Of a DNA stretch of 64,000 bases, positions 1 through 64,000 are shown in pieces; within the stretch, counting starts at the first letter, position 1; each line of letters starts with the position of its first letter. The notes beneath the pieces were generated by a model. The model saw only the letters and a list, made by a program, of their open reading frames with translations, had not been told where the DNA came from and did not search any database. The DNA lies in assembly GCF_010550695.1 (NCBI RefSeq), contig NZ_JAAGOB010000004.1, positions 248,001-312,000 on the forward strand, read 5' to 3'. Both the position numbers and the translations under genes were made by a program. Source of the DNA: Phytoactinopolyspora alkaliphila. Lineage in GTDB: Bacteria > Actinomycetota > Actinomycetes > Jiangellales > Jiangellaceae.

Positions 1-2
1 AC

Positions 3-54
3 GTCCCGGACCCCGCCGCGCCCGAGGGTCCTGACGCCCCAGGGGAGCCGCGGT
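3..54 (+). CDS. 3' end of an unidentified upstream gene (partial)
   Basis: One frame stays open from the left edge of the window and ends in TGA at 52-54, giving a Pro/Ala/Glu-rich tail (ending APGEPR). A strong hairpin terminator follows 41 bases later, which supports a gene ending here. The other two forward frames also stop nearby, so the frame choice rests on its low-complexity composition and is uncertain. Too little is visible to assign a function. Confidence 0.35.
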
Positions 55-95
55 GACCAACCAAGGGTTCATCTGATACCCGCATAGATCCGTGT

Positions 96-130
96 GAGGG
101 GCTGCGCCGTTCCGGCGCAGCCCCTCTTGT
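96..130 (+). terminator. Intrinsic terminator of the upstream partial gene
   Basis: A perfect 13-bp stem (GAGGGGCTGCGCC, 96-108) with loop GTTCC and right arm 114-126 is followed by CTTGT. The stem is very stable and the T-run is short, as is usual in actinobacteria. Confidence 0.75.
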
Positions 131-326
131 CGTTGGCGACGGCAACGACCCGGGGGTCGATATCCCGTTGACAGTGAGGTTGACGGGAAATCCGTGATCA
201 AAGTGACCAATTGTCGGAAAAATCTTCGTGAACGGTGCAGACAACTGGTCTAGATCCTGTCATGCTGTGGCCACGCCGGCTGGCCTTGGGGGCCGACGGT
301 CAGCCACTCACCCGGGAGGTAGACCT

Positions 327-1082
327 GTGGAAAACGATCCGATCGTCAACCATCCGATCGACCGGCGCCGTATGCTCGGAGGCTTCGCGGCCGCCGTGGG
401 TGTGGCCGCCGTCGGCACCGTTGTCACCGCCACCAATGCGCATGCCTACAACTGGACTCGGACCATGCGAAATGGAGACAGCGGCAACGACGTCCGGGAA
501 CTGCAGATCAGGGTGGCGGGATGGGCCGCGGGCAGCGCCTCGCGCACCTATGTCGCCGTGGACGGGCAGTTCGGCCCCGGGACGGAAGCGGCGGTCCGGC
601 GCTTTCAGTCGGCGTACGGTCTCACGTCGGACGGCGTCGCTGGTCCGCAGACTCATAGTCAGCTGAACTGGCTGGAGTCGTCCGACGGATCCACCCGTCA
701 CTTCTCCTTCAGCGAGTTCCAGTCCAAGGACGGAAGCGGCTTCGGCGGCGGGAGAGTGGGGTCCAGCACAGTACGGGAGAACGTGCGCCGCCTGATGTAC
801 AAGCTCGAGGCCATGCGCCGCAAGGGCGGGAACAACCCCTGCTACATCAATTCCGCCTTCCGCAGTGTCAGCCACAACGCCAATGTGGGCGGCGCGTCCA
901 ACAGCCAGCACGTCTACGGCATCGCGGCGGACATCCGGATTGGCAACCGTTCCGTCTCCCAGGTCATCTCCTATGCTCAGATCAGCGGATTCAGCGGGAT
1001 CATCCGGTATAGCACGCATACTCACGTGGACAGCAGAGTCGAGTACCCCTACGGGGCGCAGTCCTGGTACTGGGCCGTGTAG
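327..1082 (+). CDS. Tat-exported peptidoglycan-binding M15 D-Ala-D-Ala carboxypeptidase
   Basis: Secreted cell-wall peptidase of about 251 residues. The GTG at 327 is chosen because GGGAGGT lies 6-7 bases upstream; longer in-frame starts lack a ribosome site. The N-terminus is a Tat signal (DRRRMLGG, then a hydrophobic run ending AHA). A peptidoglycan-binding type 1 domain follows (DVRELQIRV, DGQFGPGTEAAVRRFQ). The C-terminal half is a peptidase M15 domain with zinc-ligand motifs: SQHVYGIAAD contributes His and Asp, and THTHVD contributes the last His. Family knowledge says such enzymes trim the D-Ala-D-Ala end of wall peptides. The gene stands alone between two terminators. The upstream 131-326 leader has TTGACA/TTGACG boxes at 168 and 180 but no convincing -10. 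Confidence 0.85.
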   Translation: MENDPIVNHPIDRRRMLGGFAAAVGVAAVGTVVTATNAHAYNWTRTMRNGDSGNDVRELQIRVAGWAAGSASRTYVAVDGQFGPGTEAAVRRFQSAYGLTSDGVAGPQTHSQLNWLESSDGSTRHFSFSEFQSKDGSGFGGGRVGSSTVRENVRRLMYKLEAMRRKGGNNPCYINSAFRSVSHNANVGGASNSQHVYGIAADIRIGNRSVSQVISYAQISGFSGIIRYSTHTHVDSRVEYPYGAQSWYWAV

Positions 1083-1091
1083 CCGATCTCC

Positions 1092-1122
1092 GGCGGTGAC
1101 CGGCTGGCGGCCGGTCACCGCC
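1092..1122. terminator. Bidirectional hairpin between convergent genes
   Basis: A perfect 13-bp inverted repeat (arms 1092-1104 and 1110-1122, GGCGGTGACCGGC) with a 5-base loop lies between the convergent M15 peptidase and YceI genes. There is no T-run on either side, so termination is inferred from position and stem strength. Confidence 0.6.
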
Positions 1123-1131
1123 CGCGGAGGC

Positions 1132-1845
1132 TCAGCCCTGAGCCAAGGTCAGCAGGAACTCGACCAGCCCGTCGTCCTCCACCCGGACAAACGCCAGGTT
1201 CGGCGGATCGACGTCGAAGTCTTCGAAGATGATCGGGATCGAGCCCACGACCTGGACGGTGCCATCCGACCGGCGCAGCTCCAGTTGCGCCTCGACAGGC
1301 CGGGTGACGTCGCGGATCGTCAGCTCGCCTGCCGCGGTCGTCTGTACGGTCTCGCCCTCGTCGGCGAGTCCGGTGAGATCGACAGGCTCGGTCAGCGTGA
1401 ATGTGGACGTGGGGTACTGGTCGGTGTTCATGATCGAGCCCTGGAACTGTCCATCGCGGCTGCCGCTGTCCGTCGTGACGCTGGCCATGTCCACCGTGAC
1501 CTCTGCACTGGTGGCGGTGCTGTCCGAGACGATGACCTGGCCGGTCACCTCGCTTGTGCGACCCACCACCGTGTTGTCCATGCCGTTGAGCACCTCGTCG
1601 ACGCGATAGCCGGCCTCGGATCCTTCAGCGACGGTCCACGTGCCGTCGAGGGCCACCTCCCCGCTCGCCGGGGAGGCATCGTTCCCCGCGGGGCCGGGGT
1701 TGGCCGTGTCCAGGCTGAACGGCTCCGGAGCGTCCCCGCTCAGGACGTTGACGTAGAACCAGGTGCCTGCGAGGGCGAGGGCGACGACGCCCACGACCGC
1801 GCCCACGGCTAGGACAAGACGGCGGTTGGTCCGTTCCGAGGTCAT
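1132..1845 (-). CDS. Membrane-anchored YceI-family protein
   Basis: A 237-residue protein with one N-terminal membrane helix (about residues 10-30, LVLAVGAVVGVVALALAGTW) and a YceI-like lipocalin-fold domain outside the membrane. Family hallmarks are visible: DGTWTVAEGSEAGYRV near the domain start, a central SIMNTDQYPTSTFTLT segment, and a C-terminal strand ending VEFLLTL. YceI domains bind polyisoprenoid lipids; the ligand here is unknown. The start at 1845 has AAGGAG about 6 bases upstream. The gene appears monocistronic. Confidence 0.85.
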   Translation of the reverse strand: MTSERTNRRLVLAVGAVVGVVALALAGTWFYVNVLSGDAPEPFSLDTANPGPAGNDASPASGEVALDGTWTVAEGSEAGYRVDEVLNGMDNTVVGRTSEVTGQVIVSDSTATSAEVTVDMASVTTDSGSRDGQFQGSIMNTDQYPTSTFTLTEPVDLTGLADEGETVQTTAAGELTIRDVTRPVEAQLELRRSDGTVQVVGSIPIIFEDFDVDPPNLAFVRVEDDGLVEFLLTLAQG

Positions 1846-2020
1846 CCTGAACTCCTTCGAATCGTCCAGCGTAGGCGGCGCATGGGCGCGATAGCACGGG
1901 CGGTCGAAGGACAACCCGCGCCGGTCGGCACGCCGGCGGCGTGAGGTGCTGTCCGGTAAGTACGGAGAAGAAGCCAGAGCGGATTGCGGCGTCTGCGGCA
2001 GCAGGGTGTGGCGTGGGCCA

Positions 2021-2131
2021 CTAGAGGCGGGTCAGCAGCCAGCCGGCGAGCACGCTGAGGTAGCTGACGGCAAGCGCGACGATGGCTACGGCTGTCACCG
2101 TCTCGCGGCGTTGAGGCGGATGCCGGAACAT
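2021..2131 (-). CDS. Possible 36-residue single-pass membrane peptide
   Basis: A short ORF starting MFRHPPQRRE and continuing as one hydrophobic helix (VAIVALAVSYLSVLAGWLL). The basic N-terminus followed by a helix fits a small inner-membrane protein with cytoplasmic N-terminus. The ribosome site (GGTGG) is weak, and an in-frame ATG at about 2188 would add 19-20 residues. No family is recognised. It may be real or a chance ORF. Confidence 0.35.
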   Translation of the reverse strand: MFRHPPQRRETVTAVAIVALAVSYLSVLAGWLLTRL

Positions 2132-2208
2132 GCTCACCACCGCCTTCGAACGAGTTCGGTCAACCGAACTTCTCACTTGGGATTCCATCATGCCACATGA
2201 TGGCGGCG

Positions 2209-2257
2209 AAAACAGTGGGGCGTGTCCCGTGGACCGTACGTCCACCGAACACGCCCC
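2209..2257 (-). terminator. Terminator of the superoxide dismutase gene
   Basis: Nested inverted repeat: outer arms GGGGCGTGT (2217-2225) and ACACGCCCC (2249-2257), inner arms GTGGAC/GTCCAC. Read on the minus strand the stem is followed by ACTGTTTT, a proper T-run. It lies 17 bases beyond the sod stop codon. Confidence 0.8.
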
Positions 2258-2274
2258 TGAATCGAGCGCCGAAG

Positions 2275-2901
2275 CTACGACGGCGTGATGAGCCCGTTGG
2301 TCTTGGACTTGGCGGTGCTCAATCGGTCGGCCACGTCGGACCAGTTCACGATGTTCCAGAACGCGTTGACGTAGTCCGGCTTGACGTTCTTGTACTGCAG
2401 GTAGAACGCGTGCTCCCACATGTCGAGCATGAGAAGCGGGACCGTTCCCACGGCCAGGTTGCCCTGGTGGTCGTACAGCTGCTCGATCACCAGACGCTGG
2501 CCGATGCTCTCCCAAGCCAGGATCGACCAGCCAGAACCCTGAATGCCCAGCGCGGCCGCCGTGAAGTGGGCCCGAAAGCCGTCGAAGGACCCGAAGAACT
2601 CGTCGATCGCGGCGCCGAGCTCGCCGTCGGGCTTGTCGCCACCTTCCGGCGACAGGTTGTTCCAGAACACCGTGTGGTTGACATGTCCGGCGAGATTGAA
2701 GGCCAGGTTCTTCTGCAGCTGGTTGACAGTGTCCAGCTTGTTCGCGGCGCGTGCCTCCTCCAACTGCTCCAGAGCCGTATTGGTGCCGCTGACATACGTT
2801 TGGTGGTGCTTGGAGTGGTGCAGCTCCATGATTTGGCCGGCGATGTGCGGCTCGAGGGCACCGTAGTCGTAGGGAAGGTCAGGAAGGGAGTAGGTGGCCA
2901 T
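2275..2901 (-). CDS. sodA: Superoxide dismutase (Fe/Mn family)
   Basis: A 208-residue cytoplasmic enzyme converting superoxide to hydrogen peroxide and oxygen. All four metal ligands are visible: His28 in MELHHSKHH, a His in NHTVFWNNL, and Asp and His in [24 protein letters not shown] is also a family hallmark. The start at 2901 has GAGAGGACC about 7 bases upstream, and length matches the family. Mn versus Fe preference cannot be settled by eye. The gene is followed by a clear terminator and seems monocistronic. Confidence 0.95.
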
Positions 2902-2947
2902 GCGTGTGGTCCTCTCGTCGAGACGTACATGGTGCTCAGTGCCCAAA

Positions 2948-3613
2948 CTACGCTTGCTTATTCCGCGGTGCGTCTTGAGGGGTGGATTCGATGACCTCGA
3001 TTTCGACCGCCCTGAACATGTCCGCGGTGTCTCGCAGAACGCGGAGCTTGGGATCCGGCACCGCCAGGTGGGGAGGCACCACCATGGGGAGCAGCCCGGC
3101 CAGTCGCGGATCGGACAGCACCTGACTCACAGCTCGTCGGTCGCCTCCGCACACCACGGCCTCGAGTGTGTGCGTGTACGGAACGAGGACGCGCGCGGCC
3201 ACATCGGCGGCCGCCGCGAACGCTTCTCGTGCCTGGTTGTCCCGGCGGCGGGAGAACCTCTGCTGAGACTGCCCGCCGGCGGCCGTGCGGCCCTGGACAT
3301 GCCGTGAGCCCACTTTCGAAGCGACGAGCACGCGACCTTCGAACACGCCGGCCGCATAACCGCCACGACGCACCAGGATGACGCCGACGAGCCGGTCGCG
3401 CCGCGCGTGGTCGAGCAACCCGAGATAGGCGGACTCGGGATCGATCCGCAGCGGGCCGAAAGGCACCGAACAGCGCGCCTCGGAACCGTCGGCGGCACGC
3501 ACTACGACATGCTCAGCCTCGGCGTGCGTGCTGGATGCACCGTGTCGCTCGGCGAACCCCTCCAGCCAGTGTTCAAGCCGTTCCGGAGTGATCGAGACAT
3601 GCTTCGTCGGCAT
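2948..3613 (-). CDS. acVLRF1-type peptidyl-tRNA hydrolase (GGQ release factor-like)
   Basis: About 221 residues, matching the actinobacterial Vms1-like release factor-1 family (acVLRF1). The key signature is [15 protein letters not shown] (GGQS at residues 113-116), a loop like the GGQ of class I release factors. Related Vms1/ANKZF1 proteins release nascent chains from tRNA on obstructed ribosomes; by family this protein should act on stalled 50S complexes. The N-terminal part ([17 protein letters not shown]) also fits. The start at 3613 is the second in-frame ATG, with GGTGAGG upstream; the ATG at 3631 is an alternative. Confidence 0.8.
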
Positions 3614-3716
3614 GTATCGAGCATGCCTCACCCGCAGTCAGCCCGGTGATGAGGCCCGCACCGCGGGACGTGATGAGCGGCTTGCCGGACGGTACGGATG
3701 TGGGGCCCTGTCCGCC

Positions 3717-3956
3717 TTAGAGGCGTGTGACCTTGGAGTTTGGAAGAGTGATTGTCTGCACTCCAGCCCCGAAGTCCACGTGCACCTTGTTGTCGGCGCC
3801 GAGACCGACGACCCGACCGACACCGTATCGGTCGTGGGTGAGAAGGTCATCGACGGAGAACTTCTCCACGGGAGCCTGGGAAACTTGCTGGAAGGGACTG
3901 GTGGGCAGGAATCGTCGGTTGGCCGTGCTAGAGGTCATGGTGCCAGTCTTACTCAC
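3717..3956 (-). CDS. Small CarD/TRCF-like domain protein
   Basis: A 79-residue protein whose C-terminal half (LLTHDRYGVGRVVGL, KVHVDFGAGVQTITLP) resembles the beta-barrel used by CarD and Mfd to contact RNA polymerase, or a general KOW-like fold. It has none of the C-terminal DNA-binding part of full CarD, so a transcription role is only a suggestion. The start is unclear: GTG at 3956 or ATG at 3938, neither with a strong ribosome site. Short proteins of this kind are common in actinobacteria. Confidence 0.6.
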   Translation of the reverse strand: MSKTGTMTSSTANRRFLPTSPFQQVSQAPVEKFSVDDLLTHDRYGVGRVVGLGADNKVHVDFGAGVQTITLPNSKVTRL

Positions 3957-4025
3957 CGGGGGCCCGTTGTGTAGTCCTCGTCACAAACTGTGCACCGGAT
4001 CTTTACGTTCGGCCATGCGTCAAGG

Positions 4026-5033
4026 TCAGGGCCGTGTGGTCTCGGTGACGCGCCTCGAGACGTGGGGGCGGCAAGCGAACTGATGAGCGACGAGGACCGT
4101 GGCGAACACCGTGCCGGTGGTGGCGAGCACCCCGAACGCACTTCCGGTGTAGGCCCTGAGCAGGTCACCGCGTGCAGTCGCGGACCCTCCGTCGGCGACC
4201 AGGTCGGCCGTGGCCGCGAGCGCCGACGCCGACAGGAGGCCGGCGATGAACGAGGCGATACCTATCAGGCCGCCGACCAGAGTGGTCGGCACGATGGCGC
4301 GATCCGGCACGCTCGCCCGCTCGGGACTGGCCAGTGCGGTGACCATCACGGTCAGCCCCGACCACGCGAGCACTACAGTCATCGCGGCCACGACGTCGGA
4401 CGGGCGGTGCCAGCCGCCGATCATGGTGGCGACACCTGTGGCCGCCGCGTAGCCCGCGGCGAGTAGCGCCACCATCGGCCGGGTCTGTCTCGGCACCACG
4501 AGAACCAGCGCGGCGGCGACGCTGGCGGCCACCGTGGTGTGCCCACTGGGCAAGGAGTTGTTCGCCGCGCCCATCGTCTCGGCGAGATCGGGCCGGTCCA
4601 GCACCACGTACTTGAGAACCTGCGTCGTCACGTTGGCGCCGCCGACGAGGACGGTCACCTGGAGCGCCAGCAGCCAACGCCGCCGGATTAGGGCGATCAA
4701 TGCGGCCGCGCCGAGGACCACCACGATGAACGGGACCGACACGACATCGAGGACCGGCTCGGCCACCTTCCAGAGTGTGGAGTGGCCGATCTCCGATCCG
4801 CGGAAGGCGGCGTCGTCGACCCGCTGCCCAGTACTGGTAGTCACGAAATATCGCCAGGTCAGCCAAGTGCCGACCACGCCGGCGGCGAACATGACGAATC
4901 CGACGAGGGCGACGCCGATCCGGGGGGCTGACCTGTGCGGGCTAGGCACAAGTCCGCCGACGATGCTGGGGGACGGCGCTGCCTGCGGGCGTCCAGTTGA
5001 GGAGCTGGAGCTGATCCCTTGTGTACAGCCCAC
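4026..5033 (-). CDS. PAP2-family membrane phosphatase
   Basis: About 335 residues with several hydrophobic helices. The three phosphatase motifs occur in order: KYVVLDRPD (KxxxxxxRP), SLPSGHTT (PSGH) and GGWHRPSDV (third motif with catalytic His and Asp). Such enzymes remove phosphate from lipid phosphates such as undecaprenyl pyrophosphate or phosphatidic acid at the membrane; the substrate is not shown here. A variable Ser/Pro-rich N-terminus of about 35 residues precedes the first helix, so the true start may lie further in. A further pair of helices follows the catalytic core. Confidence 0.85.
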   Translation of the reverse strand: MGCTQGISSSSSTGRPQAAPSPSIVGGLVPSPHRSAPRIGVALVGFVMFAAGVVGTWLTWRYFVTTSTGQRVDDAAFRGSEIGHSTLWKVAEPVLDVVSVPFIVVVLGAAALIALIRRRWLLALQVTVLVGGANVTTQVLKYVVLDRPDLAETMGAANNSLPSGHTTVAASVAAALVLVVPRQTRPMVALLAAGYAAATGVATMIGGWHRPSDVVAAMTVVLAWSGLTVMVTALASPERASVPDRAIVPTTLVGGLIGIASFIAGLLSASALAATADLVADGGSATARGDLLRAYTGSAFGVLATTGTVFATVLVAHQFACRPHVSRRVTETTRP

Positions 5034-5072
5034 CGTCGAACGAGCCTGCGTGCATCCTTAGAGCGTAAGCAA

Positions 5073-5582
5073 CTATTGCGGATTTGCGAGATGACGCGCG
5101 GCGTCGACATAGCGGCGAGTGGCGAACGACTGCAACGCTCGAGTCACCGGGCCGCCGATCTTCGCGTACCACGCCGCTGCGCGGCTGAAGACCGTGATGG
5201 TGAACCAGACGTCATCGTGATCGTCGATCTCCAGGATCAGCGACTCCTCGCCGCTCTCCGGGTGGCCCTGCAGGGTGCCATAGGCGAATCCGACGCGTCT
5301 GGGTTCCTCGACCGTCCAGACCACCCGGCAGGGAGCCCGGAGCCGGAGGGGGCCGATTCCCACCCCGTTGAGGAGTTCGACGCCTTCTCTGACCTCAGCT
5401 GAGGTGGAATCGACACGGATGCCGGCGCCCCGCTGGACGGCCCACGTCATCAGGCCGTGGCTCGCGGCGTCGAATGCCGCTCTGCCGTGCCCGATGCGTT
5501 CGCGGCGGCGAGCGTGGTGATAACCGGCCGGAAGGGGCTCGTGCCGGGTGGCGCCGACTTCGGCATAGGTGTACTCGCGCAT
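5073..5582 (-). CDS. DUF1990 family protein
   Basis: About 169 residues with DUF1990 features: N-terminal YTYAEVGATRHEPLPAGYHH, central PLRLRAPCRVVWTVEEPRRVGFAYGTLQGHPESGEE (given as two adjoining parts, split here by HPESGEE) and a Trp/Phe-rich end (WYAKIGGPVTRALQ). The biochemical role is unknown; the fold is thought to be START/SRPBCC-like. The start at 5582 is the ATG beginning MREYTYAEVG. The gene lies 14 bases beyond the terminator of the upstream MFS gene and so needs its own promoter or read-through. Confidence 0.75.
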   Translation of the reverse strand: MREYTYAEVGATRHEPLPAGYHHARRRERIGHGRAAFDAASHGLMTWAVQRGAGIRVDSTSAEVREGVELLNGVGIGPLRLRAPCRVVWTVEEPRRVGFAYGTLQGHPESGEESLILEIDDHDDVWFTITVFSRAAAWYAKIGGPVTRALQSFATRRYVDAARHLANPQ

Positions 5583-5595
5583 ACCCGTAGCTAAG

Positions 5596-5630
5596 CAGGT
5601 GCCGGACCGTCGCTGGCGGTCCGGCACCTG
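5596..5630 (-). terminator. Terminator of the MFS transporter gene
   Basis: A perfect 14-bp stem (CAGGTGCCGGACCG, arms 5596-5609 and 5617-5630) with a 7-base loop lies 20 bases after the MFS stop codon on the minus strand, followed by CTTAG. It is symmetrical, but the convergent side has no gene. Confidence 0.75.
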
Positions 5631-5650
5631 CTGACACGCTCATGTCGCGG

Positions 5651-7159
5651 TCAACCGGACTTGGTGGAGTCGAGCGTCAGCTCCTCCACGAGCGCCGGTG
5701 TGCCGTTCGACCCCGATGTTCCCGTGGGGCCTCGACGACCGCTCCGGTCTCGGAGAAGCGGCTGGAGGGTGACGGCAAGGCCGGCCAGGGCGATGACAGT
5801 CACCAGGATCAGGCCCGGGCGGAACTCGTCGAGCATCTGCGCTGCGGGCAGGCTTGCCTCTGTGTCGCCGGTGGCGACCACAGCCGTGGTCACGGCAAGA
5901 ACCAGTGCGGCACCCACCTGCATTGACGTCTGCACCAGCCCGGCCGCCAACCCTTGCTCGGAGTCCTTCACGCCGGATGTGGCCTGGACGTTGATGGCGG
6001 GGAAGCCTAGAGCAAAGCCGGCACCGAGGAGTAGGACGCTCGGGAGAATGGCCGTGACGTACGAGGGATCGGCGTCGATCCGGAGGAACAGCACGTACCC
6101 GAGGCTCATGGCGACGAGCCCAGCGATGATCAGCCGCGGAGTGCCCCAGCGGTCGATCATCCGGCCCGCGTGCGGGGCGGTGAGCACCACCAGGACGCCT
6201 GCGGGGAGTAGTGCGAGCGCCATCTTCAACGGCGACCAGTCGAGGACATTCTGCAAATACAACGTGACGATGAACTGGAAGCTGAGGTACGAGCCGAAGA
6301 GCGCGATGATCGCGATGTTGGCGCGCACGAGCGAGCCCGCCCGGAGGATGCTCAATCTCACCAGCGGATGCGCCACCCGCCGCTCGACCAGGATGAACGC
6401 CGTGAGCAGCGCGACAGCCAGCGCGAATGGCGCCACCGTGGCCGGATGGGTCCAGCCCGTCTCCGGTGCGGAGACGACCGTGTAGACGAGCAGAAGCATG
6501 CCGCTCGTGAGGGTGGCCGCTCCGGTGAGATCGTAACCGCCGGTCTCGGCGGGCCGGTCCCGCGGAATCAGGATGATCCCCGCCACCAGTGCTGCGACCG
6601 CGATCGGGACGGGCGACAGGAACGTCCATCGCCACCCGAGCCCGGTCATCAGCCCGCCGACGATCAGGCCGGAGGAGAAGCCGCTGGCTCCGAAGACGGT
6701 GTAGATCGACAGCGCCTTGTTGCGAGCCTTGCCCTCGGCGAAGGTGGTGGTGATGATCGACAGTCCGGTAGGAGCGGTGAACGCCGCGCTGACGCCCTTG
6801 ACGAAACGAGTGGCGATGAGCAGGGCTGGGTCGTTCACGATGCCACCAAGGAACGACGCCACAGCGAACACCGCCAGGGCGATCAGGAAGATCTTGCGCC
6901 TGCCGAGAAGATCCGCGGTGCGCCCGCCGAGGAGCAGGAAGCCACCGAAGCCGAGCACGTAGCCGCTGACGATCCATTGCAGGGAGGCCGTGCTCAAGCC
7001 GAGTTCAGTGCCGATGGACGGCAGGGCGACGCCGACCATGGACACGTCGAGGCCGTCGAGAAACAGCACCGTGCAGAGTACGGCCAGGATCCCCCACAGC
7101 CGTGGAGTCCATTGCTGGGCGCTCGGAGACGCAGATGGAGGGGAGGTAGTTGCAGTCAC
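5651..7159 (-). CDS. MFS drug exporter, 14-helix DHA2 type
   Basis: A 502-residue polytopic protein with about 14 helices, typical of EmrB/QacA proton-driven exporters. Motif A is visible as LLGGRTADLLGRRKIF, and SLQWIVSGYVLGFGGFLL is the characteristic first loop and helix. The start is GTG at 7159 with no Shine-Dalgarno. A TTGCGC-N16-TGTAAC promoter ends about 10 bases before the GTG, which suggests a leaderless transcript. It is transcribed divergently from a MarR gene whose likely operators overlap this promoter, so it is probably repressed by that regulator and induced by its own substrates. Confidence 0.9.
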   Translation of the reverse strand: MTATTSPPSASPSAQQWTPRLWGILAVLCTVLFLDGLDVSMVGVALPSIGTELGLSTASLQWIVSGYVLGFGGFLLLGGRTADLLGRRKIFLIALAVFAVASFLGGIVNDPALLIATRFVKGVSAAFTAPTGLSIITTTFAEGKARNKALSIYTVFGASGFSSGLIVGGLMTGLGWRWTFLSPVPIAVAALVAGIILIPRDRPAETGGYDLTGAATLTSGMLLLVYTVVSAPETGWTHPATVAPFALAVALLTAFILVERRVAHPLVRLSILRAGSLVRANIAIIALFGSYLSFQFIVTLYLQNVLDWSPLKMALALLPAGVLVVLTAPHAGRMIDRWGTPRLIIAGLVAMSLGYVLFLRIDADPSYVTAILPSVLLLGAGFALGFPAINVQATSGVKDSEQGLAAGLVQTSMQVGAALVLAVTTAVVATGDTEASLPAAQMLDEFRPGLILVTVIALAGLAVTLQPLLRDRSGRRGPTGTSGSNGTPALVEELTLDSTKSG

Positions 7160-7172
7160 GCCGGAGACGTTA

Positions 7173-7216
7173 CATGCAGGCGCATGAAATGCGCAAGCAT
7201 TAAATGTTTGTGCATT
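7173..7216. promoter_or_regulatory. Three phased MarR-type operators in the divergent promoter
   Basis: Three 14-bp palindromes of 5-4-5 form lie at exact 15-bp steps: CATGCAGGCGCATG (7173-7186), AATGCGCAAGCATT (7188-7201) and AATGTTTGTGCATT (7203-7216). They cover the -35 and -10 of the MFS promoter and the -35 (TTGTGC, 7209) of the marR promoter. Binding by the adjacent MarR protein is inferred. Confidence 0.6.
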
Positions 7217-7245
7217 GTTTGTCGGTTCATGTTAAAGTGCGAACC

Positions 7246-7626
7246 ATGGCCGTGGCACCGGAACGTGAGCTGGTGAACCAGTGGCGTGACCTTGCCACCT
7301 GCTACAACAAGACCGCGGCCGCGCTGGACCGGGAGCTGCAGGAACAGCACGGCATGGGTCTGAGCGAGTTCGAAGCCCTGGACCGTCTCGTCGAATCGGG
7401 CGAGGAGAAGGTCAGGATGCATCAGCTGGCCTCGGACATGTACCTCAGCCAGAGTGCGTTGTCGCGCACGGTCGCCCGGCTGGAGAGGTCGGGCCTGGTC
7501 GAACGGGCAATCTGCTATGACGATCGGCGCAGCGTCTTCGTCCGGCTCACGGAGACAGGCAGCGTACGCCACGGGCAGGCCCGGGACACCCACCGGCACG
7601 TCCTGGCCGACCACCTCGACCGGTGA
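7246..7626 (+). CDS. MarR-family transcriptional regulator
   Basis: A 126-residue winged-helix regulator. The DNA-recognition region is MYLSQSALSRTVARLERSGL and the wing is RAICYDDRRSVFVRLTE. The ATG at 7246 has no Shine-Dalgarno, but TTGTGC-N17-TTAAAG ends 9 bases before it, so a leaderless message is plausible; an upstream ATG at 7204 would overlap the operator array. It is divergent from the MFS exporter and very likely controls both genes. Its stop lies 21 bases from the convergent MMPL gene. Confidence 0.85.
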   Translation: MAVAPERELVNQWRDLATCYNKTAAALDRELQEQHGMGLSEFEALDRLVESGEEKVRMHQLASDMYLSQSALSRTVARLERSGLVERAICYDDRRSVFVRLTETGSVRHGQARDTHRHVLADHLDR

Positions 7627-7647
7627 CGCGGCGCCCGGCGGTCGCGC

Positions 7648-9861
7648 CTACGCGGTCTTCACCAGTTCTGTCTCAGCGGGGGAGTCATCGCCCTCGCGCA
7701 GACCGAATCGAGCATGAACCCGACGTAGGGGTGCCGGGGCCCACCAGGTGACGCGGCCGCCGAGCCTCATCGTCGCGGGCAGGAGTGCGCCGCGGATCAA
7801 GGTAGCGTCGAGCAGCACCGCCAGCGGCAGGCCAACGCCGAAGGCCTTCATCAAGGTGATCTCCGAGAACAGGAAGGCCAAAAAGACGATGGAGATCAGC
7901 ACGGCCGCGGCCGTGACGATGCGCCCGATCCGCTCCAGGCCGGTCGCCACCGCGGTCACATTGTCGCCGGTTCGCTCGTACTCTTCGCGGATTCGGGAAA
8001 GCATGAACACCTGGTAGTCCATGGCAAGTCCGAACGCGATCGCGAAGAGCATGACCGGGATGGTGCCCGCAAGACTCCCGGTCGCCACGAAATCGCCGAA
8101 CCACCCGGAGAGGTTTCCGTCCTGGAAGATCCACACCAGCGCTCCGAACGTGGCGGTCAGGCTCAGGCCGCTGAGGAACAGCGCCAGGAAAGGCAACAGC
8201 ACACTGCCGGTGAGCAGGAACAGCAGGATCACCATGGAGATCCCCAGCGCTCCGAGGCTGTAGGGCAGCCATCGCAGGAGGGAGTCGTTGCCGTCGACGG
8301 TGACTGCCGCGAGACCGCCCACCAGCACGTCGAACGGAGCCGGCGTCGCTCGGAGGTCACGCACGAGCTGCTGGGCGTCCTCCGCGGCGCCGGCTGCCGG
8401 AACCACCGAGAGGTACAGGGCGCCATCCCGGGCGAACCGGGTGTGCTGCGGCCCCGCCGGCATCACCTCCACCCCCTTGGCGTAGGTGCCCGTGATGGTG
8501 TCGACATGTGACACATGCGGCAATGCCGACAGCTCGGCCGCGTACTCGGCCACCGTCTCCGGGGCGCCCGAGCGGGGCGCCACCACCTGCAGAGGGTTCT
8601 GTTCGCCGGACTCGAATTCGGTGCGTACGGTATCGGCGACCTGCCGTGACTGCGCGGACGCGGGCATGGTCCGCTCGTCGACCTCGCCGAGCTTCAGGTT
8701 GAGAAACGGGCTACCCAGGAGAAGCAAGAAGAGGACGACGACCGTGGCGACGGGGACCGGCCGCCTCATGACGAGAACTGCCAGCCGGTGCCAGAAGCCT
8801 TCCTCCGTGGCGCCGTCGGCGCCGTCCGGCCGACGACGCCCCAGCCGCGCCCGGCCGACCCGCCGGCCGAAGACCGAGAGTAGGGCGGGCAGAAGGGTGA
8901 GGGAGGCGGCACCGGCGACCAGTGCGGTGGCGATTCCGGCGTAGCTGACCGAGCGCAGCGCACCCAGCGGGAACCAGATGAGCGCGGAGAGCGCGATGGC
9001 CACCGTCACGGCGGAGAACACGATGGTGCGCCCGGCCGTCCGCATGGTCGCCGCGATGGCGTCTGATGTGCTCTTCCCGGCTCGCAGCTCCTCCCGGAAG
9101 CGGTTGACCATGAGGAGGCTGTAGTCGATGGCCAACCCCATGCCGAGGAGTGTGACCACGTTCGTGGCCAGAACCGACAGATCCGTCAGATCGGCCAGTA
9201 CCCACATCACCCCCATGCCCGTCAGGACCGTGACCAGCGCCACCGCCAGCGGCAGAAGCGCCGCGACCACACTTCCGAAGATCAGCACCAGGGCGATGAG
9301 GGTGATCGGAAAGACGATCATCTCGGCCGCGATGATGTCGCGCTCACTCTGTTCGGTCAACTCGTGCTCGAACATCGCATAGCCGCCGATGCGTACGTCC
9401 AGTTCCCCCTGATCTCCCTCGTAGACCGGGATCAGTTTGCTCAGGCGCTGGTCCACCTCGGTCGGATCGCCCTCGATCGTGGCGAGCACCAGTGCCTTGC
9501 CTGCATCGGTACTGCGCAGCTGGTCCGGTTGGCCAGCTGACCAATAGGAGGTCACATCCGACAACCCTGGCTCGGCGGCCAGCCGCTCGGTCAACGCGGT
9601 GCCGGCCCGCACCGCGCCAGGCTCGTCGACCGTGTCCGGGGCGGTGATCATGAGCACCAGATTGGGAGGTCGGTGCCCGAGCTTGTCCTGAAGGAGATCC
9701 GCGGCTGCTCCCGACTCCGCGCCCGGATCGTCCCAGCCGCCTGCCGAGAGCTTGCTGAATAGCGTCGACCCGGCCGAACCGCCGAGAAGAGCGATGATGA
9801 CAGCGGTGACCAGCACCGCGCGCCGACGGTGCACCACAAGACGTGTCAGTTTCTTGACCAT
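7648..9861 (-). CDS. MMPL-family RND transporter
   Basis: About 737 residues with the RND/MMPL duplication: one helix, a large external loop (about residues 35-175), five or six helices, then the pattern repeats from about residue 375. GMGLAIDYSLLMVNRFREE and FGLAMDYQVFMLSRIREEY are the paired conserved helices with the proton-relay Asp-Tyr. Such proteins export lipids or small hydrophobic compounds; the cargo is unknown. The ATG at 9861 begins MVKKLTRLVVHRRR, a normal MMPL start. It is divergent from the sigma-factor gene, and half of an ECF41-like promoter palindrome faces it. Confidence 0.9.
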   Translation of the reverse strand: MVKKLTRLVVHRRRAVLVTAVIIALLGGSAGSTLFSKLSAGGWDDPGAESGAAADLLQDKLGHRPPNLVLMITAPDTVDEPGAVRAGTALTERLAAEPGLSDVTSYWSAGQPDQLRSTDAGKALVLATIEGDPTEVDQRLSKLIPVYEGDQGELDVRIGGYAMFEHELTEQSERDIIAAEMIVFPITLIALVLIFGSVVAALLPLAVALVTVLTGMGVMWVLADLTDLSVLATNVVTLLGMGLAIDYSLLMVNRFREELRAGKSTSDAIAATMRTAGRTIVFSAVTVAIALSALIWFPLGALRSVSYAGIATALVAGAASLTLLPALLSVFGRRVGRARLGRRRPDGADGATEEGFWHRLAVLVMRRPVPVATVVVLFLLLLGSPFLNLKLGEVDERTMPASAQSRQVADTVRTEFESGEQNPLQVVAPRSGAPETVAEYAAELSALPHVSHVDTITGTYAKGVEVMPAGPQHTRFARDGALYLSVVPAAGAAEDAQQLVRDLRATPAPFDVLVGGLAAVTVDGNDSLLRWLPYSLGALGISMVILLFLLTGSVLLPFLALFLSGLSLTATFGALVWIFQDGNLSGWFGDFVATGSLAGTIPVMLFAIAFGLAMDYQVFMLSRIREEYERTGDNVTAVATGLERIGRIVTAAAVLISIVFLAFLFSEITLMKAFGVGLPLAVLLDATLIRGALLPATMRLGGRVTWWAPAPLRRVHARFGLREGDDSPAETELVKTA

Positions 9862-9886
9862 GCATCCAAGAGCCGGCCGGCGCCGG

Positions 9887-9946
9887 GAATGTGACATCGA
9901 CGTCGTTGTCTGCGGCCCATGTCACATTCGGGCCGTTCCAGGCGTC
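9887..9946 (+). promoter_or_regulatory. ECF41-type autoregulated promoter with mirrored -35 box
   Basis: TGTCACA (9920-9926), exactly 16 bases, then CGTC (9943-9946) matches the promoter motif I recall for ECF41 sigma factors (TGTCACA-N16-CGTC). It lies about 57 bases before the sigma-factor start. TGTCACA also occurs on the other strand, making an 11-bp inverted repeat (GAATGTGACAT 9887-9897 / ATGTCACATTC 9919-9929), but no CGTC is correctly placed toward the MMPL gene. Confidence 0.65.
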
Positions 9947-10003
9947 GTGGGAGCGTGGGGCACAGAAGGACCCGGTGCCCATTGGCAGGCAAGGAGATCT
10001 GGG

Positions 10004-10939
10004 ATGGACGAGATGCCACCGAAGGACGACGACGCGCTCGACGCGGCCACGCGCGACCTCGCCGAGCACCGTGAACTCCTCTTCTCGATCGGATACAACA
10101 TCCTCGGAACGGTCGCCGACACTGAGGACGTCCTCCAGGAAACCTGGCTGTCCTGGGCGGGAGCGGACCGGGCCTCCGTGGACAATGTGCGGGCCTACCT
10201 GGTGCGGATAACGGTCAACGAGGCGATGTCGCGGTTACGCCGGATGCGGCGCATGCGCGAGACGTATGTGGGGCCGTGGCTACCGGAGCCGCTGATCTCG
10301 GCCGGCGACGCCTCCGACGAGGCGGTACGGACGGAGTCGGTCTCGATCGCCCTGATGGTCGTGCTCGAGACGCTGACTCCGCTGGAGCGGGCGGTCTTCG
10401 TACTGCGGGAGGCGTTCGGATATGGGCATCCTGAGATCGCGGAGATCCTGGGCCGCTCACCGGCGGCCGTGCGACAGCTCGCCCACCGCGCCCGCGAACA
10501 CGTGCACGCCAGACGGCCGAGAACAGAGGTCGACGAGGGCTCGCGCCGAGCGGTCACGGAGCGGTTCCTCGCCGCTGCCGCCGGTGGTGACCTGACCGCG
10601 TTGATGGACGTGCTTGCTCCGGACGTGGAGCTGCGCACAGACACCGGAGGCAAGGTTCGCGCGGCTCGTCAGGTGATGGTGGGGCGGGACAAGGTCGCCA
10701 GGCTGTTCGCCTCGGACAGGGTGTTCGGAGAGCTGTCCGAGCTCACCGTGGGTCACGTCGTGGTCAACGGGGAGCCGGCCGTCGCGCTGTTGCATCCGGA
10801 CGGAAGCCTGCATTCGGTGGGGGTCATCGAGGTCAGTGAAGACGGCCGGCACGTGTGCGGAATCTATGGGGTGATCAACCCGGACAAGCTACGCCGGATC
10901 GCCGGCCGCGTGTGGTCCACCAGCGGCGGTGCTGTTTGA
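10004..10939 (+). CDS. sigJ: ECF41 (SigJ-like) sigma factor with C-terminal SnoaL-like domain
   Basis: A 311-residue sigma factor. The start at 10004 has AAGGAG 7 bases upstream. Region 2 (residues 18-85: ADTEDVLQETWLSW), region 4 (about 115-170: LTPLERAVFVLREAFGYGHPEI) and a fused NTF2/SnoaL-like domain (about 180-300) are in order. ECF41 signatures are present: WLPEPL at 92-97, a DTGGKV variant of the DGGGK motif, and NPDKL at about 292. In this group the fused domain takes the place of an anti-sigma factor. Family members usually sit beside oxidoreductase or carboxymuconolactone-decarboxylase genes; here the divergent neighbour is an MMPL transporter. A matching promoter suggests autoregulation. 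Confidence 0.9.
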   Translation: MDEMPPKDDDALDAATRDLAEHRELLFSIGYNILGTVADTEDVLQETWLSWAGADRASVDNVRAYLVRITVNEAMSRLRRMRRMRETYVGPWLPEPLISAGDASDEAVRTESVSIALMVVLETLTPLERAVFVLREAFGYGHPEIAEILGRSPAAVRQLAHRAREHVHARRPRTEVDEGSRRAVTERFLAAAAGGDLTALMDVLAPDVELRTDTGGKVRAARQVMVGRDKVARLFASDRVFGELSELTVGHVVVNGEPAVALLHPDGSLHSVGVIEVSEDGRHVCGIYGVINPDKLRRIAGRVWSTSGGAV

Positions 10940-10967
10940 CGCCGTTTCCGCGGGGAATGTGTCCTAC

Positions 10968-11129
10968 ATGACTGATGCCGTCACCGGCTACGGCGGCGCG
11001 CTGATCGTCGCCGTGGTCTTGGGCGTGGGATTGGCGTTCGCCACGAACACCACGGTGGGAGGGGTAGCTGGCCTGGCCGGAGGGCTCAGCTGGCTGGGGC
11101 TTCACCTGCTGGCCCGCCACCGGAGGTGA
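10968..11129 (+). CDS. Possible small two-helix membrane protein
   Basis: A 53-residue ORF, almost entirely hydrophobic (GALIVAVVLGVGLAFATNTTVGG and a second helix GLSWLGLHLLARH), with a basic C-terminus. The ATG at 10968 has only a distant GGGGA upstream. It follows the sigma-factor stop by 28 bases and overlaps the convergent cobC gene tail-to-tail by 44 bases. No family recognised; it could be co-transcribed with the sigma factor. Confidence 0.4.
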   Translation: MTDAVTGYGGALIVAVVLGVGLAFATNTTVGGVAGLAGGLSWLGLHLLARHRR

Positions 11130-12252
11130 GGCAGGCAGATAGGACGCTGAGGAACGATGCCAACGTGGATCGGTCGCGCAGCGCGATCCGGAACCAGTCC
11201 TGGCCGAGGCCCGGGAACGTGTCGCCACGCCGCACAGCCCAGCCGGCGTCCCGCAACCGATGCCGCAGACCGTCGTCGTCGGGGAACCTGACCAGGACGA
11301 ACGGCGCCCGCGGAGCCGACACCACCTCGCCCCCGAACTGCCGGAGTTCGGCAGCGAGCCACGCCCTCACCGGCTCGTCCGCGCGGGCCGTCCGCTCGGC
11401 CTCGGCGAGTGCCGAGGGCTCCAGGCATGCTTGGATCGCCTCCACCGCCAGGCTCGACACCGACCACGGTGGCTGAACGTCCCGGAACCTCTCGATGGCG
11501 TCAGCCGGCCCCAGTATGTAACCCGCGCGAATCCCGGCGAGGCCCCACGTCTTGGTCAGGCTGCGCAGCACGACGAGCCCTGGCAGGTCGCGCCGGTCCG
11601 CCACGGACTCGGCCTCCCCGGGCACAGCGTCCATGAAAGCCTCATCGACCACGACGATCCGGCCCGGGCGGGTCAGGCGCTCGATGGATCGTGCCGGGTG
11701 TAGTACAGATGTCGGATTGGTGGGGTTACCGACGACGACCAGGTCCGCGTCGCCTGGGACGATGCTGGGGTCCAGCACGAAGCCGTCAGCCGCCGATAGG
11801 ACCACGCGTTCGACGGTGTGCCGCGCTGTTGTGAGCGCCACCTCAGGTTCGGTGAACTGCGGATGTACGACGACGGCCCGCTGGACATCGGCGCCCGGGC
11901 GGAAGGCGCGGGCGATCAGGGTGAACGCCTCGGCCCCGCCGGCCGCCGGCAGTACCTCGTCGGCTGGACGGCCGTGCCGTACCGCGATCGCCTCGGCGGC
12001 GGGCTTCGCGTCGGGATATGCCGCGACGTCGTCGACCGTGGCGCGCAGGCGGTCGCGCAGCCACGGCGGTGGCATGCCGGCGCGGACGTTGACCGCGAGG
12101 TCGATCAGGCCGGCGGCCGCGTCCCGGTCCCCATGGTGCCGCAGGTCCGGCCCCGGCGCCGCCCTCGTTGTGTCCTGCGAACTGTGGCTCATGGCGCTCG
12201 GGTCGCAGGACACAACGGTGCGTACAGCCGGCGTGTCACCACTCGATGCCAC
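11086..12252 (-). CDS. cobC: CobC-type aminotransferase / threonine-phosphate decarboxylase
   Basis: A PLP enzyme of the class I/II aminotransferase fold that in cobalamin synthesis makes (R)-1-amino-2-propanol phosphate or its equivalent for the nucleotide loop. The lysine motif is SLTKTWGLAGIRAGY; other fold motifs are GNPTNPTSVL and VVDEAFMD. The family start region LRHHGD lies about 37 residues in. GTG at 12252 overlaps the cobO stop by 17 bases and has AGAAGG 6 bases upstream, so coupling is likely; ATG at 12192 is the alternative and lies inside a palindromic element at 12166-12217. It is the last gene of the btuFCD-cbiX-chlID-cobO operon. Confidence 0.85.
   Translation of the reverse strand: MASSGDTPAVRTVVSCDPSAMSHSSQDTTRAAPGPDLRHHGDRDAAAGLIDLAVNVRAGMPPPWLRDRLRATVDDVAAYPDAKPAAEAIAVRHGRPADEVLPAAGGAEAFTLIARAFRPGADVQRAVVVHPQFTEPEVALTTARHTVERVVLSAADGFVLDPSIVPGDADLVVVGNPTNPTSVLHPARSIERLTRPGRIVVVDEAFMDAVPGEAESVADRRDLPGLVVLRSLTKTWGLAGIRAGYILGPADAIERFRDVQPPWSVSSLAVEAIQACLEPSALAEAERTARADEPVRAWLAAELRQFGGEVVSAPRAPFVLVRFPDDDGLRHRLRDAGWAVRRGDTFPGLGQDWFRIALRDRSTLASFLSVLSACLTSGGGPAGEAPAS
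12166..12217. repeat. Palindromic element copy at the 5' end of cobC
   Basis: A perfect 15-bp inverted repeat (CGTTGTGTCCTGCGA, arms 12166-12180 and 12203-12217) with a GCGCTCGG core. It is a diverged member of the GCGTCCTGCA/TGCAGGACGC family. It is read in cobC as VVSCDPSAMSHSSQDTT, a frame different from the one used in cobN and cobQ, and it contains the candidate ATG at 12192. Confidence 0.7.
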
Positions 12253-12850
12253 GCTGGCCCTTCTGCCCGGCGTCCATCGGGTGCTTCACCTTGGCGGTCT
12301 CCATCACCAGGTCAGCCGCCTCGATCAACGCCGGGTGCGCGTGCCGTCCGGTAATGACGACGTGCTGGTGCCCCGGCCGGTTGGTGAGCACCTCCACCAC
12401 CTCCGTGACGTCGACCCACCCCCAATGGATCGGGTAGGTGAACTCGTCGAGGACGTACAGCCCATGCCGCTGGTCGGCGATGCGGGCGGCGATCTCCCGC
12501 CATCCTTCGGCGGCTGCGGCGGCGTGGTCGTCCTCGCTGCCCTTCTTCCGGCTCCAGGACCAGCCTTCGCCCATCTTGTGCCATTCGACCGGGCCACCCT
12601 CACCCGTCTGCTCGTGCAACCGGCCGAGAGCCTTGAACGCACCTTCCTCCCCGACGCGCCACTTCGCGGACTTGACGAACTGGAACACGCCGATGTTCCA
12701 GCCCTGGTTCCAGCCGCGCAGCGCCAGGCCGAACGCGGCGGTGGACTTTCCCTTCATGTCGCCGGTATGCACGATCACCAATGGACGGTTGCGCCGCTGG
12801 CGGGTGGTGAGCCCGTCCTGCGGGACTGCCGTGGGTTGACCTTGGGGCAT
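12236..12850 (-). CDS. cobO: Cob(I)yrinic acid a,c-diamide adenosyltransferase
   Basis: A 204-residue CobA/CobO/BtuR-type enzyme that transfers the adenosyl group of ATP to Co(I) corrinoid. The P-loop HTGDMKGKSTAAFG (GDMKGKST at residues 30-37) is diagnostic. Further family motifs are VFQFVKSAKWRVGEE, YVLDEFTYPIHWGWV and ITGRHAHPALIEAADLVME. Length is normal. It starts two bases after the chlID stop and overlaps cobC at its end, so it sits within one operon with the chelatase and the CbiX-like/ferredoxin fusion. Confidence 0.95.
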   Translation of the reverse strand: MPQGQPTAVPQDGLTTRQRRNRPLVIVHTGDMKGKSTAAFGLALRGWNQGWNIGVFQFVKSAKWRVGEEGAFKALGRLHEQTGEGGPVEWHKMGEGWSWSRKKGSEDDHAAAAAEGWREIAARIADQRHGLYVLDEFTYPIHWGWVDVTEVVEVLTNRPGHQHVVITGRHAHPALIEAADLVMETAKVKHPMDAGQKGQRGIEW

Positions 12851-12852
12851 GG

Positions 12853-15045
12853 TTATGCGGCCCTCCGTTGGGTTGAGCGTTCGCGGACCGTGGAGGTCAA
12901 CGTCGTCGCCGTCGCACCGGCCGCGACGCCGTCGAGGACGAGGTGCTCGGCACCGAGGCCTGTGGCAAGCGAGGCCGCCAAGCCGAGGCGGACAGGGCCG
13001 GACTCACAGTCGACCACCACTGCCGTGCCACGGGTGCGATGCAGTTCCCGCGCGAGCACGGCCCCGGCATGGTGGGACCGAGCGACGGCGTTCTTGCCTG
13101 CGGTCGCCCGGCCATCGGTCACGACGACGACGAGCGGGCGGCGACGGGAATCGCGCACGCTCTCCAGGGCGACCACTCGGGCGGTCTCGGCCAGCCCTTC
13201 GGCCAGCGGGGTCCGCCCGCCCGTGGGCATCGACTCGAGCCGGGACGCGGCCGCGTCCACGCTGGTGGTCGGGGGCAGCGCGAGCGTCGCGTCGTAGCCC
13301 CGGAACGTGACCAGGCCGACCTTGTCCCGCCGCTGATACGCGTCAAGCAGCAGGGACAGGATGGCCGTCTTCACCTCCCGCATCCGGGCCTTCGCACCCA
13401 TCGACCCGGACGCGTCCACGCTGAACAGCACCAGGTTGCCCTCCCGGCCCTCACGGACCGCCAGCCGAACATCCTCCCGGCGCAGCCGCACCACCGTCCC
13501 GGCCCGCGTCCGAGCTCTCTCGGCCGCCGCCTCGGCAGCCACGGCCCGGCGGCGAGCCTGGTGTGGAGCCGCGGCCATCAACGTGGCCATCAGGTGCGGA
13601 CTTCCGGTCTCGCCCTCCTTGGGGCGGCGGGCGCCGATAGTGCGCCCACTGCTGGTGATGGCGCGCGAACGACGACCCTGCGCGCCCGCGCCCTGACCGG
13701 ACACGGTCAGCAGCCGGGCCCGGTAAGGCGTCGCCGCCGTCTGGACGTCGTCACCGGGTGGTCTCCGGCCGGGAGCGTCGTCGCCGGAAGCCGGGGCGGT
13801 CTCCCCGGCACGGGGCGCCACGGAGGGCGATGGCTGGGATGCCGATGGCGCCTCGCCGGCGGACGTGCCGGCCGATTCGGGTGACGCCGAGTCCGCCGCG
13901 CCGGGATCAGCCCCGGCGAGCGAGCTGTCCCGGTCCGAGCCCGGGCCGGAATCGTCCGGGCCGCTGCCGGGATCGTCTCCCGGGCCGTCCCCGCCGGTGC
14001 CGTCGGGCCCTGGGCCGGGGTCGGGGTCGTCAGGAGAGAAATCCTCGAGGACCTGCTCCAGTTGCTCGTCGTCCAGGCCGGGCGAGTCGAACGGGTTGCG
14101 CCGGCGGCGGTGCGGAAGCGCCAGCCGGGCAGCCGCACGCACGTCCTCCGTCTCGACGACTGTCCGCCCCGACCAGGCGGCGTGGGCAATCGCCGTCTGG
14201 GCCGTGACCAGGTCGGCACGCATCCCGTCCACCTCGAACGCCGCGCACACCTCGGTGATCTGGCGCAACGCCGCGTCGGTGAGGACGACGTCGCCCAACC
14301 GCTCCCGGGCGGCCGCGATCCGTTCGGCGAGGCGTCGCTCGTCGTCGGCGAAGCGCGCCGCGAAACCGGCGGCGTCGGCCTCGTAGGCCAGCCGGGATCG
14401 GACGACGTCGGCCCGGACGCCCGGATCGCGACTGGCCGCGACCTCGACCGTCAAGCCGAAGCGGTCCAGCAGCTGGGGACGGAGTTCGCCCTCCTCGGGG
14501 TTCATGGTGCCGACCATGACGAACCGCGCCGCGTGGGAGACCGAGACGTTCTCCCGCTCCACCTTGGCCCGGCCCATCGCAGCCGCGTCCAGGAGGACGT
14601 CGACGAGGTGGTCATGCAGCAGATTGACCTCGTCGACGTAGAGAATGCCCCGGTGCGCGGCGGCGAGAAGCCCGGGCTCAAAGGCGGTGACACCTTCGGT
14701 AAGCGCCCGCTCCAGGTGGATCGAGCCGAGCACCCGGTCCTCCGATGCGCCCACCGGCAGTTCCACCAGCCGGGCCGGGCGCGCGAGCGAATCGTCGCCG
14801 TCGTCGTGTGGCCCGTCCGGGCACTCCGGGTCCGGGCTCTTCGGCGCGCATGAGAATCGGCAGCCCGCCACTACGTCGACGGCGGGCAGTAGACCGGCCA
14901 GCGCCCGGACCATGGTGGACTTCGCGGTGCCCTTCTCGCCACGGACCAGCACACCGCCAGTCGCGGGCGACACCGCCGACAGCACCAGGGCAAGGCGCAG
15001 GTCCTCCATGCCGACGACGGCCGTGAACGGGTAACCAGAACTCAT
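12853..15045 (-). CDS. Fused ChlI/ChlD-type cobaltochelatase subunit
   Basis: A 730-residue AAA+ plus von Willebrand A protein, expected to form the ATPase motor of cobaltochelatase with the CobN subunit encoded 17 kb away. N-terminal AAA+ domain: Walker A RGEKGTAKST, sensor-type segments GILYVDEVNLLHDHL (Walker B) and GTMNPEEGELRPQLLDRFGL. A long Pro/Asp/Gly-rich linker follows (about residues 340-460). The C-terminal vWA domain has the MIDAS motif FSVDASGSMGAKARM. The start ATG at 15045 overlaps the preceding stop (ATGA) and GGAGG lies just upstream; the 104-codon upstream extension overlaps that gene and is rejected. Confidence 0.9.
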   Translation of the reverse strand: MSSGYPFTAVVGMEDLRLALVLSAVSPATGGVLVRGEKGTAKSTMVRALAGLLPAVDVVAGCRFSCAPKSPDPECPDGPHDDGDDSLARPARLVELPVGASEDRVLGSIHLERALTEGVTAFEPGLLAAAHRGILYVDEVNLLHDHLVDVLLDAAAMGRAKVERENVSVSHAARFVMVGTMNPEEGELRPQLLDRFGLTVEVAASRDPGVRADVVRSRLAYEADAAGFAARFADDERRLAERIAAARERLGDVVLTDAALRQITEVCAAFEVDGMRADLVTAQTAIAHAAWSGRTVVETEDVRAAARLALPHRRRRNPFDSPGLDDEQLEQVLEDFSPDDPDPGPGPDGTGGDGPGDDPGSGPDDSGPGSDRDSSLAGADPGAADSASPESAGTSAGEAPSASQPSPSVAPRAGETAPASGDDAPGRRPPGDDVQTAATPYRARLLTVSGQGAGAQGRRSRAITSSGRTIGARRPKEGETGSPHLMATLMAAAPHQARRRAVAAEAAAERARTRAGTVVRLRREDVRLAVREGREGNLVLFSVDASGSMGAKARMREVKTAILSLLLDAYQRRDKVGLVTFRGYDATLALPPTTSVDAAASRLESMPTGGRTPLAEGLAETARVVALESVRDSRRRPLVVVVTDGRATAGKNAVARSHHAGAVLARELHRTRGTAVVVDCESGPVRLGLAASLATGLGAEHLVLDGVAAGATATTLTSTVRERSTQRRAA

Positions 15046-16100
15046 ATGTCCTCCGGGGTCGTGTAAGAGATGGCAGGCGACGGGTCCAGGGCGCCCGACG
15101 ACGTGGTACCGCGGGTCGTCCGCAGCTCGCGGACGACGACGCCACGGTGCAGATGTTCGTCGACGATTCGGTCCACTCCGCCGGAATCCACCGACGTGTA
15201 CCAGACGTCGTCGGGCTGCACCACGACGATCGGGCCGAGATTGCACGGAACCAGGCAGCCCGTGTTGGTGACCAGCACCTCCTCGTAGCTCACCGGACCG
15301 GCCTGCAGCTTCGCTGCCAGCGCCTGGGCGACGAGCGCGCTGCCGTGCGCCGAACACCTCGGACCCCGGCAGATCAGCACATGATGGCGGTGCCCGCCGA
15401 TGGTCGACCAGTTCGGGCTCCGGAAGGAGGCCGGTGAATCGGTGACCGGTTGGCTAGGCGTCGTCATGGCGGCGACCAGCGCGTCAAGCATCGGCTCGGT
15501 CTCGCTCACCCCGACGCCGATACGCACCTCCGGCAGGAAGGACACGCATCGCCGCTCAGGTCTGTTGGTCGCGCTCGGTTTCTCGCTTGCTTCGCGGGCG
15601 ATGCTCGTTCCTCGCGTCGACCGCTGCGCTCGCTCGTCGCCTCGCCGCTGAGGTCTGTTGGTCGCGCTCGGTTTCTCGCTTGCTTCGCGGGCGATGCTCG
15701 TTCCTCGCGTCGACCGCTGCGCTCGCTCGTCGCCTCGCCGCTCAGGTCTGTTGGTCGCGCTCGGCTTCTCGCTTGCTTCGCGGGCGATGCTCGTTCCTCG
15801 CGTCGACCGCTGCGCTCGCTCGTCGCCTCGCCGCTCAGTCCAATGCGCGGCCGCTTTGCCGACCCACGTCTCCAAGTAGCGGTCGCGAGGTACCTGAACG
15901 GGCAGGACGAGAACCTCGGTGGCGCCGTCGGCGTGGCACTCGTCCAGCGCGTCGTGCAAGGATTCCTCGCCGTGGTCGAGCAGCGCGGACCGCACGATGT
16001 CGCCGGTGCGCTCGCGCAGCCGCACCGCCAGCCGGCTCAGCGCACGTTCCGCGGCCGGAGCGCCAAGGGCTCGACCCACCAGCACGATCTGTCTCGTCAT
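15042..16100 (-). CDS. CbiX-like / 2Fe-2S ferredoxin fusion with a tripled 31-residue insert
   Basis: A 352-residue three-part protein. Residues 1-88 and about 185-215 resemble a CbiX-type chelatase fold (MTRQIVLVGRALGAP; VLVLPVQVPRDRYLETW). The usual catalytic His motifs (HGS near the N-terminus and a His in the second strand) are not evident, so chelatase activity is doubtful. Residues 89-181 are three copies of a 31-residue unit rich in Arg, Ser, Glu and Thr. The C-terminal part (about 230-330) is a thioredoxin-like 2Fe-2S ferredoxin with cysteines in ICRGPRCSAHG and NTGCLVPCNLGP. It sits between btuD and chlID with ATGA overlaps on both sides. Electron donation to cobalt before adenosylation is my inference. 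Confidence 0.75.
   Translation of the reverse strand: MTRQIVLVGRALGAPAAERALSRLAVRLRERTGDIVRSALLDHGEESLHDALDECHADGATEVLVLPVQVPRDRYLETWVGKAAAHWTERRGDERAQRSTRGTSIAREASEKPSATNRPERRGDERAQRSTRGTSIAREASEKPSATNRPQRRGDERAQRSTRGTSIAREASEKPSATNRPERRCVSFLPEVRIGVGVSETEPMLDALVAAMTTPSQPVTDSPASFRSPNWSTIGGHRHHVLICRGPRCSAHGSALVAQALAAKLQAGPVSYEEVLVTNTGCLVPCNLGPIVVVQPDDVWYTSVDSGGVDRIVDEHLHRGVVVRELRTTRGTTSSGALDPSPAISYTTPEDI
15551..15838. repeat. 93-bp tandem repeat, three copies, in frame
   Basis: Units begin at 15551, 15644 and 15737 with GCCGCTsAGG, an exact 93-bp (31-codon) period, plus a 9-base partial copy at 15830. Units are nearly identical. On the minus strand each encodes a peptide starting (E/Q)RRGDERAQRS and ending SEKPSATNRP. 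The unit is rich in GCTCG/CGAGC words. No copy is seen elsewhere in the window. Confidence 0.95.
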
Positions 16101-16954
16101 GACGGCACCACCACGCCCGGCGGATGGAACGTCAGCAGCGGCCGTCCCGTCTCGGGATGCCTCCCGACGTCGGCCCGGACGTCGAACACGTCCATGAGCA
16201 GCTCCGGCGTCAGGACGTCGTGCGGTGCACCGCCGGCCACGACCCGGCCTTCCCGGAGGACCACCAGATGGTCGCAGTACATGGCCGCCAGGTTCAGGTC
16301 GTGCAGCGCGGCGAACGTGGTCAGGCCGGCCCGTTGCACCAGTGCCAGCAGGGACAGCGCGTGCGCGATGTCCAGATGGTTGGTCGGCTCGTCCAGCACC
16401 AGCAGCGCCGGCCGCTGGGTCAGTGCCCTGGCCAGATGAACCCGCTGCTTCTCTCCGCCGGACAGGGTGTTCCAGCGCCGGCTGGCGAACTCGGCCATAT
16501 TGACCTGCGCCAGCGCCTCGAACGCGAGTCGCCGGTCCTGTTCGGAGTCGCTTTGCAGGGCGGAGCGGTACGGGGTGCGGCCGAGGAGGACCACGTCCAG
16601 CACGCTCACGTCGAGATCCGTCCCAGCGTGCTGCTCCACCACCGCCAGTCTTCTCGCCAGGTCACGGCGTCGCAGCCGGGCGAGGTCGCTGCCGTCGAGA
16701 TGGACGGCGCCGCGGTCGGCCCGGGCGAGCCGTGCGACCGCCCGCAGCAGAGTCGTCTTCCCGGAGCCGTTCGGGCCGAGAAGGCCGGTGATCTTGCCGT
16801 GCGGCGCGTGCAGCACGATGCCGTCGATGATCACGGTGCCCTTGATGGACCAGCTCAGCTCGTGCACCTTCAAGCCGGCGCGGTCGTGTCCGTCGTCGCG
16901 ATCCGACGCCGCTCCCGGGACCGGGCCCGTGTGGCGGACTGCCCGGGTAATCAC
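16097..16954 (-). CDS. btuD: ABC transporter ATPase for corrinoid uptake (BtuD-like)
   Basis: A 285-residue ATPase of the FecE/BtuD class energising uptake through the BtuC-like permease. Walker A is GPNGSGKTTLL, signature LSGGEKQRVHLARAL, Walker B LLVLDEPTNHLDIA, and H-loop FAALHDLNLA. Start GTG at 16954 overlaps the permease stop (GTGA) and its own end overlaps the CbiX-like gene (ATGA). The B12 substrate is inferred from the upstream riboswitch and the cob genes; an iron-siderophore role is the main alternative for this family. Confidence 0.85.
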   Translation of the reverse strand: MITRAVRHTGPVPGAASDRDDGHDRAGLKVHELSWSIKGTVIIDGIVLHAPHGKITGLLGPNGSGKTTLLRAVARLARADRGAVHLDGSDLARLRRRDLARRLAVVEQHAGTDLDVSVLDVVLLGRTPYRSALQSDSEQDRRLAFEALAQVNMAEFASRRWNTLSGGEKQRVHLARALTQRPALLVLDEPTNHLDIAHALSLLALVQRAGLTTFAALHDLNLAAMYCDHLVVLREGRVVAGGAPHDVLTPELLMDVFDVRADVGRHPETGRPLLTFHPPGVVVPS

Positions 16955-18096
16955 GCTCTCACCTGCCGCTTACGCAGAATCCAGATGAAGGCCGGCACCC
17001 CGATGATCGCGGTGACCACGCCGACCGGGAGTTCACGAGGTTCGAACGCCGTGCGTGCCACCGTGTCGACCCACAAGAGAAACACCCCGCCCAGAACGGT
17101 GGAAAGGGGCAGGACGAGGCGGTGGTCCGGCCCGACCAGGAACCGCACCGCATGGGGAAGGAGCAGCCCGACGAAGCCGATAGCGCCGCTGACCGCCACG
17201 AGCACGCCGGTGAGCAGCGCGCATGCAATGAGCAACGTCCACCGGATCCGGTTGACGTCGACGCCCAGCGAGGCGGCCGCGTCGTCGCCGAACGTAAACG
17301 CGTTGAGGGCGCGGGCGTTCCACAGCCACAGAAGCAGCGCGACGACGAGAACGACGGCGGCGATGCGCATGGACGACCATCGGGACGCCGCCAGCGACCC
17401 GGACAACCAGAACTGCGCGTCCTGGGTGGCGTGCGGGTCCGCCACCCAGAGGATCACGAACGAGGTGACGGCGCCGCAAAGCTGCCCGATGGCCACCCCG
17501 GCGAGGATCATCCGGACCGGTGTCAGCGTCCCGGAACGCTGGCCGATGGTGAGCACCAGAACGAACGCGATCAGGGCCCCGGCGAACGCACCGGCCGAGA
17601 CGCCGAACAGGCCGGAGCCGAGCCCGGCGACGATCACCAGGACCGCGCCGAGCGAGGCGCCGGACGAGATGCCGAGCAGATACGGGTCAGCCATCGGATT
17701 GCGGGTCAGGGTCTGCATGATCGCGCCGACGACGGCCAGCCCGGCACCCACCACCACGGCGCCGAGTGCCCGCGGGAAGCGCATCTCCCAGATCACATCG
17801 GCACGGATGGGGCTGGGGGGCTGCCCCCCGAGTCCGATCACATCGACCTGCAGGAAGGACAGTCCCAAGCGGTCGCTGACCACTGTCCACACTTCCCGGA
17901 CCGAGATGTCCGCCTGTCCGATCGTGACTGCGACCAGGACTGATCCCACGAGCAGCGCCACCGCGGCGACGATGATCCCGACGGTGCGGACAACGTGCCG
18001 ACCCGCCGGCGCGTCGGAGGCCACCGATCCGATGCTGGACGTTCCCACAGGTTTCGCCGCCGGATCGAGTACAGCGTCGGGCGACCCGACCGTCAT
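16951..18096 (-). CDS. btuC: FecCD/BtuC-family ABC permease
   Basis: A 381-residue permease with about ten helices after a 35-residue cytoplasmic N-terminus. Hallmarks of the family are visible: LGGQPPSPIRADVIWEMRFP near the first periplasmic loop, MQTLTRNPMADPYLLGISSG, and AVSGAIGFVGLLLPHAVRF near the C-terminus. The start ATG at 18096 overlaps the btuF stop (ATGA). Part of the riboswitch-controlled btuFCD operon. Confidence 0.88.
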   Translation of the reverse strand: MTVGSPDAVLDPAAKPVGTSSIGSVASDAPAGRHVVRTVGIIVAAVALLVGSVLVAVTIGQADISVREVWTVVSDRLGLSFLQVDVIGLGGQPPSPIRADVIWEMRFPRALGAVVVGAGLAVVGAIMQTLTRNPMADPYLLGISSGASLGAVLVIVAGLGSGLFGVSAGAFAGALIAFVLVLTIGQRSGTLTPVRMILAGVAIGQLCGAVTSFVILWVADPHATQDAQFWLSGSLAASRWSSMRIAAVVLVVALLLWLWNARALNAFTFGDDAAASLGVDVNRIRWTLLIACALLTGVLVAVSGAIGFVGLLLPHAVRFLVGPDHRLVLPLSTVLGGVFLLWVDTVARTAFEPRELPVGVVTAIIGVPAFIWILRKRQVRA

Positions 18097-19163
18097 TCGT
18101 CAGCCAGTTCGCGGGCCGCGTCGGCGAGCACGCCAACGGTGGTGACCGTCTGGATCCCTGGAACGGTGCTGTGGAAGGGCAGCGGCACGATCGCGCCCTC
18201 GCGCACGGCCCGTAGCTGGCTCAGCGTGGGGTCCGAGTTGATGAAGTCCAGCTTTGTGTCGAGATCGCCGTCACCGAAGTCCGCGATGACGATCAGGTCC
18301 GGATCCCTTTCCACCACCTGTTCCCAGCTGGCGTCCGCCCAATGACCGGGCAGGTCGGCGAAGGCGTTCTCGAAGCCGACGGCATCGATGATCATCCCGG
18401 GCGCGCCGCAGCATCCACCGACGAAGGGGGTGTCGGTCTTCATATCCCACCAGAACACCGACATCGGGGGCAGGTTCTCCAGCGACGCGAGGGTCTGTGC
18501 CAGCTGTTCACGCTGGCCCTCGACGAACTCGGCAGCCCGGTCCTGGACGCCGAAGACCTCACCCATCTGCTCGATCTCGGACCAGATCTCCTCGATCGTC
18601 AACGGCTGGCTCTCGTCGCGGTTCTCGCAGCGGCCATGGGAGAGGAACGTCGGGATTCCCAACTCGTGGAACGTCTCCCGGCTGCCGATTCCGGTGTCGC
18701 GAAAAGCACTCGGATACGCGGAGTAGAGAAAGTCGGGCTCGGTGTTCAGCAGCGCCTCAGCGCTGGGATAGTCCTTCTCGACCAGGACGTCGAGCGCGTG
18801 GAAGTCGTCCGTCACCGAGGGGTCCGCGGACTCATCGGGTGCGCCGGCAACGGCCGTGATGCGGTCCCGCAGTCCGAGTGCGAGCAGGATTTCGGTCGCG
18901 GGCCGGTTCAGCGTCACCACGCGTTCCGGGGGAGCGTCGAACGTGAGCTGCGTGCCACAGTTCTCGACTGTCACCGGCCACTCGGCGCTCGCCTGAGCCG
19001 CGTCGTCGGCGCTCGTATCTGAGCTGTCGCCTGCCGCCCTGACGGCGCCGGCTGCCGGGTCTCCGTCTGATCCGCAGCCGGCGACGGCGAGCGCGGCACT
19101 GACGAGTAAAGGTAAGGCACGGATTCGCCCGGATCGGGCATCGGCACGTGCAGATACGGCCAT
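18093..19163 (-). CDS. btuF: Corrinoid-binding lipoprotein of the ABC importer (BtuF-like)
   Basis: A 356-residue extracellular binding protein. Signal peptide ends in a lipobox, AVAGC, with Cys30 as the lipid anchor. The mature part has the two-lobed TroA/FecB-type fold (ERVVTLNRPATEILLALGL; WEQVVERDPDLIVIADF). An unusual double cysteine occurs in FVGGCCGAPGM. The ATG at 19163 lies 10 bases after GGAAGG in the riboswitch tail; an upstream in-frame start at 19184 would begin inside the riboswitch tail. The riboswitch makes B12 or a B12 precursor the likely ligand; haem or siderophore cannot be excluded. Confidence 0.85.
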   Translation of the reverse strand: MAVSARADARSGRIRALPLLVSAALAVAGCGSDGDPAAGAVRAAGDSSDTSADDAAQASAEWPVTVENCGTQLTFDAPPERVVTLNRPATEILLALGLRDRITAVAGAPDESADPSVTDDFHALDVLVEKDYPSAEALLNTEPDFLYSAYPSAFRDTGIGSRETFHELGIPTFLSHGRCENRDESQPLTIEEIWSEIEQMGEVFGVQDRAAEFVEGQREQLAQTLASLENLPPMSVFWWDMKTDTPFVGGCCGAPGMIIDAVGFENAFADLPGHWADASWEQVVERDPDLIVIADFGDGDLDTKLDFINSDPTLSQLRAVREGAIVPLPFHSTVPGIQTVTTVGVLADAARELADE

Positions 19164-19169
19164 TGAAGG

Positions 19170-19394
19170 ACCGCCTTCCATCACCTCGTGGAATCGGGCT
19201 ATCTCGTGCCGTGGCCGGTCTCCTGGCTGACGGGGTGACGTCGTCCGGCCTGCCTTCCCAGGCAGCGTGTGCTGCCCAGTGGCTTCCCTTCCAGTGGAAG
19301 GGGGACGGCCGGGGACTACCCGATCACAGTGGCGAGGGCCGCTCCGGTACTACACCGGATTCCCGAACACCACGGCAGCCAACACTGTACCGGG
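19170..19394 (-). promoter_or_regulatory. Cobalamin riboswitch upstream of btuFCD
   Basis: Read on the minus strand it has the ordered conserved blocks of the AdoCbl riboswitch: GGTG..CGGGAATCCGGTG, GCCACTGTGA, the core GCCACTGGGCAGC, GGGAAGGC, and the B12 box AGCCAGGAGACCGGCC. It ends at GGAAGG just before the btuF start, so translation control is likely. Every base of 19170-19394 is identical to 29928-30152. It fills most of the gap between cobB and btuF. Confidence 0.93.
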
Positions 19395-19413
19395 TGCGGT
19401 CGGGCGCCTCCGC

Positions 19414-19463
19414 GTTGCGTCCTGCAAGGCGAGCATTCTGAGCCTCAGAATGCAGGACGTTGC
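19414..19463. repeat. Palindromic element copy at the 3' end of cobB
   Basis: Arms GTTGCGTCCTGCA (19414-19426) and TGCAGGACGTTGC (19451-19463). An inner hairpin GCATTCTGA/TCAGAATGC replaces the usual core. The cobB reading frame runs into it: CAA CGT CCT GCA TTC TGA, so the element supplies the last codons and the stop. Confidence 0.8.
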
Positions 19464-20845
19464 GGCGCGGGCGAGCGGCGGGCGGCGTCGGCGAAACGCT
19501 GCGCCATGTGGGGATGGCCGGCCCAGTGTATGTGCAGGTAAGACGCGAGCAGACCCGGGCCGGCGAATCCCTCGGCGCCCGCGTCCATCTCCCACGCGGG
19601 GACCTCACCGTGCCGCGGCGTCACCTCGGTGCGGTGGAACTCGTGCCCGGTGACCTGTTCACCGCTGTGTGCGAGGACGTGGTCGCCGGCGGCGGTCGCG
19701 GTGCGATAGCCGAGGATGCGCCGCTCGGTCATGGCCGCGGTGGCGTCCAGCACCCCGGTCATAGCCAGGCCGTCGAGCTGGCGGCACAGGTAGGTCAGCC
19801 CCGCGCACTCTGCCACCACCGGCATGGTCCGGGCTGCTTCGGCTACCTGTGTGCGCAACGCCGCGTTGGCGGACAACGCTTCCGCATGTACCTCCGGGAA
19901 CCCACCGCCGAAGTACAGTCCGGCGCACTCGTCCGGCAGAGCCTCGTCGGAGAGCGGATCGACGTCGACGACGTCTGCCCCCGCGGCGGCCAGCAGTTCG
20001 ACGTTCTCCGTGTAGCGGAAGGTGAACGCCTGACCGGCGGCAGCCGCGATCACCGTCCTCGGGCCTTCCCGGTACCTGCCGCCCAGGGCCGCGGCTGGGT
20101 TCCAGGGTTTTCCCGTCACCGGCGGCGCGGCGGCGGCCACCCGCACCACGGCCTCCAGATCCACGCCGTCGGCGATCCAGCTTCGCAGCCGGGCGAGCAT
20201 CTCGTCCGCGGCCGCACGGCGTTCACCGGCGGGGACCAGACCCAGATGCCGGCTGGGAACCTGAAGCTCAGCCGACCTGCGCAATGCGCCCAGCACAGGT
20301 ACGCCGGTGCCCTCGACGGCGGAGCGCAGCTCGGTCTCGTGCCGGTCCGAGCCGACCTTGTTGAGGATCACCCCCGCGATGGAGACCCCCGGATCGAACG
20401 TGGCGAATCCGTGCACCACGGCGGCGACACTGCGGCCGGCCGCACTCGCGTCGACGACAAGGATCACCGGCGATCCGGTGAGCTGGGCCACGTGCGCCGT
20501 CGATGCGAACCCATCTGTGCCGAGTGCTCCGTCGAACAGCCCCAGCACGCCCTCGATGACGGCGATGTCGGCCGGCCGGAAGGCGAGCGCGCCATGGAGC
20601 AGCAGCGGAACGATGCGCTCCTCACCCTGCAGGTGCGGGTCGAGGTTGCGCGGCGCGCGGCCGGTGGCCAGTGCGTGGTAGCTCGGGTCGATGTAGTCAG
20701 GCCCGACCTTGTGCCCGGACACTTCGACGCCGCGCTCCCGCAGTGCCGTCATCAGGCCCATGGCCACGGTGGTCTTGCCGTGACCGGAAGCGGGCGCGGC
20801 GACTACCAGGCGGGGAAGGCGGAAGTTTCGTGGGGCGAGGGCCAT
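19445..20845 (-). CDS. cobB: Cobyrinic acid a,c-diamide synthase
   Basis: A 466-residue CobB/CbiA enzyme that amidates carboxylates a and c of (hydrogeno)byrinic acid using glutamine and ATP. The N-terminal dethiobiotin-synthetase-like ATPase has VAAPASGHGKTT (residues 15-26) and HKVGPDYIDPSYH. The C-terminal glutamine amidotransferase has GGGFPEVH and the nucleophile Cys347 in VAECAGLTYL, with HEFHRTEV as the His motif. The last six codons come from a palindromic repeat. It is divergent from cobL, with only 35 bases between start codons. Confidence 0.95.
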   Translation of the reverse strand: MALAPRNFRLPRLVVAAPASGHGKTTVAMGLMTALRERGVEVSGHKVGPDYIDPSYHALATGRAPRNLDPHLQGEERIVPLLLHGALAFRPADIAVIEGVLGLFDGALGTDGFASTAHVAQLTGSPVILVVDASAAGRSVAAVVHGFATFDPGVSIAGVILNKVGSDRHETELRSAVEGTGVPVLGALRRSAELQVPSRHLGLVPAGERRAAADEMLARLRSWIADGVDLEAVVRVAAAAPPVTGKPWNPAAALGGRYREGPRTVIAAAAGQAFTFRYTENVELLAAAGADVVDVDPLSDEALPDECAGLYFGGGFPEVHAEALSANAALRTQVAEAARTMPVVAECAGLTYLCRQLDGLAMTGVLDATAAMTERRILGYRTATAAGDHVLAHSGEQVTGHEFHRTEVTPRHGEVPAWEMDAGAEGFAGPGLLASYLHIHWAGHPHMAQRFADAARRSPAPQRPAF

Positions 20846-20880
20846 GTCGACCAGTGTGCCGGACGGGCTACGGTGTGGCC

Positions 20881-22149
20881 GTGAGCAGCCCGTCCGATCC
20901 CGTTCGAGAGACGCCGCCTGCCGGGCGCGAGATGATCACGGTGGTCGGTATCGGCGCAGATGGGTGGGACGGCCTGCCCGAACGTGTGCGTTCCGTCGTC
21001 GCCGCGGCGGACGTCGTCGTCGGTGGCGCGCGCCACCTCGGCATGATCCCGAGCGTCGATGTGAGGAAGGTCTCGTGGCCCAAGCCGTTCCGGGACGGCC
21101 TGAGTGAGCTGTTCGAGCGACTGCGGGGTAGGCGTGTCGTGGTTCTCGCCAGTGGCGACCCGCTGGTCAGCGGCGTGGGAACCACCCTGGTCGATCTCCT
21201 CGGGAGCGACGGGGTGCGTGTTCTCCCGGCCGTCTCGTCGGTGGCGCTCGCCCGGGCGCGGCTCGGATGGGCGGCGGAGCGATGTGAGACGGTCAGCGTG
21301 GTTGGCCGCAATGTGCACCGGGTCAGCCGGGCATTGGCGCCTGGTCGCCGCCTGCTGGTGCTCAGTTCCGACGCCGGCACTCCCACTGCGCTCGCGGTCG
21401 TGCTCGCGGAGCGCGGCTACGGCCGGAGCCGGATGATCGTCCTGGAGAATCTCGGCGGGAAGGAGGAGCGTCGCGTGGACGGAATCGCCGGCCGCTGGGC
21501 GGAGCCTCCGGGTGCGGCCCTCAACGTGGTGGCGATCGACTGCCGGCTCGACCCCAGCGCGCGTTCGCTCGCGGCCTCGCCGGGCCTTCCCGACGACGCC
21601 TTTGACCACGACGGCCAGCTCACCAAGCGTGATCTTCGGGCGAGCGCCCTTGGCAGGCTTGCGCCGATGCCCGGCCAGCTGCTGTGGGACGTCGGCGCCG
21701 GCTCAGGCAGCGTGGCGATCGAGTGGATGCGCGTTCATCCGGCCAATCGCGCCGTGGCGATCGAGGCGGATCCGGCGCGCGCGGCTCGGATCGGCCGCAA
21801 TGCGGAGCGTCTCGGTGTCCCCGATCTGCGTGTTGTGACGGGCACAGCGCCGGACGCCCTCGGCGGACTGGAGCCGGACGTGACCAAGCCGGATGCGATC
21901 TTCGTGGGCGGCGGTGTGAGCCGAGAGGGTGTTCTGCCGGCTTGCGTGGCTGCACTGGCGACGGGTGGGCGGCTGGTGGCACACGCCGTCACACTCGAGG
22001 CCGAGATGGCGCTGGCCCGGGCATACGAGTCACACGGCGGTGAGCTCACCCGGCACTCGGTCGAGCGTGCGTCTCCGCTGGGCGGCTTCACCGGGTGGCA
22101 GCCGGCGCGCACGCTGACGCAATGGAACCTGATCAAGGAGAGCACGTGA
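20881..22149 (+). CDS. cobL: Precorrin-6B C5,15-methyltransferase / C12-decarboxylase
   Basis: About 422 residues, a CobL (CbiE-CbiT fusion). The N-terminal half is a tetrapyrrole methylase (ITVVGIGADGWDGLPER, VVVLASGDPLVSGVGTTL); the C-terminal half is a class I methyltransferase/decarboxylase with SAM motif LLWDVGAGSGSVAIEWM. The GTG at 20881 sits 6 bases after a TACGGT box and lacks a Shine-Dalgarno, consistent with a leaderless message; ATG at 20932 (MITVVGIG) is the alternative. Its stop overlaps cobM (GTGA). Confidence 0.92.
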   Translation: MSSPSDPVRETPPAGREMITVVGIGADGWDGLPERVRSVVAAADVVVGGARHLGMIPSVDVRKVSWPKPFRDGLSELFERLRGRRVVVLASGDPLVSGVGTTLVDLLGSDGVRVLPAVSSVALARARLGWAAERCETVSVVGRNVHRVSRALAPGRRLLVLSSDAGTPTALAVVLAERGYGRSRMIVLENLGGKEERRVDGIAGRWAEPPGAALNVVAIDCRLDPSARSLAASPGLPDDAFDHDGQLTKRDLRASALGRLAPMPGQLLWDVGAGSGSVAIEWMRVHPANRAVAIEADPARAARIGRNAERLGVPDLRVVTGTAPDALGGLEPDVTKPDAIFVGGGVSREGVLPACVAALATGGRLVAHAVTLEAEMALARAYESHGGELTRHSVERASPLGGFTGWQPARTLTQWNLIKEST

Positions 22150-22907
22150 CCGTCTATTTCATCGGAGCCGGGCCGGGTGCGGCTGACCTCATCACGGTGC
22201 GGGGCCGCGACCTCCTCGCCAGCTGCCGGGTCTGCCTCTATCCGGGCAGCCTGACACCGGTCGAACTGCTGGAACACTGCCCCGACGGAGCCCGGCTGGT
22301 GGACACGGCGGATCTCACGCTCGACCAGATCATCGACGAACAGGTGGCCGCTCATGCCCGCGGCGACGACGTGGCGCGGCTCACGTCCGGCGACCCGTCG
22401 GTTTACAGCGTCATGGCGGAACAGATGCGCCGGCTCGACGCGGCGGGCGTCCCGTACGACGTCGTCCCCGGTGTCCCCGCGTTCGCCGCTGCCGCCGCAG
22501 TGCTGAAACGGGAGCTGACGGTGCCGACCGTGGGACAGAGCGTGGTCCTGACGCGCGCCCAGGCTCGCTCCACCTCGATGCCGGCGGGGGAGAAGCTGGC
22601 GAACTTTGCCGCCACCGGCACGACGCTCGCGCTGCACCTGGCCGTCAACCGGATCGAGCAGGTGGTGGAGGAGTTGTTGCCGCACTACGGGCCGCACTGC
22701 CCGGTGGCGGTGGTGGCACAGGCCAGCCAGCCTTCTGAGCACGTGGTGCGTACGACGCTCGCGGAGGTCGTGGACCAGGTGCGGGCGGCCGGTATCACTC
22801 GGGCGGCGGTGATCTTCGTCGGCCCGGTGCTGGCGGCCGAGGGCTTTCCGGACAGTTTCCTGTACTCCTCGGACCGTGACCGGTCCACGCAGCCCGCGTC
22901 GCTGTGA
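22146..22907 (+). CDS. cobM: Precorrin-4 C11-methyltransferase
   Basis: A 253-residue SAM-dependent tetrapyrrole methylase adding the C11 methyl group. VYFIGAGPGAADLITVRG at the N-terminus and CLYPGSLTP, ARLTSGDPSVYSVMAEQ and VPYDVVPGVPAF are CobM/CbiF motifs. The GTG at 22146 overlaps the cobL stop and has AAGGAGA 6-7 bases upstream. It ends 41 bases from the convergent cbiD gene. Confidence 0.95.
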   Translation: MTVYFIGAGPGAADLITVRGRDLLASCRVCLYPGSLTPVELLEHCPDGARLVDTADLTLDQIIDEQVAAHARGDDVARLTSGDPSVYSVMAEQMRRLDAAGVPYDVVPGVPAFAAAAAVLKRELTVPTVGQSVVLTRAQARSTSMPAGEKLANFAATGTTLALHLAVNRIEQVVEELLPHYGPHCPVAVVAQASQPSEHVVRTTLAEVVDQVRAAGITRAAVIFVGPVLAAEGFPDSFLYSSDRDRSTQPASL

Positions 22908-22948
22908 TCTGGTTCGACGCCGGGGACGGTGTCGGCGTGCGCGGTCGT

Positions 22949-24037
22949 TCAGGCCTGGCCGACCACCGTGCCGGCCCGATCCACGACCACCACATCGACG
23001 GCTACCTCGGACCCGCGCAGAACCTGAGCGGCGGTCTGAAGCGCCCGGGCGGCGATCAAGGTCCCCAGGTCGACGTCTTCGCGGCGCGCGATTTCCAGGG
23101 CATGGATGGCCGTGTTCGCCTCCGCGATGCGGGCGGCCAGCTCGGGACGGCTGCCGTCGTCGACGAGATCGGCGAGCAGCTGGAAGTCGACCTGCGACCG
23201 TTTGGAATGCAGATCGAGGTGCCCGGCGGCCAGCTTGGACAGCTTGGCGAAGCCGCCGGCAAGGGTCAGTCTCGGTATCGGATGCCGCCTCAGATACTTC
23301 AGCACGGCACCGGCGAAGTCGCCCATGTCGAGCAGCGCACTGTCGGGCAGGTGGTACATCTCCTGTGCAACCCGCTCAGAGGTGCTTCCGGTCGCTGCGG
23401 CCACGTGCGTGATGCCGGTGGCACGGGCCACGTCCACACCCCGGCGGATGCTGTCGATCCATGCCGAACACGAGTACGGCACCACCACGCCGGTGGTCCC
23501 CAGCACGGACAGCCCTCCCACGATCCCCAGTCTGGGGTTCCACGTCTGCCGGGCCATCTCTTCGCCGTGGGGAATGGAGATCTCGACGACGACGTCCCCA
23601 GTGCTGCCGTGTTCTGCGGCCACGCGCTTCACGGCATCCTGGATCAGCCGGCGCGGGACGGGATTGATCGCCGGTTCGCCGACCGGGACGGGAAGCCCGG
23701 GCTTGGTCACTGTGCCGACTCCCTCACCGGCCTGGAAGACGACGCCGCTCCCGGGTGCACCGGTGTGCACGGTGGAGACGACCAGCGCGCCGTGGGTGAC
23801 GTCGGGGTCGTCGCCGGCATCCTTGACCACGCCAGCGCTGGCGTGGGTCCGGTCGGCGTGGAGCCGTTCCGTGGCCAGCGCGAACGACGGTCGCTTGCCT
23901 TTGGGCAGGACGACCTCGACCGGGTCGGGAAATTCACCGGTGAGCAGCGCCGTGTAGGCGGCCGTGGTGGCCGCTGTGGCGCAAGCACCCGTGGTCCAGC
24001 CGTACCGCAGGCCGGCACCGGTCGTCTCCGTCGTCAT
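22949..24037 (-). CDS. cbiD: CbiD, (cobalt-)precorrin-5B C1-methyltransferase
   Basis: A 362-residue CbiD enzyme for C1 methylation with loss of the two-carbon fragment, the step done by CobF in the Pseudomonas pathway. RYGWTTGACATAATTAAY near the N-terminus, INPVPRRLIQDAV, EISIPHGEEMARQTWNPRLG and HPIPRLTLAGGFAKLSKLA are characteristic. The start ATG at 24037 begins MTTETTGAGL; the 89-codon upstream extension overlaps cobK and is rejected. Only 29 bases separate it from the divergent cobK start, so both messages have very short leaders. Confidence 0.93.
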   Translation of the reverse strand: MTTETTGAGLRYGWTTGACATAATTAAYTALLTGEFPDPVEVVLPKGKRPSFALATERLHADRTHASAGVVKDAGDDPDVTHGALVVSTVHTGAPGSGVVFQAGEGVGTVTKPGLPVPVGEPAINPVPRRLIQDAVKRVAAEHGSTGDVVVEISIPHGEEMARQTWNPRLGIVGGLSVLGTTGVVVPYSCSAWIDSIRRGVDVARATGITHVAAATGSTSERVAQEMYHLPDSALLDMGDFAGAVLKYLRRHPIPRLTLAGGFAKLSKLAAGHLDLHSKRSQVDFQLLADLVDDGSRPELAARIAEANTAIHALEIARREDVDLGTLIAARALQTAAQVLRGSEVAVDVVVVDRAGTVVGQA

Positions 24038-24066
24038 GGCCCCGCCATTGTCCCAGGTAGGGGCGG

Positions 24067-24888
24067 ATGAATGTGAATGGTGGGCCGGAGCAAGGACCGA
24101 TCGTGATCCTGGGTGGCACGGCGGAGGCACGCGCGCTCGCATCCACGCTGGTGGGCTCCGGCATGAGTGTGGTGTCGTCGCTCGCCGGCCGGGTGAGTGA
24201 ACCGAAGCTGCCTGCGGGTGAGGTGCGCATCGGCGGATTCGGCGGCGCGGCCGGGTTGGCGACGTGGCTGGAGTCCGGGCGCGTCGCAGGCGTGGTGGAT
24301 GCAACCCACCCGTTCGCCGAGCGGATCAGCGCGTCGGCGGTGACGGCGGCGGATGCGGCCGGCGTGCCGCTGCTGCGATTGGAGCGGCCCGGCTGGAAAG
24401 AGGCCGACGGCGAGGCGTGGACGTGGGCGGAATCCCTCGAAGATGCCGCACGCATGGTGGAGGGCCCCGGCCGGCGAGTGTTCCTGACCACGGGCCGGCA
24501 AGGGCTGGCGGCATTCGCCCGGGTGACCACGTCGTCGTTCCTGATCCGCTGCGTGGATCCACCAGAGCCACCGCTCCCGCCCCGGGCGGAGGTCCTGCTG
24601 GACCGGGGCCCGTACACGGTGGGCGGAGAGCTGGAGCTGATGCGTGCTCATCGCATCGACCTCCTGGTGACCAAGGACAGCGGAGGAACCATGACGGCGG
24701 CGAAGCTCGAAGCCGCCCGCCGGCTCGGCGTGCCGGTGATCGTGGTGCGCCGTCCGTCGCGTCCGGATGCGCCCACGGTGGAAACGGTCGACGACGCCGT
24801 GCGGTGGGTGCGGAGTCTGCGGCCCGCCGCGACTGAGCTGAACGAGCACGACGAGCAACAGGAGACGAGAACCCATGCCCAGCCTTGA
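24067..24888 (+). CDS. cobK: Precorrin-6A reductase
   Basis: A 273-residue CobK/CbiJ enzyme that reduces precorrin-6A with NADPH. IVILGGTAEARALASTL at the N-terminus is the nucleotide-binding signature, followed by VVDATHPFAERIS, VFLTTGRQGLAAF and DLLVTKDSGGTMTAAKLEAA, all conserved in the family. It overlaps the next gene, bluB, by 14 bases, which implies translational coupling. Confidence 0.94.
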   Translation: MNVNGGPEQGPIVILGGTAEARALASTLVGSGMSVVSSLAGRVSEPKLPAGEVRIGGFGGAAGLATWLESGRVAGVVDATHPFAERISASAVTAADAAGVPLLRLERPGWKEADGEAWTWAESLEDAARMVEGPGRRVFLTTGRQGLAAFARVTTSSFLIRCVDPPEPPLPPRAEVLLDRGPYTVGGELELMRAHRIDLLVTKDSGGTMTAAKLEAARRLGVPVIVVRRPSRPDAPTVETVDDAVRWVRSLRPAATELNEHDEQQETRTHAQP

Positions 24889-25513
24889 CCCCGCCCTGGA
24901 CGCCTTCTACGACGTGGTGCGGCGGCGCCGCGATGTGCGAGGCGAGTTCACCGGCGAGCCGATCGACGCCGATGTGCTCGACCGCGTGCTCGGCGCCGCG
25001 CATGCCGCGCCGAGCGTGGGATTGAGCCAGCCGTGGGACTTCGTCCTGGTCCGGGACGAGGCGACTCGCAAGGAGTTCCGCGAGCACGTCATGGCCGAGC
25101 GGGAGGTCTTCGCCAGCACGCTGAGCGGCGAACGAGGCGGCACCTTCGCCAAGATCAAGATCGAGGGCATCCTGGAGTCGAGCCTCGGCGTCGTCGTCAC
25201 CTACGATCCGTCCCGGGGATCACCGGATGTCCTGGGGAGGCACGCGATCGCCGACGCCGGACTGTACTCGGTGTGCCTGGCCATTCAGAACCTCTGGCTG
25301 TCGGCCACCGCGGAAGGGCTCGGCGTGGGCTGGGTCAGCTTCTACCGAGAGGAGTTCCTGTCGGCTCTGGTGGGTTTGCCAGAGGGGATCCGGCCGATCG
25401 CGTGGCTGTGCCTCGGCCCGGTGAGCGAGCTGGCCACCGCGCCGGACCTGGAGCGGCACGGCTGGCGTCGTCGTCGTCCGCTGGCGGAAGCCGTCCACCA
25501 CGACCGCTGGTGA
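24875..25513 (+). CDS. bluB: 5,6-dimethylbenzimidazole synthase
   Basis: A 212-residue flavin enzyme of the nitroreductase fold that fragments FMNH2 with oxygen to make the lower ligand of B12. YDVVRRRRDVRGEF at the N-terminus, HAAPSVGLSQPWDFVLV and YSVCLAIQNLWLSATAEG are typical of BluB rather than of general nitroreductases. Its presence predicts that this organism makes its own DMB and that CobT attaches it. Co-transcribed with cobK. Confidence 0.93.
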   Translation: MPSLDPALDAFYDVVRRRRDVRGEFTGEPIDADVLDRVLGAAHAAPSVGLSQPWDFVLVRDEATRKEFREHVMAEREVFASTLSGERGGTFAKIKIEGILESSLGVVVTYDPSRGSPDVLGRHAIADAGLYSVCLAIQNLWLSATAEGLGVGWVSFYREEFLSALVGLPEGIRPIAWLCLGPVSELATAPDLERHGWRRRRPLAEAVHHDRW

Positions 25514-25563
25514 TCGATCGGCTCCCTGCTTCGCGGCCATGTGGATGCGGGTTGGTCGCTCAG

Positions 25564-25715
25564 CTGTGGGGGCACGCGGAAGCTCGTGGTCGCACGGATA
25601 AGGCACGTGGAAGCACGATGTCGCCAGGGTGCCGTGTGGAAGCTCGTGGTCGTTGGCTGTGGGCACGTGGAGCTCGTGGTCGCTGCGCTGTGGGCACGTG
25701 GAAGCATGCGGCGCG
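25564..25715. repeat. Degenerate tandem repeat, about 30-bp units
   Basis: About five imperfect units in the gene-free stretch 25514-25726. Typical unit: GCACGTGGAAGCTCGTGGTCG followed by a CTGTGG-type spacer (shown as adjoining parts GCACGTGG and AAGCTCGTGGTCG). Unit starts are near 25572, 25602, 25631, 25662 and 25694. No ORF in it looks genuine. It separates bluB from the convergent vapC. Confidence 0.65.
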
Positions 25716-25726
25716 GCGCTCACGGC

Positions 25727-26146
25727 CTAGCGGGGTTCCTTGGTCCAGTCGTCGACGGTGAGCCCAGCCACCCGAGCGAATTCGCGGCTGCTGCCAGTGA
25801 TCAAGGTGTACTCGTTGCGTGCCGCCTGACCTGCGATGAGCACGTCGTAAGGTCCGATGGGAGTTCCCACTGCGCCGAGTTCTGCACGGATGAGACCAGC
25901 GCGAGCGGCGTCGAGCTCATCGAACTCGGCGATGTGGATCGGACCGTAGAGAAAGTCCGCGAGACGCTCGGTGTTGTCTGTGACGTCGCGGCTCCTCGAC
26001 ACGCCGTACCACAGCTCGAACAGGCTGATCGACGAGAGATAGACGTCGTCACCGGATGCGGCTGCTCTCCGGTAGTGGGACCGCACGGCCGCCGGCCGAT
26101 CGCGAATCAACGCGATCGCGATGTTCGTATCGATCAGGATTGACAT
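25727..26146 (-). CDS. vapC: VapC toxin, PIN-domain ribonuclease
   Basis: A 139-residue PIN-domain protein, probably an RNase toxin. Acidic residues of the active site are visible in LIDTNIAIAL (Asp), SLFELWYGV (Glu) and PIGPYDVLIAGQA (Asp). The start ATG at 26146 begins MSILIDTN, 13 bases after the vapB stop. It is preceded by a VapB-type antitoxin, which confirms a type II toxin-antitoxin pair. It lies convergent to bluB across a repeat tract. Confidence 0.88.
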   Translation of the reverse strand: MSILIDTNIAIALIRDRPAAVRSHYRRAAASGDDVYLSSISLFELWYGVSRSRDVTDNTERLADFLYGPIHIAEFDELDAARAGLIRAELGAVGTPIGPYDVLIAGQAARNEYTLITGSSREFARVAGLTVDDWTKEPR

Positions 26147-26159
26147 GCCTGAGCCGTGG

Positions 26160-26420
26160 TCACCACGAGGGTGGATCGTGTGGCATATCGGGTTGTTCTC
26201 GTCCGTCTGGCAGGAACTTGCGGTCCCCGTGTCGGTCAAGGGCCGCGAACCACTCGTCGACGTCGGTGATCATAGGTTCGAGCAAGATGCCGCGCCCTAC
26301 TCGACGGACACGCACCTGGTCTGTCTCGACCCGGAACGCTTTGGGCAGGCGGACCGCTTGGCTCCGGCCGTGCATGAAAACCTTCGCGACGGCGGTGGAG
26401 CCGGCTACGGAACTGGTCAT
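26160..26420 (-). CDS. vapB: VapB antitoxin (AbrB/MazE-type DNA-binding)
   Basis: An 86-residue antitoxin. The N-terminal swapped-hairpin DNA-binding domain is AKVFMHGRSQAVRLPKAFRV, followed by RVGRGILLEP; the C-terminal tail (DEWFAALDRHGDRKFLPDG) should wrap and inhibit VapC. The start at 26420 is the first ATG after the likely operator. The pair interrupts the cobalamin genes between bluB and cobIJ, on the same strand as cobGHIJ. Confidence 0.87.
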   Translation of the reverse strand: MTSSVAGSTAVAKVFMHGRSQAVRLPKAFRVETDQVRVRRVGRGILLEPMITDVDEWFAALDRHGDRKFLPDGREQPDMPHDPPSW

Positions 26421-26447
26421 GCGTCATCAACCCCAGACCTGATGGTA

Positions 26448-26466
26448 GATACCAAAAGTGTATATC
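26448..26466. promoter_or_regulatory. Candidate vapBC operator
   Basis: An A+T-rich imperfect palindrome (GATACC ... GTATATC, 19 bp) 28 bases upstream of vapB, flanked by two CTGATGGT direct repeats (26439, 26471). VapB proteins usually bind such sites; binding here is inferred. Confidence 0.35.
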
Positions 26467-26506
26467 ACGTCCTGATGGTGACGCTGATGACGACAGGAGG
26501 CGCAGT

Positions 26507-28045
26507 TCAGCCGTAGCTGCGGGGGGTCCAGACTGCGTTCGAGCCGTCCGGCCGCGCGGTTATCCGCGTCTGGGATGAGCCGATGATCAGCAGACAGCGC
26601 ATGTCCACCTGGTCGGCGTCGAACGTGGCGAGCGTGGTCACGGTGATCGATTCCTCGTTGCCGCCGACGTCCCTGGCGATGACCACCGGCGTCTCCGGAG
26701 TCCGGTGTCTGAGCAGTGTGGCGCGGGTGAGCTCCAGCTGCTCCCGGCGGCTGCGCGACGCCGGGTTGTACAGCGCCAGTACCAGGTCCGCGGCACCCGC
26801 GGCGTCGAGCCGGCGCTCGATGATCTCCCACGGCTTGAGCCGGTCCGACAGGGACAGCACACAGTAGTCGTGGCCGAGCGGCGCGCCGGCGCGTGATGCC
26901 GCCGCCTGGGCGGCGGTCAGTCCCGGAACCACTCGGACGGCGACGCCCTCCCACCGGGTGTCCTCCGACTGCTCGAGGACGGCGGAAGCCATCGCGAAGA
27001 CCCCCGGATCGCCGGAGGACACCACGGCCACCCGGGCACCGCCCGCCGCGAGCGCGAGAGCCTGGACCGCCCGGTCCGCCTCGACCCGGTTCCCAGAACT
27101 GTGCCGCTGCTGGCCAGGACGTACCGGGATGCGGGAGACGTACGGTCCGTACCCGACGATGTGTTCCGCCGAGGCCAGCTCCCGTTCCGCCTCCGGCGTC
27201 AGCCACTCGGGGCCTGCCGGGCCGAGCCCGATGACGACGACCTCTCCGGCGGGGCGCTCAGCGCTGTCACCGGCTGCGTCGTCGCCGCTCCGCTGCCGGC
27301 CAGAGATCCTCGACGTGTAGGCGGGACTCGGGACCACGGCCAGGGAGAAGTAGGGGACACTGTCCGGGTCGACGTCGGCGAGCCGCTCCACCCGCTGTTC
27401 GCCCCATGTGGCCCGCTCGACGTAGAAGGCTTCGTCCAGTCTTCCCGCCTCCGCCAGCGCGTCCCGCACGGAGGAGAACGTCCGGCCGAGCTTGAGGATG
27501 GCCGCGGCATCGGTCTCGGCCAGCCGCATCGCCAGTTCGGGCGCGGGCAAGGTGCCGGGAAGCACGGTCAGCGCTTCCTCGTGCTGGACCAGCGGACGGC
27601 CCAGCTCCGCCGACGCTGCCGTCATCGAGGTCACGCCGGGTATCGCATGGGCCTCGTACCGGTCGCTGAGCCGTTCGTGCATGTGCATGTACGAGCCGTA
27701 GAAGAACGGGTCACCGGCGCACAGCAGCGCCACGTCCCGCCCCGCGTCGAGGTGCTCGGCCAGCCGTTTGGCGGCGTGTTCGTAGAACTCCGCGATGGCG
27801 CCGTCGTAGCCGCCGGGATGCCGGGTGCTCTCGGTGGTGACCGGATAGACCAGCTGCTCCTCGATCTGGCCTGCCTGCAGATAGGGCTGCGCGATCGAGC
27901 GCGCGATGCTGGGGCGATTCCGGGCACTGTGGTAGGCGACGACGTCGGCCTGGCTGATCAGGCGGGCCGCCTTGACCGTCACCAGCTCCGGATCGCCGGG
28001 GCCCAGGCCGACGCCCCAGAGCGTTCCTGGCTTGGGTGTCGTCAT
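26507..28045 (-). CDS. cobIJ: CobI-CobJ fusion: precorrin-2 C20- and precorrin-3B C17-methyltransferase
   Basis: A 512-residue bifunctional enzyme. Residues 1 to about 260 are CobI (LWGVGLGPGDPELVTVKAA, LLCAGDPFFYGSYMHM, HAIPGVTSMTAASAELG). Residues about 270-510 are CobJ (VVVIGLGPAGPEWLTPEAER, VAVVSSGDPGVFAMASAV, RVVPGLTAAQAAASRAGAP). The fusion is common in actinobacteria. Start ATG at 28045 overlaps the cobH stop (ATGA). It is the last cob gene of the cobG-cobH-cobIJ operon. Confidence 0.95.
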   Translation of the reverse strand: MTTPKPGTLWGVGLGPGDPELVTVKAARLISQADVVAYHSARNRPSIARSIAQPYLQAGQIEEQLVYPVTTESTRHPGGYDGAIAEFYEHAAKRLAEHLDAGRDVALLCAGDPFFYGSYMHMHERLSDRYEAHAIPGVTSMTAASAELGRPLVQHEEALTVLPGTLPAPELAMRLAETDAAAILKLGRTFSSVRDALAEAGRLDEAFYVERATWGEQRVERLADVDPDSVPYFSLAVVPSPAYTSRISGRQRSGDDAAGDSAERPAGEVVVIGLGPAGPEWLTPEAERELASAEHIVGYGPYVSRIPVRPGQQRHSSGNRVEADRAVQALALAAGGARVAVVSSGDPGVFAMASAVLEQSEDTRWEGVAVRVVPGLTAAQAAASRAGAPLGHDYCVLSLSDRLKPWEIIERRLDAAGAADLVLALYNPASRSRREQLELTRATLLRHRTPETPVVIARDVGGNEESITVTTLATFDADQVDMRCLLIIGSSQTRITARPDGSNAVWTPRSYG

Positions 28046-28665
28046 TCTTCCTCCTGCGCTAGAGCGTTGACGGCAGCGGTGGCGATAGCGCTGCCGCCGC
28101 GCCGGCCGTGGACCGTGAGGTACGGGACGGAAGCGCGCTTCACCAGTTCTTCCTTCGACTCCACCGCGCCGACGAAGCCCACCGGGACCCCGATGATGGC
28201 GGCCGGCGGTGCGACTCCCTCGTCGAGCAGCTCGAACAGCCGGAACAGAGCCGTCGGCGCGTTGCCGATAGCCACCACCGAGCCTGGGAGGCGGTCCCGC
28301 CAGAGCTCGAGTGCGGCGGCGCTGCGGGTGGTGCCCTGCTGCTCGGCCAGGGCAGGGACACGTGGATCGTCGAGCGTGCAGACCACCTCGTTCCGGGCAG
28401 GCAGCCGACGGCGGGTGATGCCGCTCGCGATCATCTTCGCGTCGGTGAGAATCGGCGCCCCGGCCCGCAGCGCCGACCGTCCGGCCTCCACGACGTCGGC
28501 GGAGAAGGCGAGATCGTCGACGAGGTCGACCATGCCGCAGGCGTGGATCATCCGGACCGCCACCGTCGCGATGTCGGCCGGGAGCTCGTCGAGGCGAGCT
28601 TCGGCGCGGATCATGGCGAACGACCGCCGGTAGATCTCCGCGCCGTCGCGGACGTACTCGTGCAT
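28042..28665 (-). CDS. cobH: Precorrin-8X methylmutase
   Basis: A 207-residue enzyme that moves the C11 methyl group to C12 to form hydrogenobyrinate. His41 in RMIHACGMVDLVDDL is the catalytic histidine region; DAKMIASGITRRRLP, AIGNAPTALFRLFELL and GVPVGFVGAVESKEEL are family motifs. The start at 28665 follows the cobG stop by one base, and AAGGA precedes it. Cytoplasmic; co-transcribed with cobG. Confidence 0.95.
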   Translation of the reverse strand: MHEYVRDGAEIYRRSFAMIRAEARLDELPADIATVAVRMIHACGMVDLVDDLAFSADVVEAGRSALRAGAPILTDAKMIASGITRRRLPARNEVVCTLDDPRVPALAEQQGTTRSAAALELWRDRLPGSVVAIGNAPTALFRLFELLDEGVAPPAAIIGVPVGFVGAVESKEELVKRASVPYLTVHGRRGGSAIATAAVNALAQEEE

Positions 28666-28666
28666 G

Positions 28667-29923
28667 TCATTCCTTCCCGGGCGACGGTGTCGCCGCCGGA
28701 TCTGCGCGGGCGTTCCCCGCCTCGGCAATGGCAGCCGCCAGGTGATCGGCCGCTACCACGGCGTTGTCCACCGCGTAGCCCTCAGTGGTGGCGACGACGT
28801 CGACATGCGGCGTTCGTGGCCGTCCGCATCGGCGTGCGCAGCCGGACACGTGGATCGCGGCGCCGGGCGGGAGAAGGGGGATCAGCCGGCGAGTGTCAGC
28901 CCGGACGTCGGAGGCGGAGGACGCACACCCGGGCAGGCCGATGCACGCCGACACCCCGAGAGAGCGGTCGGCCGGGTCAACGACGAGTCCCGCCGCGGTC
29001 AGTGCCTCCGGCGCCGACCGTGCGCCCGAGGTGCTCAAGCCCGGCAGGATGACAGACCGCCACGGCGTGATCAGCACAGGACGCGGTGCGAGTTGGGCCA
29101 GCGTCCGGAGCTGCTCAGCGGTGAGGGTCCCCAGAACTGTGCCGGCGACGGCGGCCCACGCGGGCTCCGCGTCATGCGGCCACACGCCGACGGCCGGCGG
29201 TGCGCCCTGAGGGAAAGCGGCCGTCGGTGCCGTTCGGGCGACCGCGCCGCCGAGGCGGGCGGCCAGCGTGTCGGCGAGCATCCGTGGACCGTCGGCGAGC
29301 TCGTGAAGATGCCAGGCGTCGCCGGACACGGTTTCACGTGAATCAAGGAACACAAGCGCGGCCTCGGTCATGACGCTGGCCGCTTGGTGCGGCTGAACCC
29401 GCAGGCCGGTGTCGACTCCAGCAGCCAGGAGTGCACCGACGTTCTCCCCTAGAGCGCGCCAGCCCAGATCGAGCGCCTCCGGGCGAAGATCGCCGCGACC
29501 GTCGTCGAGCCCGAACTGGAAACGGCCTGACAGCTCGGCAAGTCTCGGTTCGCGGCACACCGCGTCGTCGAGAGCCGCAATGATGGGCCGGATGTCGATG
29601 ATCCCGCCGGCCACGCCGCTCAGCGGCGACGCCAGAATGTTGCGAACCCGTTCGTGTGCCGGCGACGGCAGCATGCCCGCGGCGGCGAGCCGCTCCGCGA
29701 GCTTCGCCGGATCCGCCACGCCGCGTAGCTGGACGTTGGCTCGCGATGTCAGGTGCAGGCTGCCGTCACCGAGCTGCTCTGACCAGTGGGCGAGCACTCC
29801 CAGCTGTTCAGTGGTGATCCTCCCGCCGGGCACCCGGACGCGGGCGAGTGGTCCGTCGGCCGCCAGATGCGTGGTGAGTGTGCCGGGGCAGGCATCGGCC
29901 CGATTACGAACGACGCGGGCCAT
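28667..29923 (-). CDS. cobG: Precorrin-3B synthase (oxygen-dependent)
   Basis: A 418-residue protein of the nitrite/sulfite reductase family that makes the ring-contraction precursor precorrin-3B using O2 and an Fe-S centre. The N-terminal ferredoxin-like half has SLHLTSRANVQLRG. The Fe-S ligands are in CIGLPGCASSASDVRAD and HVSGCARRCGRP. Start ATG at 29923 is preceded by GGAAGG (8 bases), in the tail of the riboswitch; GTG at 29929 lies within that tail and is less likely. Its presence marks the aerobic pathway. Confidence 0.93.
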   Translation of the reverse strand: MARVVRNRADACPGTLTTHLAADGPLARVRVPGGRITTEQLGVLAHWSEQLGDGSLHLTSRANVQLRGVADPAKLAERLAAAGMLPSPAHERVRNILASPLSGVAGGIIDIRPIIAALDDAVCREPRLAELSGRFQFGLDDGRGDLRPEALDLGWRALGENVGALLAAGVDTGLRVQPHQAASVMTEAALVFLDSRETVSGDAWHLHELADGPRMLADTLAARLGGAVARTAPTAAFPQGAPPAVGVWPHDAEPAWAAVAGTVLGTLTAEQLRTLAQLAPRPVLITPWRSVILPGLSTSGARSAPEALTAAGLVVDPADRSLGVSACIGLPGCASSASDVRADTRRLIPLLPPGAAIHVSGCARRCGRPRTPHVDVVATTEGYAVDNAVVAADHLAAAIAEAGNARADPAATPSPGKE

Positions 29924-29927
29924 GGGC

Positions 29928-30152
29928 ACCGCCTTCCATCACCTCGTGGAATCGGGCTATCTCGTGCCGTGGCCGGTCTCCTGGCTGACGGGGTGACGTC
30001 GTCCGGCCTGCCTTCCCAGGCAGCGTGTGCTGCCCAGTGGCTTCCCTTCCAGTGGAAGGGGGACGGCCGGGGACTACCCGATCACAGTGGCGAGGGCCGC
30101 TCCGGTACTACACCGGATTCCCGAACACCACGGCAGCCAACACTGTACCGGG
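29928..30152 (-). promoter_or_regulatory. Cobalamin riboswitch upstream of cobGHIJ
   Basis: Identical at all 225 positions to the btuF riboswitch at 19170-19394, with the same conserved core and B12 box. It ends four bases before the cobG ATG, with GGAAGG as the controllable ribosome site. The 387-base gene-free stretch 29924-30310 holds this riboswitch, a palindromic element and the start region of the divergent lipoprotein gene. Confidence 0.93.
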
Positions 30153-30160
30153 CGCGGCTG

Positions 30161-30208
30161 TTGCGTCCTGCAGGGTGTGCGCTCGGGGCCACGATCCGCA
30201 GGACGCTG
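30161..30208. repeat. Palindromic element copy, intergenic
   Basis: Left arm TTGCGTCCTGCA (30161-30172), core with GCGCTCGG, right arm CGCAGGACGC (30197-30206). It begins 8 bases from the end of the riboswitch copy; the element at 19414 lies at the same side of the other copy, 19 bases away. Confidence 0.75.
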
Positions 30209-30310
30209 CGCGGGAGATCAGTGCAATCCCTATGCGGGGCACGGCTCGTACAACCGGCGATCGGCCGCTCCGGCACGGAGCGGGTCAAGCCCCGACCCCA
30301 GGAGGTCCGG

Positions 30311-30970
30311 ATGAATCGCCGAAACCGAGTGCTCGCCGCCTTGGCCGGAACACTCGCCGTGGGTGTCTTCACCGCATGCGGGTCCGACGACGACGCCGCC
30401 ACGACCGGCGGCGATACCGACACCACGATCAACGGTGAGACCGAGGACACCGACGCGGGCACCGACGACACCGAGACGGACGAGGACAACGACGCGGGCA
30501 CCGACGACACCGAGACGGACGAGGACAACGACGCGGGCACCGACGACACCGAGACGGACGAGGACAACGACGAGGACGAGGACGACGACGCGGGCGGCGA
30601 CGGAAACCGGGTGGAGCTGGCCGACACGGACCTCGGTGAGATCCTGGTAGACGGCGAAGGACGCACCCTGTATCTGTTCACGGTCGACGAGCCCGGTCAG
30701 AGCAACTGCGAAGACGATTGCCTCGACGCATGGCCCCCACTGGAAGGTGAGGCCACGGCAGGCGAGGGCGTGAACGCGGACCTGCTCGGCACCGTCGAGC
30801 GCAGCGACGGCAGCACTCAGGCGAGCTATGCCGACTGGCCGCTCTACTACTTCGCTGCTGACGAGACCCCCGGAGATCTGAACGGCCAGGGCGTCAACGA
30901 CGTCTGGTACGTGATCGACGCCGAAGGCAATGCCATCGAGGACCTGCCCGAAGAGGACTCAGGCTACTGA
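30311..30970 (+). CDS. Lipoprotein with acidic repeat and COG4315-type domain
   Basis: A 219-residue exported lipoprotein. AGGAGG lies 6 bases before the ATG. The lipobox is FTACG (Cys at about residue 25). Residues 26-100 are extremely acidic, including three perfect 13-residue repeats (DAGTDDTETDEDN). The C-terminal domain has paired 'secreted repeat' motifs GRTLYLFTVDEPGQSNCEDDC and WPLYYFAADETPGDLNGQG (shown in parts), as in predicted lipoproteins with the Yx(F/W)xxD motif. The two cysteines in SNCEDDC probably form a disulphide. Function unknown; the acidic stalk may carry the domain through the wall. Confidence 0.8.
   Translation: MNRRNRVLAALAGTLAVGVFTACGSDDDAATTGGDTDTTINGETEDTDAGTDDTETDEDNDAGTDDTETDEDNDAGTDDTETDEDNDEDEDDDAGGDGNRVELADTDLGEILVDGEGRTLYLFTVDEPGQSNCEDDCLDAWPPLEGEATAGEGVNADLLGTVERSDGSTQASYADWPLYYFAADETPGDLNGQGVNDVWYVIDAEGNAIEDLPEEDSGY
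30452..30568 (+). repeat. 39-bp tandem repeat, three copies, coding
   Basis: Units start at 30452, 30491 and 30530 and encode DAGTDDTETDEDN. Copies are identical by eye, so expansion or contraction by slippage is likely recent. Confidence 0.9.
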
Positions 30971-31020
30971 TCTGTGCTTCGGTGTACGGTGCGAGCACCA
31001 ATGCCCCGCGCTAGGGCAGG

Positions 31021-31974
31021 ATGGTGGGCGTGATCGACCTGTCCGACGTGCGCGCCGCCGAGAGCCGAATCGATGGATTCATCCGGCACACACCTGTCTT
31101 CGACCCGGGCCCCGTGTCCTCCACCCCGGCTGGCCGGGTGTGGTTCAAGCTGGAGCAACTGCAGCATTCCGGCTCGTTCAAGGCACGCGGCGCGTTCAAC
31201 CGGATCCGGGCGGCTTGTGAATCGAGCGATCCCGCGGTGGAGGCCGGCGTCGTCGCGGCCTCTGGAGGCAATGCCGGGCTGGCGGTCGCCTACGCGGCGG
31301 CGGCACACGATCTCCGAGCGCAGGTCTTCGTTCCGGAGACGGCCCCGCCGGTGAAGGTCAAGAAGCTCCGAGAGCTCGGTGCTGAGGTGCGGCAGGTGGG
31401 CACCAAATACGCCGACGCGTACCAGGCGGCTATGGAACGCGTGCGCGACACCGGTGCGCTGTTCTGCCACGCCTACGACCAGCCGGAGATCTGTGCGGGC
31501 CAGGGCACGCTCGGGTTGGAACTGCTCGGGCAGACCGCGGGGGAGGTGGACACGGTGCTGCTGGCGGTAGGCGGAGGTGGGCTGATGGCCGGGGTCGCCG
31601 CCGCGGTGGAGGGGCGGGCCCGTGTGGTCGGCGTGGAACCGTCGTCGGCGCCCACCCTGAACGCGGCGCTGAGCGCCGGTGGACCGGTGGACGTCGAGGT
31701 CTCCGGGGTCGCAGCGGACTCCCTTGGCGCATCGAAGCTGGGTGAGATCGCCTATGCCGTGGCCGCCCGCGCCGGCGTCGGCTCGGTCCTGGTGGAGGAC
31801 GCCGCCATCGTGGAAGCTCGCCGGCTGCTCTGGCACCGGTATCGCCTCGTGGTTGAGCATGGTCCGGCTACCGCGCTGGCCGCGCTGACGTCGGGCGCCT
31901 ATCGGCCCGCGGAGGGCGAGCGCGTCGTCGTCGTGCTCTCGGGCGCCAATACCGACCCGTCGGACCTGACCTGA
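31021..31974 (+). CDS. Threonine/serine dehydratase-like PLP enzyme
   Basis: A 317-residue fold-type II PLP enzyme. The lysine motif is HSGSFKARGAFNRI; the phosphate and cofactor loops are ASGGNAGLAVAYAA and LLAVGGGGLMAGVAAA; the C-terminal VVVLSGANTDP is the usual final motif. It resembles catabolic threonine dehydratases without a regulatory ACT domain. The substrate could be Thr, Ser or another hydroxyamino acid. ATG at 31021 has a weak GGGCAGG site; GTG at 31030 is possible. Followed directly by a palindromic element. Confidence 0.8.
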   Translation: MVGVIDLSDVRAAESRIDGFIRHTPVFDPGPVSSTPAGRVWFKLEQLQHSGSFKARGAFNRIRAACESSDPAVEAGVVAASGGNAGLAVAYAAAAHDLRAQVFVPETAPPVKVKKLRELGAEVRQVGTKYADAYQAAMERVRDTGALFCHAYDQPEICAGQGTLGLELLGQTAGEVDTVLLAVGGGGLMAGVAAAVEGRARVVGVEPSSAPTLNAALSAGGPVDVEVSGVAADSLGASKLGEIAYAVAARAGVGSVLVEDAAIVEARRLLWHRYRLVVEHGPATALAALTSGAYRPAEGERVVVVLSGANTDPSDLT

Positions 31975-31983
31975 CCCGATCCC

Positions 31984-32033
31984 CTTGCGTCCTGCAAGCC
32001 GAGGCCTCCGGCACTCGCCTTGCAGGACGCAAG
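31984..32033. repeat. Palindromic element copy between convergent genes
   Basis: A perfect 15-bp inverted repeat (CTTGCGTCCTGCAAG 31984-31998 / 32019-32033) with core GCACTCGC, in the 69-base gap between the dehydratase gene and cobN. It could serve as a bidirectional terminator. Confidence 0.85.
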
Positions 32034-32043
32034 ATCGGGGCAG

Positions 32044-35000
32044 CTAGTCCTCGAGGTCACCTTCCGTTTCGAGCACGGCCTGCTGGAGCGCTTCCAGTGC
32101 CTCCGCCGACGGCTCGGCCCACAAGCCGCGCTGCGCGGCCTCGAGCAGCCGCTCGGCCATGCCTTTGCGCGCCCAGGGGTTGGACCGCCGGAAGAACTCG
32201 GCCACCTCGGGGTCGTTGACGTATTCGCGGGTCAGCGTCTCGTACATCCAGTCCTCGACCACTCCGGCGGTGGCGTCGTAGCCGAACAGGTAGTCGACGG
32301 TGGCCGCCATCTCGAAGGCGCCCTTGTAGCCATGCCGCTGCATCGCGGCGATCCATTTCGGGTTCACCACCCGGGCCCGGAAGACGCGCGCGGTCTCCTC
32401 GGACAGGGAACGGGTCCGGACGTGCTCGGTCACGGCGGAGTCGCCCACGTAGGCGGCCGGCGACTCCCCGGTCAGGTGCCGGACCATCGCCACCATGCCG
32501 CCGTGGTACTGGAAGTAGTCGTCGGAGTCGACGATGTCGTGCTCGCGCGTGTCCTGGTTCTTTACCGCCACCTGAATCCGGGAGTAGGCCTTCTCCATGT
32601 CGCCCCGCGCCTCGACGCCGTCCAGCCCGCGGCCGTAGGCGTAACCGCCCCATACCGCGTAGACCTCGGCGAGGTCGGCGTCGGTGCGCCAGTTCCGGGC
32701 GTCGACCAGCGGTAGGAGCCCGGCTCCGTAGGCACCGGGCTTGGAGCCGAAGATCCGCGCCGTTGCCCGCCGGGGGTCGGCGCCGTCGGCGAGATCCTCG
32801 CTCACGTGGGCACGCAGGTGGTTGACGGAGATGTCCTCGTCGAGTTCCGCGACGGTCCGGACGGCGTCATCGATGAGCCCGACGACGTGCGGGAACGCGT
32901 CGCGGAAGAACCCAGAGATGCGCACGGTGACGTCCACCCGGGGCCGCGGCTCGCCGTCCAGCAGCAGCTCCCCGGCAGGAACCACCTCGAAGCCGGTGAC
33001 CCGCCGCGACGCCTCGTCCCAGACCGGCCGAACGCCCAGCAGCCAGAGCACCTCGGCGATGTCGTCGCCCTGGGTGCGCATCGCCGCGGTTCCCCAGACG
33101 GTGAGTCCCACCGATGTGGGCACCGCGCCGGTGTCCGCCTTGTGGCGCCGGAGCAACGAGTCGCCCAGTGCGACGCCGACGTCCCAGGCGTTGCGCGAGG
33201 GAATCGCCTTGGGGTCGACCGAGTACATGTTCCGGCCGGTGGGCAGGACGTTGACCAGGCCTCGGGTAGGCGAGCCGGACGGGCCGGGAGCCACGTAGCG
33301 GCCGTCGAGCGCGTGGACGGAATTGGCGAGCTCGTCTGTGGTGCGGGCCAATCTCGGTACCAGCTGTTCCGCACCGAAGCGCAAGACGTCAGCGACCTCG
33401 TCCACATCGGAGCCCAGCACGTCCACGACGACGCTCTTCGCCTCGTCCGGGCGCCATTCCCGGTCGGCGAGCTCCTCGACCAGCCGGCGGGCCACGTCCT
33501 CGAGGAGGTCGACGAGGTCGGACCCGGTGCGGGCGGCGACCTCCGGCGCGGCCGAGCTCGTGTCGCTGCGTCCTGCAGACTGAGGGTCAGGGCGCTCGCC
33601 CTGCAGGACGCTAGCGATGTCGAGCAGCCTTCGCACGCCGGACGTCTGCGCCACCGCGGCCCCCGGCTCGGCAAGCAAGGCCTGCTCGTCCAGGCCGGCC
33701 CACTCCGCGACCGCGCCGCGTAATCCCCGGTGCGATGTCTCACCGCCAAACACCTGCCGCGCTCGCAGCACGGCCAGCACGTCGTTGACCAGCTCGTCGC
33801 CCTCCGGTGCACGGCCCAGGATGTGCAGGCCGTCACGGATCTGTACGTCCTTGATTTCGCACAGGTAGCCATCGATGTGCAGGACGAAATCGTCGAAGTC
33901 CTCGTCGCCAGGCATTTGCTCGGTATGCAAGTCACGGTGCAGCTCGGCCTGGGTGACCAGCTCCCAGATCTGGGATCGGACGGTGGGCGCCTTGGCCGGG
34001 TCCAGTTCGGCGACGGTGGCGTACTCGTCCAGCAGCTGCTCCAGTTTGGCCAGGTCACCATAGGTGTCGGCGCGCGCCATGGGCGGAATCATGTGGTCGA
34101 TCAGGACCGCGTGGGCGCGGCGTTTGGCCTGCGTACCTTCACCGGGGTCGTTGACGATGAACGGGTAGATCAGCGGCAGGTCGCCGAGGACGGCGTCCGG
34201 CGCCGAATCGTTCGACAGGCCCAGTCCCTTCCCGGGCAGCCACTCCAGGGTGCCGTGTTTGCCGAGGTGGACTACGGCGTCGGCGCCGAACCCCCCGGCG
34301 GAAGCCGGCTCCTGGAGCCAGCGATAGGCGGCCACGTAGTGGTGCGACGGCGCGAGGTTCGGGTCGTGGTAGATCGCCACCGGGTTCTCCCCGAACCCGC
34401 GCGGCGGCTGGATCATCAGGACTACGTTGCCGAACACCAGCCCAGCGATGGCGATCGCGGGTTCCGCGCCCGTCATGTCGACGTAGAGCTCGCCGGGCGG
34501 TTCACCCCAGGCGCCGACGACGCTCTCCCGCAGCGCCGCAGGTAGCGTGCGGAACCACTGGGCGTAGGTGGAGGCCGGAATGCTCGCTGCGGCGCCGGCG
34601 AGCTGCTCCTCGGTGAGCCATTCGACGTCGTGCCCGCCAGCGGCGATCAGGCGGTGCACTAGCGCGTCGCCAGGCGGCTGGCCCGAGCCGTCCTCGCCGG
34701 TACCGCGGCCGAGCGCGTCCAGCTCGAGATCCCCGATGTGATAGCCGGCGTCCCGGAGCCTGCGCAGCAGTTCGACGGCGCTGGCGGGGGTGTCCAGGCC
34801 GACGGCGTTGCCGACCCGGGCGTGCTTGGTGGGGTAACTGGACAGGACCAATGCGATCCGCTTCTCGGCGTTCGGCGTGCGGCCCAGCCGGGCGGTGCGC
34901 ACCGCGATACCGGCCAGGCGCCGAGCACGCTCGGGATCGGCGACGTACTGAGGAACGCCCTCCGCACCGACCTCCTTGAACGAGAACGGCACGCCGATGA

Positions 35001-35913
35001 TCCGGCCGTCGAACTCGGGAAGCGCCACCTGGGTGGCGGCGTCCATCGGGTTCATCGCGCCGTCACTCTCGGCCCAGGCAGCGCGGGTGCTGGTCAGCGT
35101 CAGGCCCTGCACCACGGTGACCCCGAGGTCGGCGAAGAGCGCCGTGCTCCACGCGTCGTCGTCCTCACCGGCGGTGGCCTTTCCGGCCACCAATCCGCCG
35201 CTGGCGAGCACCGTGGTGATCAGCACGTCGGCCCGGCTGAGGAGCTCTCGCAGCTCGGCGTACTCGTCGCGGTCGGTGCCGCGCAGCGAGTCGGTGAAGA
35301 TCGGCAGCGGGATGCCGCCAGCAGCGTCGATCTGCTCGCAGAGGACGTCGATGAAAGCGGTGTTGCCGGAGAGCTCATGCGATCGGTAGAAGATGATCCC
35401 AACAACGGGCCCGGCCGCGAGTGCCCGGCCGTCGTCGCTGGCACCCTCCATGCGCTGCCCAGCCATGGTGTGGCGCGGAACCTCATGCACGCCGAAGCGA
35501 GGCTGCTCCGCCGGGGGTTCGAAGCCCTCGCCGGTCAGGAGGATCGTGTCGGAGAGGAACGCCGCCAGCTGGGCGAGATTGACCGGTCCACCCGCCACCA
35601 GGTACCGCTGCGTCTCGGTAGCCACGCCGCTGGGAACCGTGGAGAGTGCGTGCAGTTGCGCGTCCGGGCTGGCCTCGCCGCTGACGACCACCGTGGGCAC
35701 TCCTGATGCGCGTACCGCTGCCAGCCCGTCGGGCCAGGCTTCCCGGCCACCGAGAAGCCGGACTACTGCGACGTCGACGTTCTCGAGAAGTGCTGGGACG
35801 TGCTCAGCCGAGGTGCGCGATGGATTCGCGACGGCCCACCGGTCATCGGCGCGGATCGCGGTCAGCAGGTCGGTGTCGGCGGTGGACAGGAGAAGCAGGC
35901 GTGGCACGGCCAT
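32044..35913 (-). CDS. cobN: Cobaltochelatase large subunit CobN
   Basis: A 1289-residue CobN that inserts Co(II) into hydrogenobyrinic acid a,c-diamide with the ATPase subunit encoded by the fused chlID gene. Motifs along the chain: GIIFYRSHELSGNTAFIDVL, DAVVHLGKHGTLEWLPGKGL, TRGLVNVLPTGRNMYSVDPK and YQYHGGMVAMVRHL-like FQYHGGMVAMVRHLTG. The start ATG at 35913 has GAGAGGACACC upstream. A palindromic element at 33567-33612 is read in frame near residue 775, adding VLQGERPDPQSAGR. The 48-codon upstream extension lies in the riboswitch and is rejected. Confidence 0.95.
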   Translation of the reverse strand: MAVPRLLLLSTADTDLLTAIRADDRWAVANPSRTSAEHVPALLENVDVAVVRLLGGREAWPDGLAAVRASGVPTVVVSGEASPDAQLHALSTVPSGVATETQRYLVAGGPVNLAQLAAFLSDTILLTGEGFEPPAEQPRFGVHEVPRHTMAGQRMEGASDDGRALAAGPVVGIIFYRSHELSGNTAFIDVLCEQIDAAGGIPLPIFTDSLRGTDRDEYAELRELLSRADVLITTVLASGGLVAGKATAGEDDDAWSTALFADLGVTVVQGLTLTSTRAAWAESDGAMNPMDAATQVALPEFDGRIIGVPFSFKEVGAEGVPQYVADPERARRLAGIAVRTARLGRTPNAEKRIALVLSSYPTKHARVGNAVGLDTPASAVELLRRLRDAGYHIGDLELDALGRGTGEDGSGQPPGDALVHRLIAAGGHDVEWLTEEQLAGAAASIPASTYAQWFRTLPAALRESVVGAWGEPPGELYVDMTGAEPAIAIAGLVFGNVVLMIQPPRGFGENPVAIYHDPNLAPSHHYVAAYRWLQEPASAGGFGADAVVHLGKHGTLEWLPGKGLGLSNDSAPDAVLGDLPLIYPFIVNDPGEGTQAKRRAHAVLIDHMIPPMARADTYGDLAKLEQLLDEYATVAELDPAKAPTVRSQIWELVTQAELHRDLHTEQMPGDEDFDDFVLHIDGYLCEIKDVQIRDGLHILGRAPEGDELVNDVLAVLRARQVFGGETSHRGLRGAVAEWAGLDEQALLAEPGAAVAQTSGVRRLLDIASVLQGERPDPQSAGRSDTSSAAPEVAARTGSDLVDLLEDVARRLVEELADREWRPDEAKSVVVDVLGSDVDEVADVLRFGAEQLVPRLARTTDELANSVHALDGRYVAPGPSGSPTRGLVNVLPTGRNMYSVDPKAIPSRNAWDVGVALGDSLLRRHKADTGAVPTSVGLTVWGTAAMRTQGDDIAEVLWLLGVRPVWDEASRRVTGFEVVPAGELLLDGEPRPRVDVTVRISGFFRDAFPHVVGLIDDAVRTVAELDEDISVNHLRAHVSEDLADGADPRRATARIFGSKPGAYGAGLLPLVDARNWRTDADLAEVYAVWGGYAYGRGLDGVEARGDMEKAYSRIQVAVKNQDTREHDIVDSDDYFQYHGGMVAMVRHLTGESPAAYVGDSAVTEHVRTRSLSEETARVFRARVVNPKWIAAMQRHGYKGAFEMAATVDYLFGYDATAGVVEDWMYETLTREYVNDPEVAEFFRRSNPWARKGMAERLLEAAQRGLWAEPSAEALEALQQAVLETEGDLED
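33567..33612. repeat. Palindromic element copy inside cobN, read in frame
   Basis: Arms TGCGTCCTGCAG (33567-33578) and CTGCAGGACGCT (33601-33612) with core GCGCTCG. The minus-strand cobN frame reads it as SVLQGERPDPQSAGRSD. The phase matches the two copies in cobQ. Confidence 0.88.
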
Positions 35914-35954
35914 GGTGTCCTCTCTCGGGCGTTTCCCGCACCCGGATCGGCGGA

Positions 35955-36115
35955 CGACGCCTGGCAGTGTCCTGGCTCCCGGATCGACGCTGGTCCTCAG
36001 CCTTCCCAGGCGTGCTGCCCAGTGGCCTTGTTCGAGGACCGGCTCCCCGGTCACAGTCGCGGGACGGCCCCGGGTTCGGGCGCTGATGCGCTCTCACCGG
36101 TGTTCCTGCCATGAC
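35955..36115 (-). promoter_or_regulatory. Cobalamin riboswitch upstream of cobN
   Basis: On the minus strand: GGCAGGAACACCGGTGAGAG, GGGGCCGTCCCGCGACTGTGA, the core GGCCACTGGGCAGC, CTGGGAAGGC and a B12-box variant GAGCCAGGACACTGCC. It is clearly diverged from the identical pair at 19170 and 29928. The 359-base gene-free stretch 35914-36272 holds this riboswitch, a palindromic element and the promoter region of the next gene. Confidence 0.88.
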
Positions 36116-36154
36116 GTCGGAAGGTCGTTGCCGATCCTATCTGCAGGACCTTCC

Positions 36155-36204
36155 CCTGCGTCCGGCAAGGTGTGGCCCGGAGCGCTCGGGCTGCAGGACG
36201 TTGC
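36155..36204. repeat. Palindromic element copy, intergenic, decayed left arm
   Basis: Left arm CCTGCGTCCGGCA (one change from CCTGCA), core GCGCTCGG, right arm TGCAGGACGTTGC. A lone half arm CTGCAGGAC lies just upstream at 36141. Confidence 0.7.
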
Positions 36205-36272
36205 CTTTCGTTTGTCCACAACTGCCTCGTATTGCGTTGAAGTGACGATGCTGGCGCGGCAGAGTCACATCC

Positions 36273-37181
36273 GTGCGCTACCCAGACGTCGAAAGGCTCG
36301 CCGCCGATCAGCATGGTGTGATCTCACGGCGTCAGCTCTATGCGCTCGGTCTGACCAGATGGCAGGTCAAGGCGCAGCTTCTGGCCAGGCGGTGGCGGAA
36401 ACACGGGCGACAGAGCATCGCCACTCACACCGGGGATCTGAGCCCGCCCGCCCTGTGGTGGCGTGCCGTGTGGGAGGTGGGCGGGGATGCTGCACTCGAC
36501 GGGGTCACTGCATTGCAGTCGGCGGGCCTAGAAGGATTCAACTCTCCGGCCATCCAGGTGTCCGTCTCCCGCGGTGCCAGATATCACAAGGTTCCAGGTG
36601 TGCGCGTCTATGAGACGCGACGCCGCAGGCCGGGCGATGTAGTCGGGAGCGGACTACCGCGGGTGCGGCCCGAGGTGGCGGCGGTGCGCGGTGCGCTGTG
36701 GGCAGTGTCGAACCGGCAAGCCGCCCTAGTCTGGTTGATGGCGATTCAGCAGCGGCTCGTAACGGGCGTAGCGCTGGCCGATGCCTTCGGCACCGTGAAA
36801 CGTCACCGGCGGCGGCGGTTCTTGCGGACGGTCCTGGCCGATGTCATTGACGGTGTGCAGTCGATGGGCGAGCTGGACTTCGCTGGCATGTGTCGCGCCC
36901 GCGGGCTGCCGGAGCCGACCCGCCAGGTGGTGCGTCGCGGCCCACGTGGGCGGGTATATCTGGACGTTTACTGGGACCAGTGGGGCGTCGTCGTCGAGAT
37001 TGAAGGGGCGCAGCATCTCGATCCCGCAACGTCCATCAATGATGCGCTGCGGCAGAACGAGCTGTTCATCCATGGCGACGGTGTGCTTCGGTTACCGGTC
37101 ATAGGTCTCAGGCTTGAACCCGATGCGTTCATGAATCAGGTGGCGAACATGATTGCTCGCAGCCGGCGTCGCGCCGCGTAA
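36273..37181 (+). CDS. AbiEi-like winged-helix plus DUF559/Vsr-like nuclease domain protein
   Basis: A 302-residue protein. N-terminal part (DQHGVISRRQLYALGLTRWQ) resembles the winged-helix domain of type IV AbiEi antitoxins; C-terminal part (RVYLDVYWDQWGVVVEIEG, LRQNELFIHGDGVLRLP) resembles DUF559, a Vsr-type endonuclease fold with Asp and Glu where the active site would be. Such solitary two-domain proteins are common in actinobacteria and have no settled role. GTG at 36273 starts it; no matching AbiEii toxin lies nearby. Palindromic elements flank it on both sides. Confidence 0.7.
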   Translation: MRYPDVERLAADQHGVISRRQLYALGLTRWQVKAQLLARRWRKHGRQSIATHTGDLSPPALWWRAVWEVGGDAALDGVTALQSAGLEGFNSPAIQVSVSRGARYHKVPGVRVYETRRRRPGDVVGSGLPRVRPEVAAVRGALWAVSNRQAALVWLMAIQQRLVTGVALADAFGTVKRHRRRRFLRTVLADVIDGVQSMGELDFAGMCRARGLPEPTRQVVRRGPRGRVYLDVYWDQWGVVVEIEGAQHLDPATSINDALRQNELFIHGDGVLRLPVIGLRLEPDAFMNQVANMIARSRRRAA

Positions 37182-37250
37182 CGTCCTGCAGGCCGCCCCC
37201 GTTGCGTCCTGCACGGTGTGGCCCCGAGCGCTCGGGATGCAGGACGCAAC
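37181..37250. repeat. Palindromic element: half arm plus full copy
   Basis: A solitary ACGTCCTGCA (37181-37190) touches the stop codon of the preceding gene. A full copy follows: GTTGCGTCCTGCA (37201-37213), core GCGCTCGG, TGCAGGACGCAAC (37238-37250), a perfect 13-bp inverted repeat. Confidence 0.85.
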
Positions 37251-37274
37251 GTTCGCGGGTGAGGTCGCGGGATT

Positions 37275-38342
37275 TCAGGCAGCTGGGCGACGGCCGTACG
37301 TCACCGCGTGGACCGGCGTCAGTTCCAGGTGGCCGATCTCGGTGAAGTCGTGCCGGGTAAGCAGGTCGTCGTAGGCGGACCGGGGCAGGAGCTGGTCGTC
37401 GATCTGGGCTTCGAAGAACTGGATGCCCTGCAGGATCCGGCCGGGCGCGGTGCGCAAGGCGTCGTCGTTCTCCGGGAAGGGAAAGTCGGAAATGCAGAAC
37501 CACCCGCCGGGCTCCAGGGACTGCCAGACGCGCTGTGTGACGGTGTCGATGTCGCGGCACTCGTGCATGGTCAGGTTGGTGACGACGACGCCGAACTCTC
37601 CGGGCGAGTCGAGGTCCTCCAGCGGTGTGTGCAAGAAGTCCACGCGATCCGCGACGCCAGCTTGGTTGACGCGGTTTTTGGCCAGCTCGATCGACACGTG
37701 GTCGCCGTCGATGCCGACGACGTGACACTGAGGGTAGTGCTGGGCGAGCCGCACCAGCCCGAGCCCGAGACCGGAGCCGAGATCGGCGACGGTGGTCCCG
37801 GCGGCCAGACTCTGCGCAGCACCTGGAATCCGATCGAGTGCCCCGGGGACGAGCCGCGTGTAGAACGGCATGGCCGTCCTGGACACCGCGGTGATCCAAT
37901 CGCTGCTGCACTCGTCCCACCAGAGCCGCTCGCCGGAGCTGAGTACGCGCTCGAAGCGGTCGAACGCCTCGCGCTGGGAGAATATCTCGAACAGCGCCCC
38001 CGCGTAGGCGGGAGAGCTCTCGTCGAGCAGAAGGGTGCTCATCTCCGGCGCCAGGGCGAACCGGTCGCCGGCAGCGCGGACCCCGATGCCGTACGCGATC
38101 GCTCCGCGGCACCACACCGCGACGTAGAAAGGATCCAGGCCGAGACGCTTCGCCAGCTCGTCGGCCGTGGCTGGTCCCTCGGCCAGCGTTGCGACCAGGC
38201 CGCTCCGCAGGCCGAGGGCGATGGCACGGTATCCGGCGTATCCGGCCACGTGAGAGAGGAGCACCCCCGCCTGCTGCTTGATCGGTGGTGCACCCAGAGC
38301 GTTGGGTTCGGGAACGGATGGTGCCGGGTGGGCGACGGTCAT
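37275..38342 (-). CDS. Class I SAM-dependent methyltransferase with helical N-terminal domain
   Basis: A 355-residue protein. Residues 25-110 form a winged-helix-like region (YRAIALGLRSGLVATLAEGPATADELAKRLGL), as in small-molecule O-methyltransferase relatives. The SAM motif is TTVADLGSGLGLGLVRLA, followed by VVGIDGDHVSIELAKN. The substrate is unknown. It is divergent from an HxlR-type regulator, with paired direct repeats between them, so expression is probably controlled by that regulator. Confidence 0.8.
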   Translation of the reverse strand: MTVAHPAPSVPEPNALGAPPIKQQAGVLLSHVAGYAGYRAIALGLRSGLVATLAEGPATADELAKRLGLDPFYVAVWCRGAIAYGIGVRAAGDRFALAPEMSTLLLDESSPAYAGALFEIFSQREAFDRFERVLSSGERLWWDECSSDWITAVSRTAMPFYTRLVPGALDRIPGAAQSLAAGTTVADLGSGLGLGLVRLAQHYPQCHVVGIDGDHVSIELAKNRVNQAGVADRVDFLHTPLEDLDSPGEFGVVVTNLTMHECRDIDTVTQRVWQSLEPGGWFCISDFPFPENDDALRTAPGRILQGIQFFEAQIDDQLLPRSAYDDLLTRHDFTEIGHLELTPVHAVTYGRRPAA

Positions 38343-38430
38343 CGAAGGCCCCCTTCAGCGGTGCCCGGACCGGCTGTCCGAGCGGCTACCTCCAGGCTCG
38401 CGAACCGGTGCCGCGGCCGGCTAGTTCTCG

Positions 38431-38463
38431 ATCTGTACCTGGGCGATACCAAATCTGTACTGG
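38431..38463. promoter_or_regulatory. Direct-repeat operator candidate between methyltransferase and HxlR gene
   Basis: ATCTGTACCTGG (38431) and ATCTGTACTGG (38453) are direct repeats 22 bp (two helical turns) apart in the divergent region. A dimeric regulator such as the adjacent HxlR protein could bind both on one face; inferred only. Confidence 0.4.
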
Positions 38464-38522
38464 TGCCGGGCGGTTCATGGGTCTAGCCTCGAAGGCATCT
38501 CACGTCCTTGGGGGGGAAGCCG

Positions 38523-39245
38523 ATGGGCGAATACGGACAGTTCTGCCCGATCGCGAAGGCGATGGAGATCCTGGATCAGCGCTGGACCATGCTTGTGATG
38601 CGGGAGATCGTGTCAGGCAGTTCTCGGTTCAACGAGATCCGGCGAGGCGTGCCGAAGATGTCTCCGGCGTTGCTCTCCACCCGGCTCCGGCAGCTGCAGC
38701 GCGTCGGCTTGATCGAGCGGCACTCGCGGGACGGCGGCATCGACTACACGCCCACGCCCGCAGGCCAGGAGTTGAAGGACGTCCTGGAGACGGTGGGCCG
38801 CTGGGGAGTCCGATGGGTCGGCGAACTCGGTGAACAGGATCTCGACCCGCATCTCCTCCTCTGGGACATGCATCGCAGGATCGACCCGAGCCGGGTTCCC
38901 GCGGGCCGGACCGTGCTGCTCATCGAGTTCACCGATCTGGCCGGAAGCGCCGCGCGCTGGTGGATGATCCTCGACTCGTCGCCGGCGGGAGCATCGGCGG
39001 ATGTCTGCGATTTCGATCCCGGATTCGGCGTAGACGTGCGACTGAGCTGCAAGCTTCGTACGCTGGTCGACATCTGGATGGGGACTCGCTCGTGGTCCCA
39101 GGCGCAACGTGCGGGTGAGCTCTCCGTGGACGGACAGCGCGGCGCTGCTCGGGCGCTGCCGGGATGGTTCCAGCTCTCGCTCTGGACCGACGTGCCCCGG
39201 CCCTCGGAACCGTCGACGGTGAGCGCGTTGCATCCCGTGAGCTGA
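38523..39245 (+). CDS. HxlR-family regulator with C-terminal ligand-binding-like domain
   Basis: A 240-residue regulator. The HxlR winged helix spans residues 5-100 (CPIAKAMEILDQRWTMLVMREI, FNEIRRGVPKMSPALLSTRL, shown as motifs). The C-terminal half (about 120-215) resembles an SCP2/sterol-carrier-like domain often fused in actinobacteria. ATG at 38523 has GGGGGGGAAG upstream. Divergent to the methyltransferase gene. Confidence 0.82.
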   Translation: MGEYGQFCPIAKAMEILDQRWTMLVMREIVSGSSRFNEIRRGVPKMSPALLSTRLRQLQRVGLIERHSRDGGIDYTPTPAGQELKDVLETVGRWGVRWVGELGEQDLDPHLLLWDMHRRIDPSRVPAGRTVLLIEFTDLAGSAARWWMILDSSPAGASADVCDFDPGFGVDVRLSCKLRTLVDIWMGTRSWSQAQRAGELSVDGQRGAARALPGWFQLSLWTDVPRPSEPSTVSALHPVS

Positions 39246-39348
39246 CACGATCTGAAACCCAAGCTACGGTGCCGGCTCCAGGCCGATCTCGGCCACGAAT
39301 CCGCCGTGCTGGGTGAAATGAGGACTGTTCAGAGTGGGTTTCCCAGCA

Positions 39349-39831
39349 TCAGGCATCCGGCGTGACGTGAGTCTCGGGGGCATGCCGGACAGGAAAGTTC
39401 ACCGATCTGGCGATGAAGCACGTGGAGTGAGCGTCCTCGTGTAGCTCCTGCGCCTTGTCGATCATGGCCGGATCCGTGACCGTGACGGCGGGTCGGAGGA
39501 GTACTTCGCTGAACTGGCCGGAACCGTCGCGCTCCAGGACCATGGTGCCGAGCGGCGTGTCGACGTAGTGTGTGACGACCACGCCCGCCACCGCCGCCAG
39601 GTGCAGGTACGCCAGCATGTGGCACTGCGCGAGGGAGCTGACGAGCAGTTCTTCGGGATTCCACCGCTCCGGCTCGCCACGGAAGGTGCGATCGGCGGAT
39701 CCGGGAATGGTGACGGTCTTTCCTTCCGCTGAGACATCGTGGCCGCGACCGTAGTCGCGGTAACCGGACGTACCTGTCCCGCGGTTCCCGGTCCATTCGA
39801 CCGTGACCTGGTAGTGGTGCGATCTCTGCAT
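39349..39831 (-). CDS. OsmC/Ohr-family peroxiredoxin-like protein
   Basis: A 160-residue OsmC-superfamily protein. The two redox cysteines are in SSLAQCHMLAYLHLA and HSTCFIARSVNFP. These thiol peroxidases reduce organic hydroperoxides. Start ATG at 39831 has GAAGGGG upstream. Its 5' end faces the divergent VOC gene with 67 bases between. Subgroup (OsmC, Ohr or YhfA) is not clear by eye. Confidence 0.85.
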   Translation of the reverse strand: MQRSHHYQVTVEWTGNRGTGTSGYRDYGRGHDVSAEGKTVTIPGSADRTFRGEPERWNPEELLVSSLAQCHMLAYLHLAAVAGVVVTHYVDTPLGTMVLERDGSGQFSEVLLRPAVTVTDPAMIDKAQELHEDAHSTCFIARSVNFPVRHAPETHVTPDA

Positions 39832-39898
39832 CGACGACCCCTTCGCGCTGGATGAAACCTCACCGTACCTGTCGGCATCGCGGTCTATTCTCGGGTCC

Positions 39899-40615
39899 AT
39901 GAGTCTGGCTACCTGGCACGCCCTGCACATGGACGCCACCGACGCCGGCCTGCTGGCAGGTTTCTGGTCCGCTGCTCTGGGCCGCCCGCACGCATTGCTT
40001 CCGGATGGCGGATACAGGCTGGATTCCGAGGGAGACAGTGCCGGGCTCTGGATCGATCCGGTACCGGAGCCGAAGTCCGTCAAACACCGGATCCATCTGG
40101 ACGTGGACGTCGGTTCCGTGGACGGCCTGCGTTCCCTCGGTGCTGCCGGGCTGCGGGAGCCTACCGACGAGGACAACTGGTGGATCATGGCCGATCCCGA
40201 GGGCGGCGAGTTCTGTGCGTTTCCGCGGGACGGCAGGCCGCCGATGCCGGGGCGCCTCTACGAGGTGGTGGTCGACTGCGCCGATCCGCACGCTCAGGCC
40301 GACTGGTGGGGTCGCGTCTTCGGCATACCCCGGGAAGGGGAGCCGCAGCAGCACTACGCGGCGCTGGAGAGTGACGGGAAGCTGCCGTTCGACTTCCTCT
40401 GCTTCGTACCAGTCCCCGAGCCGAAGGTGGGCAAGAACCGGATCCACTGGGACGTCGTGTGTTCAGAGGTCGACGAGCTGGTCGCCGCCGGCGCGACGGT
40501 GTTGCGCACACCCGACGACGAGGTCTTCTGGCATGTCCTGGCCGACCCGGAGGGCAACGAGTTCTGCGCCACTACGCGCGGAATGCGGCAAGATGAGCGG
40601 CAGGAGGATGTGTGA
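39899..40615 (+). CDS. Tandem VOC (glyoxalase-like) protein
   Basis: A 238-residue protein made of two similar glyoxalase/bleomycin-resistance domains (residues 1-115 and 120-230). Each half ends in the same pattern: WWIMADPEGGEFCAF and FWHVLADPEGNEFCA; each has an (H)RIHLDV or RIHWDV strand. Function cannot be inferred beyond the fold. Its stop overlaps the GTG start of the GNAT gene (GTGA), so the two are co-translated. Confidence 0.8.
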   Translation: MSLATWHALHMDATDAGLLAGFWSAALGRPHALLPDGGYRLDSEGDSAGLWIDPVPEPKSVKHRIHLDVDVGSVDGLRSLGAAGLREPTDEDNWWIMADPEGGEFCAFPRDGRPPMPGRLYEVVVDCADPHAQADWWGRVFGIPREGEPQQHYAALESDGKLPFDFLCFVPVPEPKVGKNRIHWDVVCSEVDELVAAGATVLRTPDDEVFWHVLADPEGNEFCATTRGMRQDERQEDV

Positions 40616-41319
40616 CTGGTTCGGATCTGGATGCCGTTAAAACCGAGCGCCTGCTGGTACGCCTGCCCCGGGAGGCCGACCGGAACCGATTCGTCGATCT
40701 CTTCTGTAACGAGGACTTCATGGTGTTCTACCCAGGTGTCCTCACCACGGAGGAGGCCCAAGACCGGTTCGATCACATGGTCGCGGTCTGCCAGGCCGTC
40801 TCGTTTGGCAAGCAGCCGGTGGTTGAGCTGTCCTCTGGGCGCGTCGTTGGGTACACCGGCGTCGACTACATCGACTTCGAGGGCAAGACCTGGCTGGAAT
40901 GGGGATACCGGCTAGTGCCGGAGTGCAGGGGCCTCGGGTATGCCACCGAGGCCAGCGAGGCTCTGCTGGCCAAGGCTCACCAGACGTATGCGGGCGAGCT
41001 GCTGGCCATCATCGCCCCGGAGAACCTTGCCTCACAGAACGTCTGCCATAAGCTCGGATTCACATTCTGGAAGCAGGCGCCGGTGCAGGGCGATATCCGC
41101 AACCTCTACACCTTCCTGTCGGAGAACCCGCCCTATAGACCAGGTCAGCCAGACCATAGGGAACAGCGGGCGGTCTATAACGGCTCCGGCGAGCAGCCGT
41201 CCGCAACCGATGTCGGCTACCGAACCGGTGTGGCCATCTCGCACAAGCTCGGCGAAGGCGGCGAGCATAGCCCGGTCCAGGGCTTCGCCGCCTATTCAGC
41301 CTTCACGACCTCGGCGTAG
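40612..41319 (+). CDS. GNAT acetyltransferase with run-on C-terminus
   Basis: A 235-residue ORF. Residues 1-175 are a RimJ/RimL-type N-acetyltransferase (TERLLVRLPREADRNRF; acetyl-CoA loop region ECRGLGYATEASEALLAKA; NVCHKLGFTFWKQ). The last 60 residues do not look like GNAT and run over the antisense remains of a broken methyltransferase, so the natural end may have been lost and replaced by chance sequence. The substrate is unknown. Confidence 0.75.
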   Translation: MTGSDLDAVKTERLLVRLPREADRNRFVDLFCNEDFMVFYPGVLTTEEAQDRFDHMVAVCQAVSFGKQPVVELSSGRVVGYTGVDYIDFEGKTWLEWGYRLVPECRGLGYATEASEALLAKAHQTYAGELLAIIAPENLASQNVCHKLGFTFWKQAPVQGDIRNLYTFLSENPPYRPGQPDHREQRAVYNGSGEQPSATDVGYRTGVAISHKLGEGGEHSPVQGFAAYSAFTTSA

Positions 41320-41345
41320 TCGACGGCGACGGTGTCGTAAGCCAC
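41200..41345 (-). pseudogene. Fragment of a class I methyltransferase
   Basis: On the minus strand, GTG at 41345 opens VAYDTVAVDYAEVVKAE, then TAG, then AAKPW in frame, then a one-base loss, then RAMLAAFAELVRDG and GSVADIGCG. This is the classical start of small actinobacterial SAM methyltransferases (YD.VA.DYAELL...AAKPLDRA...VADVGCGPGR). Homology stops after the SAM glycine motif. A stop, a frameshift and a 3' truncation make it a pseudogene. It lies antisense to the GNAT tail. Confidence 0.7.
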
Positions 41346-41626
41346 TCTCGTGGCTCGCAGAGTGGGGCGGCTCCGTCAGGCGCAGGACCCTACCCTGCGA
41401 GCGGACCCGACGAGCGGCAGCGACCGCTGAAAAAAATGTCTCGGCAGCAACGCGGTGGTGCCCGTCCGGTGCTGACGGTGAACCCGCCCGACACGGCCGG
41501 TCACTGGCCGACACGAGGGCCCAAGCTCGCTAGTTCTTTATGGTGAGCATTCTCTGGACTCGCATGTCAGCTCGGTCCCAGCTGTCCCGGGGAGCTACAC
41601 CCAGGCATGAAATCCTGCTTTGAGCG
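41346..41626. other. Gene-free stretch beyond jetC
   Basis: 281 bases downstream (minus strand) of jetC, where a jetD gene would be expected. I see no conserved ORF, no clear terminator and no palindromic element copy. A run of A/T near 41430 follows a short CAGCG/CGCTG hairpin, in the wrong order for a minus-strand terminator. Confidence 0.6.
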
Positions 41627-44600
41627 TCAGCCCAGCCGCTGCGCGGAGTGTTCGGCGAACCCGGTGCCCCGCGACGCCAGCTCGCTGAACGTTGCCGACG
41701 TGGCGCTCGAGCGCGCCCCGTCGGGACTGACCCGCTTGTCCACCAGGACGGCCTGCCCGATGAAGGGCTCCAGGATCCCCGACATCCGGATCGGAGCGGC
41801 GATGATGAGCTGGAAGCCGAACTCGTCGAATGCGGCGAGGGCCTGCTGGGAAAACGCCTCGTCGGACTTGCTGAACGCCTCGTCCAGCATGAGTGGCGCG
41901 AAGTGTGGCCGGCCATCGGAATCGGGATCGGCGAGGTTGTAACTCAGCGCCGCGGCAAGGCAGAACGCCACCAGCTTCTCCTGCTCGCCGCCGGAACTCG
42001 ATGCTGTGTTGCGGTACGTGGCCACGACTTGGCCGTCGCTGCCGCTCTCCACGCCGTAGAAGAAGTAGTTGGTACGCACATCCAGTACGGCCACGCGCCA
42101 TCGTCGCGACTCGGCGTCGTCGTCGGTGAAACGCGTCATCAGCGTCCGGACCCGGCGGAACTGGGCCAGGAGCTTGTCCTGGTCGCGCCGTGCGGCCGGG
42201 GCGTCGCGCAGCAACGCGTCGACATTGCGGCGGAACTCCTTGACCTCACCGGGCGGATTGGCGCGGTAGGCGATCTGCAGATGCGTTCCGGCGTTGAACT
42301 CGACCCGGGACAGACCCGTGTTGACCATGGCGATGCGGCTTTCGATCTCCGTCGCCGCGTTCTCGATGGCGCGCTGCAGCACGCTGATCGACGGAACCAT
42401 GTCCTCGCTGATCATCTGCTGGAACCTGCCCATGGCGTGCGGCAGCCGCCGCCGGACGATGTCGGCGTGCAGCGCGGCGAAGTCGGCGCCGGAGCGCTCG
42501 ACGTCGCCGCTGGCGTCCGGCGCGGAGTCCGGCCACTCCTCGACGAACCGCTCGATGGCCGCTTTGACCTTGGCGTAGGCGTACCGGCGGTCGGCATCGG
42601 CGGTCTCCCGACGGCGTTCGAGCTCCTTGCGGAATGCCACTCGGACCTGGCCGATGTTGTCAGGCGTCACAGGCAGCTCGATGTCGGCGAACACCTCATC
42701 GAGGTAGGCGCGGTGGTCCTCGTCGCTGATCTCGTGCGGCTTCTCCACCTCCCGTTCGAGTATGTCCAGCCAGGCGGTGCGCCGCTCGGTCAGCGCGCTG
42801 AGCTTGTTGCGCACGTCGGAGCAGGCATCCGAGACGGACTGCCACCGTGTCTCCGCGGTGGTGCGGTCGTCCTCGAGTCGTTGCAGGTCGACGTTGTCGG
42901 CCTTGAGCTGATCGATGCGCTCGGCATACGCCTGTGCACCGGCCGCGGCGGACCAGTGATCGAGCTGGGTCCAGCTCTCGTAGCCGCCGAGCTGCGACGC
43001 GGCGTCGATGGTGGACTCCAGATCGCGGTAGCGGCGATCCAGAGCTTCCGCGTCCGCGCGGGCCTTCTCCTCGTCGGTGGCGAGGCGGCCGGCCTCGGCC
43101 TCCACTGCGCGGCGCTTCGCCGTGACGTCGCCGCCCAGGATGTAGGACGCGGGGTCGGTGAGCTCACGCCGGTCGTCCTTGCGGTAGTGGCTGCCGGGCA
43201 GCTTCACCGTGCCGCGCACCGTGACGGCGATCCGGTGCTCTTCCAGCTCGTCGGTGGTCTCCACACAGACATGGTCGAACCGGGACGCCAGCTGCCCGGC
43301 CAGCCATGGCCCGCACGGATGTGACTCGTCCACGGTGAGCTTCCCGGCCAGGGTGCCGGCCTTGGGACTCTCGGGTGCCTCGGTACCCTCCGGCACGACG
43401 CTGTACTCGACCACGCCGCGCATGTCGTGATTGTCGACGAACGCCTGCACCGCCGTACGGTGTCGTTCCGGAACCAGCAAGCGCAGCCCGTATGCGCGCA
43501 GCACCTTCTCGGCCGCGGGTCGCCAGCGCTCCTCGTCCGCAGCCACGTCGATCAGTTCGGCCGCGTAGGGCAGCTCGTTCACCGGCACCCCGGCGCCGTC
43601 GGCGATGGCCTCCCGCCGCTGGGTCTCGCGTGGCGGTATCAGTGAGCGGGAGCCGCCCAGCGAGTCCAGCTCCGCGACCTTGGCTTGATGCCGCTTGCGG
43701 GCCTGGCCGGCGGCGGCGAAGACGGCGTGTCGCCGCGGTTCGATCTCGTCGCGTTCCTTCGTGGCCTCCGCGATGATCCGCGGGAGGCTTTCGCGCAGCT
43801 TTGAGAAGGCCTTCTCGTCCTCGGGGCAGGGCTGGCCGATGCGCTCGACAAGGCCACCGTAGGCCCGATAGGTGCGTTCGCGTGCGCTGGCCTCGCCGCT
43901 GGCGGCCTCGTACCGGAGCTTGACGTCTTCGAGAACCTGGCCCTCGCGGCGCAGTTGCTCATCGAGCGACACATAGGCGGCTTTCGCCTCCTCGTACCGC
44001 CGCTCGTGTTCCCCGAGGTCCGCGTCGAGGACCTTGATCTCTTGGTCCAGCCCGTCCAGGGCGTCCCGAATGGCGCGCACATGAACGCCGCGGACGTACT
44101 CCTCCATCGGGTCGCCGAGCAGGGCCTCGGCAAGCGTGTGCGTGTGCCCGGATTCCCGGTACGCTGACCAGTTCTCCGGCACGTCGCGCAGCACCTTCTC
44201 CTGCGCGTGGGCCCGCCGCGCCGTCTCGTACGCCTCGTTGAGCGGGGTGAAAGCGTCGAGCATCTTCTGCGCGGCGTCGAACGTCGCCGGCTCGTCGAGC
44301 ATGTTGCCGCGGATGAAGAGGTTGAGGTCGCCGACGTTCTTCATCGCTTTCGCCTTGCCCAGAAGGGACAACGCGGTCTTGGAGCCACCCAGGCCGATCC
44401 GTTTGCCGAGCTCACGCATGTAGGCGGCCTGGCTCTCCGGATAGTGCGCGGGATGTTTGGCCTTGAACCACCGGGTGTCGAAATTGCGCTGCGCCCACTC
44501 GTCGAGCACGGTGAGGTCGAGGTGGCCGTGGTGCAGCTGGAACATCGTCTTCATCGACGCGCCATCGGTCTCCGCGCCGGTGAACCACTTCACCACCACT

Positions 44601-45007
44601 GCCGTGGTGGTCGCGTCCACACCATCGGAGTAGGTAGCGGCGATGGCCGACCAGGTGGGCTTGCCGCCGCGCAGGTAGCGCACCTTGGACCGGTTGTGCT
44701 CGTCGTTCGTCTCCGACCAGGCACCTCGGACATAGTCCGCGACGCTCCGGGTCGCCTGCTTGGCGCCGCGTACATTGAGGTCCGCCGAGGCGTTGAAACG
44801 CTGATCGTGCGTGGGAAGCAGCACCGCGGAGTGGGCGTCCATCAGGGAAGACTTGCCCGAACCGGACGGGCCGGTGAACAGGACACCGCGCTCATCGATG
44901 GGGAGGTCCTTGTAGCCGTTGAACGTTCCCCAGTTGATCACTTGCAGCCGGATCAGCCGGAACTGGCCGAGGAAGATGGTGCGGGGGCCGGGATGGTCAG
45001 GCGTCAT
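41627..45007 (-). CDS. jetC: JetC/MksB-type SMC-like ATPase (Wadjet)
   Basis: A 1126-residue SMC-like ATPase. Walker A is FTGPSGSGKSSLMDA (residues 45-59), then long coiled coil with a hinge region, then the C-terminal signature SSSGGEQEKLVAF and Walker B PLMLDEAFSKSDEAF. In Wadjet (JetABCD) and MksBEF, this subunit extrudes DNA loops. Start ATG at 45007 overlaps the jetB stop (ATGA). The nuclease partner jetD is absent after it. Confidence 0.93.
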   Translation of the reverse strand: MTPDHPGPRTIFLGQFRLIRLQVINWGTFNGYKDLPIDERGVLFTGPSGSGKSSLMDAHSAVLLPTHDQRFNASADLNVRGAKQATRSVADYVRGAWSETNDEHNRSKVRYLRGGKPTWSAIAATYSDGVDATTTAVVVKWFTGAETDGASMKTMFQLHHGHLDLTVLDEWAQRNFDTRWFKAKHPAHYPESQAAYMRELGKRIGLGGSKTALSLLGKAKAMKNVGDLNLFIRGNMLDEPATFDAAQKMLDAFTPLNEAYETARRAHAQEKVLRDVPENWSAYRESGHTHTLAEALLGDPMEEYVRGVHVRAIRDALDGLDQEIKVLDADLGEHERRYEEAKAAYVSLDEQLRREGQVLEDVKLRYEAASGEASARERTYRAYGGLVERIGQPCPEDEKAFSKLRESLPRIIAEATKERDEIEPRRHAVFAAAGQARKRHQAKVAELDSLGGSRSLIPPRETQRREAIADGAGVPVNELPYAAELIDVAADEERWRPAAEKVLRAYGLRLLVPERHRTAVQAFVDNHDMRGVVEYSVVPEGTEAPESPKAGTLAGKLTVDESHPCGPWLAGQLASRFDHVCVETTDELEEHRIAVTVRGTVKLPGSHYRKDDRRELTDPASYILGGDVTAKRRAVEAEAGRLATDEEKARADAEALDRRYRDLESTIDAASQLGGYESWTQLDHWSAAAGAQAYAERIDQLKADNVDLQRLEDDRTTAETRWQSVSDACSDVRNKLSALTERRTAWLDILEREVEKPHEISDEDHRAYLDEVFADIELPVTPDNIGQVRVAFRKELERRRETADADRRYAYAKVKAAIERFVEEWPDSAPDASGDVERSGADFAALHADIVRRRLPHAMGRFQQMISEDMVPSISVLQRAIENAATEIESRIAMVNTGLSRVEFNAGTHLQIAYRANPPGEVKEFRRNVDALLRDAPAARRDQDKLLAQFRRVRTLMTRFTDDDAESRRWRVAVLDVRTNYFFYGVESGSDGQVVATYRNTASSSGGEQEKLVAFCLAAALSYNLADPDSDGRPHFAPLMLDEAFSKSDEAFSQQALAAFDEFGFQLIIAAPIRMSGILEPFIGQAVLVDKRVSPDGARSSATSATFSELASRGTGFAEHSAQRLG

Positions 45008-45801
45008 AGGTCGATCCCTTCGGCGGCCGGCTCTTCGGTCTCGACACCGTCGCCGCCTTCGGGCACGGCCTCGCCGCGGGCGATCGCGCGATAGCGCTGG
45101 GTCAGGGCCTCGACCCGGTCCGCGGTGAGGATCGAGGTGATGACGCCGTGAATCACGTACCGGTCGGTTCCCTTCACCGGCTTGATGATGGCGGCGTCGT
45201 CGAGCGACTTGATCGCGGCGGCGACCTTCTTCTGGAACGACGCCTCGTCGGTGTCGTCGCCCCGTTTGTACGCCATCATGTAGTCGATCATGTCCGTGGA
45301 CTCGACCACCGGGCTCTCCGGCGAGGCGAGGTACTGCTGATAGAGGTAGAGCGTGAGCGTGCTGGCGGCCAGGCTCAGTGTCTTGGTGCGGAGGATGGCA
45401 CGGCTGTGCGGGCTGGGGTCGTCGGCCTGGCGGGTGAAGGCGTAGCGGTGCTCGTGGTTGATCTCCAGCAGGAGGCCGAGCTCGGACAGGCGGCTGCGTA
45501 GCTGCTTCTCGTGCTGGAGCAGCACCGCCCAGTGCTTGCTGTCCTTGCCGCTCACATGCGGGGCCGCCACCAGTTCCTGCAAGGCCCAGCAGACCTGGGG
45601 CGGTAGCTGGCTGGTGTCCCCGTCGAAACGCGGCTCGAACGCCGCGGTGCCGACCCGGGTGCCGGGAGCGTCGCTCGCGGAATCGTCGAAGACCTCCGTG
45701 GGGTCGAACGTGGAGGGCGGTATCGCGCTCTCTTCGGCGAACAGCCCGTCGTCGTCGGCCATGGGAAGCCCGGAATCCATCACGCTGGGCGTATCAGCCA
45801 T
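45004..45801 (-). CDS. jetB: JetB/MksE-type subunit (DUF4194)
   Basis: A 265-residue protein with DUF4194 features: ELVAAPHVSGKDSKHWAVLL, RSRLSELGLLLEINHEHRYAF, LYLYQQYLA and a winged-helix C-terminus (VIHGVITSILTADRVEAL). It should be the KITE-type subunit joining JetA to JetC. The first 60 residues are acidic and variable. The ATG at 45801 overlaps the jetA stop by 8 bases; the longer upstream ORF is a shadow in jetA. Confidence 0.9.
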   Translation of the reverse strand: MADTPSVMDSGLPMADDDGLFAEESAIPPSTFDPTEVFDDSASDAPGTRVGTAAFEPRFDGDTSQLPPQVCWALQELVAAPHVSGKDSKHWAVLLQHEKQLRSRLSELGLLLEINHEHRYAFTRQADDPSPHSRAILRTKTLSLAASTLTLYLYQQYLASPESPVVESTDMIDYMMAYKRGDDTDEASFQKKVAAAIKSLDDAAIIKPVKGTDRYVIHGVITSILTADRVEALTQRYRAIARGEAVPEGGDGVETEEPAAEGIDL

Positions 45802-47335
45802 CGGCGGCCTCTTCCAGAAGGAGAGCTTGCTTGCGCAACATTCGGTGGCGGGTGAGCGGCGCCGCGGGGTCGGGGATCGGCTCCGCGAACTCGATGGAGG
45901 GCAGACTGATCTCGCGGACCCCCCGGAGCGTGTGGACGCGTGTGCTGACGCGCTGGCGTGGATCGACGACGCCGCACCGGGCGGCCAGCGACCACAGCCC
46001 AATGACGTCACCGGTCCGGGGCTCGTCCAGGTGATCGAGCACGTCGGGCATGGTGGCGGATCCACTGGTGGTCCGAAGCGCGGCATTGACGGCGGTTCGC
46101 AGCGCTGCCCAGTCGATGGACTCGCGCCCGACGAGAGACGCCGGGTCCATCGCGAACTCGTCGCCGGATCCTGTGATCGGATCCGGCGGGTCACCGATGC
46201 CTTCATGCATGCGCAGCCGCCCCGCCGACATGGTCTCGGCGCTGCTCATCGGCAGGACGAATCCGACGTCCCGGCCACCGTGCGTGTGCTGGAATGCCTC
46301 CGCGGCGGCGGCCTGCGCCTCGTTGACGAGGACGCGCATGCTGCGGTAATGCAACGCGTCACCGCCACGCACGAAGTTGTTCATGCGGCGGAATGCCACC
46401 GCGCGGGCCTCTTCCACTTCCCGCACGCGATCCCACATGGCGTCGATGAAGCCGGCCAGTGACTCGACGATGTCGGCGGGCAGGTCTTCGACGTGCGTGA
46501 GGATCTGCTCGATGTCCGCCTCCAATTGAGCACGCTGGGACGGCATGGCGATCAGGGTGGCGAAGGCCCGGAAGGCCTGTCCCTCGGCGGCCTCGGAGAT
46601 GACATCGTGCCCCTCGAACATCCGGTCCAGCGATTCGGCGAAGGCGGCCGGATCGTCGCCGAGGCTCTGCCGGATGAGCGCGGTGGTGTTGGCCTGCATC
46701 TGCTCGCCGTAGCGGGCGATGTCCGCGGGTATGCGCTCGGTCAGCTGGGTCAGAGCGGTCACCTTGTCCACCAGCTCACGCTGGTCGACGGCGGGTGCAT
46801 GCTCGTCGTCGAGCGCCTCTCGCTGCGCCGTCAGCATCGCGATCTGTTCGTCGATAGCCTGCCTGCGTGCCGCCGGATCCGGGCTCGCCTCGGTGGCGAT
46901 CTGCCGGATCTCCGCCATCACCATCGACAGCGCCGACTCCGTGGCCAGCGACGTGTGCCGCTGCAGGTTGCGCATCTGCCGCACCGCCTGGCTGGCCCCG
47001 GATGTCAGCTGATACCGCTCGGTGTGGGTGGCGGGGTCGATGCTGCGCCGGACCCAGCCCTTCTTGGTCCAGCGGCTCAGCAGTGCGTCGGCGTCCGGCG
47101 TGGTGGCCGGCGCCGGTTCTCCGTCCGCGGGCAGATGGCCTCGCATCGGGCCGGTCAGGTCGGCGTCGATCTTGGCGGTGAGGGTCTCCCCGTCCACGAT
47201 CTGCCCGTCGCCGAGGTGCGCCGCCATCAGCGCGAGGTGCAGGAGCGCGTCGTTGGAGCGGAGCAGCGACATCGTCACATCCGCCGAGGCGTTGGCCCGG
47301 AATTCGCGCCAGAGTTGCTCGGCGTTGCGCTCCAT
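45794..47335 (-). CDS. jetA: JetA/MksF-type kleisin subunit (DUF3375)
   Basis: A 513-residue DUF3375 protein, the kleisin-like subunit of the Wadjet/MksBEF complex. Features: LLRSNDALLHLALMAAHLGD at the N-terminus, helical middle (LTQLTERIPADIARYGEQM), FVRGGDALHYRSMRVLV and a conserved C-terminus (HRMLRKQALLL). ATG at 47335 has GAGGGGG immediately upstream. First gene of jetABC; it starts 82 bases after cobQ on the same strand, and its promoter must lie there or in cobQ. Confidence 0.9.
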   Translation of the reverse strand: MERNAEQLWREFRANASADVTMSLLRSNDALLHLALMAAHLGDGQIVDGETLTAKIDADLTGPMRGHLPADGEPAPATTPDADALLSRWTKKGWVRRSIDPATHTERYQLTSGASQAVRQMRNLQRHTSLATESALSMVMAEIRQIATEASPDPAARRQAIDEQIAMLTAQREALDDEHAPAVDQRELVDKVTALTQLTERIPADIARYGEQMQANTTALIRQSLGDDPAAFAESLDRMFEGHDVISEAAEGQAFRAFATLIAMPSQRAQLEADIEQILTHVEDLPADIVESLAGFIDAMWDRVREVEEARAVAFRRMNNFVRGGDALHYRSMRVLVNEAQAAAAEAFQHTHGGRDVGFVLPMSSAETMSAGRLRMHEGIGDPPDPITGSGDEFAMDPASLVGRESIDWAALRTAVNAALRTTSGSATMPDVLDHLDEPRTGDVIGLWSLAARCGVVDPRQRVSTRVHTLRGVREISLPSIEFAEPIPDPAAPLTRHRMLRKQALLLEEAADG

Positions 47336-47417
47336 CCCCCTCACGCGTGGACACGATAATCCATGGCCCGGCGCGACGACGAGTCGTCTCAGCCGCTCGT
47401 TGCGCACGCGGTGACGA

Positions 47418-49004
47418 TCACCGGGGCGTGGATAGGACAGGGAGGCCGCCAGGAGGGCCGTGCTCGATGAGGCGTAGCAGCGCCGTTGTGTCGAGGTGGG
47501 TTTCCACCGCGTCGGCCAGCCGATTCAGCATCGTCTCCCGCTGCTCGGTGAAACCGGGTGCCGCGGCCGGACGCCAGCTGTGCCCGATCGTCTCGGCGAT
47601 CTCGACCAGCCAGGCGCGGCGGAAGTCGTCGTTCTCGAACGCGCCGTGCCAAGTGGTGCCCCACACGCTTCCGGCCCGCCAGCCGTCCAGGAACCGCTCG
47701 TAGCGTCCTGCAGAGCGTGCGTCCCGGCGCTCAGTGTGCAGGACGTCGGCGGGCGGAGCGTCGTCGTTGCGGGTGGCGACGCCGTGGTGGATCTCGTAGG
47801 CGGCGACGTCGTGCCCCCGCCACGACCCCGTCGGCCGGTCCAGCTTCTTGTCCGTGCCGAACGTCACCTCCGTCGGCAGCAGCCCCAGGCCGGGCACGGT
47901 GCGTCCGGATTCGACGGGATCGACGATCCGCTCGGCCAGCATCTGGTAGCCGCCGCAGATACCCAGCACCGGGAGACCGGCGCGGGCACGGGCGACGACG
48001 GCCGTGTCCAGGCCGCGTCCTCGCATCCAGGTCAGGTCGGAGACGGTGGCCCGGCTGCCGGGCAGGACGACGAGGTCGGCGGCGCTCACCACACCCGGAT
48101 CGGCGGTGAGCGTCACGGTGACGCCCGGTTCGCACGCCAGCGCGTCCACGTCGGTGGCGTTCGATACACGGGGAAAGCGCACGACGGCGACGGTCAACGG
48201 CCGGCTGCCACCACTGCGTCCTGCAGACCGTGCGTCGGGACACTCACTTTGCAGGACGCTGCTCTCGGTCCAGCCACCGATGGCCAAGGCATCTTCGGAG
48301 TCGATCCACACCCCGTCGAGCCAGGGTAGGACGCCGTAGACCGGCCGGCCGGTGAGTTCGGTGATGCGGTCCAGGCCGGGGCGGAGGACGTCGACGTCAC
48401 CGCGGAACTTGTTGATCACGAAACCGGTGAGGTGCCGCTGGTCAGCGGGGTCGAGCAAGGCGAGCGTCCCGTACATGGCGGCCAGCGACCCGCCGCGGTC
48501 CACATCCGCGACGACCACCACGGGCAGGTCGGCGTGTCTGGCCAGGCCCATGTTGACGTAGTCACCGGTGCGCAGGTTGATCTCCGCCGGGCTGCCCGCG
48601 CCTTCGCAGACGACGGCGTCGAACCTGGCCCGCAGCTCCGCCAGCGCGTCGAACGCGGTCTCGGCCAGTGCCTTCCGGCCGGTGGCGTACTCACCCGCTC
48701 GCAGCACGCCGTGCGGCTTGCCGAGGAGCACCACGTGGGAGGTGCGGTCGCTGCCCGGTTTGAGCAGCACCGGGTTCATCGCCGCTTCCGGCTCCACTCG
48801 GGCGGCCATCGCCTGCACCCATTGAGCGCGGCCGATCTCGGAACCGTCGGTGCAGACCATGGAGTTGTTCGACATGTTCTGCGCCTTGAACGGGGCCACC
48901 CGGATGCCCTGGCGGGTCAGCCAGCGGCAGATGCCGACTGTCACCAGGCTCTTGCCGGCGTCCGACGTCGTACCGGCCACCAGCAGACCACCACCGCGCG
49001 TCAC
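47418..49004 (-). CDS. cobQ: Cobyric acid synthase, with two palindromic-element insertions
   Basis: A 528-residue CobQ/CbiP that amidates four side chains of adenosylcobyrinic acid diamide. ATPase part: LVAGTTSDAGKSLVTVGIC, PFKAQNMSNNS, VCEGAGSPAEINL. Glutamine amidotransferase part: VLPGSRATVSDL, nucleophile Cys in VLGICGGYQMLAE, His in GTTWHGAFEND. Two palindromic elements are read in frame: VLQSECPDARSAGR in the inter-domain linker (about residue 250) and VLHTERRDARSAGR before the WHG motif (about residue 420). All catalytic motifs remain. Start GTG at 49004 overlaps the cobD stop (GTGA). Confidence 0.95.
   Translation of the reverse strand: MTRGGGLLVAGTTSDAGKSLVTVGICRWLTRQGIRVAPFKAQNMSNNSMVCTDGSEIGRAQWVQAMAARVEPEAAMNPVLLKPGSDRTSHVVLLGKPHGVLRAGEYATGRKALAETAFDALAELRARFDAVVCEGAGSPAEINLRTGDYVNMGLARHADLPVVVVADVDRGGSLAAMYGTLALLDPADQRHLTGFVINKFRGDVDVLRPGLDRITELTGRPVYGVLPWLDGVWIDSEDALAIGGWTESSVLQSECPDARSAGRSGGSRPLTVAVVRFPRVSNATDVDALACEPGVTVTLTADPGVVSAADLVVLPGSRATVSDLTWMRGRGLDTAVVARARAGLPVLGICGGYQMLAERIVDPVESGRTVPGLGLLPTEVTFGTDKKLDRPTGSWRGHDVAAYEIHHGVATRNDDAPPADVLHTERRDARSAGRYERFLDGWRAGSVWGTTWHGAFENDDFRRAWLVEIAETIGHSWRPAAAPGFTEQRETMLNRLADAVETHLDTTALLRLIEHGPPGGLPVLSTPR
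47702..47746. repeat. Palindromic element copy inside cobQ (distal)
   Basis: Arms GCGTCCTGCA (47703-47712) and TGCAGGACGT (47737-47746), core GCGCTCAG. Read by cobQ as DVLHTERRDARSAGRYE. Confidence 0.88.
48215..48261. repeat. Palindromic element copy inside cobQ (linker)
   Basis: Arms TGCGTCCTGCA (48215-48225) and TGCAGGACGC (48250-48259), core GACACTCA. Read by cobQ as SVLQSECPDARSAGRSG, in the same codon phase as the other coding copies. Confidence 0.88.
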
Positions 49005-50014
49005 GGGCGCCGCCCAGCGGTGATCCGGCGCGCGACGGCCAGTCCGATTATCCGGCCGACGACGACGCCGGCCAGGGAGCCCACGGAGACCGCGCGGGAG
49101 AGGCGGACCGCGCGTGGGATGTCGGCCGGTGTCACCGGCGGTCCGGACCCCAGAACCGGCCGTTCGTCCACCCCGTACGCGTACACCGTCCGGCCACCGA
49201 GTTGCCGGCCGAGTGCTCCCGCGAAGGCCGCCTCGACCACGCCCGCGTTCGGACTGGGATGCCGGTGCGCGTCACGTCTCCAGGCTAGGACGGCGTCGGC
49301 CGGACGGCCTCCTACGAGCGGCGCGGCCGCGGCGGCCAGCGCCCCGGAGAGTCGGGCCGGCAGAAGGTTCGCCAGGTCGTCGACCCTGGCGGATGCCCAT
49401 CCGAAGTTGCGGAAGCGTTCGTTCTTGTGCCCCACCATCGCGTCGAGCGTGTTGACGGCGCGGTACGCGGCCAGTCCCGGCAGGCCCGCGACGGCACCCC
49501 AGAACAGGGGAGCGACGACGGCGTCGGACGTGTTCTCCGCCACCGACTCGACCGTCGCCCGGGCGAGACCGGCGGGATCCAGGGATGCCGGGTCCCGTCC
49601 GCACAGATGGGGCAACCGTTGCCTGGCCGATTCGAGATCCCCGTCGCTGAGCGAGCGTCCCAGGAGTTCGGCCTCCCGGGTCAGGCTCCGGCCGCCGAGC
49701 ACCGCCCACGCGGTCGTGGCGACGGCGGTGGCCCGGGTGAGGTCGCCTGCGGACCATCGGTGTCGTGCCTGCCGTTCCGCTGCACGGCTCCCGAGCCGGG
49801 CGAGTGACCGGTCGACCGCCACTCCGGCGACGACGGGTATCCCTACGGCGACGGCTGTGTGCAGGGCGCCGCGTCGTCGTGAATCCGCCCACCAGGTGCG
49901 TTCGAGGACGCTGGCCGCGCGGCCGAAGCCGGCTACAGGATGGCCGCGCCGGGGGTCACCGAGGACGGCGTCGGCGACGAGTCCCGCGACGAGTCCGGCG
50001 GACGTGGCGACCAT
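49001..50014 (-). CDS. cobD: Adenosylcobinamide-phosphate synthase
   Basis: A 337-residue CobD/CbiB membrane enzyme that attaches aminopropanol phosphate to adenosylcobyric acid. Features: AGLVADAVLGDPRRGHPVAGFGR at the start, CGRDPASLDPAGLARATVES, SVAENTSDAVVAPLFWG, RAVNTLDAMVGHKNERFRNFG (each shown only in part in the family) and several hydrophobic helices. ATG at 50014 begins MVATSAGLVAG; GTG at 50017 precedes it directly, and the ribosome site is weak. Co-transcribed with cobQ; divergent from the ECF operon. Confidence 0.93.
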   Translation of the reverse strand: MVATSAGLVAGLVADAVLGDPRRGHPVAGFGRAASVLERTWWADSRRRGALHTAVAVGIPVVAGVAVDRSLARLGSRAAERQARHRWSAGDLTRATAVATTAWAVLGGRSLTREAELLGRSLSDGDLESARQRLPHLCGRDPASLDPAGLARATVESVAENTSDAVVAPLFWGAVAGLPGLAAYRAVNTLDAMVGHKNERFRNFGWASARVDDLANLLPARLSGALAAAAAPLVGGRPADAVLAWRRDAHRHPSPNAGVVEAAFAGALGRQLGGRTVYAYGVDERPVLGSGPPVTPADIPRAVRLSRAVSVGSLAGVVVGRIIGLAVARRITAGRRP

Positions 50015-50124
50015 CACTAGGCGTTCTCGTGCTTCACCATGCCTGCAGGCCTGGTAAAGCACGGAAAGGCATGGTTTACATGATCATTTGGCAGGGGTGT
50101 GGCGGTGGGTGGGTGTGGAATGTG

Positions 50125-50312
50125 GCATTCTTTCATCGCATCAGGTCTCTCGCGTTCGGGGAAAGCCGGTCCGAATCCGGCGCTGTCCCGCAACCGTAGA
50201 CCACCTCCGCGGAAGCGAAGAGCGACGGGCCAACGGTCCCAGGCTTGTGCTCGCCGCTCCCGCGGTTCGAGGTGGTAAGCCGGAATGCCCGGCGTGGGAG
50301 CGGCTCGAATAC
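50125..50312 (+). promoter_or_regulatory. Cobalamin riboswitch upstream of the SCO2322-like/ECF operon
   Basis: GGGGAAAGCCGGT, GAATCCGGCGCTGTCCCGCAACCGT (in parts) and, near the end, the B12-box equivalent GTAAGCCGGAATGCCCGGC at 50275-50293 are in canonical order. This copy differs strongly from the three minus-strand riboswitches. After it, arms GAGCCGGGAA (50332) and TTCCCGGGCTC (50365) can form a further stem before the GGAAAGGA ribosome site. The 383-base gene-free stretch 50015-50397 is almost filled by this leader and the divergent promoters. Confidence 0.88.
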
Positions 50313-50397
50313 TCGTCGAGGATCGCGGGTGAGCCGGGAACCGTGCCGTGCATTCTGCGGGACTTTCCCGGGCTCCACCGTGGAAAGGAACCCACAG

Positions 50398-51147
50398 GTG
50401 CGCCTCATCTCCGCGCTGGCCGTGGTCGCCGGCACCGCTGGACTGCTGGCCGGGACGGCGCTCAGCGCCGATGCCACCGGATACCGCTACTGGTCCTACT
50501 ACCACCAGACGGCCGGCGAGTGGGAGTACTCGCAGGTCCGGATGGACAGCCACGTTCCGGTCGACGGTGCGCTCGAGGCATGGCGGTTCGTCACCGCCGA
50601 GTTCGGCGACACCAGCCGTGAGCCCCGGGTGGACATCTCCTTCGCCGATGTGTGCGACGGCACCGGATCCGCCGACGGTGAGAAGCGGATCGCCCTGGTG
50701 ATCGATTACGGCCGCGCGGCCGACATCGCCGGCGACGACGAGCCCCCTCAGCTCAGAGCCGCGTGCGCGGTGGTGGACGAGGACGCGACAACCGCGATGG
50801 CGCTGTCCTCGGTGGCCGATCTCCGCATCGACGACACCCGGCTGTGCGCCATCGACGATCATCCGGCGGAGGGCTGCAACGAGGCCGTCGACCCGTTGCC
50901 GGACACGGCGGCCGAACCCGACGACACGGTTCAGCTGACCGAGGTCGCGGGCCTGGCCGGAGCTGAATCACAGCGGGACTCCGGGTCTGGTGACCCTGCC
51001 GAGGGTGAAGGCGAGGCAGAGGCCGACGACCGGCCAGCGGCAACCTCCGACGGCGGCGCGGACATCGGCGCGTGGGGTGGAGCGGCCGTCGTCGCCGTCG
51101 TGGTCGCAGGGGTGGCGGTTGCCGTCCGGCGGGCGCGCCGCTCATGA
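50398..51147 (+). CDS. SCO2322-like secreted, C-terminally anchored protein
   Basis: A 249-residue protein that matches in organisation the SCO2322 family found next to ECF vitamin transporters in streptomycetes. GTG at 50398 has GGAAAGGA 9 bases upstream. A signal peptide (LISALAVVAGTAGLLAGTAL) is followed by the hallmark GYRYWSYYHQT. Three or four cysteines suggest disulphides. A Pro/Glu/Asp-rich stretch (residues 165-215) leads to a C-terminal helix (VVAVVVAGVAVAVRRARRS). The function is unknown; position behind a B12 riboswitch and before the transporter suggests a surface accessory for corrinoid uptake. Confidence 0.78.
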   Translation: MRLISALAVVAGTAGLLAGTALSADATGYRYWSYYHQTAGEWEYSQVRMDSHVPVDGALEAWRFVTAEFGDTSREPRVDISFADVCDGTGSADGEKRIALVIDYGRAADIAGDDEPPQLRAACAVVDEDATTAMALSSVADLRIDDTRLCAIDDHPAEGCNEAVDPLPDTAAEPDDTVQLTEVAGLAGAESQRDSGSGDPAEGEGEAEADDRPAATSDGGADIGAWGGAAVVAVVVAGVAVAVRRARRS

Positions 51148-51196
51148 TCATCGACGGTTGGCGGCGCTATAGCACGGCTGATCGTCGATGATCATG
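51143..51196. repeat. 14-bp perfect inverted repeat at a gene junction
   Basis: CATGATCATCGACG (51143-51156) and CGTCGATGATCATG (51183-51196) flank a 26-base spacer. The left arm contains the TGA stop of the SCO2322-like gene, the right arm the ATG start(s) of the ECF T-component. In RNA the start codon would be paired in a hairpin, so translation may depend on ribosomes arriving from upstream. Confidence 0.75.
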
Positions 51197-52294
51197 GGGA
51201 CCGTGCGGGCCGTTCCGCGCCTTCTCCATCCGCTGGCGTGGTGGATGTGGGCGGTGGCGATGGCCGTGGTCGCCAACCGGACCCGGAATCCGCTGATTCT
51301 GGTCATTCTCGTGGCCGCGGTGGTGCTGGTGGCGGAGCTCCGTGGTGAGGACCGGGACCGGCGGATGACACTGTTCCTCTGGCTGGCCGCGGTCGTCGTC
51401 GGCATCCGCGTGGTGGCGCAGATCGTCTTCGGCGGAGGCGCGATCGGCACCACGGTCCTCTTCCGGATGCCGCAGGTCCCGTTGCCGGAGTGGACCGGAG
51501 CGGTGCGGCTGGGCGGACCGGTCACCCTGGAGGAGCTCGCCGACGCGCTCTACGGCGGCATGAGCGTCGCCGCGATGATCGTGTGCCTCGGCGCGGCGAC
51601 GGTACTCGCCAGCCCGCGGCGGTTGCTCAGATACGTTCCGGCCACGCTGTACGAGGTCGGTACGACACTCGTCGTGGGGCTGACCTACGCGCCGATGCTG
51701 ATGGACGACGCGCGCACGGCGTGGGCCGCGAGGCGGCTGCGTGGCCGCGACGGGCGAGGACCGCGGGAGGTGGCCCGAGTCGCCGCGCCGGTGCTTTCCG
51801 CTGGGCTGCGCCGAAGCATGGCACTGGCCGCGTCCATGGAGTCCCGGGGCTACGGGCGGCCGGGCGCGGGCCGTCAGGGAACTCGCCGGGTGGCCGGCGC
51901 GATGGTGCTGACGGGCATGGTAGGCGTGGCACTCGGCGTGTTCGGCCTGATGTCGGCCGGGACGTCTCGTCCGGTCGCCGCCGGATGCCTGCTGGTGGGA
52001 GCGGCTCTCGCCACAGCGACCGTGTGGCGCCCCGGGGGAAGGCGCCCGCCCGGCAGAACCGTCTACCGGCCGGACCGGTGGTCGAGCGCCGAATGGAGCG
52101 TTCTGATCTGCGCCGGCGTATCCGTGGCAGCGGTCTTCGTGGTTGTCGCGGCCGATCCCGGCGCGTTGACGCCGTCTACGGTCCCCCTGTCCGTTCCGGA
52201 CCTGCCATGGCCGGCCGCGTTGGGCGTGGGCGTGGCCGCGATGGTCGCCTGGACGACGCCGGTGCCGCCGGACCGCATGGAACACCGGCCATGA
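51188..52294 (+). CDS. ECF transporter T-component (CbiQ-like)
   Basis: A 368-residue membrane protein of the energy-coupling factor T family, linking the ATPases to the substrate-binding S-component. It has helices at both ends, and the conserved coupling-helix motif is seen in LAASMESRGYGRPG (A-R-G) at about residues 215-228, with a first partial motif near AAWAARRLRGRD. ATG at 51188 or 51194 (MIMG) lacks a ribosome site and lies in an inverted repeat. Its stop overlaps the S-component start (ATGA). Confidence 0.85.
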   Translation: MIMGTVRAVPRLLHPLAWWMWAVAMAVVANRTRNPLILVILVAAVVLVAELRGEDRDRRMTLFLWLAAVVVGIRVVAQIVFGGGAIGTTVLFRMPQVPLPEWTGAVRLGGPVTLEELADALYGGMSVAAMIVCLGAATVLASPRRLLRYVPATLYEVGTTLVVGLTYAPMLMDDARTAWAARRLRGRDGRGPREVARVAAPVLSAGLRRSMALAASMESRGYGRPGAGRQGTRRVAGAMVLTGMVGVALGVFGLMSAGTSRPVAAGCLLVGAALATATVWRPGGRRPPGRTVYRPDRWSSAEWSVLICAGVSVAAVFVVVAADPGALTPSTVPLSVPDLPWPAALGVGVAAMVAWTTPVPPDRMEHRP

Positions 52295-53205
52295 GCGTCG
52301 GTGACTCGGCCGCCCCGGGCTCCAGCGCCTCGGGCTGCGCCGGCCCGGCCTCCAGCGCCTCGGGCTCCACCGCCACGATGGGCGTGCGCGGGGGCGGGCT
52401 CTCCTGGCTCGTGGTCGGCGCGGCCTCGGTGACCGGCCTGCTCGCGTTCACCTGGATGTTCTTCGCCGGTCCCGGTTCCTTCCTTGCCGCCGCCGGCACC
52501 GATGGGACCTGGCTGTTCTCCGTGCTGCTCGCGCTCCTCGCGGCAGCGGTCGGCGCGCAGCTGGCGTCGGGCGCGTTCGACGCGAAGACGGTGGCGCTGA
52601 TCGGCGTCCTGTCCGCGGCGGGTGGCGCGCTGCGGGTCCTCGGCGCCGGCACCGCCGGCCTGGACCCGATGTTCCTCGTGCTCGTGGTGGCTGGCCGGGC
52701 TCTGGGGCCTCTGACCGGCTTCGTCACCGGCGGGCTCACCATGCTGGCCGGGGGCGTCCTCACCGGCCGGGTGGGCCCGTGGACGCCGTTTCAGATGCTC
52801 GCGTGCGCTTGGGTGGCCATGGGCGCCGGGCTTCTCCCCGGTGGCCGCCGGCTGCGTGACGACGACGCGGCCCGGCCGCCGCGGTCGGAGCGCTGGCTTC
52901 TGGCCGCCTACGGCCTCGTCGCCGGGGTCGCGTACGGCTTCCTGACCTCCATGTGGTTCTGGCCGGTGATGGCCGGGTCGGCGGGAGGCCTGGGATACGA
53001 CGCCACGGCCGGAACCGTCGCGAACCTGACCAACTACCTGAGCTTCTGGCTGCTCACGGCGATGGGCTGGGACCTCCCGCGCGGGATCCTCACGGCGCTG
53101 CTGTGCCTCGCGGCCGGCCCGGCGATCCTGGCCATGATCCGGCGAGCCATTACCCGGGCCGGATTCGCGGCACCAGTCCGCTTCCATCCGGAGGAGCGGC
53201 TGTGA
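52291..53205 (+). CDS. ECF transporter S-component (probable cobalamin or precursor)
   Basis: A 304-residue protein with a Ser/Ala/Gly-rich N-terminus of about 35 residues (GSSASG and PASSASG, encoded by a 17-bp direct repeat) and about six to eight helices. FMLVLVVAGRALGPLTGFVTG-like segment (here FLVLVVAGRALGPLTGFVTG) and FWPVMAGSAGG resemble S-components of the ThiW/HMP/CbrT-type broad family. The riboswitch and neighbours point to a corrinoid as substrate; a DMB or cobalt role cannot be excluded. ATGA and GTGA overlaps on both sides. Confidence 0.78.
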   Translation: MSVGDSAAPGSSASGCAGPASSASGSTATMGVRGGGLSWLVVGAASVTGLLAFTWMFFAGPGSFLAAAGTDGTWLFSVLLALLAAAVGAQLASGAFDAKTVALIGVLSAAGGALRVLGAGTAGLDPMFLVLVVAGRALGPLTGFVTGGLTMLAGGVLTGRVGPWTPFQMLACAWVAMGAGLLPGGRRLRDDDAARPPRSERWLLAAYGLVAGVAYGFLTSMWFWPVMAGSAGGLGYDATAGTVANLTNYLSFWLLTAMGWDLPRGILTALLCLAAGPAILAMIRRAITRAGFAAPVRFHPEERL

Positions 53206-54833
53206 TCCTCCTCGACCAGGTCAGTGTCCGCTACCGGCGATCCGAGCCACTGGTGCTGCGGAACGTCGACCTCACGGTCGGCGAGGGGGAACTGGCGGTG
53301 GTGGCGGGGCCGACCGGGACCGGCAAGTCCACCTTGCTCGGCTGTGTGGCCGGACTCGTCCCGCACTTCACGGGCGGCGTGGTTCACGGCCGGGTCGTGG
53401 TCGGCGGACGGGACACCCGCACCCATCGGCCGGGTGACCTGGCTGACCTGATCGGCTACGTGGGCCAGGATCCGGCGGCCGGCTTCGTCACGGACACCGT
53501 CGAGGACGAGGTCGCCTACGGTCTGGAATGCCTCGGCACGGCACAGCCGGTCATGCGCCGCCGCGTCGAGGATGCGCTGGATCTGCTCAGCCTGGCAGCG
53601 CTGCGGTCCCGGCGGCTGCGAGGGCTGTCCGGGGGAGAGCGGCAACGAGTGGCGATCGCGGCGGTGCTAGCGACTGGATCTCGCGTCCTCGTGCTCGACG
53701 AGCCCACCTCCGCGCTGGATCCCGGCGGTGCCGAGGACGTCCTCGCGGCGGTGCACCGCCTTGTGCACGACCTCGGCGTCACCGTTCTGATGACGGAGCA
53801 CCGGCTGGAGCGCGCGTTGCAGTTCGCCGATCAGCTGGTGCTGGTGGAGGACGGCCGGGTCCTAGCCGGCGAGCCTTCCCTGCTGATGGAGGTCTCGGCG
53901 GTTCGTCCTCCGGTGGTAGAGCTGGCCCGGCTCGCCGGCTGGTCACCGCCGCCGGTCACGGTGCGCGACGCCCGCCGCAGAGCGGACCGGCTCCGGCATG
54001 ATCTCGCCGCGGCGCCGCCATCGAGCCCGCGGGAACCGGCACCCGGACCGCCGCCAGCTCCAGGGCGCGTGCGCATCCGCGGTCTCACGGTCCGGCGCGG
54101 CCGGAGGCAGGTATTGCACGACGCGGACCTCGACATCCCGGCGGGCGTCGTCGTCGCTCTGATGGGACGCAACGGAGCTGGCAAGAGCACGTTGCTGTCG
54201 GCGTCGGCGGGCCTGGTGGCGCGGGAGGGCGGCGTGGTCGACGTCGACGGTGCCGATCCGGCTGACCTGCCTGCCCAGCAGGCGATCAGGCTGGTGGGCC
54301 TGGTCCCGGACGACCCGCGCCTCCTGTTGCGGGCAAGCTCGGTCGCGGACGAGTGTGTGGGCGCCGACGACGACACGGGCGTAACGCCGGGCGCCACCCG
54401 GCGGATGCTGGCCCGGATCGCCCCTGGCCTGGCCGGCGCGCACCGGGTAAATCACCATCCGGACGACCTCTCGGAGGGTGAGCGGCTCACGCTGGCGATG
54501 GCAGTGATTCTCACGGCCGGGCCGTCGTTGCTCCTTCTGGACGAGCCGACCAGGGGACTGGACTACGCGGCGAAAAGCAGGCTCAGCGCGATGCTGCGCT
54601 CCTTTGCGGCCTCCGGACTCGCGGTGGTGGTCGCTACCCATGACGTCGAGTTCGTCGCGGACGTGGCCGACCGGGTCGTGACGATGGCCGGCGGACGCAT
54701 CGTCGCCGAAGGCCCCGCCGCGGACGTGCTCCTCTCGTCCTACGTCCACACGCCGCAGGTGGCGAAGGTGCTGCGGCCTCACCGCTGGCTCACGGTCGGC
54801 GCCGTGGCGTCGGCCATGAAAGGAGAAGGATGA
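53202..54833 (+). CDS. ECF transporter double ATPase
   Basis: A 543-residue protein with two fused ABC ATPase domains, replacing the usual EcfA/EcfA' pair. First domain: GPTGTGKSTLL, LSGGERQRVAIAAVL, VLVLDEPTSALDPG, MTEHRLERAL. Second domain (from about residue 290): GRNGAGKSTLL, LSEGERLTLAMAVIL (degenerate signature), LLLLDEPTRGLDYA, VATHDVEF. A Pro-rich linker joins them. GTG at 53202 overlaps the S-component stop and has GGAGGAG upstream. Confidence 0.9.
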   Translation: MILLDQVSVRYRRSEPLVLRNVDLTVGEGELAVVAGPTGTGKSTLLGCVAGLVPHFTGGVVHGRVVVGGRDTRTHRPGDLADLIGYVGQDPAAGFVTDTVEDEVAYGLECLGTAQPVMRRRVEDALDLLSLAALRSRRLRGLSGGERQRVAIAAVLATGSRVLVLDEPTSALDPGGAEDVLAAVHRLVHDLGVTVLMTEHRLERALQFADQLVLVEDGRVLAGEPSLLMEVSAVRPPVVELARLAGWSPPPVTVRDARRRADRLRHDLAAAPPSSPREPAPGPPPAPGRVRIRGLTVRRGRRQVLHDADLDIPAGVVVALMGRNGAGKSTLLSASAGLVAREGGVVDVDGADPADLPAQQAIRLVGLVPDDPRLLLRASSVADECVGADDDTGVTPGATRRMLARIAPGLAGAHRVNHHPDDLSEGERLTLAMAVILTAGPSLLLLDEPTRGLDYAAKSRLSAMLRSFAASGLAVVVATHDVEFVADVADRVVTMAGGRIVAEGPAADVLLSSYVHTPQVAKVLRPHRWLTVGAVASAMKGEG

Positions 54834-56527
54834 TGGAGAAGATTCTCGTCTTGGGTGGTGCGCGCTCCGGCAAGTCGGCGTTGGCCGAGCGCTGGGTGAC
54901 GGAGCTTCCCGACGCCGGCCCGGTCACCTACGTGGCGACCGCCGGCGACAGGCCCGGCGACGACGAGTGGGCCGAGCGGGTGCGCCGGCACCGAGCGCGT
55001 CGCCCGGCGTCGTGGCGGACGCTGGAGGAGACCGACGTCGCGGCGGTGTTGCGGACAGCCGAAGGAACGCTCGTCGTGGATTGCCTGTCGCTGTGGCTGA
55101 CCGCGGTGCTCGACGGCACGGGTGCGTGGGAGGACGCCGGCGCGCTGGTCCGGGTGGATGCCGCGGTGGACGAGCTGATCGACGCGTGGCGATCGAGCCG
55201 GGCGCGGATCGTGGCGGTCAGCAACGAGGTCGGTTCAGGAATCGTGCCGGCCACACCCTCCGGGCGGCTCTTCCGTGACCTGCTCGGCACCGTGAACCAG
55301 CGGGTGGCCGCCGATGCGCATCGGGTCGTGCTCTGTGTGGCCGGCCGGGCGCTCGAGCTCCCCGCAGCCACCCCGATCCCGCCCGCATCGACGAGTGCTG
55401 ACCTGATGCCGCCCTCGGCCGCGGAGAGCTCCTCCGTGACCCTCCGATGCTCGACCACCCTCGGGCGGGCATCACGCCATGCGCCGTCTCAAACGATGGA
55501 GGGCCACCCTGGAGTTCCGGCGCCCGTCGATGCGGAGGCCGAGCGGGCCGCCCGAGAGCGCGTGGACGGGCTGGCCAAGCCGGTGGGGTCCCTAGGACGG
55601 CTTGAGGAGATCGGTGTCTGGCTGGCCGCCAGGCAGGGCAGTCCGGTGCTGCGGCCGCCGGCGCGTGTCGGTGTCACGGTGATCGCGGGCGATCACGGCA
55701 TCGCGGAGCTGACGTCGGCCTATCCGGCAGCGGTGACGCCCGCTATGGTCCGGACGGTCGCCGCTGGGAAGGCCGCGATCAACGCGCTCGCCTCGGAACA
55801 CGGTGCGTTCGTGCGGGTGCGTGACCTCGGGGTGGACGCGGACCTGGGCGACGTGGCTCCGGAGGTCACCGAGCACAAGGTCAGCCGGGGTACCGGCCGG
55901 ATCGACGTCGAGGACGCGCTGCCGCGGGAACAGGTGCGGGCCGCGATCGCCGCCGGCCGCACACTCGCCGGTGACCTGTCCGCCGATCTACTCATCGTGG
56001 GCGACCTGGGCATCGGGAACACGACGATCGCCGCCGCCCTGATCGGATCCATCACCGGGATCGACGCCGAGAAGGCGACCGGCCGGGGCACCGGGATCGA
56101 CGACGCGACTCTCCACCGCAAGACGGAGATCGTCGCTCGCGCGATTGAACGGGCCCGCCCGGTGCGTGACGAGCCGGAGGACTTGCTGGCCCGCATCGGC
56201 GGCGCTGACCTGGCGGCGATGGCGGGCTTCCTCGCCGGTGCCGCCGAACGGGGCGTTCCGGTCCTGCTGGACGGGGTGGTCGTCACGGCAGCCGCGCTGG
56301 TGGCGGAGGCGATCACGCCGGGCTCGTCGACGTGGTGGCTGGCGGGGCACCGGTCGGTGGAGCCCGCGCACGACGCCGCCCTGGACCACCTGGGGCTGGA
56401 GCCGATCGTCGATCTGCGGATGCGCCTCGGTGAGGGCACCGGCGCGCTCGCCGCTCTGCCTGTGCTGCGCTCCGCGGTGGCGATCTGTTCCCGGATGGCC
56501 GCGCTGGCCGATCTGGATCTCGGATGA
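54830..56527 (+). CDS. cobUT: CobU-CobT fusion: cobinamide kinase/guanylyltransferase and DMB phosphoribosyltransferase
   Basis: A 565-residue fusion of two nucleotide-loop enzymes. Residues 1-185 are CobU: P-loop LVLGGARSGKSALAE, TYVATA, VDCLSLWLTAVL, VAVSNEVGSGIVP. A Ser/Ala-rich linker follows (about 185-235). Residues about 236-565 are CobT: KPVGSLGRLEEIGVWLAA, GVTVIAGDHGIAE, VGDLGIGNTTIAAAL, and the catalytic Glu region MRLGEGTGALAALP. It would activate cobinamide and DMB in one chain. ATG at 54830 overlaps the ATPase stop and has AGGAG upstream; ATG 54833 is equally possible. Confidence 0.93.
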   Translation: MMEKILVLGGARSGKSALAERWVTELPDAGPVTYVATAGDRPGDDEWAERVRRHRARRPASWRTLEETDVAAVLRTAEGTLVVDCLSLWLTAVLDGTGAWEDAGALVRVDAAVDELIDAWRSSRARIVAVSNEVGSGIVPATPSGRLFRDLLGTVNQRVAADAHRVVLCVAGRALELPAATPIPPASTSADLMPPSAAESSSVTLRCSTTLGRASRHAPSQTMEGHPGVPAPVDAEAERAARERVDGLAKPVGSLGRLEEIGVWLAARQGSPVLRPPARVGVTVIAGDHGIAELTSAYPAAVTPAMVRTVAAGKAAINALASEHGAFVRVRDLGVDADLGDVAPEVTEHKVSRGTGRIDVEDALPREQVRAAIAAGRTLAGDLSADLLIVGDLGIGNTTIAAALIGSITGIDAEKATGRGTGIDDATLHRKTEIVARAIERARPVRDEPEDLLARIGGADLAAMAGFLAGAAERGVPVLLDGVVVTAAALVAEAITPGSSTWWLAGHRSVEPAHDAALDHLGLEPIVDLRMRLGEGTGALAALPVLRSAVAICSRMAALADLDLG

Positions 56528-56569
56528 GCCGGTGCACAACGGGCCGGCCGCGGCGGATCGGCGGCCGGC

Positions 56570-57388
56570 ATGCGTGACGCGTACCGGCTGGCCGTCGGTA
56601 CCCTCACGGCTGTCCGGGTCGCCGCCCCGGTGGACCTCACCCGGCGCGTAGCCGGCCGGGCGATGTTGCTGGCACCGATCCCGGGACTGATTCTGGGTGT
56701 CGTAGCCGGAGGGGTGTGGTGGACCGGTTCGGCACTGGGCACGGGACCGTTCGTGGCGGCGGTGCTCGCCGTCGCCGCACTGCGCCTCGGCGATCGCGGG
56801 TTCCACCTCGACGGGCTGGCGGACACCGCGGACGGGCTGGCCGCCTCCTACGATGGGGAGCGCGCATTGGCCGTGATGCGGACCGGCGACACGGGACCGG
56901 CCGGTGCCGTAGCCGTGGTCGTCGTCCTGCTGGCGCAGGTGACTGCCGCCGCTGAACTGGGTCGCATCGTGGGTGGCGACGGCTGGGCGGATCCGGGCCG
57001 CATCACCGCTGCGGTGGGCGTCGCCGGGTGCGTCGTCATCTCCCGGACGATGCTCGCGGCCGGGTGCGTGCGCGGCGTTCCGGCGGCACGCCCGGACGGG
57101 CTCGGCGCGGTGGTCGCCGGATCGGTCGGAAGGGTCGCCGCGACGACAGCGGTGGTTCTCGTGACGGCGGCGTTCGCCGGGGGCCTTGCCCTGACGGGCG
57201 CTCCGCCGGGGGCGCTTCCCTGGTGGGGGGCCGCGGTGGCGGCCGGTGCCGCTCTCCTCGCCGCTGCGGTGGTGCTCCGCCGGTGTGTGCGCCGGTTCGG
57301 CGGGGTCACCGGGGACGTTCTCGGAGCCGTGGTGGAGGTGTCGCTCGCCGTCGGCCTCGTCGGCCTGGTGGTCGCCGGCGGCCGATGA
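56570..57388 (+). CDS. cobS: Adenosylcobinamide-GDP ribazoletransferase (cobalamin synthase)
   Basis: A 272-residue membrane protein that joins GDP-cobinamide and alpha-ribazole. RDAYRLAVGTLTAVRV at the N-terminus, ALRLGDRGFHLDGLADTADGL (shown in part; the acidic HLDGLADTADG is diagnostic) and MRTGDTGPAGAVAVV are CobS/CobV motifs. About six helices follow. ATG at 56570 is 42 bases after cobUT; no strong ribosome site. Last gene of the riboswitch-led operon. Confidence 0.93.
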   Translation: MRDAYRLAVGTLTAVRVAAPVDLTRRVAGRAMLLAPIPGLILGVVAGGVWWTGSALGTGPFVAAVLAVAALRLGDRGFHLDGLADTADGLAASYDGERALAVMRTGDTGPAGAVAVVVVLLAQVTAAAELGRIVGGDGWADPGRITAAVGVAGCVVISRTMLAAGCVRGVPAARPDGLGAVVAGSVGRVAATTAVVLVTAAFAGGLALTGAPPGALPWWGAAVAAGAALLAAAVVLRRCVRRFGGVTGDVLGAVVEVSLAVGLVGLVVAGGR

Positions 57389-57531
57389 GTTTCCGGGCCA
57401 CCGCCGGTCTGTCTCGATGACCGACGGCGATTTCGGCATCGCGTGTCGATTCCGGATCGCTTCGTTCGACGTCTCAGTGAGGGCGCCTCACGGCTCCTCA
57501 TACCGACGGACACGTGCGAGGGAGCAGAGAC

Positions 57532-58923
57532 ATGAGGCAGCACATCGGGGAGCAGGCGCACGGAGGCAGCACCGCGGCCGCCGCCCGTACGACGCCGCAC
57601 ACGGGGGCCGCACGCCGGTTGCGGATGGTGCTCGGCGACCGGCTCCACCTCCCTGGAGAGCCGGGATACGATCAGGCGCGCCGTCCGCTGATGCCCGTGA
57701 TCGACCCCCAGCCGGCGATGGTGGCCGAGGCCGCAGGCGTCGATGACGTGCGTACCGCCGTCGTGACCGCGCGCGAACACGGGCTCCCGTTCGCCGTCCA
57801 GGCCACCGGACACGGCACTCGCGTCCCGTCCGACGGTGGCATTCTTCTCAAGACCGGCCGGATGGCCTCCGTCCTCGTGGATCCCGCCCGGCGGATCGCC
57901 CGGGTCGGTCCCGGAGCGCGATGGGAGCAGGTCCTCGCCGCAGCGGCGCCGTTGGGCCTGGCGCCGCTGTCGGGTTCGGCACCGTCGGTCGGGGTCACCG
58001 GGTACAGCCTCGGTGGCGGAGTCGGCTGGCTGTCTCGTAAGCACGGATTCGCCGCGGACAGCATGCTTCGCGCGGACGTGGTACTGGCTGACGGACGGCG
58101 GGTGACCGCCGACTCCCACCGGCATTCGGACCTTTTCTGGGCCCTGCGCGGCGGCGGAGGCAACTTCGCCGTCGTGACCGCACTGGAGTTCCGTCTGTAT
58201 CCGGTGTTCCAGGTCTACGGGGGCATCTCCTACTTCGCGATCGAGCGAGCGGCCGACATTTTGGCGCGGTACCGCGTGTGGGCCGAGACTGTTCCGGACG
58301 AGATGAGTACCGCCGTGGTGCTGACCAGGATGCCCGGCACCGACGACATCCCGGAGCCGCTGCGGGGGCATCGGGCAGTAGCGATCAAGGTGCTCCACGC
58401 TGGTTTGGCCCGCGAAGCGGACCGGCTGCTCCGGCCGCTACGCTCCGCCGCCGGGCCCGCGCTGCACGACGGCTACCAGGTGATGCGCTATGCCGATGCC
58501 GCGATGGGAGGCACGCCGTCGCGGTACTTCGACTACTTTGCGACGCTTCCCGATTCCGTCGTCGATCAGCTCGTGGAGGGGTCGGGCGACGATGCCGCGC
58601 CCACGGTGGAGGTCAGGCACTGGGCCGGTGCGATGGCCCGGCCGGCGTCGGGCGCGGGACCCGCCGGCCACCGGGAGGCGGCCTTCAGCGTCATCGTCGA
58701 CGCTCCCCGGCCCGGTCTCGCGGACGCCCTGCGTCCCCACGGTTTCGGTGCATCCTTCCTCAACTTCCTCGGCGACCCCGCGCGTGTCGAGACAGCGTTC
58801 ACGCCGGCGAACTATCGGCGATTGCGTGAGATCAAGGCGGCGTACGACCCTGGCAACGTCCTCCACGTCAACCTCAATATCGCTCCGGCCGGCGTCGCGC
58901 CCGCCGGGCACCACGCGTCATGA
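57532..58923 (+). CDS. FAD-linked oxidase, berberine-bridge type
   Basis: A 463-residue flavoenzyme. The FAD-binding part (about residues 50-220) has VQATGHGTRVPSDGG, with a His in the position that can hold flavin covalently, and GVTGYSLGGGVGWLSRKHG. The C-terminal BBE motif YDPGNVLHVNLNIAP is clear. Such enzymes oxidise sugars, alkaloids or aminoglycoside-like alcohols; the substrate is unknown. ATG at 57532 has GAGGGAG 8-9 bases upstream. Convergent with a LysR gene (23 bases apart). Confidence 0.88.
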   Translation: MRQHIGEQAHGGSTAAAARTTPHTGAARRLRMVLGDRLHLPGEPGYDQARRPLMPVIDPQPAMVAEAAGVDDVRTAVVTAREHGLPFAVQATGHGTRVPSDGGILLKTGRMASVLVDPARRIARVGPGARWEQVLAAAAPLGLAPLSGSAPSVGVTGYSLGGGVGWLSRKHGFAADSMLRADVVLADGRRVTADSHRHSDLFWALRGGGGNFAVVTALEFRLYPVFQVYGGISYFAIERAADILARYRVWAETVPDEMSTAVVLTRMPGTDDIPEPLRGHRAVAIKVLHAGLAREADRLLRPLRSAAGPALHDGYQVMRYADAAMGGTPSRYFDYFATLPDSVVDQLVEGSGDDAAPTVEVRHWAGAMARPASGAGPAGHREAAFSVIVDAPRPGLADALRPHGFGASFLNFLGDPARVETAFTPANYRRLREIKAAYDPGNVLHVNLNIAPAGVAPAGHHAS

Positions 58924-58946
58924 CGCCCATGGCACCGGGTGCCGCG

Positions 58947-59846
58947 TCACCGCGGCCAGACCGGGACATGCACGGTCGCGGACAGGACATCGAGGAACGC
59001 CTGGACAGGCCCGGGCAGCGGAGGCTTGCCGTAGGTGACTGCCAGGACCCGGCGCCGGTCCCGCGGCATCCTGGTGATCCGCACGCCGTTGTGGCGGTTG
59101 GCGAGCAGGGCCAGCCCGGGCAGAGTGGTGACGCCGATGCCCGCCGCCACCAGCGCCTGGGCTGCGACGTAGTCGTCGGTCTCGAACTCGATGGTCGGGG
59201 TGAAGCCCGCCGCTTCACAGGCGACCAGCAGATGTGCGCGGCATCGCTCACAGCCGGCGATCCAGCGTTCGCCCGCATAGGTGGACAGCGCGGACGCGGC
59301 GCCGGGCCAGGTCTCACGGGCGGGCGTGACGATGTACAGCGGTTCGTCGAGCAGGGCCACCGAGGTGACGTTGGCTGTCGGCTGGGGACGAGGCGCGTCG
59401 TACTCGAACACCAGAGCGACGTCCGCCGCTCCGTTGCGCAGGGCGTCGAGCGACTCTGGAGGCTCGGACTCGGTGAGCGCCAGCTCCAGCCCCGGATGCC
59501 GAGTGGCGAACTCGGCCGCTGCCGGAGGTACGAGCGTGGCCAGCGCGGACGGGAAGGCGGCCAGCCGCACCCGGCCGGTCTGCAGGCCGGCGTGCGCGGC
59601 GAGTTCCGCCTGTGCCGAATCGACCCTGCCGATGATCTCCTCGGCACGTGCGACGAGCAGTTCGCCCGCCGCGGTGAGACGTACTCCCCGCCCGGCACGT
59701 TGTACCAAACTCACCCCGCACTCGGCTTCCAGCCTGGCCAGGTGGTGGCTGACGGACGGCTGGGCGTAGTGCAGGGCTTCGGCGGCGCCGGTCACGGACC
59801 CTTCCCTGGCCACGGCCACCAGAACTCGGAGGCGATTGAGATCCAC
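58947..59846 (-). CDS. LysR-family transcriptional regulator
   Basis: A 299-residue LysR regulator. Helix-turn-helix: NRLRVLVAVAREGSVTGAAE and LHYAQPSVSHHLARLEAECG (in parts). The rest is a periplasmic-binding-like ligand domain (RVRLAAFPSALATLVPPA; AALVAAGIGVTTLPGLAL-type region). It is divergent from a threonine-dehydratase-like gene, its probable target, with an 80-base AT-richer gap containing the promoters. Confidence 0.9.
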   Translation of the reverse strand: MDLNRLRVLVAVAREGSVTGAAEALHYAQPSVSHHLARLEAECGVSLVQRAGRGVRLTAAGELLVARAEEIIGRVDSAQAELAAHAGLQTGRVRLAAFPSALATLVPPAAAEFATRHPGLELALTESEPPESLDALRNGAADVALVFEYDAPRPQPTANVTSVALLDEPLYIVTPARETWPGAASALSTYAGERWIAGCERCRAHLLVACEAAGFTPTIEFETDDYVAAQALVAAGIGVTTLPGLALLANRHNGVRITRMPRDRRRVLAVTYGKPPLPGPVQAFLDVLSATVHVPVWPR

Positions 59847-59926
59847 CCCAGAACAATAGACGATGTTGATGGAAACGGAGAGAACATGTATTGGACCTAT
59901 CTATCCCCAGCTGCGATGGTGTAGGC

Positions 59927-60895
59927 ATGCGAGCTCCGACCATCAGCGACGTGTTCCAGGCGCGACGGGTCCTGACCGGGCACCTCCGGCCGACGCCGTT
60001 GTCGTCGTACGCCGCGCTCGACGCAACCACCGCCGCGAGCGTGCTGGTCAAACACGAGAACGTCCAGCCCACGGGCGCGTTCAAGGTACGTGGAGGCCTC
60101 AATCTGCTTGCCGGGATGGCGTCCGAGGATCGGCAACGGGGGATCATCGGGTATTCCACCGGCAATCATGCGCAGTCGCTGGCGTACGCCGCGCGGCAGG
60201 CCGGTGCCGCCTGCACCATCGTGATGCCCGAGCGGCCCAACCCCAGCAAGGCCGCGGCCGTTCGCGCACTGGGAGCCGAGCTCGTCGAGTTCGGGGCGAC
60301 CATGGCGGAGGCATGTGAGCACGCCGAGAAGCTGGCGGCAGAGCACGGATCCCGGCTGGTCAGCGCGGCCAACGAGCCCCAGCTCATCGCCGGGGTCGGC
60401 ACGACGTACCTCGAGGTGTTCGAGCAGGCACCGGACCTCGACGTCATCGTGGTGCCGGTGGGAGGCGGGAGCGGGGCAGCCGCGGCCTGCGTCGTGGCGG
60501 CGGCGGTGGCGCCTCAGTGCCAGGTGATCGCGGTCCAGTCGTCCGCGTCACCGGCGGGACACGATTCGTGGCGGACCGGCCAGTTGGTCAGCCGGGCGAA
60601 CCGGACGGTGGCCGAGGGACTGGCGATCGGCTCCGGATTCGAGCTCACGCAGCGTATTCTCCGCCAGCATCTGGCCGATTTCGTGCTCGTCGACGACGAG
60701 ACCATTGCCGACGCGCAGTGGGTGCTGATGCGCGACGCTCACACCGTCGCCGAGGGAGCTGGAGCGGCGTCGATGGCGGCACTGCTCGCGTATCCTCACC
60801 TGTTCGCCGGAAAGCGGGTAGGGGTCATGTGTACGGGTGGCAACGCAAGTGAGGCGGAGCTGCGCACAGTATTGCGACCCGCGGCTGCAGCCTGA
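59927..60895 (+). CDS. Threonine dehydratase-like PLP enzyme
   Basis: A 322-residue fold-type II PLP enzyme. The lysine motif is NVQPTGAFKVRGGLN, glycine loops are STGNHAQSLAYAARQAG and VPVGGGSGAAAACVV, and the end is GVMCTGGNASEAEL. ACT domain absent, as in catabolic enzymes. Distinct in sequence from the similar gene at 31021. ATG at 59927 is used; the codons from 59891 are read through the promoter region. Probably under the divergent LysR protein. Confidence 0.87.
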   Translation: MRAPTISDVFQARRVLTGHLRPTPLSSYAALDATTAASVLVKHENVQPTGAFKVRGGLNLLAGMASEDRQRGIIGYSTGNHAQSLAYAARQAGAACTIVMPERPNPSKAAAVRALGAELVEFGATMAEACEHAEKLAAEHGSRLVSAANEPQLIAGVGTTYLEVFEQAPDLDVIVVPVGGGSGAAAACVVAAAVAPQCQVIAVQSSASPAGHDSWRTGQLVSRANRTVAEGLAIGSGFELTQRILRQHLADFVLVDDETIADAQWVLMRDAHTVAEGAGAASMAALLAYPHLFAGKRVGVMCTGGNASEAELRTVLRPAAAA

Positions 60896-61020
60896 CTTCG
60901 GCTATGTGGCATCGGCCGGTGACGTGGCTCAACAGGCGGCGCAGGTACGCCGGCCTGACGGTGGCATCGAGGCGCCCTGACCGAGCAGAATCGGTGGATG
61001 TCGACGACGCCGAGTAGTCC

Positions 61021-61440
61021 ATGCGATTGAGCGCCGATGAGTGCCGGGTCCGGTTGACCGCCGCACGGGTCGCCCGGTTGGCCACAGCCGGTGCCGACAT
61101 GCGTCCCCACCTCGTGCCCGTGACCTTCGTCGTCGACGGTGACGGGCTGGTGATCGGCATCGATCAGAAGCCGAAATCGACCACGAGGCTGCGCCGGTTG
61201 CACAACATCATGGAGAACCCCCGGGTCGCGGTGCTCGGCGATCATTACGACGACGACTGGACGCGGCTGTGGTGGGTACGCGCGGACGGCAGCGCGACCG
61301 TCGTCGCCGAAGGGTCGGCGCGGGACGCCGCCGTGGAGGCGCTCACCGCCAAGTATCCGCAATACCGCGACGACCCGCCGCTCGGTCCCGCGATTGTGGT
61401 CGACATCGATCGCTGGGCGGGGTGGGCCTACGCGTCCTAA
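61021..61440 (+). CDS. PPOX-class (F420- or flavin-dependent) oxidoreductase
   Basis: A 139-residue split-barrel protein. RVARLATAGADMRPHLVPVTFVV at the N-terminus, KPKSTTRLRRLHNIMENPRVAVL in the middle and WWVRADGSATVV are typical of the TIGR03668-like F420-dependent group. The cofactor may be F420 or FMN. ATG at 61021; the ribosome site is weak. Its stop codon is embedded in a short GTCCT/AGGAC palindrome. Confidence 0.85.
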   Translation: MRLSADECRVRLTAARVARLATAGADMRPHLVPVTFVVDGDGLVIGIDQKPKSTTRLRRLHNIMENPRVAVLGDHYDDDWTRLWWVRADGSATVVAEGSARDAAVEALTAKYPQYRDDPPLGPAIVVDIDRWAGWAYAS

Positions 61441-61448
61441 TGCAGGAC
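61434..61448. repeat. Minimal or decayed palindromic element
   Basis: GTCCTAATGCAGGAC overlaps the TAA stop (61438-61440) of the PPOX gene, with ACACAAG after it as in the cobC copy. It has the arm sequence of the dispersed family but only a 5-base centre, so it may be a deletion remnant. Confidence 0.5.
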
Positions 61449-61501
61449 ACAAGGTGGCTGGTGCCGCTGCCTCGCGTGCTGCGCATCGGGGGTGCCGGTG
61501 C

Positions 61502-61966
61502 TCACTGGGGCTTCGACTTCTGCTGCCGGACACGGTAGGCGCGCTGGCGGCAGGCGGCCGAGCAGTAACGCTGGTCGGCGCGTCCGGTTACGAGACCGCC
61601 GCACTCAGCGCACGGCTTGGTGACGGGTATGCGCAGCAAGCCGTTGCGCTGCTTGCTGGCTTTGACGGTGCACGCTCGCGAACAGGTGATGTAGCGCATT
61701 CTGGCGTTCCCGCCCCGGACGACCGGGTGCCCGCAACCCGCACACGGGGCCGGGCCGGCCGGCTGCGGCTGGCGGGCCGGGCCACTCCCGTAGAGACGGA
61801 TCACCACGTCGCCGCCGAGGGCATAGGGCCGGCCGGGCCGCCAGCACTTCTGGCAGATCAGGAAATCCTTGGGGCGGCCCTCGACACGGATGACGACGTC
61901 CTCGGGACCGATGTCGTGGCCGCAGCGGACCTTCGGCAACGCCGATCGACCGGGATCAGCCGACAT
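61502..61966 (-). CDS. Small protein with three zinc-ribbon-like cysteine clusters
   Basis: A 154-residue Cys-rich basic protein. Cysteine clusters: VRCGHD and ICQKCWRPG (residues 20-55), CAGCGHPV with TCSRAC (85-110), CAECGG with YCSAACRQRAYRVRQQ (125-150). The last resembles the zinc ribbon plus Arg-rich helix found in many actinobacterial proteins that may bind nucleic acid. AAGGAGG lies 7 bases before ATG 61966. Function unknown. Confidence 0.75.
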   Translation of the reverse strand: MSADPGRSALPKVRCGHDIGPEDVVIRVEGRPKDFLICQKCWRPGRPYALGGDVVIRLYGSGPARQPQPAGPAPCAGCGHPVVRGGNARMRYITCSRACTVKASKQRNGLLRIPVTKPCAECGGLVTGRADQRYCSAACRQRAYRVRQQKSKPQ

Positions 61967-62082
61967 GCGAACCTCCTTCAGGTCTGTCCGTGATGACGGT
62001 GGAGTGGTCAACGAAGCTAGAACGCTCGGGCCAAGCGAGGGAACGTCGGCCGCTGAGCGCCGCGGCGGAGCGTGGTTCCATC

Positions 62083-62103
62083 TACAAAACTTAATGTTTC
62101 GTA
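62083..62103. promoter_or_regulatory. AT-rich 21-bp palindrome, TetR-type operator candidate
   Basis: Arms TACaAAAC and GTTTcGTA around TTAAT, the most A+T-rich patch in this part of the window. It lies upstream of the zinc-ribbon gene. A second palindrome, TGACG-ATGG-CGTCA, lies at 62115-62128. No TetR gene is adjacent. Confidence 0.45.
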
Positions 62104-62168
62104 ACACGATGTATTGACGATGGCGTCATGTCAAGGCTGGCGGGACAGCGACGGAGTCCGGCGCCGCT

Positions 62169-62345
62169 TCAGGCGGCGTACTCCACCAGCCGGCACAGCG
62201 CGTTGATGCCCTGGAGTTGCGCCACACTGCCTGCCGGAGCGCTCAACAGGGCGGGGCTGCCGACGAGTATGGCGAGCGCCCGGGCTCGTGAGACCGCGAC
62301 GTTGAGCCGGTTCCGGTTGGCGACGAAGTCCACGCCGCGAGGCGG
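62169..62345 (-). pseudogene. C-terminal remnant of a helicase/RecB-like nuclease gene
   Basis: On the minus strand a frame reads PPRGVDFVANRNRLNVAVSR, then ARALAILVGSPALL and QGINALCRLVEYAA, ending in TGA (62169-62171). This is the conserved C-terminus of AAA/DNA2-type helicases fused to a TM0106 RecB-like nuclease (FLFSRNRLNVAVSRAQ; VNALCRLVE). Nothing recognisable lies upstream of it, so the gene is truncated to its last 55-60 codons. Confidence 0.65.
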
Positions 62346-62387
62346 CGAAGGAGCGCCGTGCGACGCGTCAACGTGCCGGGAAGCTGG

Positions 62388-63281
62388 TCAACCGGCGAGG
62401 ATGTGGTCCAGCACATCCTGATCGACCAGCCCCGCGGCACTGAACCTCCGCGCCACGCTCGCCATCTGCGGGTGGCGTCGCTGCAGCTCACCGCCGAGCC
62501 GGCGGGCGTCGTCCAGGTGACCAGCGGCGGCGTATACGATCGCCCGCCAGAGCATCAGATCGGGATCCAGTTCCGCGGGATCCGGCTCGGGTGGCAACAG
62601 ATCCACAGCCGTGTCCGCCGCGCCGTCGAGGGCATGCTCGAAGGCCTCGACGGTCCGGTGATAGCGCCAGTTGTGCTCGGCCATCCGGCCGATCTCGCCG
62701 ACCGGGTCTTCGTGGTCGTCTACTCGCAGGTCGGCGATACTGTCCTGCCACGGTCGGCCGCTGCGTCGAGCCCGGACGACGAGTATCGCCGCCGATCGTC
62801 GCCCTCTGTCGTCGCCGCCGGCATCCTCGGCGGCCTTCATCGCGGCGACCAGGCGGTTCGGCATCCACTCGGAGGCGCAGCTTTCGTAGGCTTCGACCAT
62901 GGCCTCCCAGACCCGCGGGCCACGCACCATGTTCGCGAGCGCGGCGCAGGAGTCGCCGAGGAGGTGGCCTGCCGCGGCGACGCAGGCCTCGCCGGTGTAC
63001 ACCACGATGGCGCCGTCGGCGTCCACCATGCCCACCTGACGGCGCTCTGGATGAGGATCGACGCTGCGTAGTGCGGTCAAGGCCTCGGCCGCTGTGAGCC
63101 CGGCTCGCAGCGCGTCGAGCCCGAGATCCCCGTACATCGGCTCACCCATCGACTGGGTGGCGACGATTCCGAAACCCGGCGCCGCCCACGGAACGCTGCT
63201 TCCGACGGCGAACGCCTGAGACTGAGTGGCCACGCCCATCGAGCCGGTCCGTGGATCGCGAGCGATGATGGAGTACGTCAT
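62388..63281 (-). CDS. DUF1028 family protein
   Basis: A 297-residue protein. The DUF1028 N-terminal-nucleophile-like domain starts right at the N-terminus: TYSIIARDPRTGSMGVATQS, VPWAAPGFGIVATQSM, GLDALRAGLTAAEALTAL, AAAGHLLGDSCAALANM and DDRGRRSAAILVV are all family positions. The C-terminal 80 residues may form a small helical domain. The biochemical role is unknown. ATG at 63281 with weak ribosome site. Confidence 0.83.
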   Translation of the reverse strand: MTYSIIARDPRTGSMGVATQSQAFAVGSSVPWAAPGFGIVATQSMGEPMYGDLGLDALRAGLTAAEALTALRSVDPHPERRQVGMVDADGAIVVYTGEACVAAAGHLLGDSCAALANMVRGPRVWEAMVEAYESCASEWMPNRLVAAMKAAEDAGGDDRGRRSAAILVVRARRSGRPWQDSIADLRVDDHEDPVGEIGRMAEHNWRYHRTVEAFEHALDGAADTAVDLLPPEPDPAELDPDLMLWRAIVYAAAGHLDDARRLGGELQRRHPQMASVARRFSAAGLVDQDVLDHILAG

Positions 63282-63384
63282 CGCTCGACCGTAGGCCACG
63301 GCGCCGCCGGCCTCCACCGTTGCGCCGCGCGTCGGGGGTGAAACGGGCAGGCGCCAAGTGGTGTGCCAGAACTATCATTCGAGG

Positions 63385-63966
63385 GTGCTCAAACCTGACT
63401 ATCCCATCGAAACCGTCCGGCTGACCCTCCGCCCGTTCGCCGCCACCGACCTCGACGATTTATACGCCTACCATCGTGACCCGGAGGTGGCGCGCTACCT
63501 GTACTGGGAACCGCGTGACCGCGGCCAGTCACGAGAAGCGCTGGACGCCAGGATCGGGCAATACCTGCTGGAGAAGCAGGGGAACAGTCTGATCCTCGCC
63601 GTCGTCTGGAGGGAGACAGGCCGTGTCGCGGGAGAGGTCAACCTCGAGTGGCTGAGCGAGGAGCACCGGCAAGGAGAGGTCGGTTTCGTTCTCAATCCGG
63701 AGTACCAGGGTCGCGGTGTGGCAACTGAGGCCGGCGAAGCTATGCTGCGGCTGGGTTTCGAGGGCCTTGGCCTGCACCGGATCATCGCCCGTTGCGATGC
63801 CCGCAACCACGCGTCCGCTGCGGTCATGCGTCGGCTCGGCATGCGCCAGGAGGCGCACTTCGTCCACAACGAGATCTTCAAAGGCGAATGGGGCGAGGAG
63901 CTCGTCTTCGCCATGCTCGCCGATGAGTGGGAACGCCGGCGCGGGTCAGCGGCCACGCCGTCCTGA
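63385..63966 (+). CDS. GNAT acetyltransferase, RimJ/RimL type
   Basis: A 193-residue N-acetyltransferase. TVRLTLRPFAATDLDDLYAY at the N-terminus, VGFVLNPEYQGRGVATEAGE as the acetyl-CoA loop, and RIIARCDARNHASAAVMRRLGM near the end (each partly shown) are family motifs. GTG at 63385 lacks a ribosome site but lies 6 bases after TATCAT, so a leaderless start is plausible; GTG 63358 is the longer option. The substrate is unknown. Confidence 0.82.
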   Translation: MLKPDYPIETVRLTLRPFAATDLDDLYAYHRDPEVARYLYWEPRDRGQSREALDARIGQYLLEKQGNSLILAVVWRETGRVAGEVNLEWLSEEHRQGEVGFVLNPEYQGRGVATEAGEAMLRLGFEGLGLHRIIARCDARNHASAAVMRRLGMRQEAHFVHNEIFKGEWGEELVFAMLADEWERRRGSAATPS

Positions 63967-64000
63967 CTCCGCGGCGGCGCGATTCTCGCGGCGGTAAGCC

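Follow-up and report, generated by a model that had tools for sequence, protein, structure and literature searches.

The window analysed here, a 64-kb stretch of the Phytoactinopolyspora alkaliphila genome (G000), carries on its minus strand the gene cobQ (47418..49004), whose 528-aa product scores 579 bits against the NCBIfam model NF001989, with a cut-off of 273 for assignment as cobyric acid synthase. The gene hosts two copies of a palindromic element, as the first-pass annotation had proposed: copy 1 lies in the interdomain linker (insertion site 1; 48216..48259, minus strand) and encodes VLQSECPDARSAGR, and copy 2 precedes the WHG motif (insertion site 2; 47703..47746, minus strand) and encodes VLHTERRDARSAGR. 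Both copies match GCGTCCTGCA-N24-TGCAGGACGC and are in frame, and the minus-strand translations confirmed that they are read in the identical codon phase. The motifs and domains of CobQ are intact despite both segments, in agreement with the earlier claim that the catalytic motifs remain. A search for a solved-structure homologue usable for mapping the inserts returned matches to HisH only.

Copies of the element in the cobalamin region

Nine of the 44 copies in the genome fall within the window, where ~0.5 would be expected, although the window had been chosen for its repeats, which bears on this comparison. All nine are located in or beside cobalamin genes, and the cobalamin regions of P. 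endophytica (G003), P. limicola (G004) and a further congener (G001) also contain several copies each. Besides those in cobQ, one copy (33568..33611, minus strand) resides inside cobN (32044..35913, minus strand), the gene for a cobaltochelatase subunit, where it encodes VLQGERPDPQSAGR and occupies the same place in all four species. The other six copies, listed without a strand, are associated with gene ends, spacers and riboswitches. One, between cobC and cobO (12170..12213), contains a called cobC start and is found at the same position in G001 and P. endophytica; another (19417..19460) overlaps the cobB 3′ end and is situated 28 nt upstream of a cobalamin riboswitch (19196-19389, minus strand). 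A third (30163..30206) lies 16 nt upstream of a second such riboswitch (29954-30147, minus strand), and a fourth (36158..36201) ~50 nt upstream of the cobN riboswitch. The last two are a copy between a threonine dehydratase-like gene and the convergent 3′ end of cobN (31987..32030) and an intergenic one (37204..37247) between the genes at 36663-37181 and 37275-38264.

Thus, all three window riboswitches have an element 16-50 nt upstream, and for the cobN riboswitch a spacing of 49-50 nt is conserved in three species (window 35965-36201; G001 C11:73949-74199; G004 C1:400095-400346). A general link between the element and cobalamin riboswitches was nevertheless rejected: elsewhere in the genus a comparably close element could be placed only at the cobN riboswitch of G001 and P. 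limicola, and a further riboswitch of the window's own genome, at contig C10, has no listed copy. Within the window, only the cobalamin riboswitches reach the Rfam gathering score, so that the element corresponds to no known RNA family. Two 230-bp riboswitch regions located 10.8 kb apart (19170-19399 and 29928-30157), each with an element just upstream, are 100% identical, which points to recent duplication or conversion. Tandem repeats of 93 nt (97% alike) adjoin the chelatase genes, and a lipoprotein-like gene contains an acidic, Asp/Thr/Glu-rich repeat of 39 nt (15545-15838 and 30403-30615). At several loci the element provides its neighbours with stop or start codons, namely, at the end of a pyrD-like gene (L067), at the end of cobB (19445-19460) and at the start of cobC (12170-12192); repetitive extragenic palindromes (REPs) have likewise been reported to supply start and stop codons to adjoining genes.

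Structure and distribution of the repeat

The repeat is a 44-bp dyad, GCGTCCTGCR-N24-YGCAGGACGC, or ~50 bp with its TT/AA flanks. Its consensus is GCGTCCTGCRNNNYGWGSSYYNNRRSSCWCRNNNYGCAGGACGC (164 rows representing 163 distinct copies), and the flanks favour CGTT and AACG. With up to two mismatches allowed over the 20 arm positions, the 5.5-Mb genome contains 44 exact-length copies, compared to 0 for the reversed-pattern control, and the copies are therefore not chance occurrences. The half-sites are found almost only within the 44-bp dyad; a search of the same genome for a parental inverted-repeat pair recovered one solo half-site outside the dyads and no such pair. No base-pair covariation was detected: pairing between variable partners does not exceed the level predicted by independence, and anti-pairing is seen at positions 17/26 and 18/25, which shows that the dyad is built from two types of half-site and is not a covarying hairpin. 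Among the 163 copies, the two types, GWGCG and GWGGC, tend to be combined in opposition (positions 17-18 and 25-26). The CG-type half is more often 3′ on the sense strand, in genes (13 versus 2) and, weakly, in tandem spacers (30 versus 16, P = 0.05).

The same pattern was matched 68, 37, 32 and 11 times in G001, P. endophytica, P. limicola and P. halotolerans (G002), respectively, but only once in the sister genus (G005) and 0-4 times in other Jiangellaceae, a background level, where the listed matches mostly have no core. When 84,980 species were scanned for the exact pattern, P. endophytica, P. limicola and P. halotolerans were retrieved along with three single records. Hence, the element is a dispersed repeat of the genus Phytoactinopolyspora (Jiangellaceae). 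In a phylum-wide sample of 396 genomes, the strict dyad was present solely in the window's genome and in two of family f41, the Nitriliruptoraceae. Metagenome-assembled genomes from that family carry true copies (L061:210-253; G448, contigs C391 and C510; G396 and G422), with the same arms, a core reading CGAGGC and inner palindromes that are almost perfect. The repeat family thus extends to another class of Actinobacteria, perhaps via horizontal transfer.

Copies outside genes occupy mostly tandem or convergent spacers, at a median distance of 20 nt from gene 3′ ends. Some occur in pairs, with start-to-start distances of ~55, 65 or 74 bp (G003:C18:15692/15747; G004:C2:91678/91743; G004:C20:6687/6752; further pairs near cobN on G001:C11 and G004:C1), resembling the REP dimers known as BIMEs. 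A second dense region surrounds the arginine biosynthesis genes argJ-argB (G001:C2:785000-828000; G000:C15:7178-27317).

Target-site duplication, RAYT mobilisation and phage carriage were considered and rejected. The flanks of 141 copies show no direct-repeat excess, the RAYT transposase (Y1_Tnp, PF01797) is encoded in 0 of 5 congeneric genomes, with the control positive in 5 of 14, and the strict dyad has no exact match in IMG/VR viral contigs. No binding protein or transposase for the element was found.

Shared insertions, one reading phase and conserved synonymous codons

CobQ was aligned with 18 other CobQs, 13 of them outgroups. Both segments are insertions relative to 13/13 outgroups, in line with the prediction that they would appear as lineage-specific in-frame additions. 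Recognisable element DNA is present at site 1 in P. alkaliphila, G001, P. endophytica and P. limicola, and at site 2 in the same species except G001, whose CobQ is missing this site (18 codons). The first-pass annotation would have been contradicted by conservation of the segments in genomes without the repeat; P. halotolerans and the sister genus have CobQ linkers of similar length in which the element DNA is decayed or unrecognisable, and the proposal stands. The FastTree phylogeny of CobQ, which has modest support, branches in the order ((G000,(G002,G003)),(G001,G004)), and the sister genus falls outside this group. The absence of site 2 from G001 and the decay in P. halotolerans are therefore most simply secondary. 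Both insertions would thus predate the species split, with G001 later losing site 2 apparently without an end to CobQ function. The insertion in beta-galactosidase is present in P. alkaliphila and G001, degraded in P. halotolerans and P. endophytica, and absent from other genera (G009/G011), whose site is cleanly empty. Beyond the initial account of cobQ, then, the insertions are old and common to several species, and cobN, beta-galactosidase and other genes carry the element too.

The shared phase extends well beyond cobQ. Phase 1 is used by 20 of the 23 copies that lie wholly within called ORFs, and the other three are located in C-terminal tails; interior copies are always in this one phase, encoding VL[QH]xExxDAxxAGR. 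Counted as independent loci, ~10 of 13 are in phase 1 (P = 0.002; 0.006 after weighting for stops): cobQ twice, cobN, and the genes for beta-galactosidase, an ADP-ribosylglycohydrolase, a Rieske protein, an amino-acid kinase (ArgB-like), a phosphoribosyl-AMP cyclohydrolase (HisI-like), an isocitrate/isopropylmalate dehydrogenase-type protein and a 2-hydroxyacid dehydrogenase. Genes were called by a home-made codon-score caller, which may favour one phase at protein ends; only four loci, the two in cobQ and those in cobN and beta-galactosidase, are truly interior, and on those alone the uniform phase has P ~0.04. It had been suggested that a TGA in another frame of the linker copy may account for the shared phase. 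The TGA is indeed there, and in both cobQ copies (CGT CCT GCA AAG TGA and CGT CCT GCA CAC TGA), but their third phase is open, and stops were rejected as the cause: in non-genic copies, the proportion of open reads is 97%, 99% and 60% for phases 0, 1 and 2, so that only phase 2 is depleted. Stops therefore exclude at most one of the two other phases and explain only part of the uniformity. The alternative phases would encode ASC...QDA or RPA...CRT peptides, against which we infer selection.

Conservation of the element reaches positions at which the protein is indifferent. Four-fold site identity between species in cobQ and cobN is 0.47-0.66. GCA/GGA codons of P. alkaliphila are nonetheless kept at the same place in G001, P. 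endophytica and P. limicola in 15 of 16 cases inside the elements (both cobQ sites and cobN), compared to 7 of 64 outside the elements in the same genes (nominal P ~5e-14, species and sites not being independent; P. halotolerans and the sister genus, in which the family has decayed, were left out). For most of the copies compared, the search pattern itself accounts for part of the arm conservation, whereas this codon-retention test is free of that effect. Similarly, across 15 intergenic ortholog pairs the four core positions, in most cases not imposed by the search, are 100% identical, whereas the eight freest positions are 34% identical, the level of random copies. With synonymous codons kept despite ~50% four-fold identity and free positions randomised, it is the nucleic-acid sequence rather than the peptide that is maintained in these insertions. 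Accordingly, the original view that the insertions are tolerated captures one part of the picture, in that the CobQ segments seem dispensable, given that G001 does without site 2, but the reading of inert, tolerated insertions is incomplete, as the element DNA is conserved at synonymous sites. Mean arm mismatch is 0.00-0.11 in P. alkaliphila, G001 and P. limicola and 0.35 in P. endophytica, and few copies are left in P. halotolerans, suggesting that a putative maintaining factor may have been weakened or lost in the clade of the latter two species.

Proposed explanations and relation to known palindromes

The explanation we favour, with a probability of roughly 60%, is that a dispersed repeat of the genus inserted in frame and that its sequence was then held by a putative sequence-specific partner. 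The element would insert mainly between genes, in the manner of the Rickettsia palindromic elements (RPEs); insertions into genes would have survived only if in frame and in the phase of the hydrophilic peptide VL[QH]xExxDAxxAGR, and would occupy loops, linkers or tails. The partner, probably a dimeric DNA-binding protein such as a mobilising recombinase or transposase or a host chromosome-binding protein, would read the half-sites GTCCTGC and GWG and so hold the nucleic acid constant. Where it is lost or weak, as may be the case in P. halotolerans, the sister genus and, in part, P. endophytica, copies would decay, even inside genes.

Such a DNA-binding partner is the most likely agent, the main rival being concerted re-copying, in which an active mobile or converting repeat overwrites or re-enters occupied sites and no selection on sequence is needed. 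This process predicts the same pattern of constant arms and random free positions, and clustering of the copies, near-identical local pairs in P. limicola and two identical copies in P. alkaliphila are compatible with it; constraint and repeated re-copying at sites already occupied are not fully distinguishable. However, orthologs are more alike in the orthologous than in the flipped orientation (0.546 versus 0.424, P = 0.003), a result that speaks for vertical descent rather than fresh re-insertion. It would also be unusual for coding DNA to undergo conversion between tracts of 44 bp, and no enzyme was found, so that we regard re-copying as rather unlikely. A transcribed hairpin acting as an mRNA stabiliser or processing site, a role proposed for many REPs, would fit the position of the copies shortly behind gene 3′ ends, the better folding of single copies compared to shuffles (z from −2.2 to −9) and the 3′ bias of the CG-type half. 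Yet the variable paired positions lack a Watson-Crick excess, two core positions anti-pair, and the sense strand shows no preference for G-U over A-C (103 versus 139); a hairpin held by compensatory change is thereby rejected, and an RNA element in general appears unlikely. The view implicit in the first-pass annotation, that of a dead selfish family of MITE or RPE type decaying neutrally in CobQ, is consistent with the poorly conserved linkers occupied by the insertions, the loss of site 2 in G001 and the decayed segments in P. halotolerans and the sister genus, but is strongly disfavoured by the retention of rare codons inside the elements under saturated synonymous divergence and is improbable. 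That the segments were selected because they improve their host proteins, as the single phase and recurring peptide consensus might suggest, is highly improbable, because that consensus follows from the DNA consensus, conservation reaches synonymous sites, the host proteins are unrelated, and CobQ has lost the segment in G001 and has only a degraded form of it in P. halotolerans.

A bolder form of the partner reading is tentative. The element may be a spreading chromosomal recognition site lodged in essential metabolic genes, such that cobQ, cobN and others would double as putative protein-binding sites, with synonymous codons fixed genus-wide and joint decay following loss of the partner.

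Palindromes that encode protein have been described chiefly in Rickettsia, Wolbachia and certain REP-rich genomes, and no report of actinobacterial ones was found in the literature searched. RPEs and the Wolbachia palindromic elements are dispersed, intergenic as well as inserted inside unrelated housekeeping genes with the frame kept, and in RPEs the insertion locus is shared among orthologs (PMC3767692, PMC10969869). The Phytoactinopolyspora palindromes are likewise dispersed between genes and in frame inside ORFs, with insertion loci shared by orthologs. Compared by description, however, RPEs are 100-150 bp long and belong to Rickettsiales, whereas the present element is a fixed 44-bp dyad of GC-rich, free-living actinobacteria and, unlike RPEs, is read in one phase and conserved at synonymous sites. 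CGTC- and GTAG-tagged REPs are short palindromes typically located <20 bp behind stop codons, some of them inside ORFs and encoding 20-30 aa; CGTC REPs, which have no known transposase, have a stem of 8-9 bp that starts with AT, a loop of 4-5 nt, a CCA tail and, at one end only, a CGTC tag that is left unpaired, and Actinobacteria are not named among the hosts of either type (Di Nocera et al. 2013, PMC3733652). The Phytoactinopolyspora element also starts with GCGTC, lies close behind stop codons and is in some cases intragenic, but has CGTC at both ends, paired with GACG, in a 44-bp dyad, and differs from GTAG-REPs and REPtrons in that the congeneric genomes encode no RAYT. MITEs such as Correia, RUP and ERIC are small dispersed inverted-repeat elements, some of them intragenic (PMC10969869); the element described here has no target-site duplication, and its half-sites are almost confined to the dyad. 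Departing from CGTC-REPs in structure, from GTAG-REPs in the transposase and from RPEs in length and host, the element appears to work like RPEs and intragenic REPs but is filed as a member of none of these families.

The novelty lies in the lineage, in a dyad of fixed 44-bp length, in the one phase shared by interior copies and in conservation at synonymous sites. With several species, shared sites, intact (P. alkaliphila, G001, P. limicola) and decayed (P. halotolerans, sister genus) states, and rare synonymous codons as a clock, this family allows the question of whether coding palindromes are merely tolerated or maintained to be put in numbers, and the rare-codon clock indicates that the nucleic acid is maintained.
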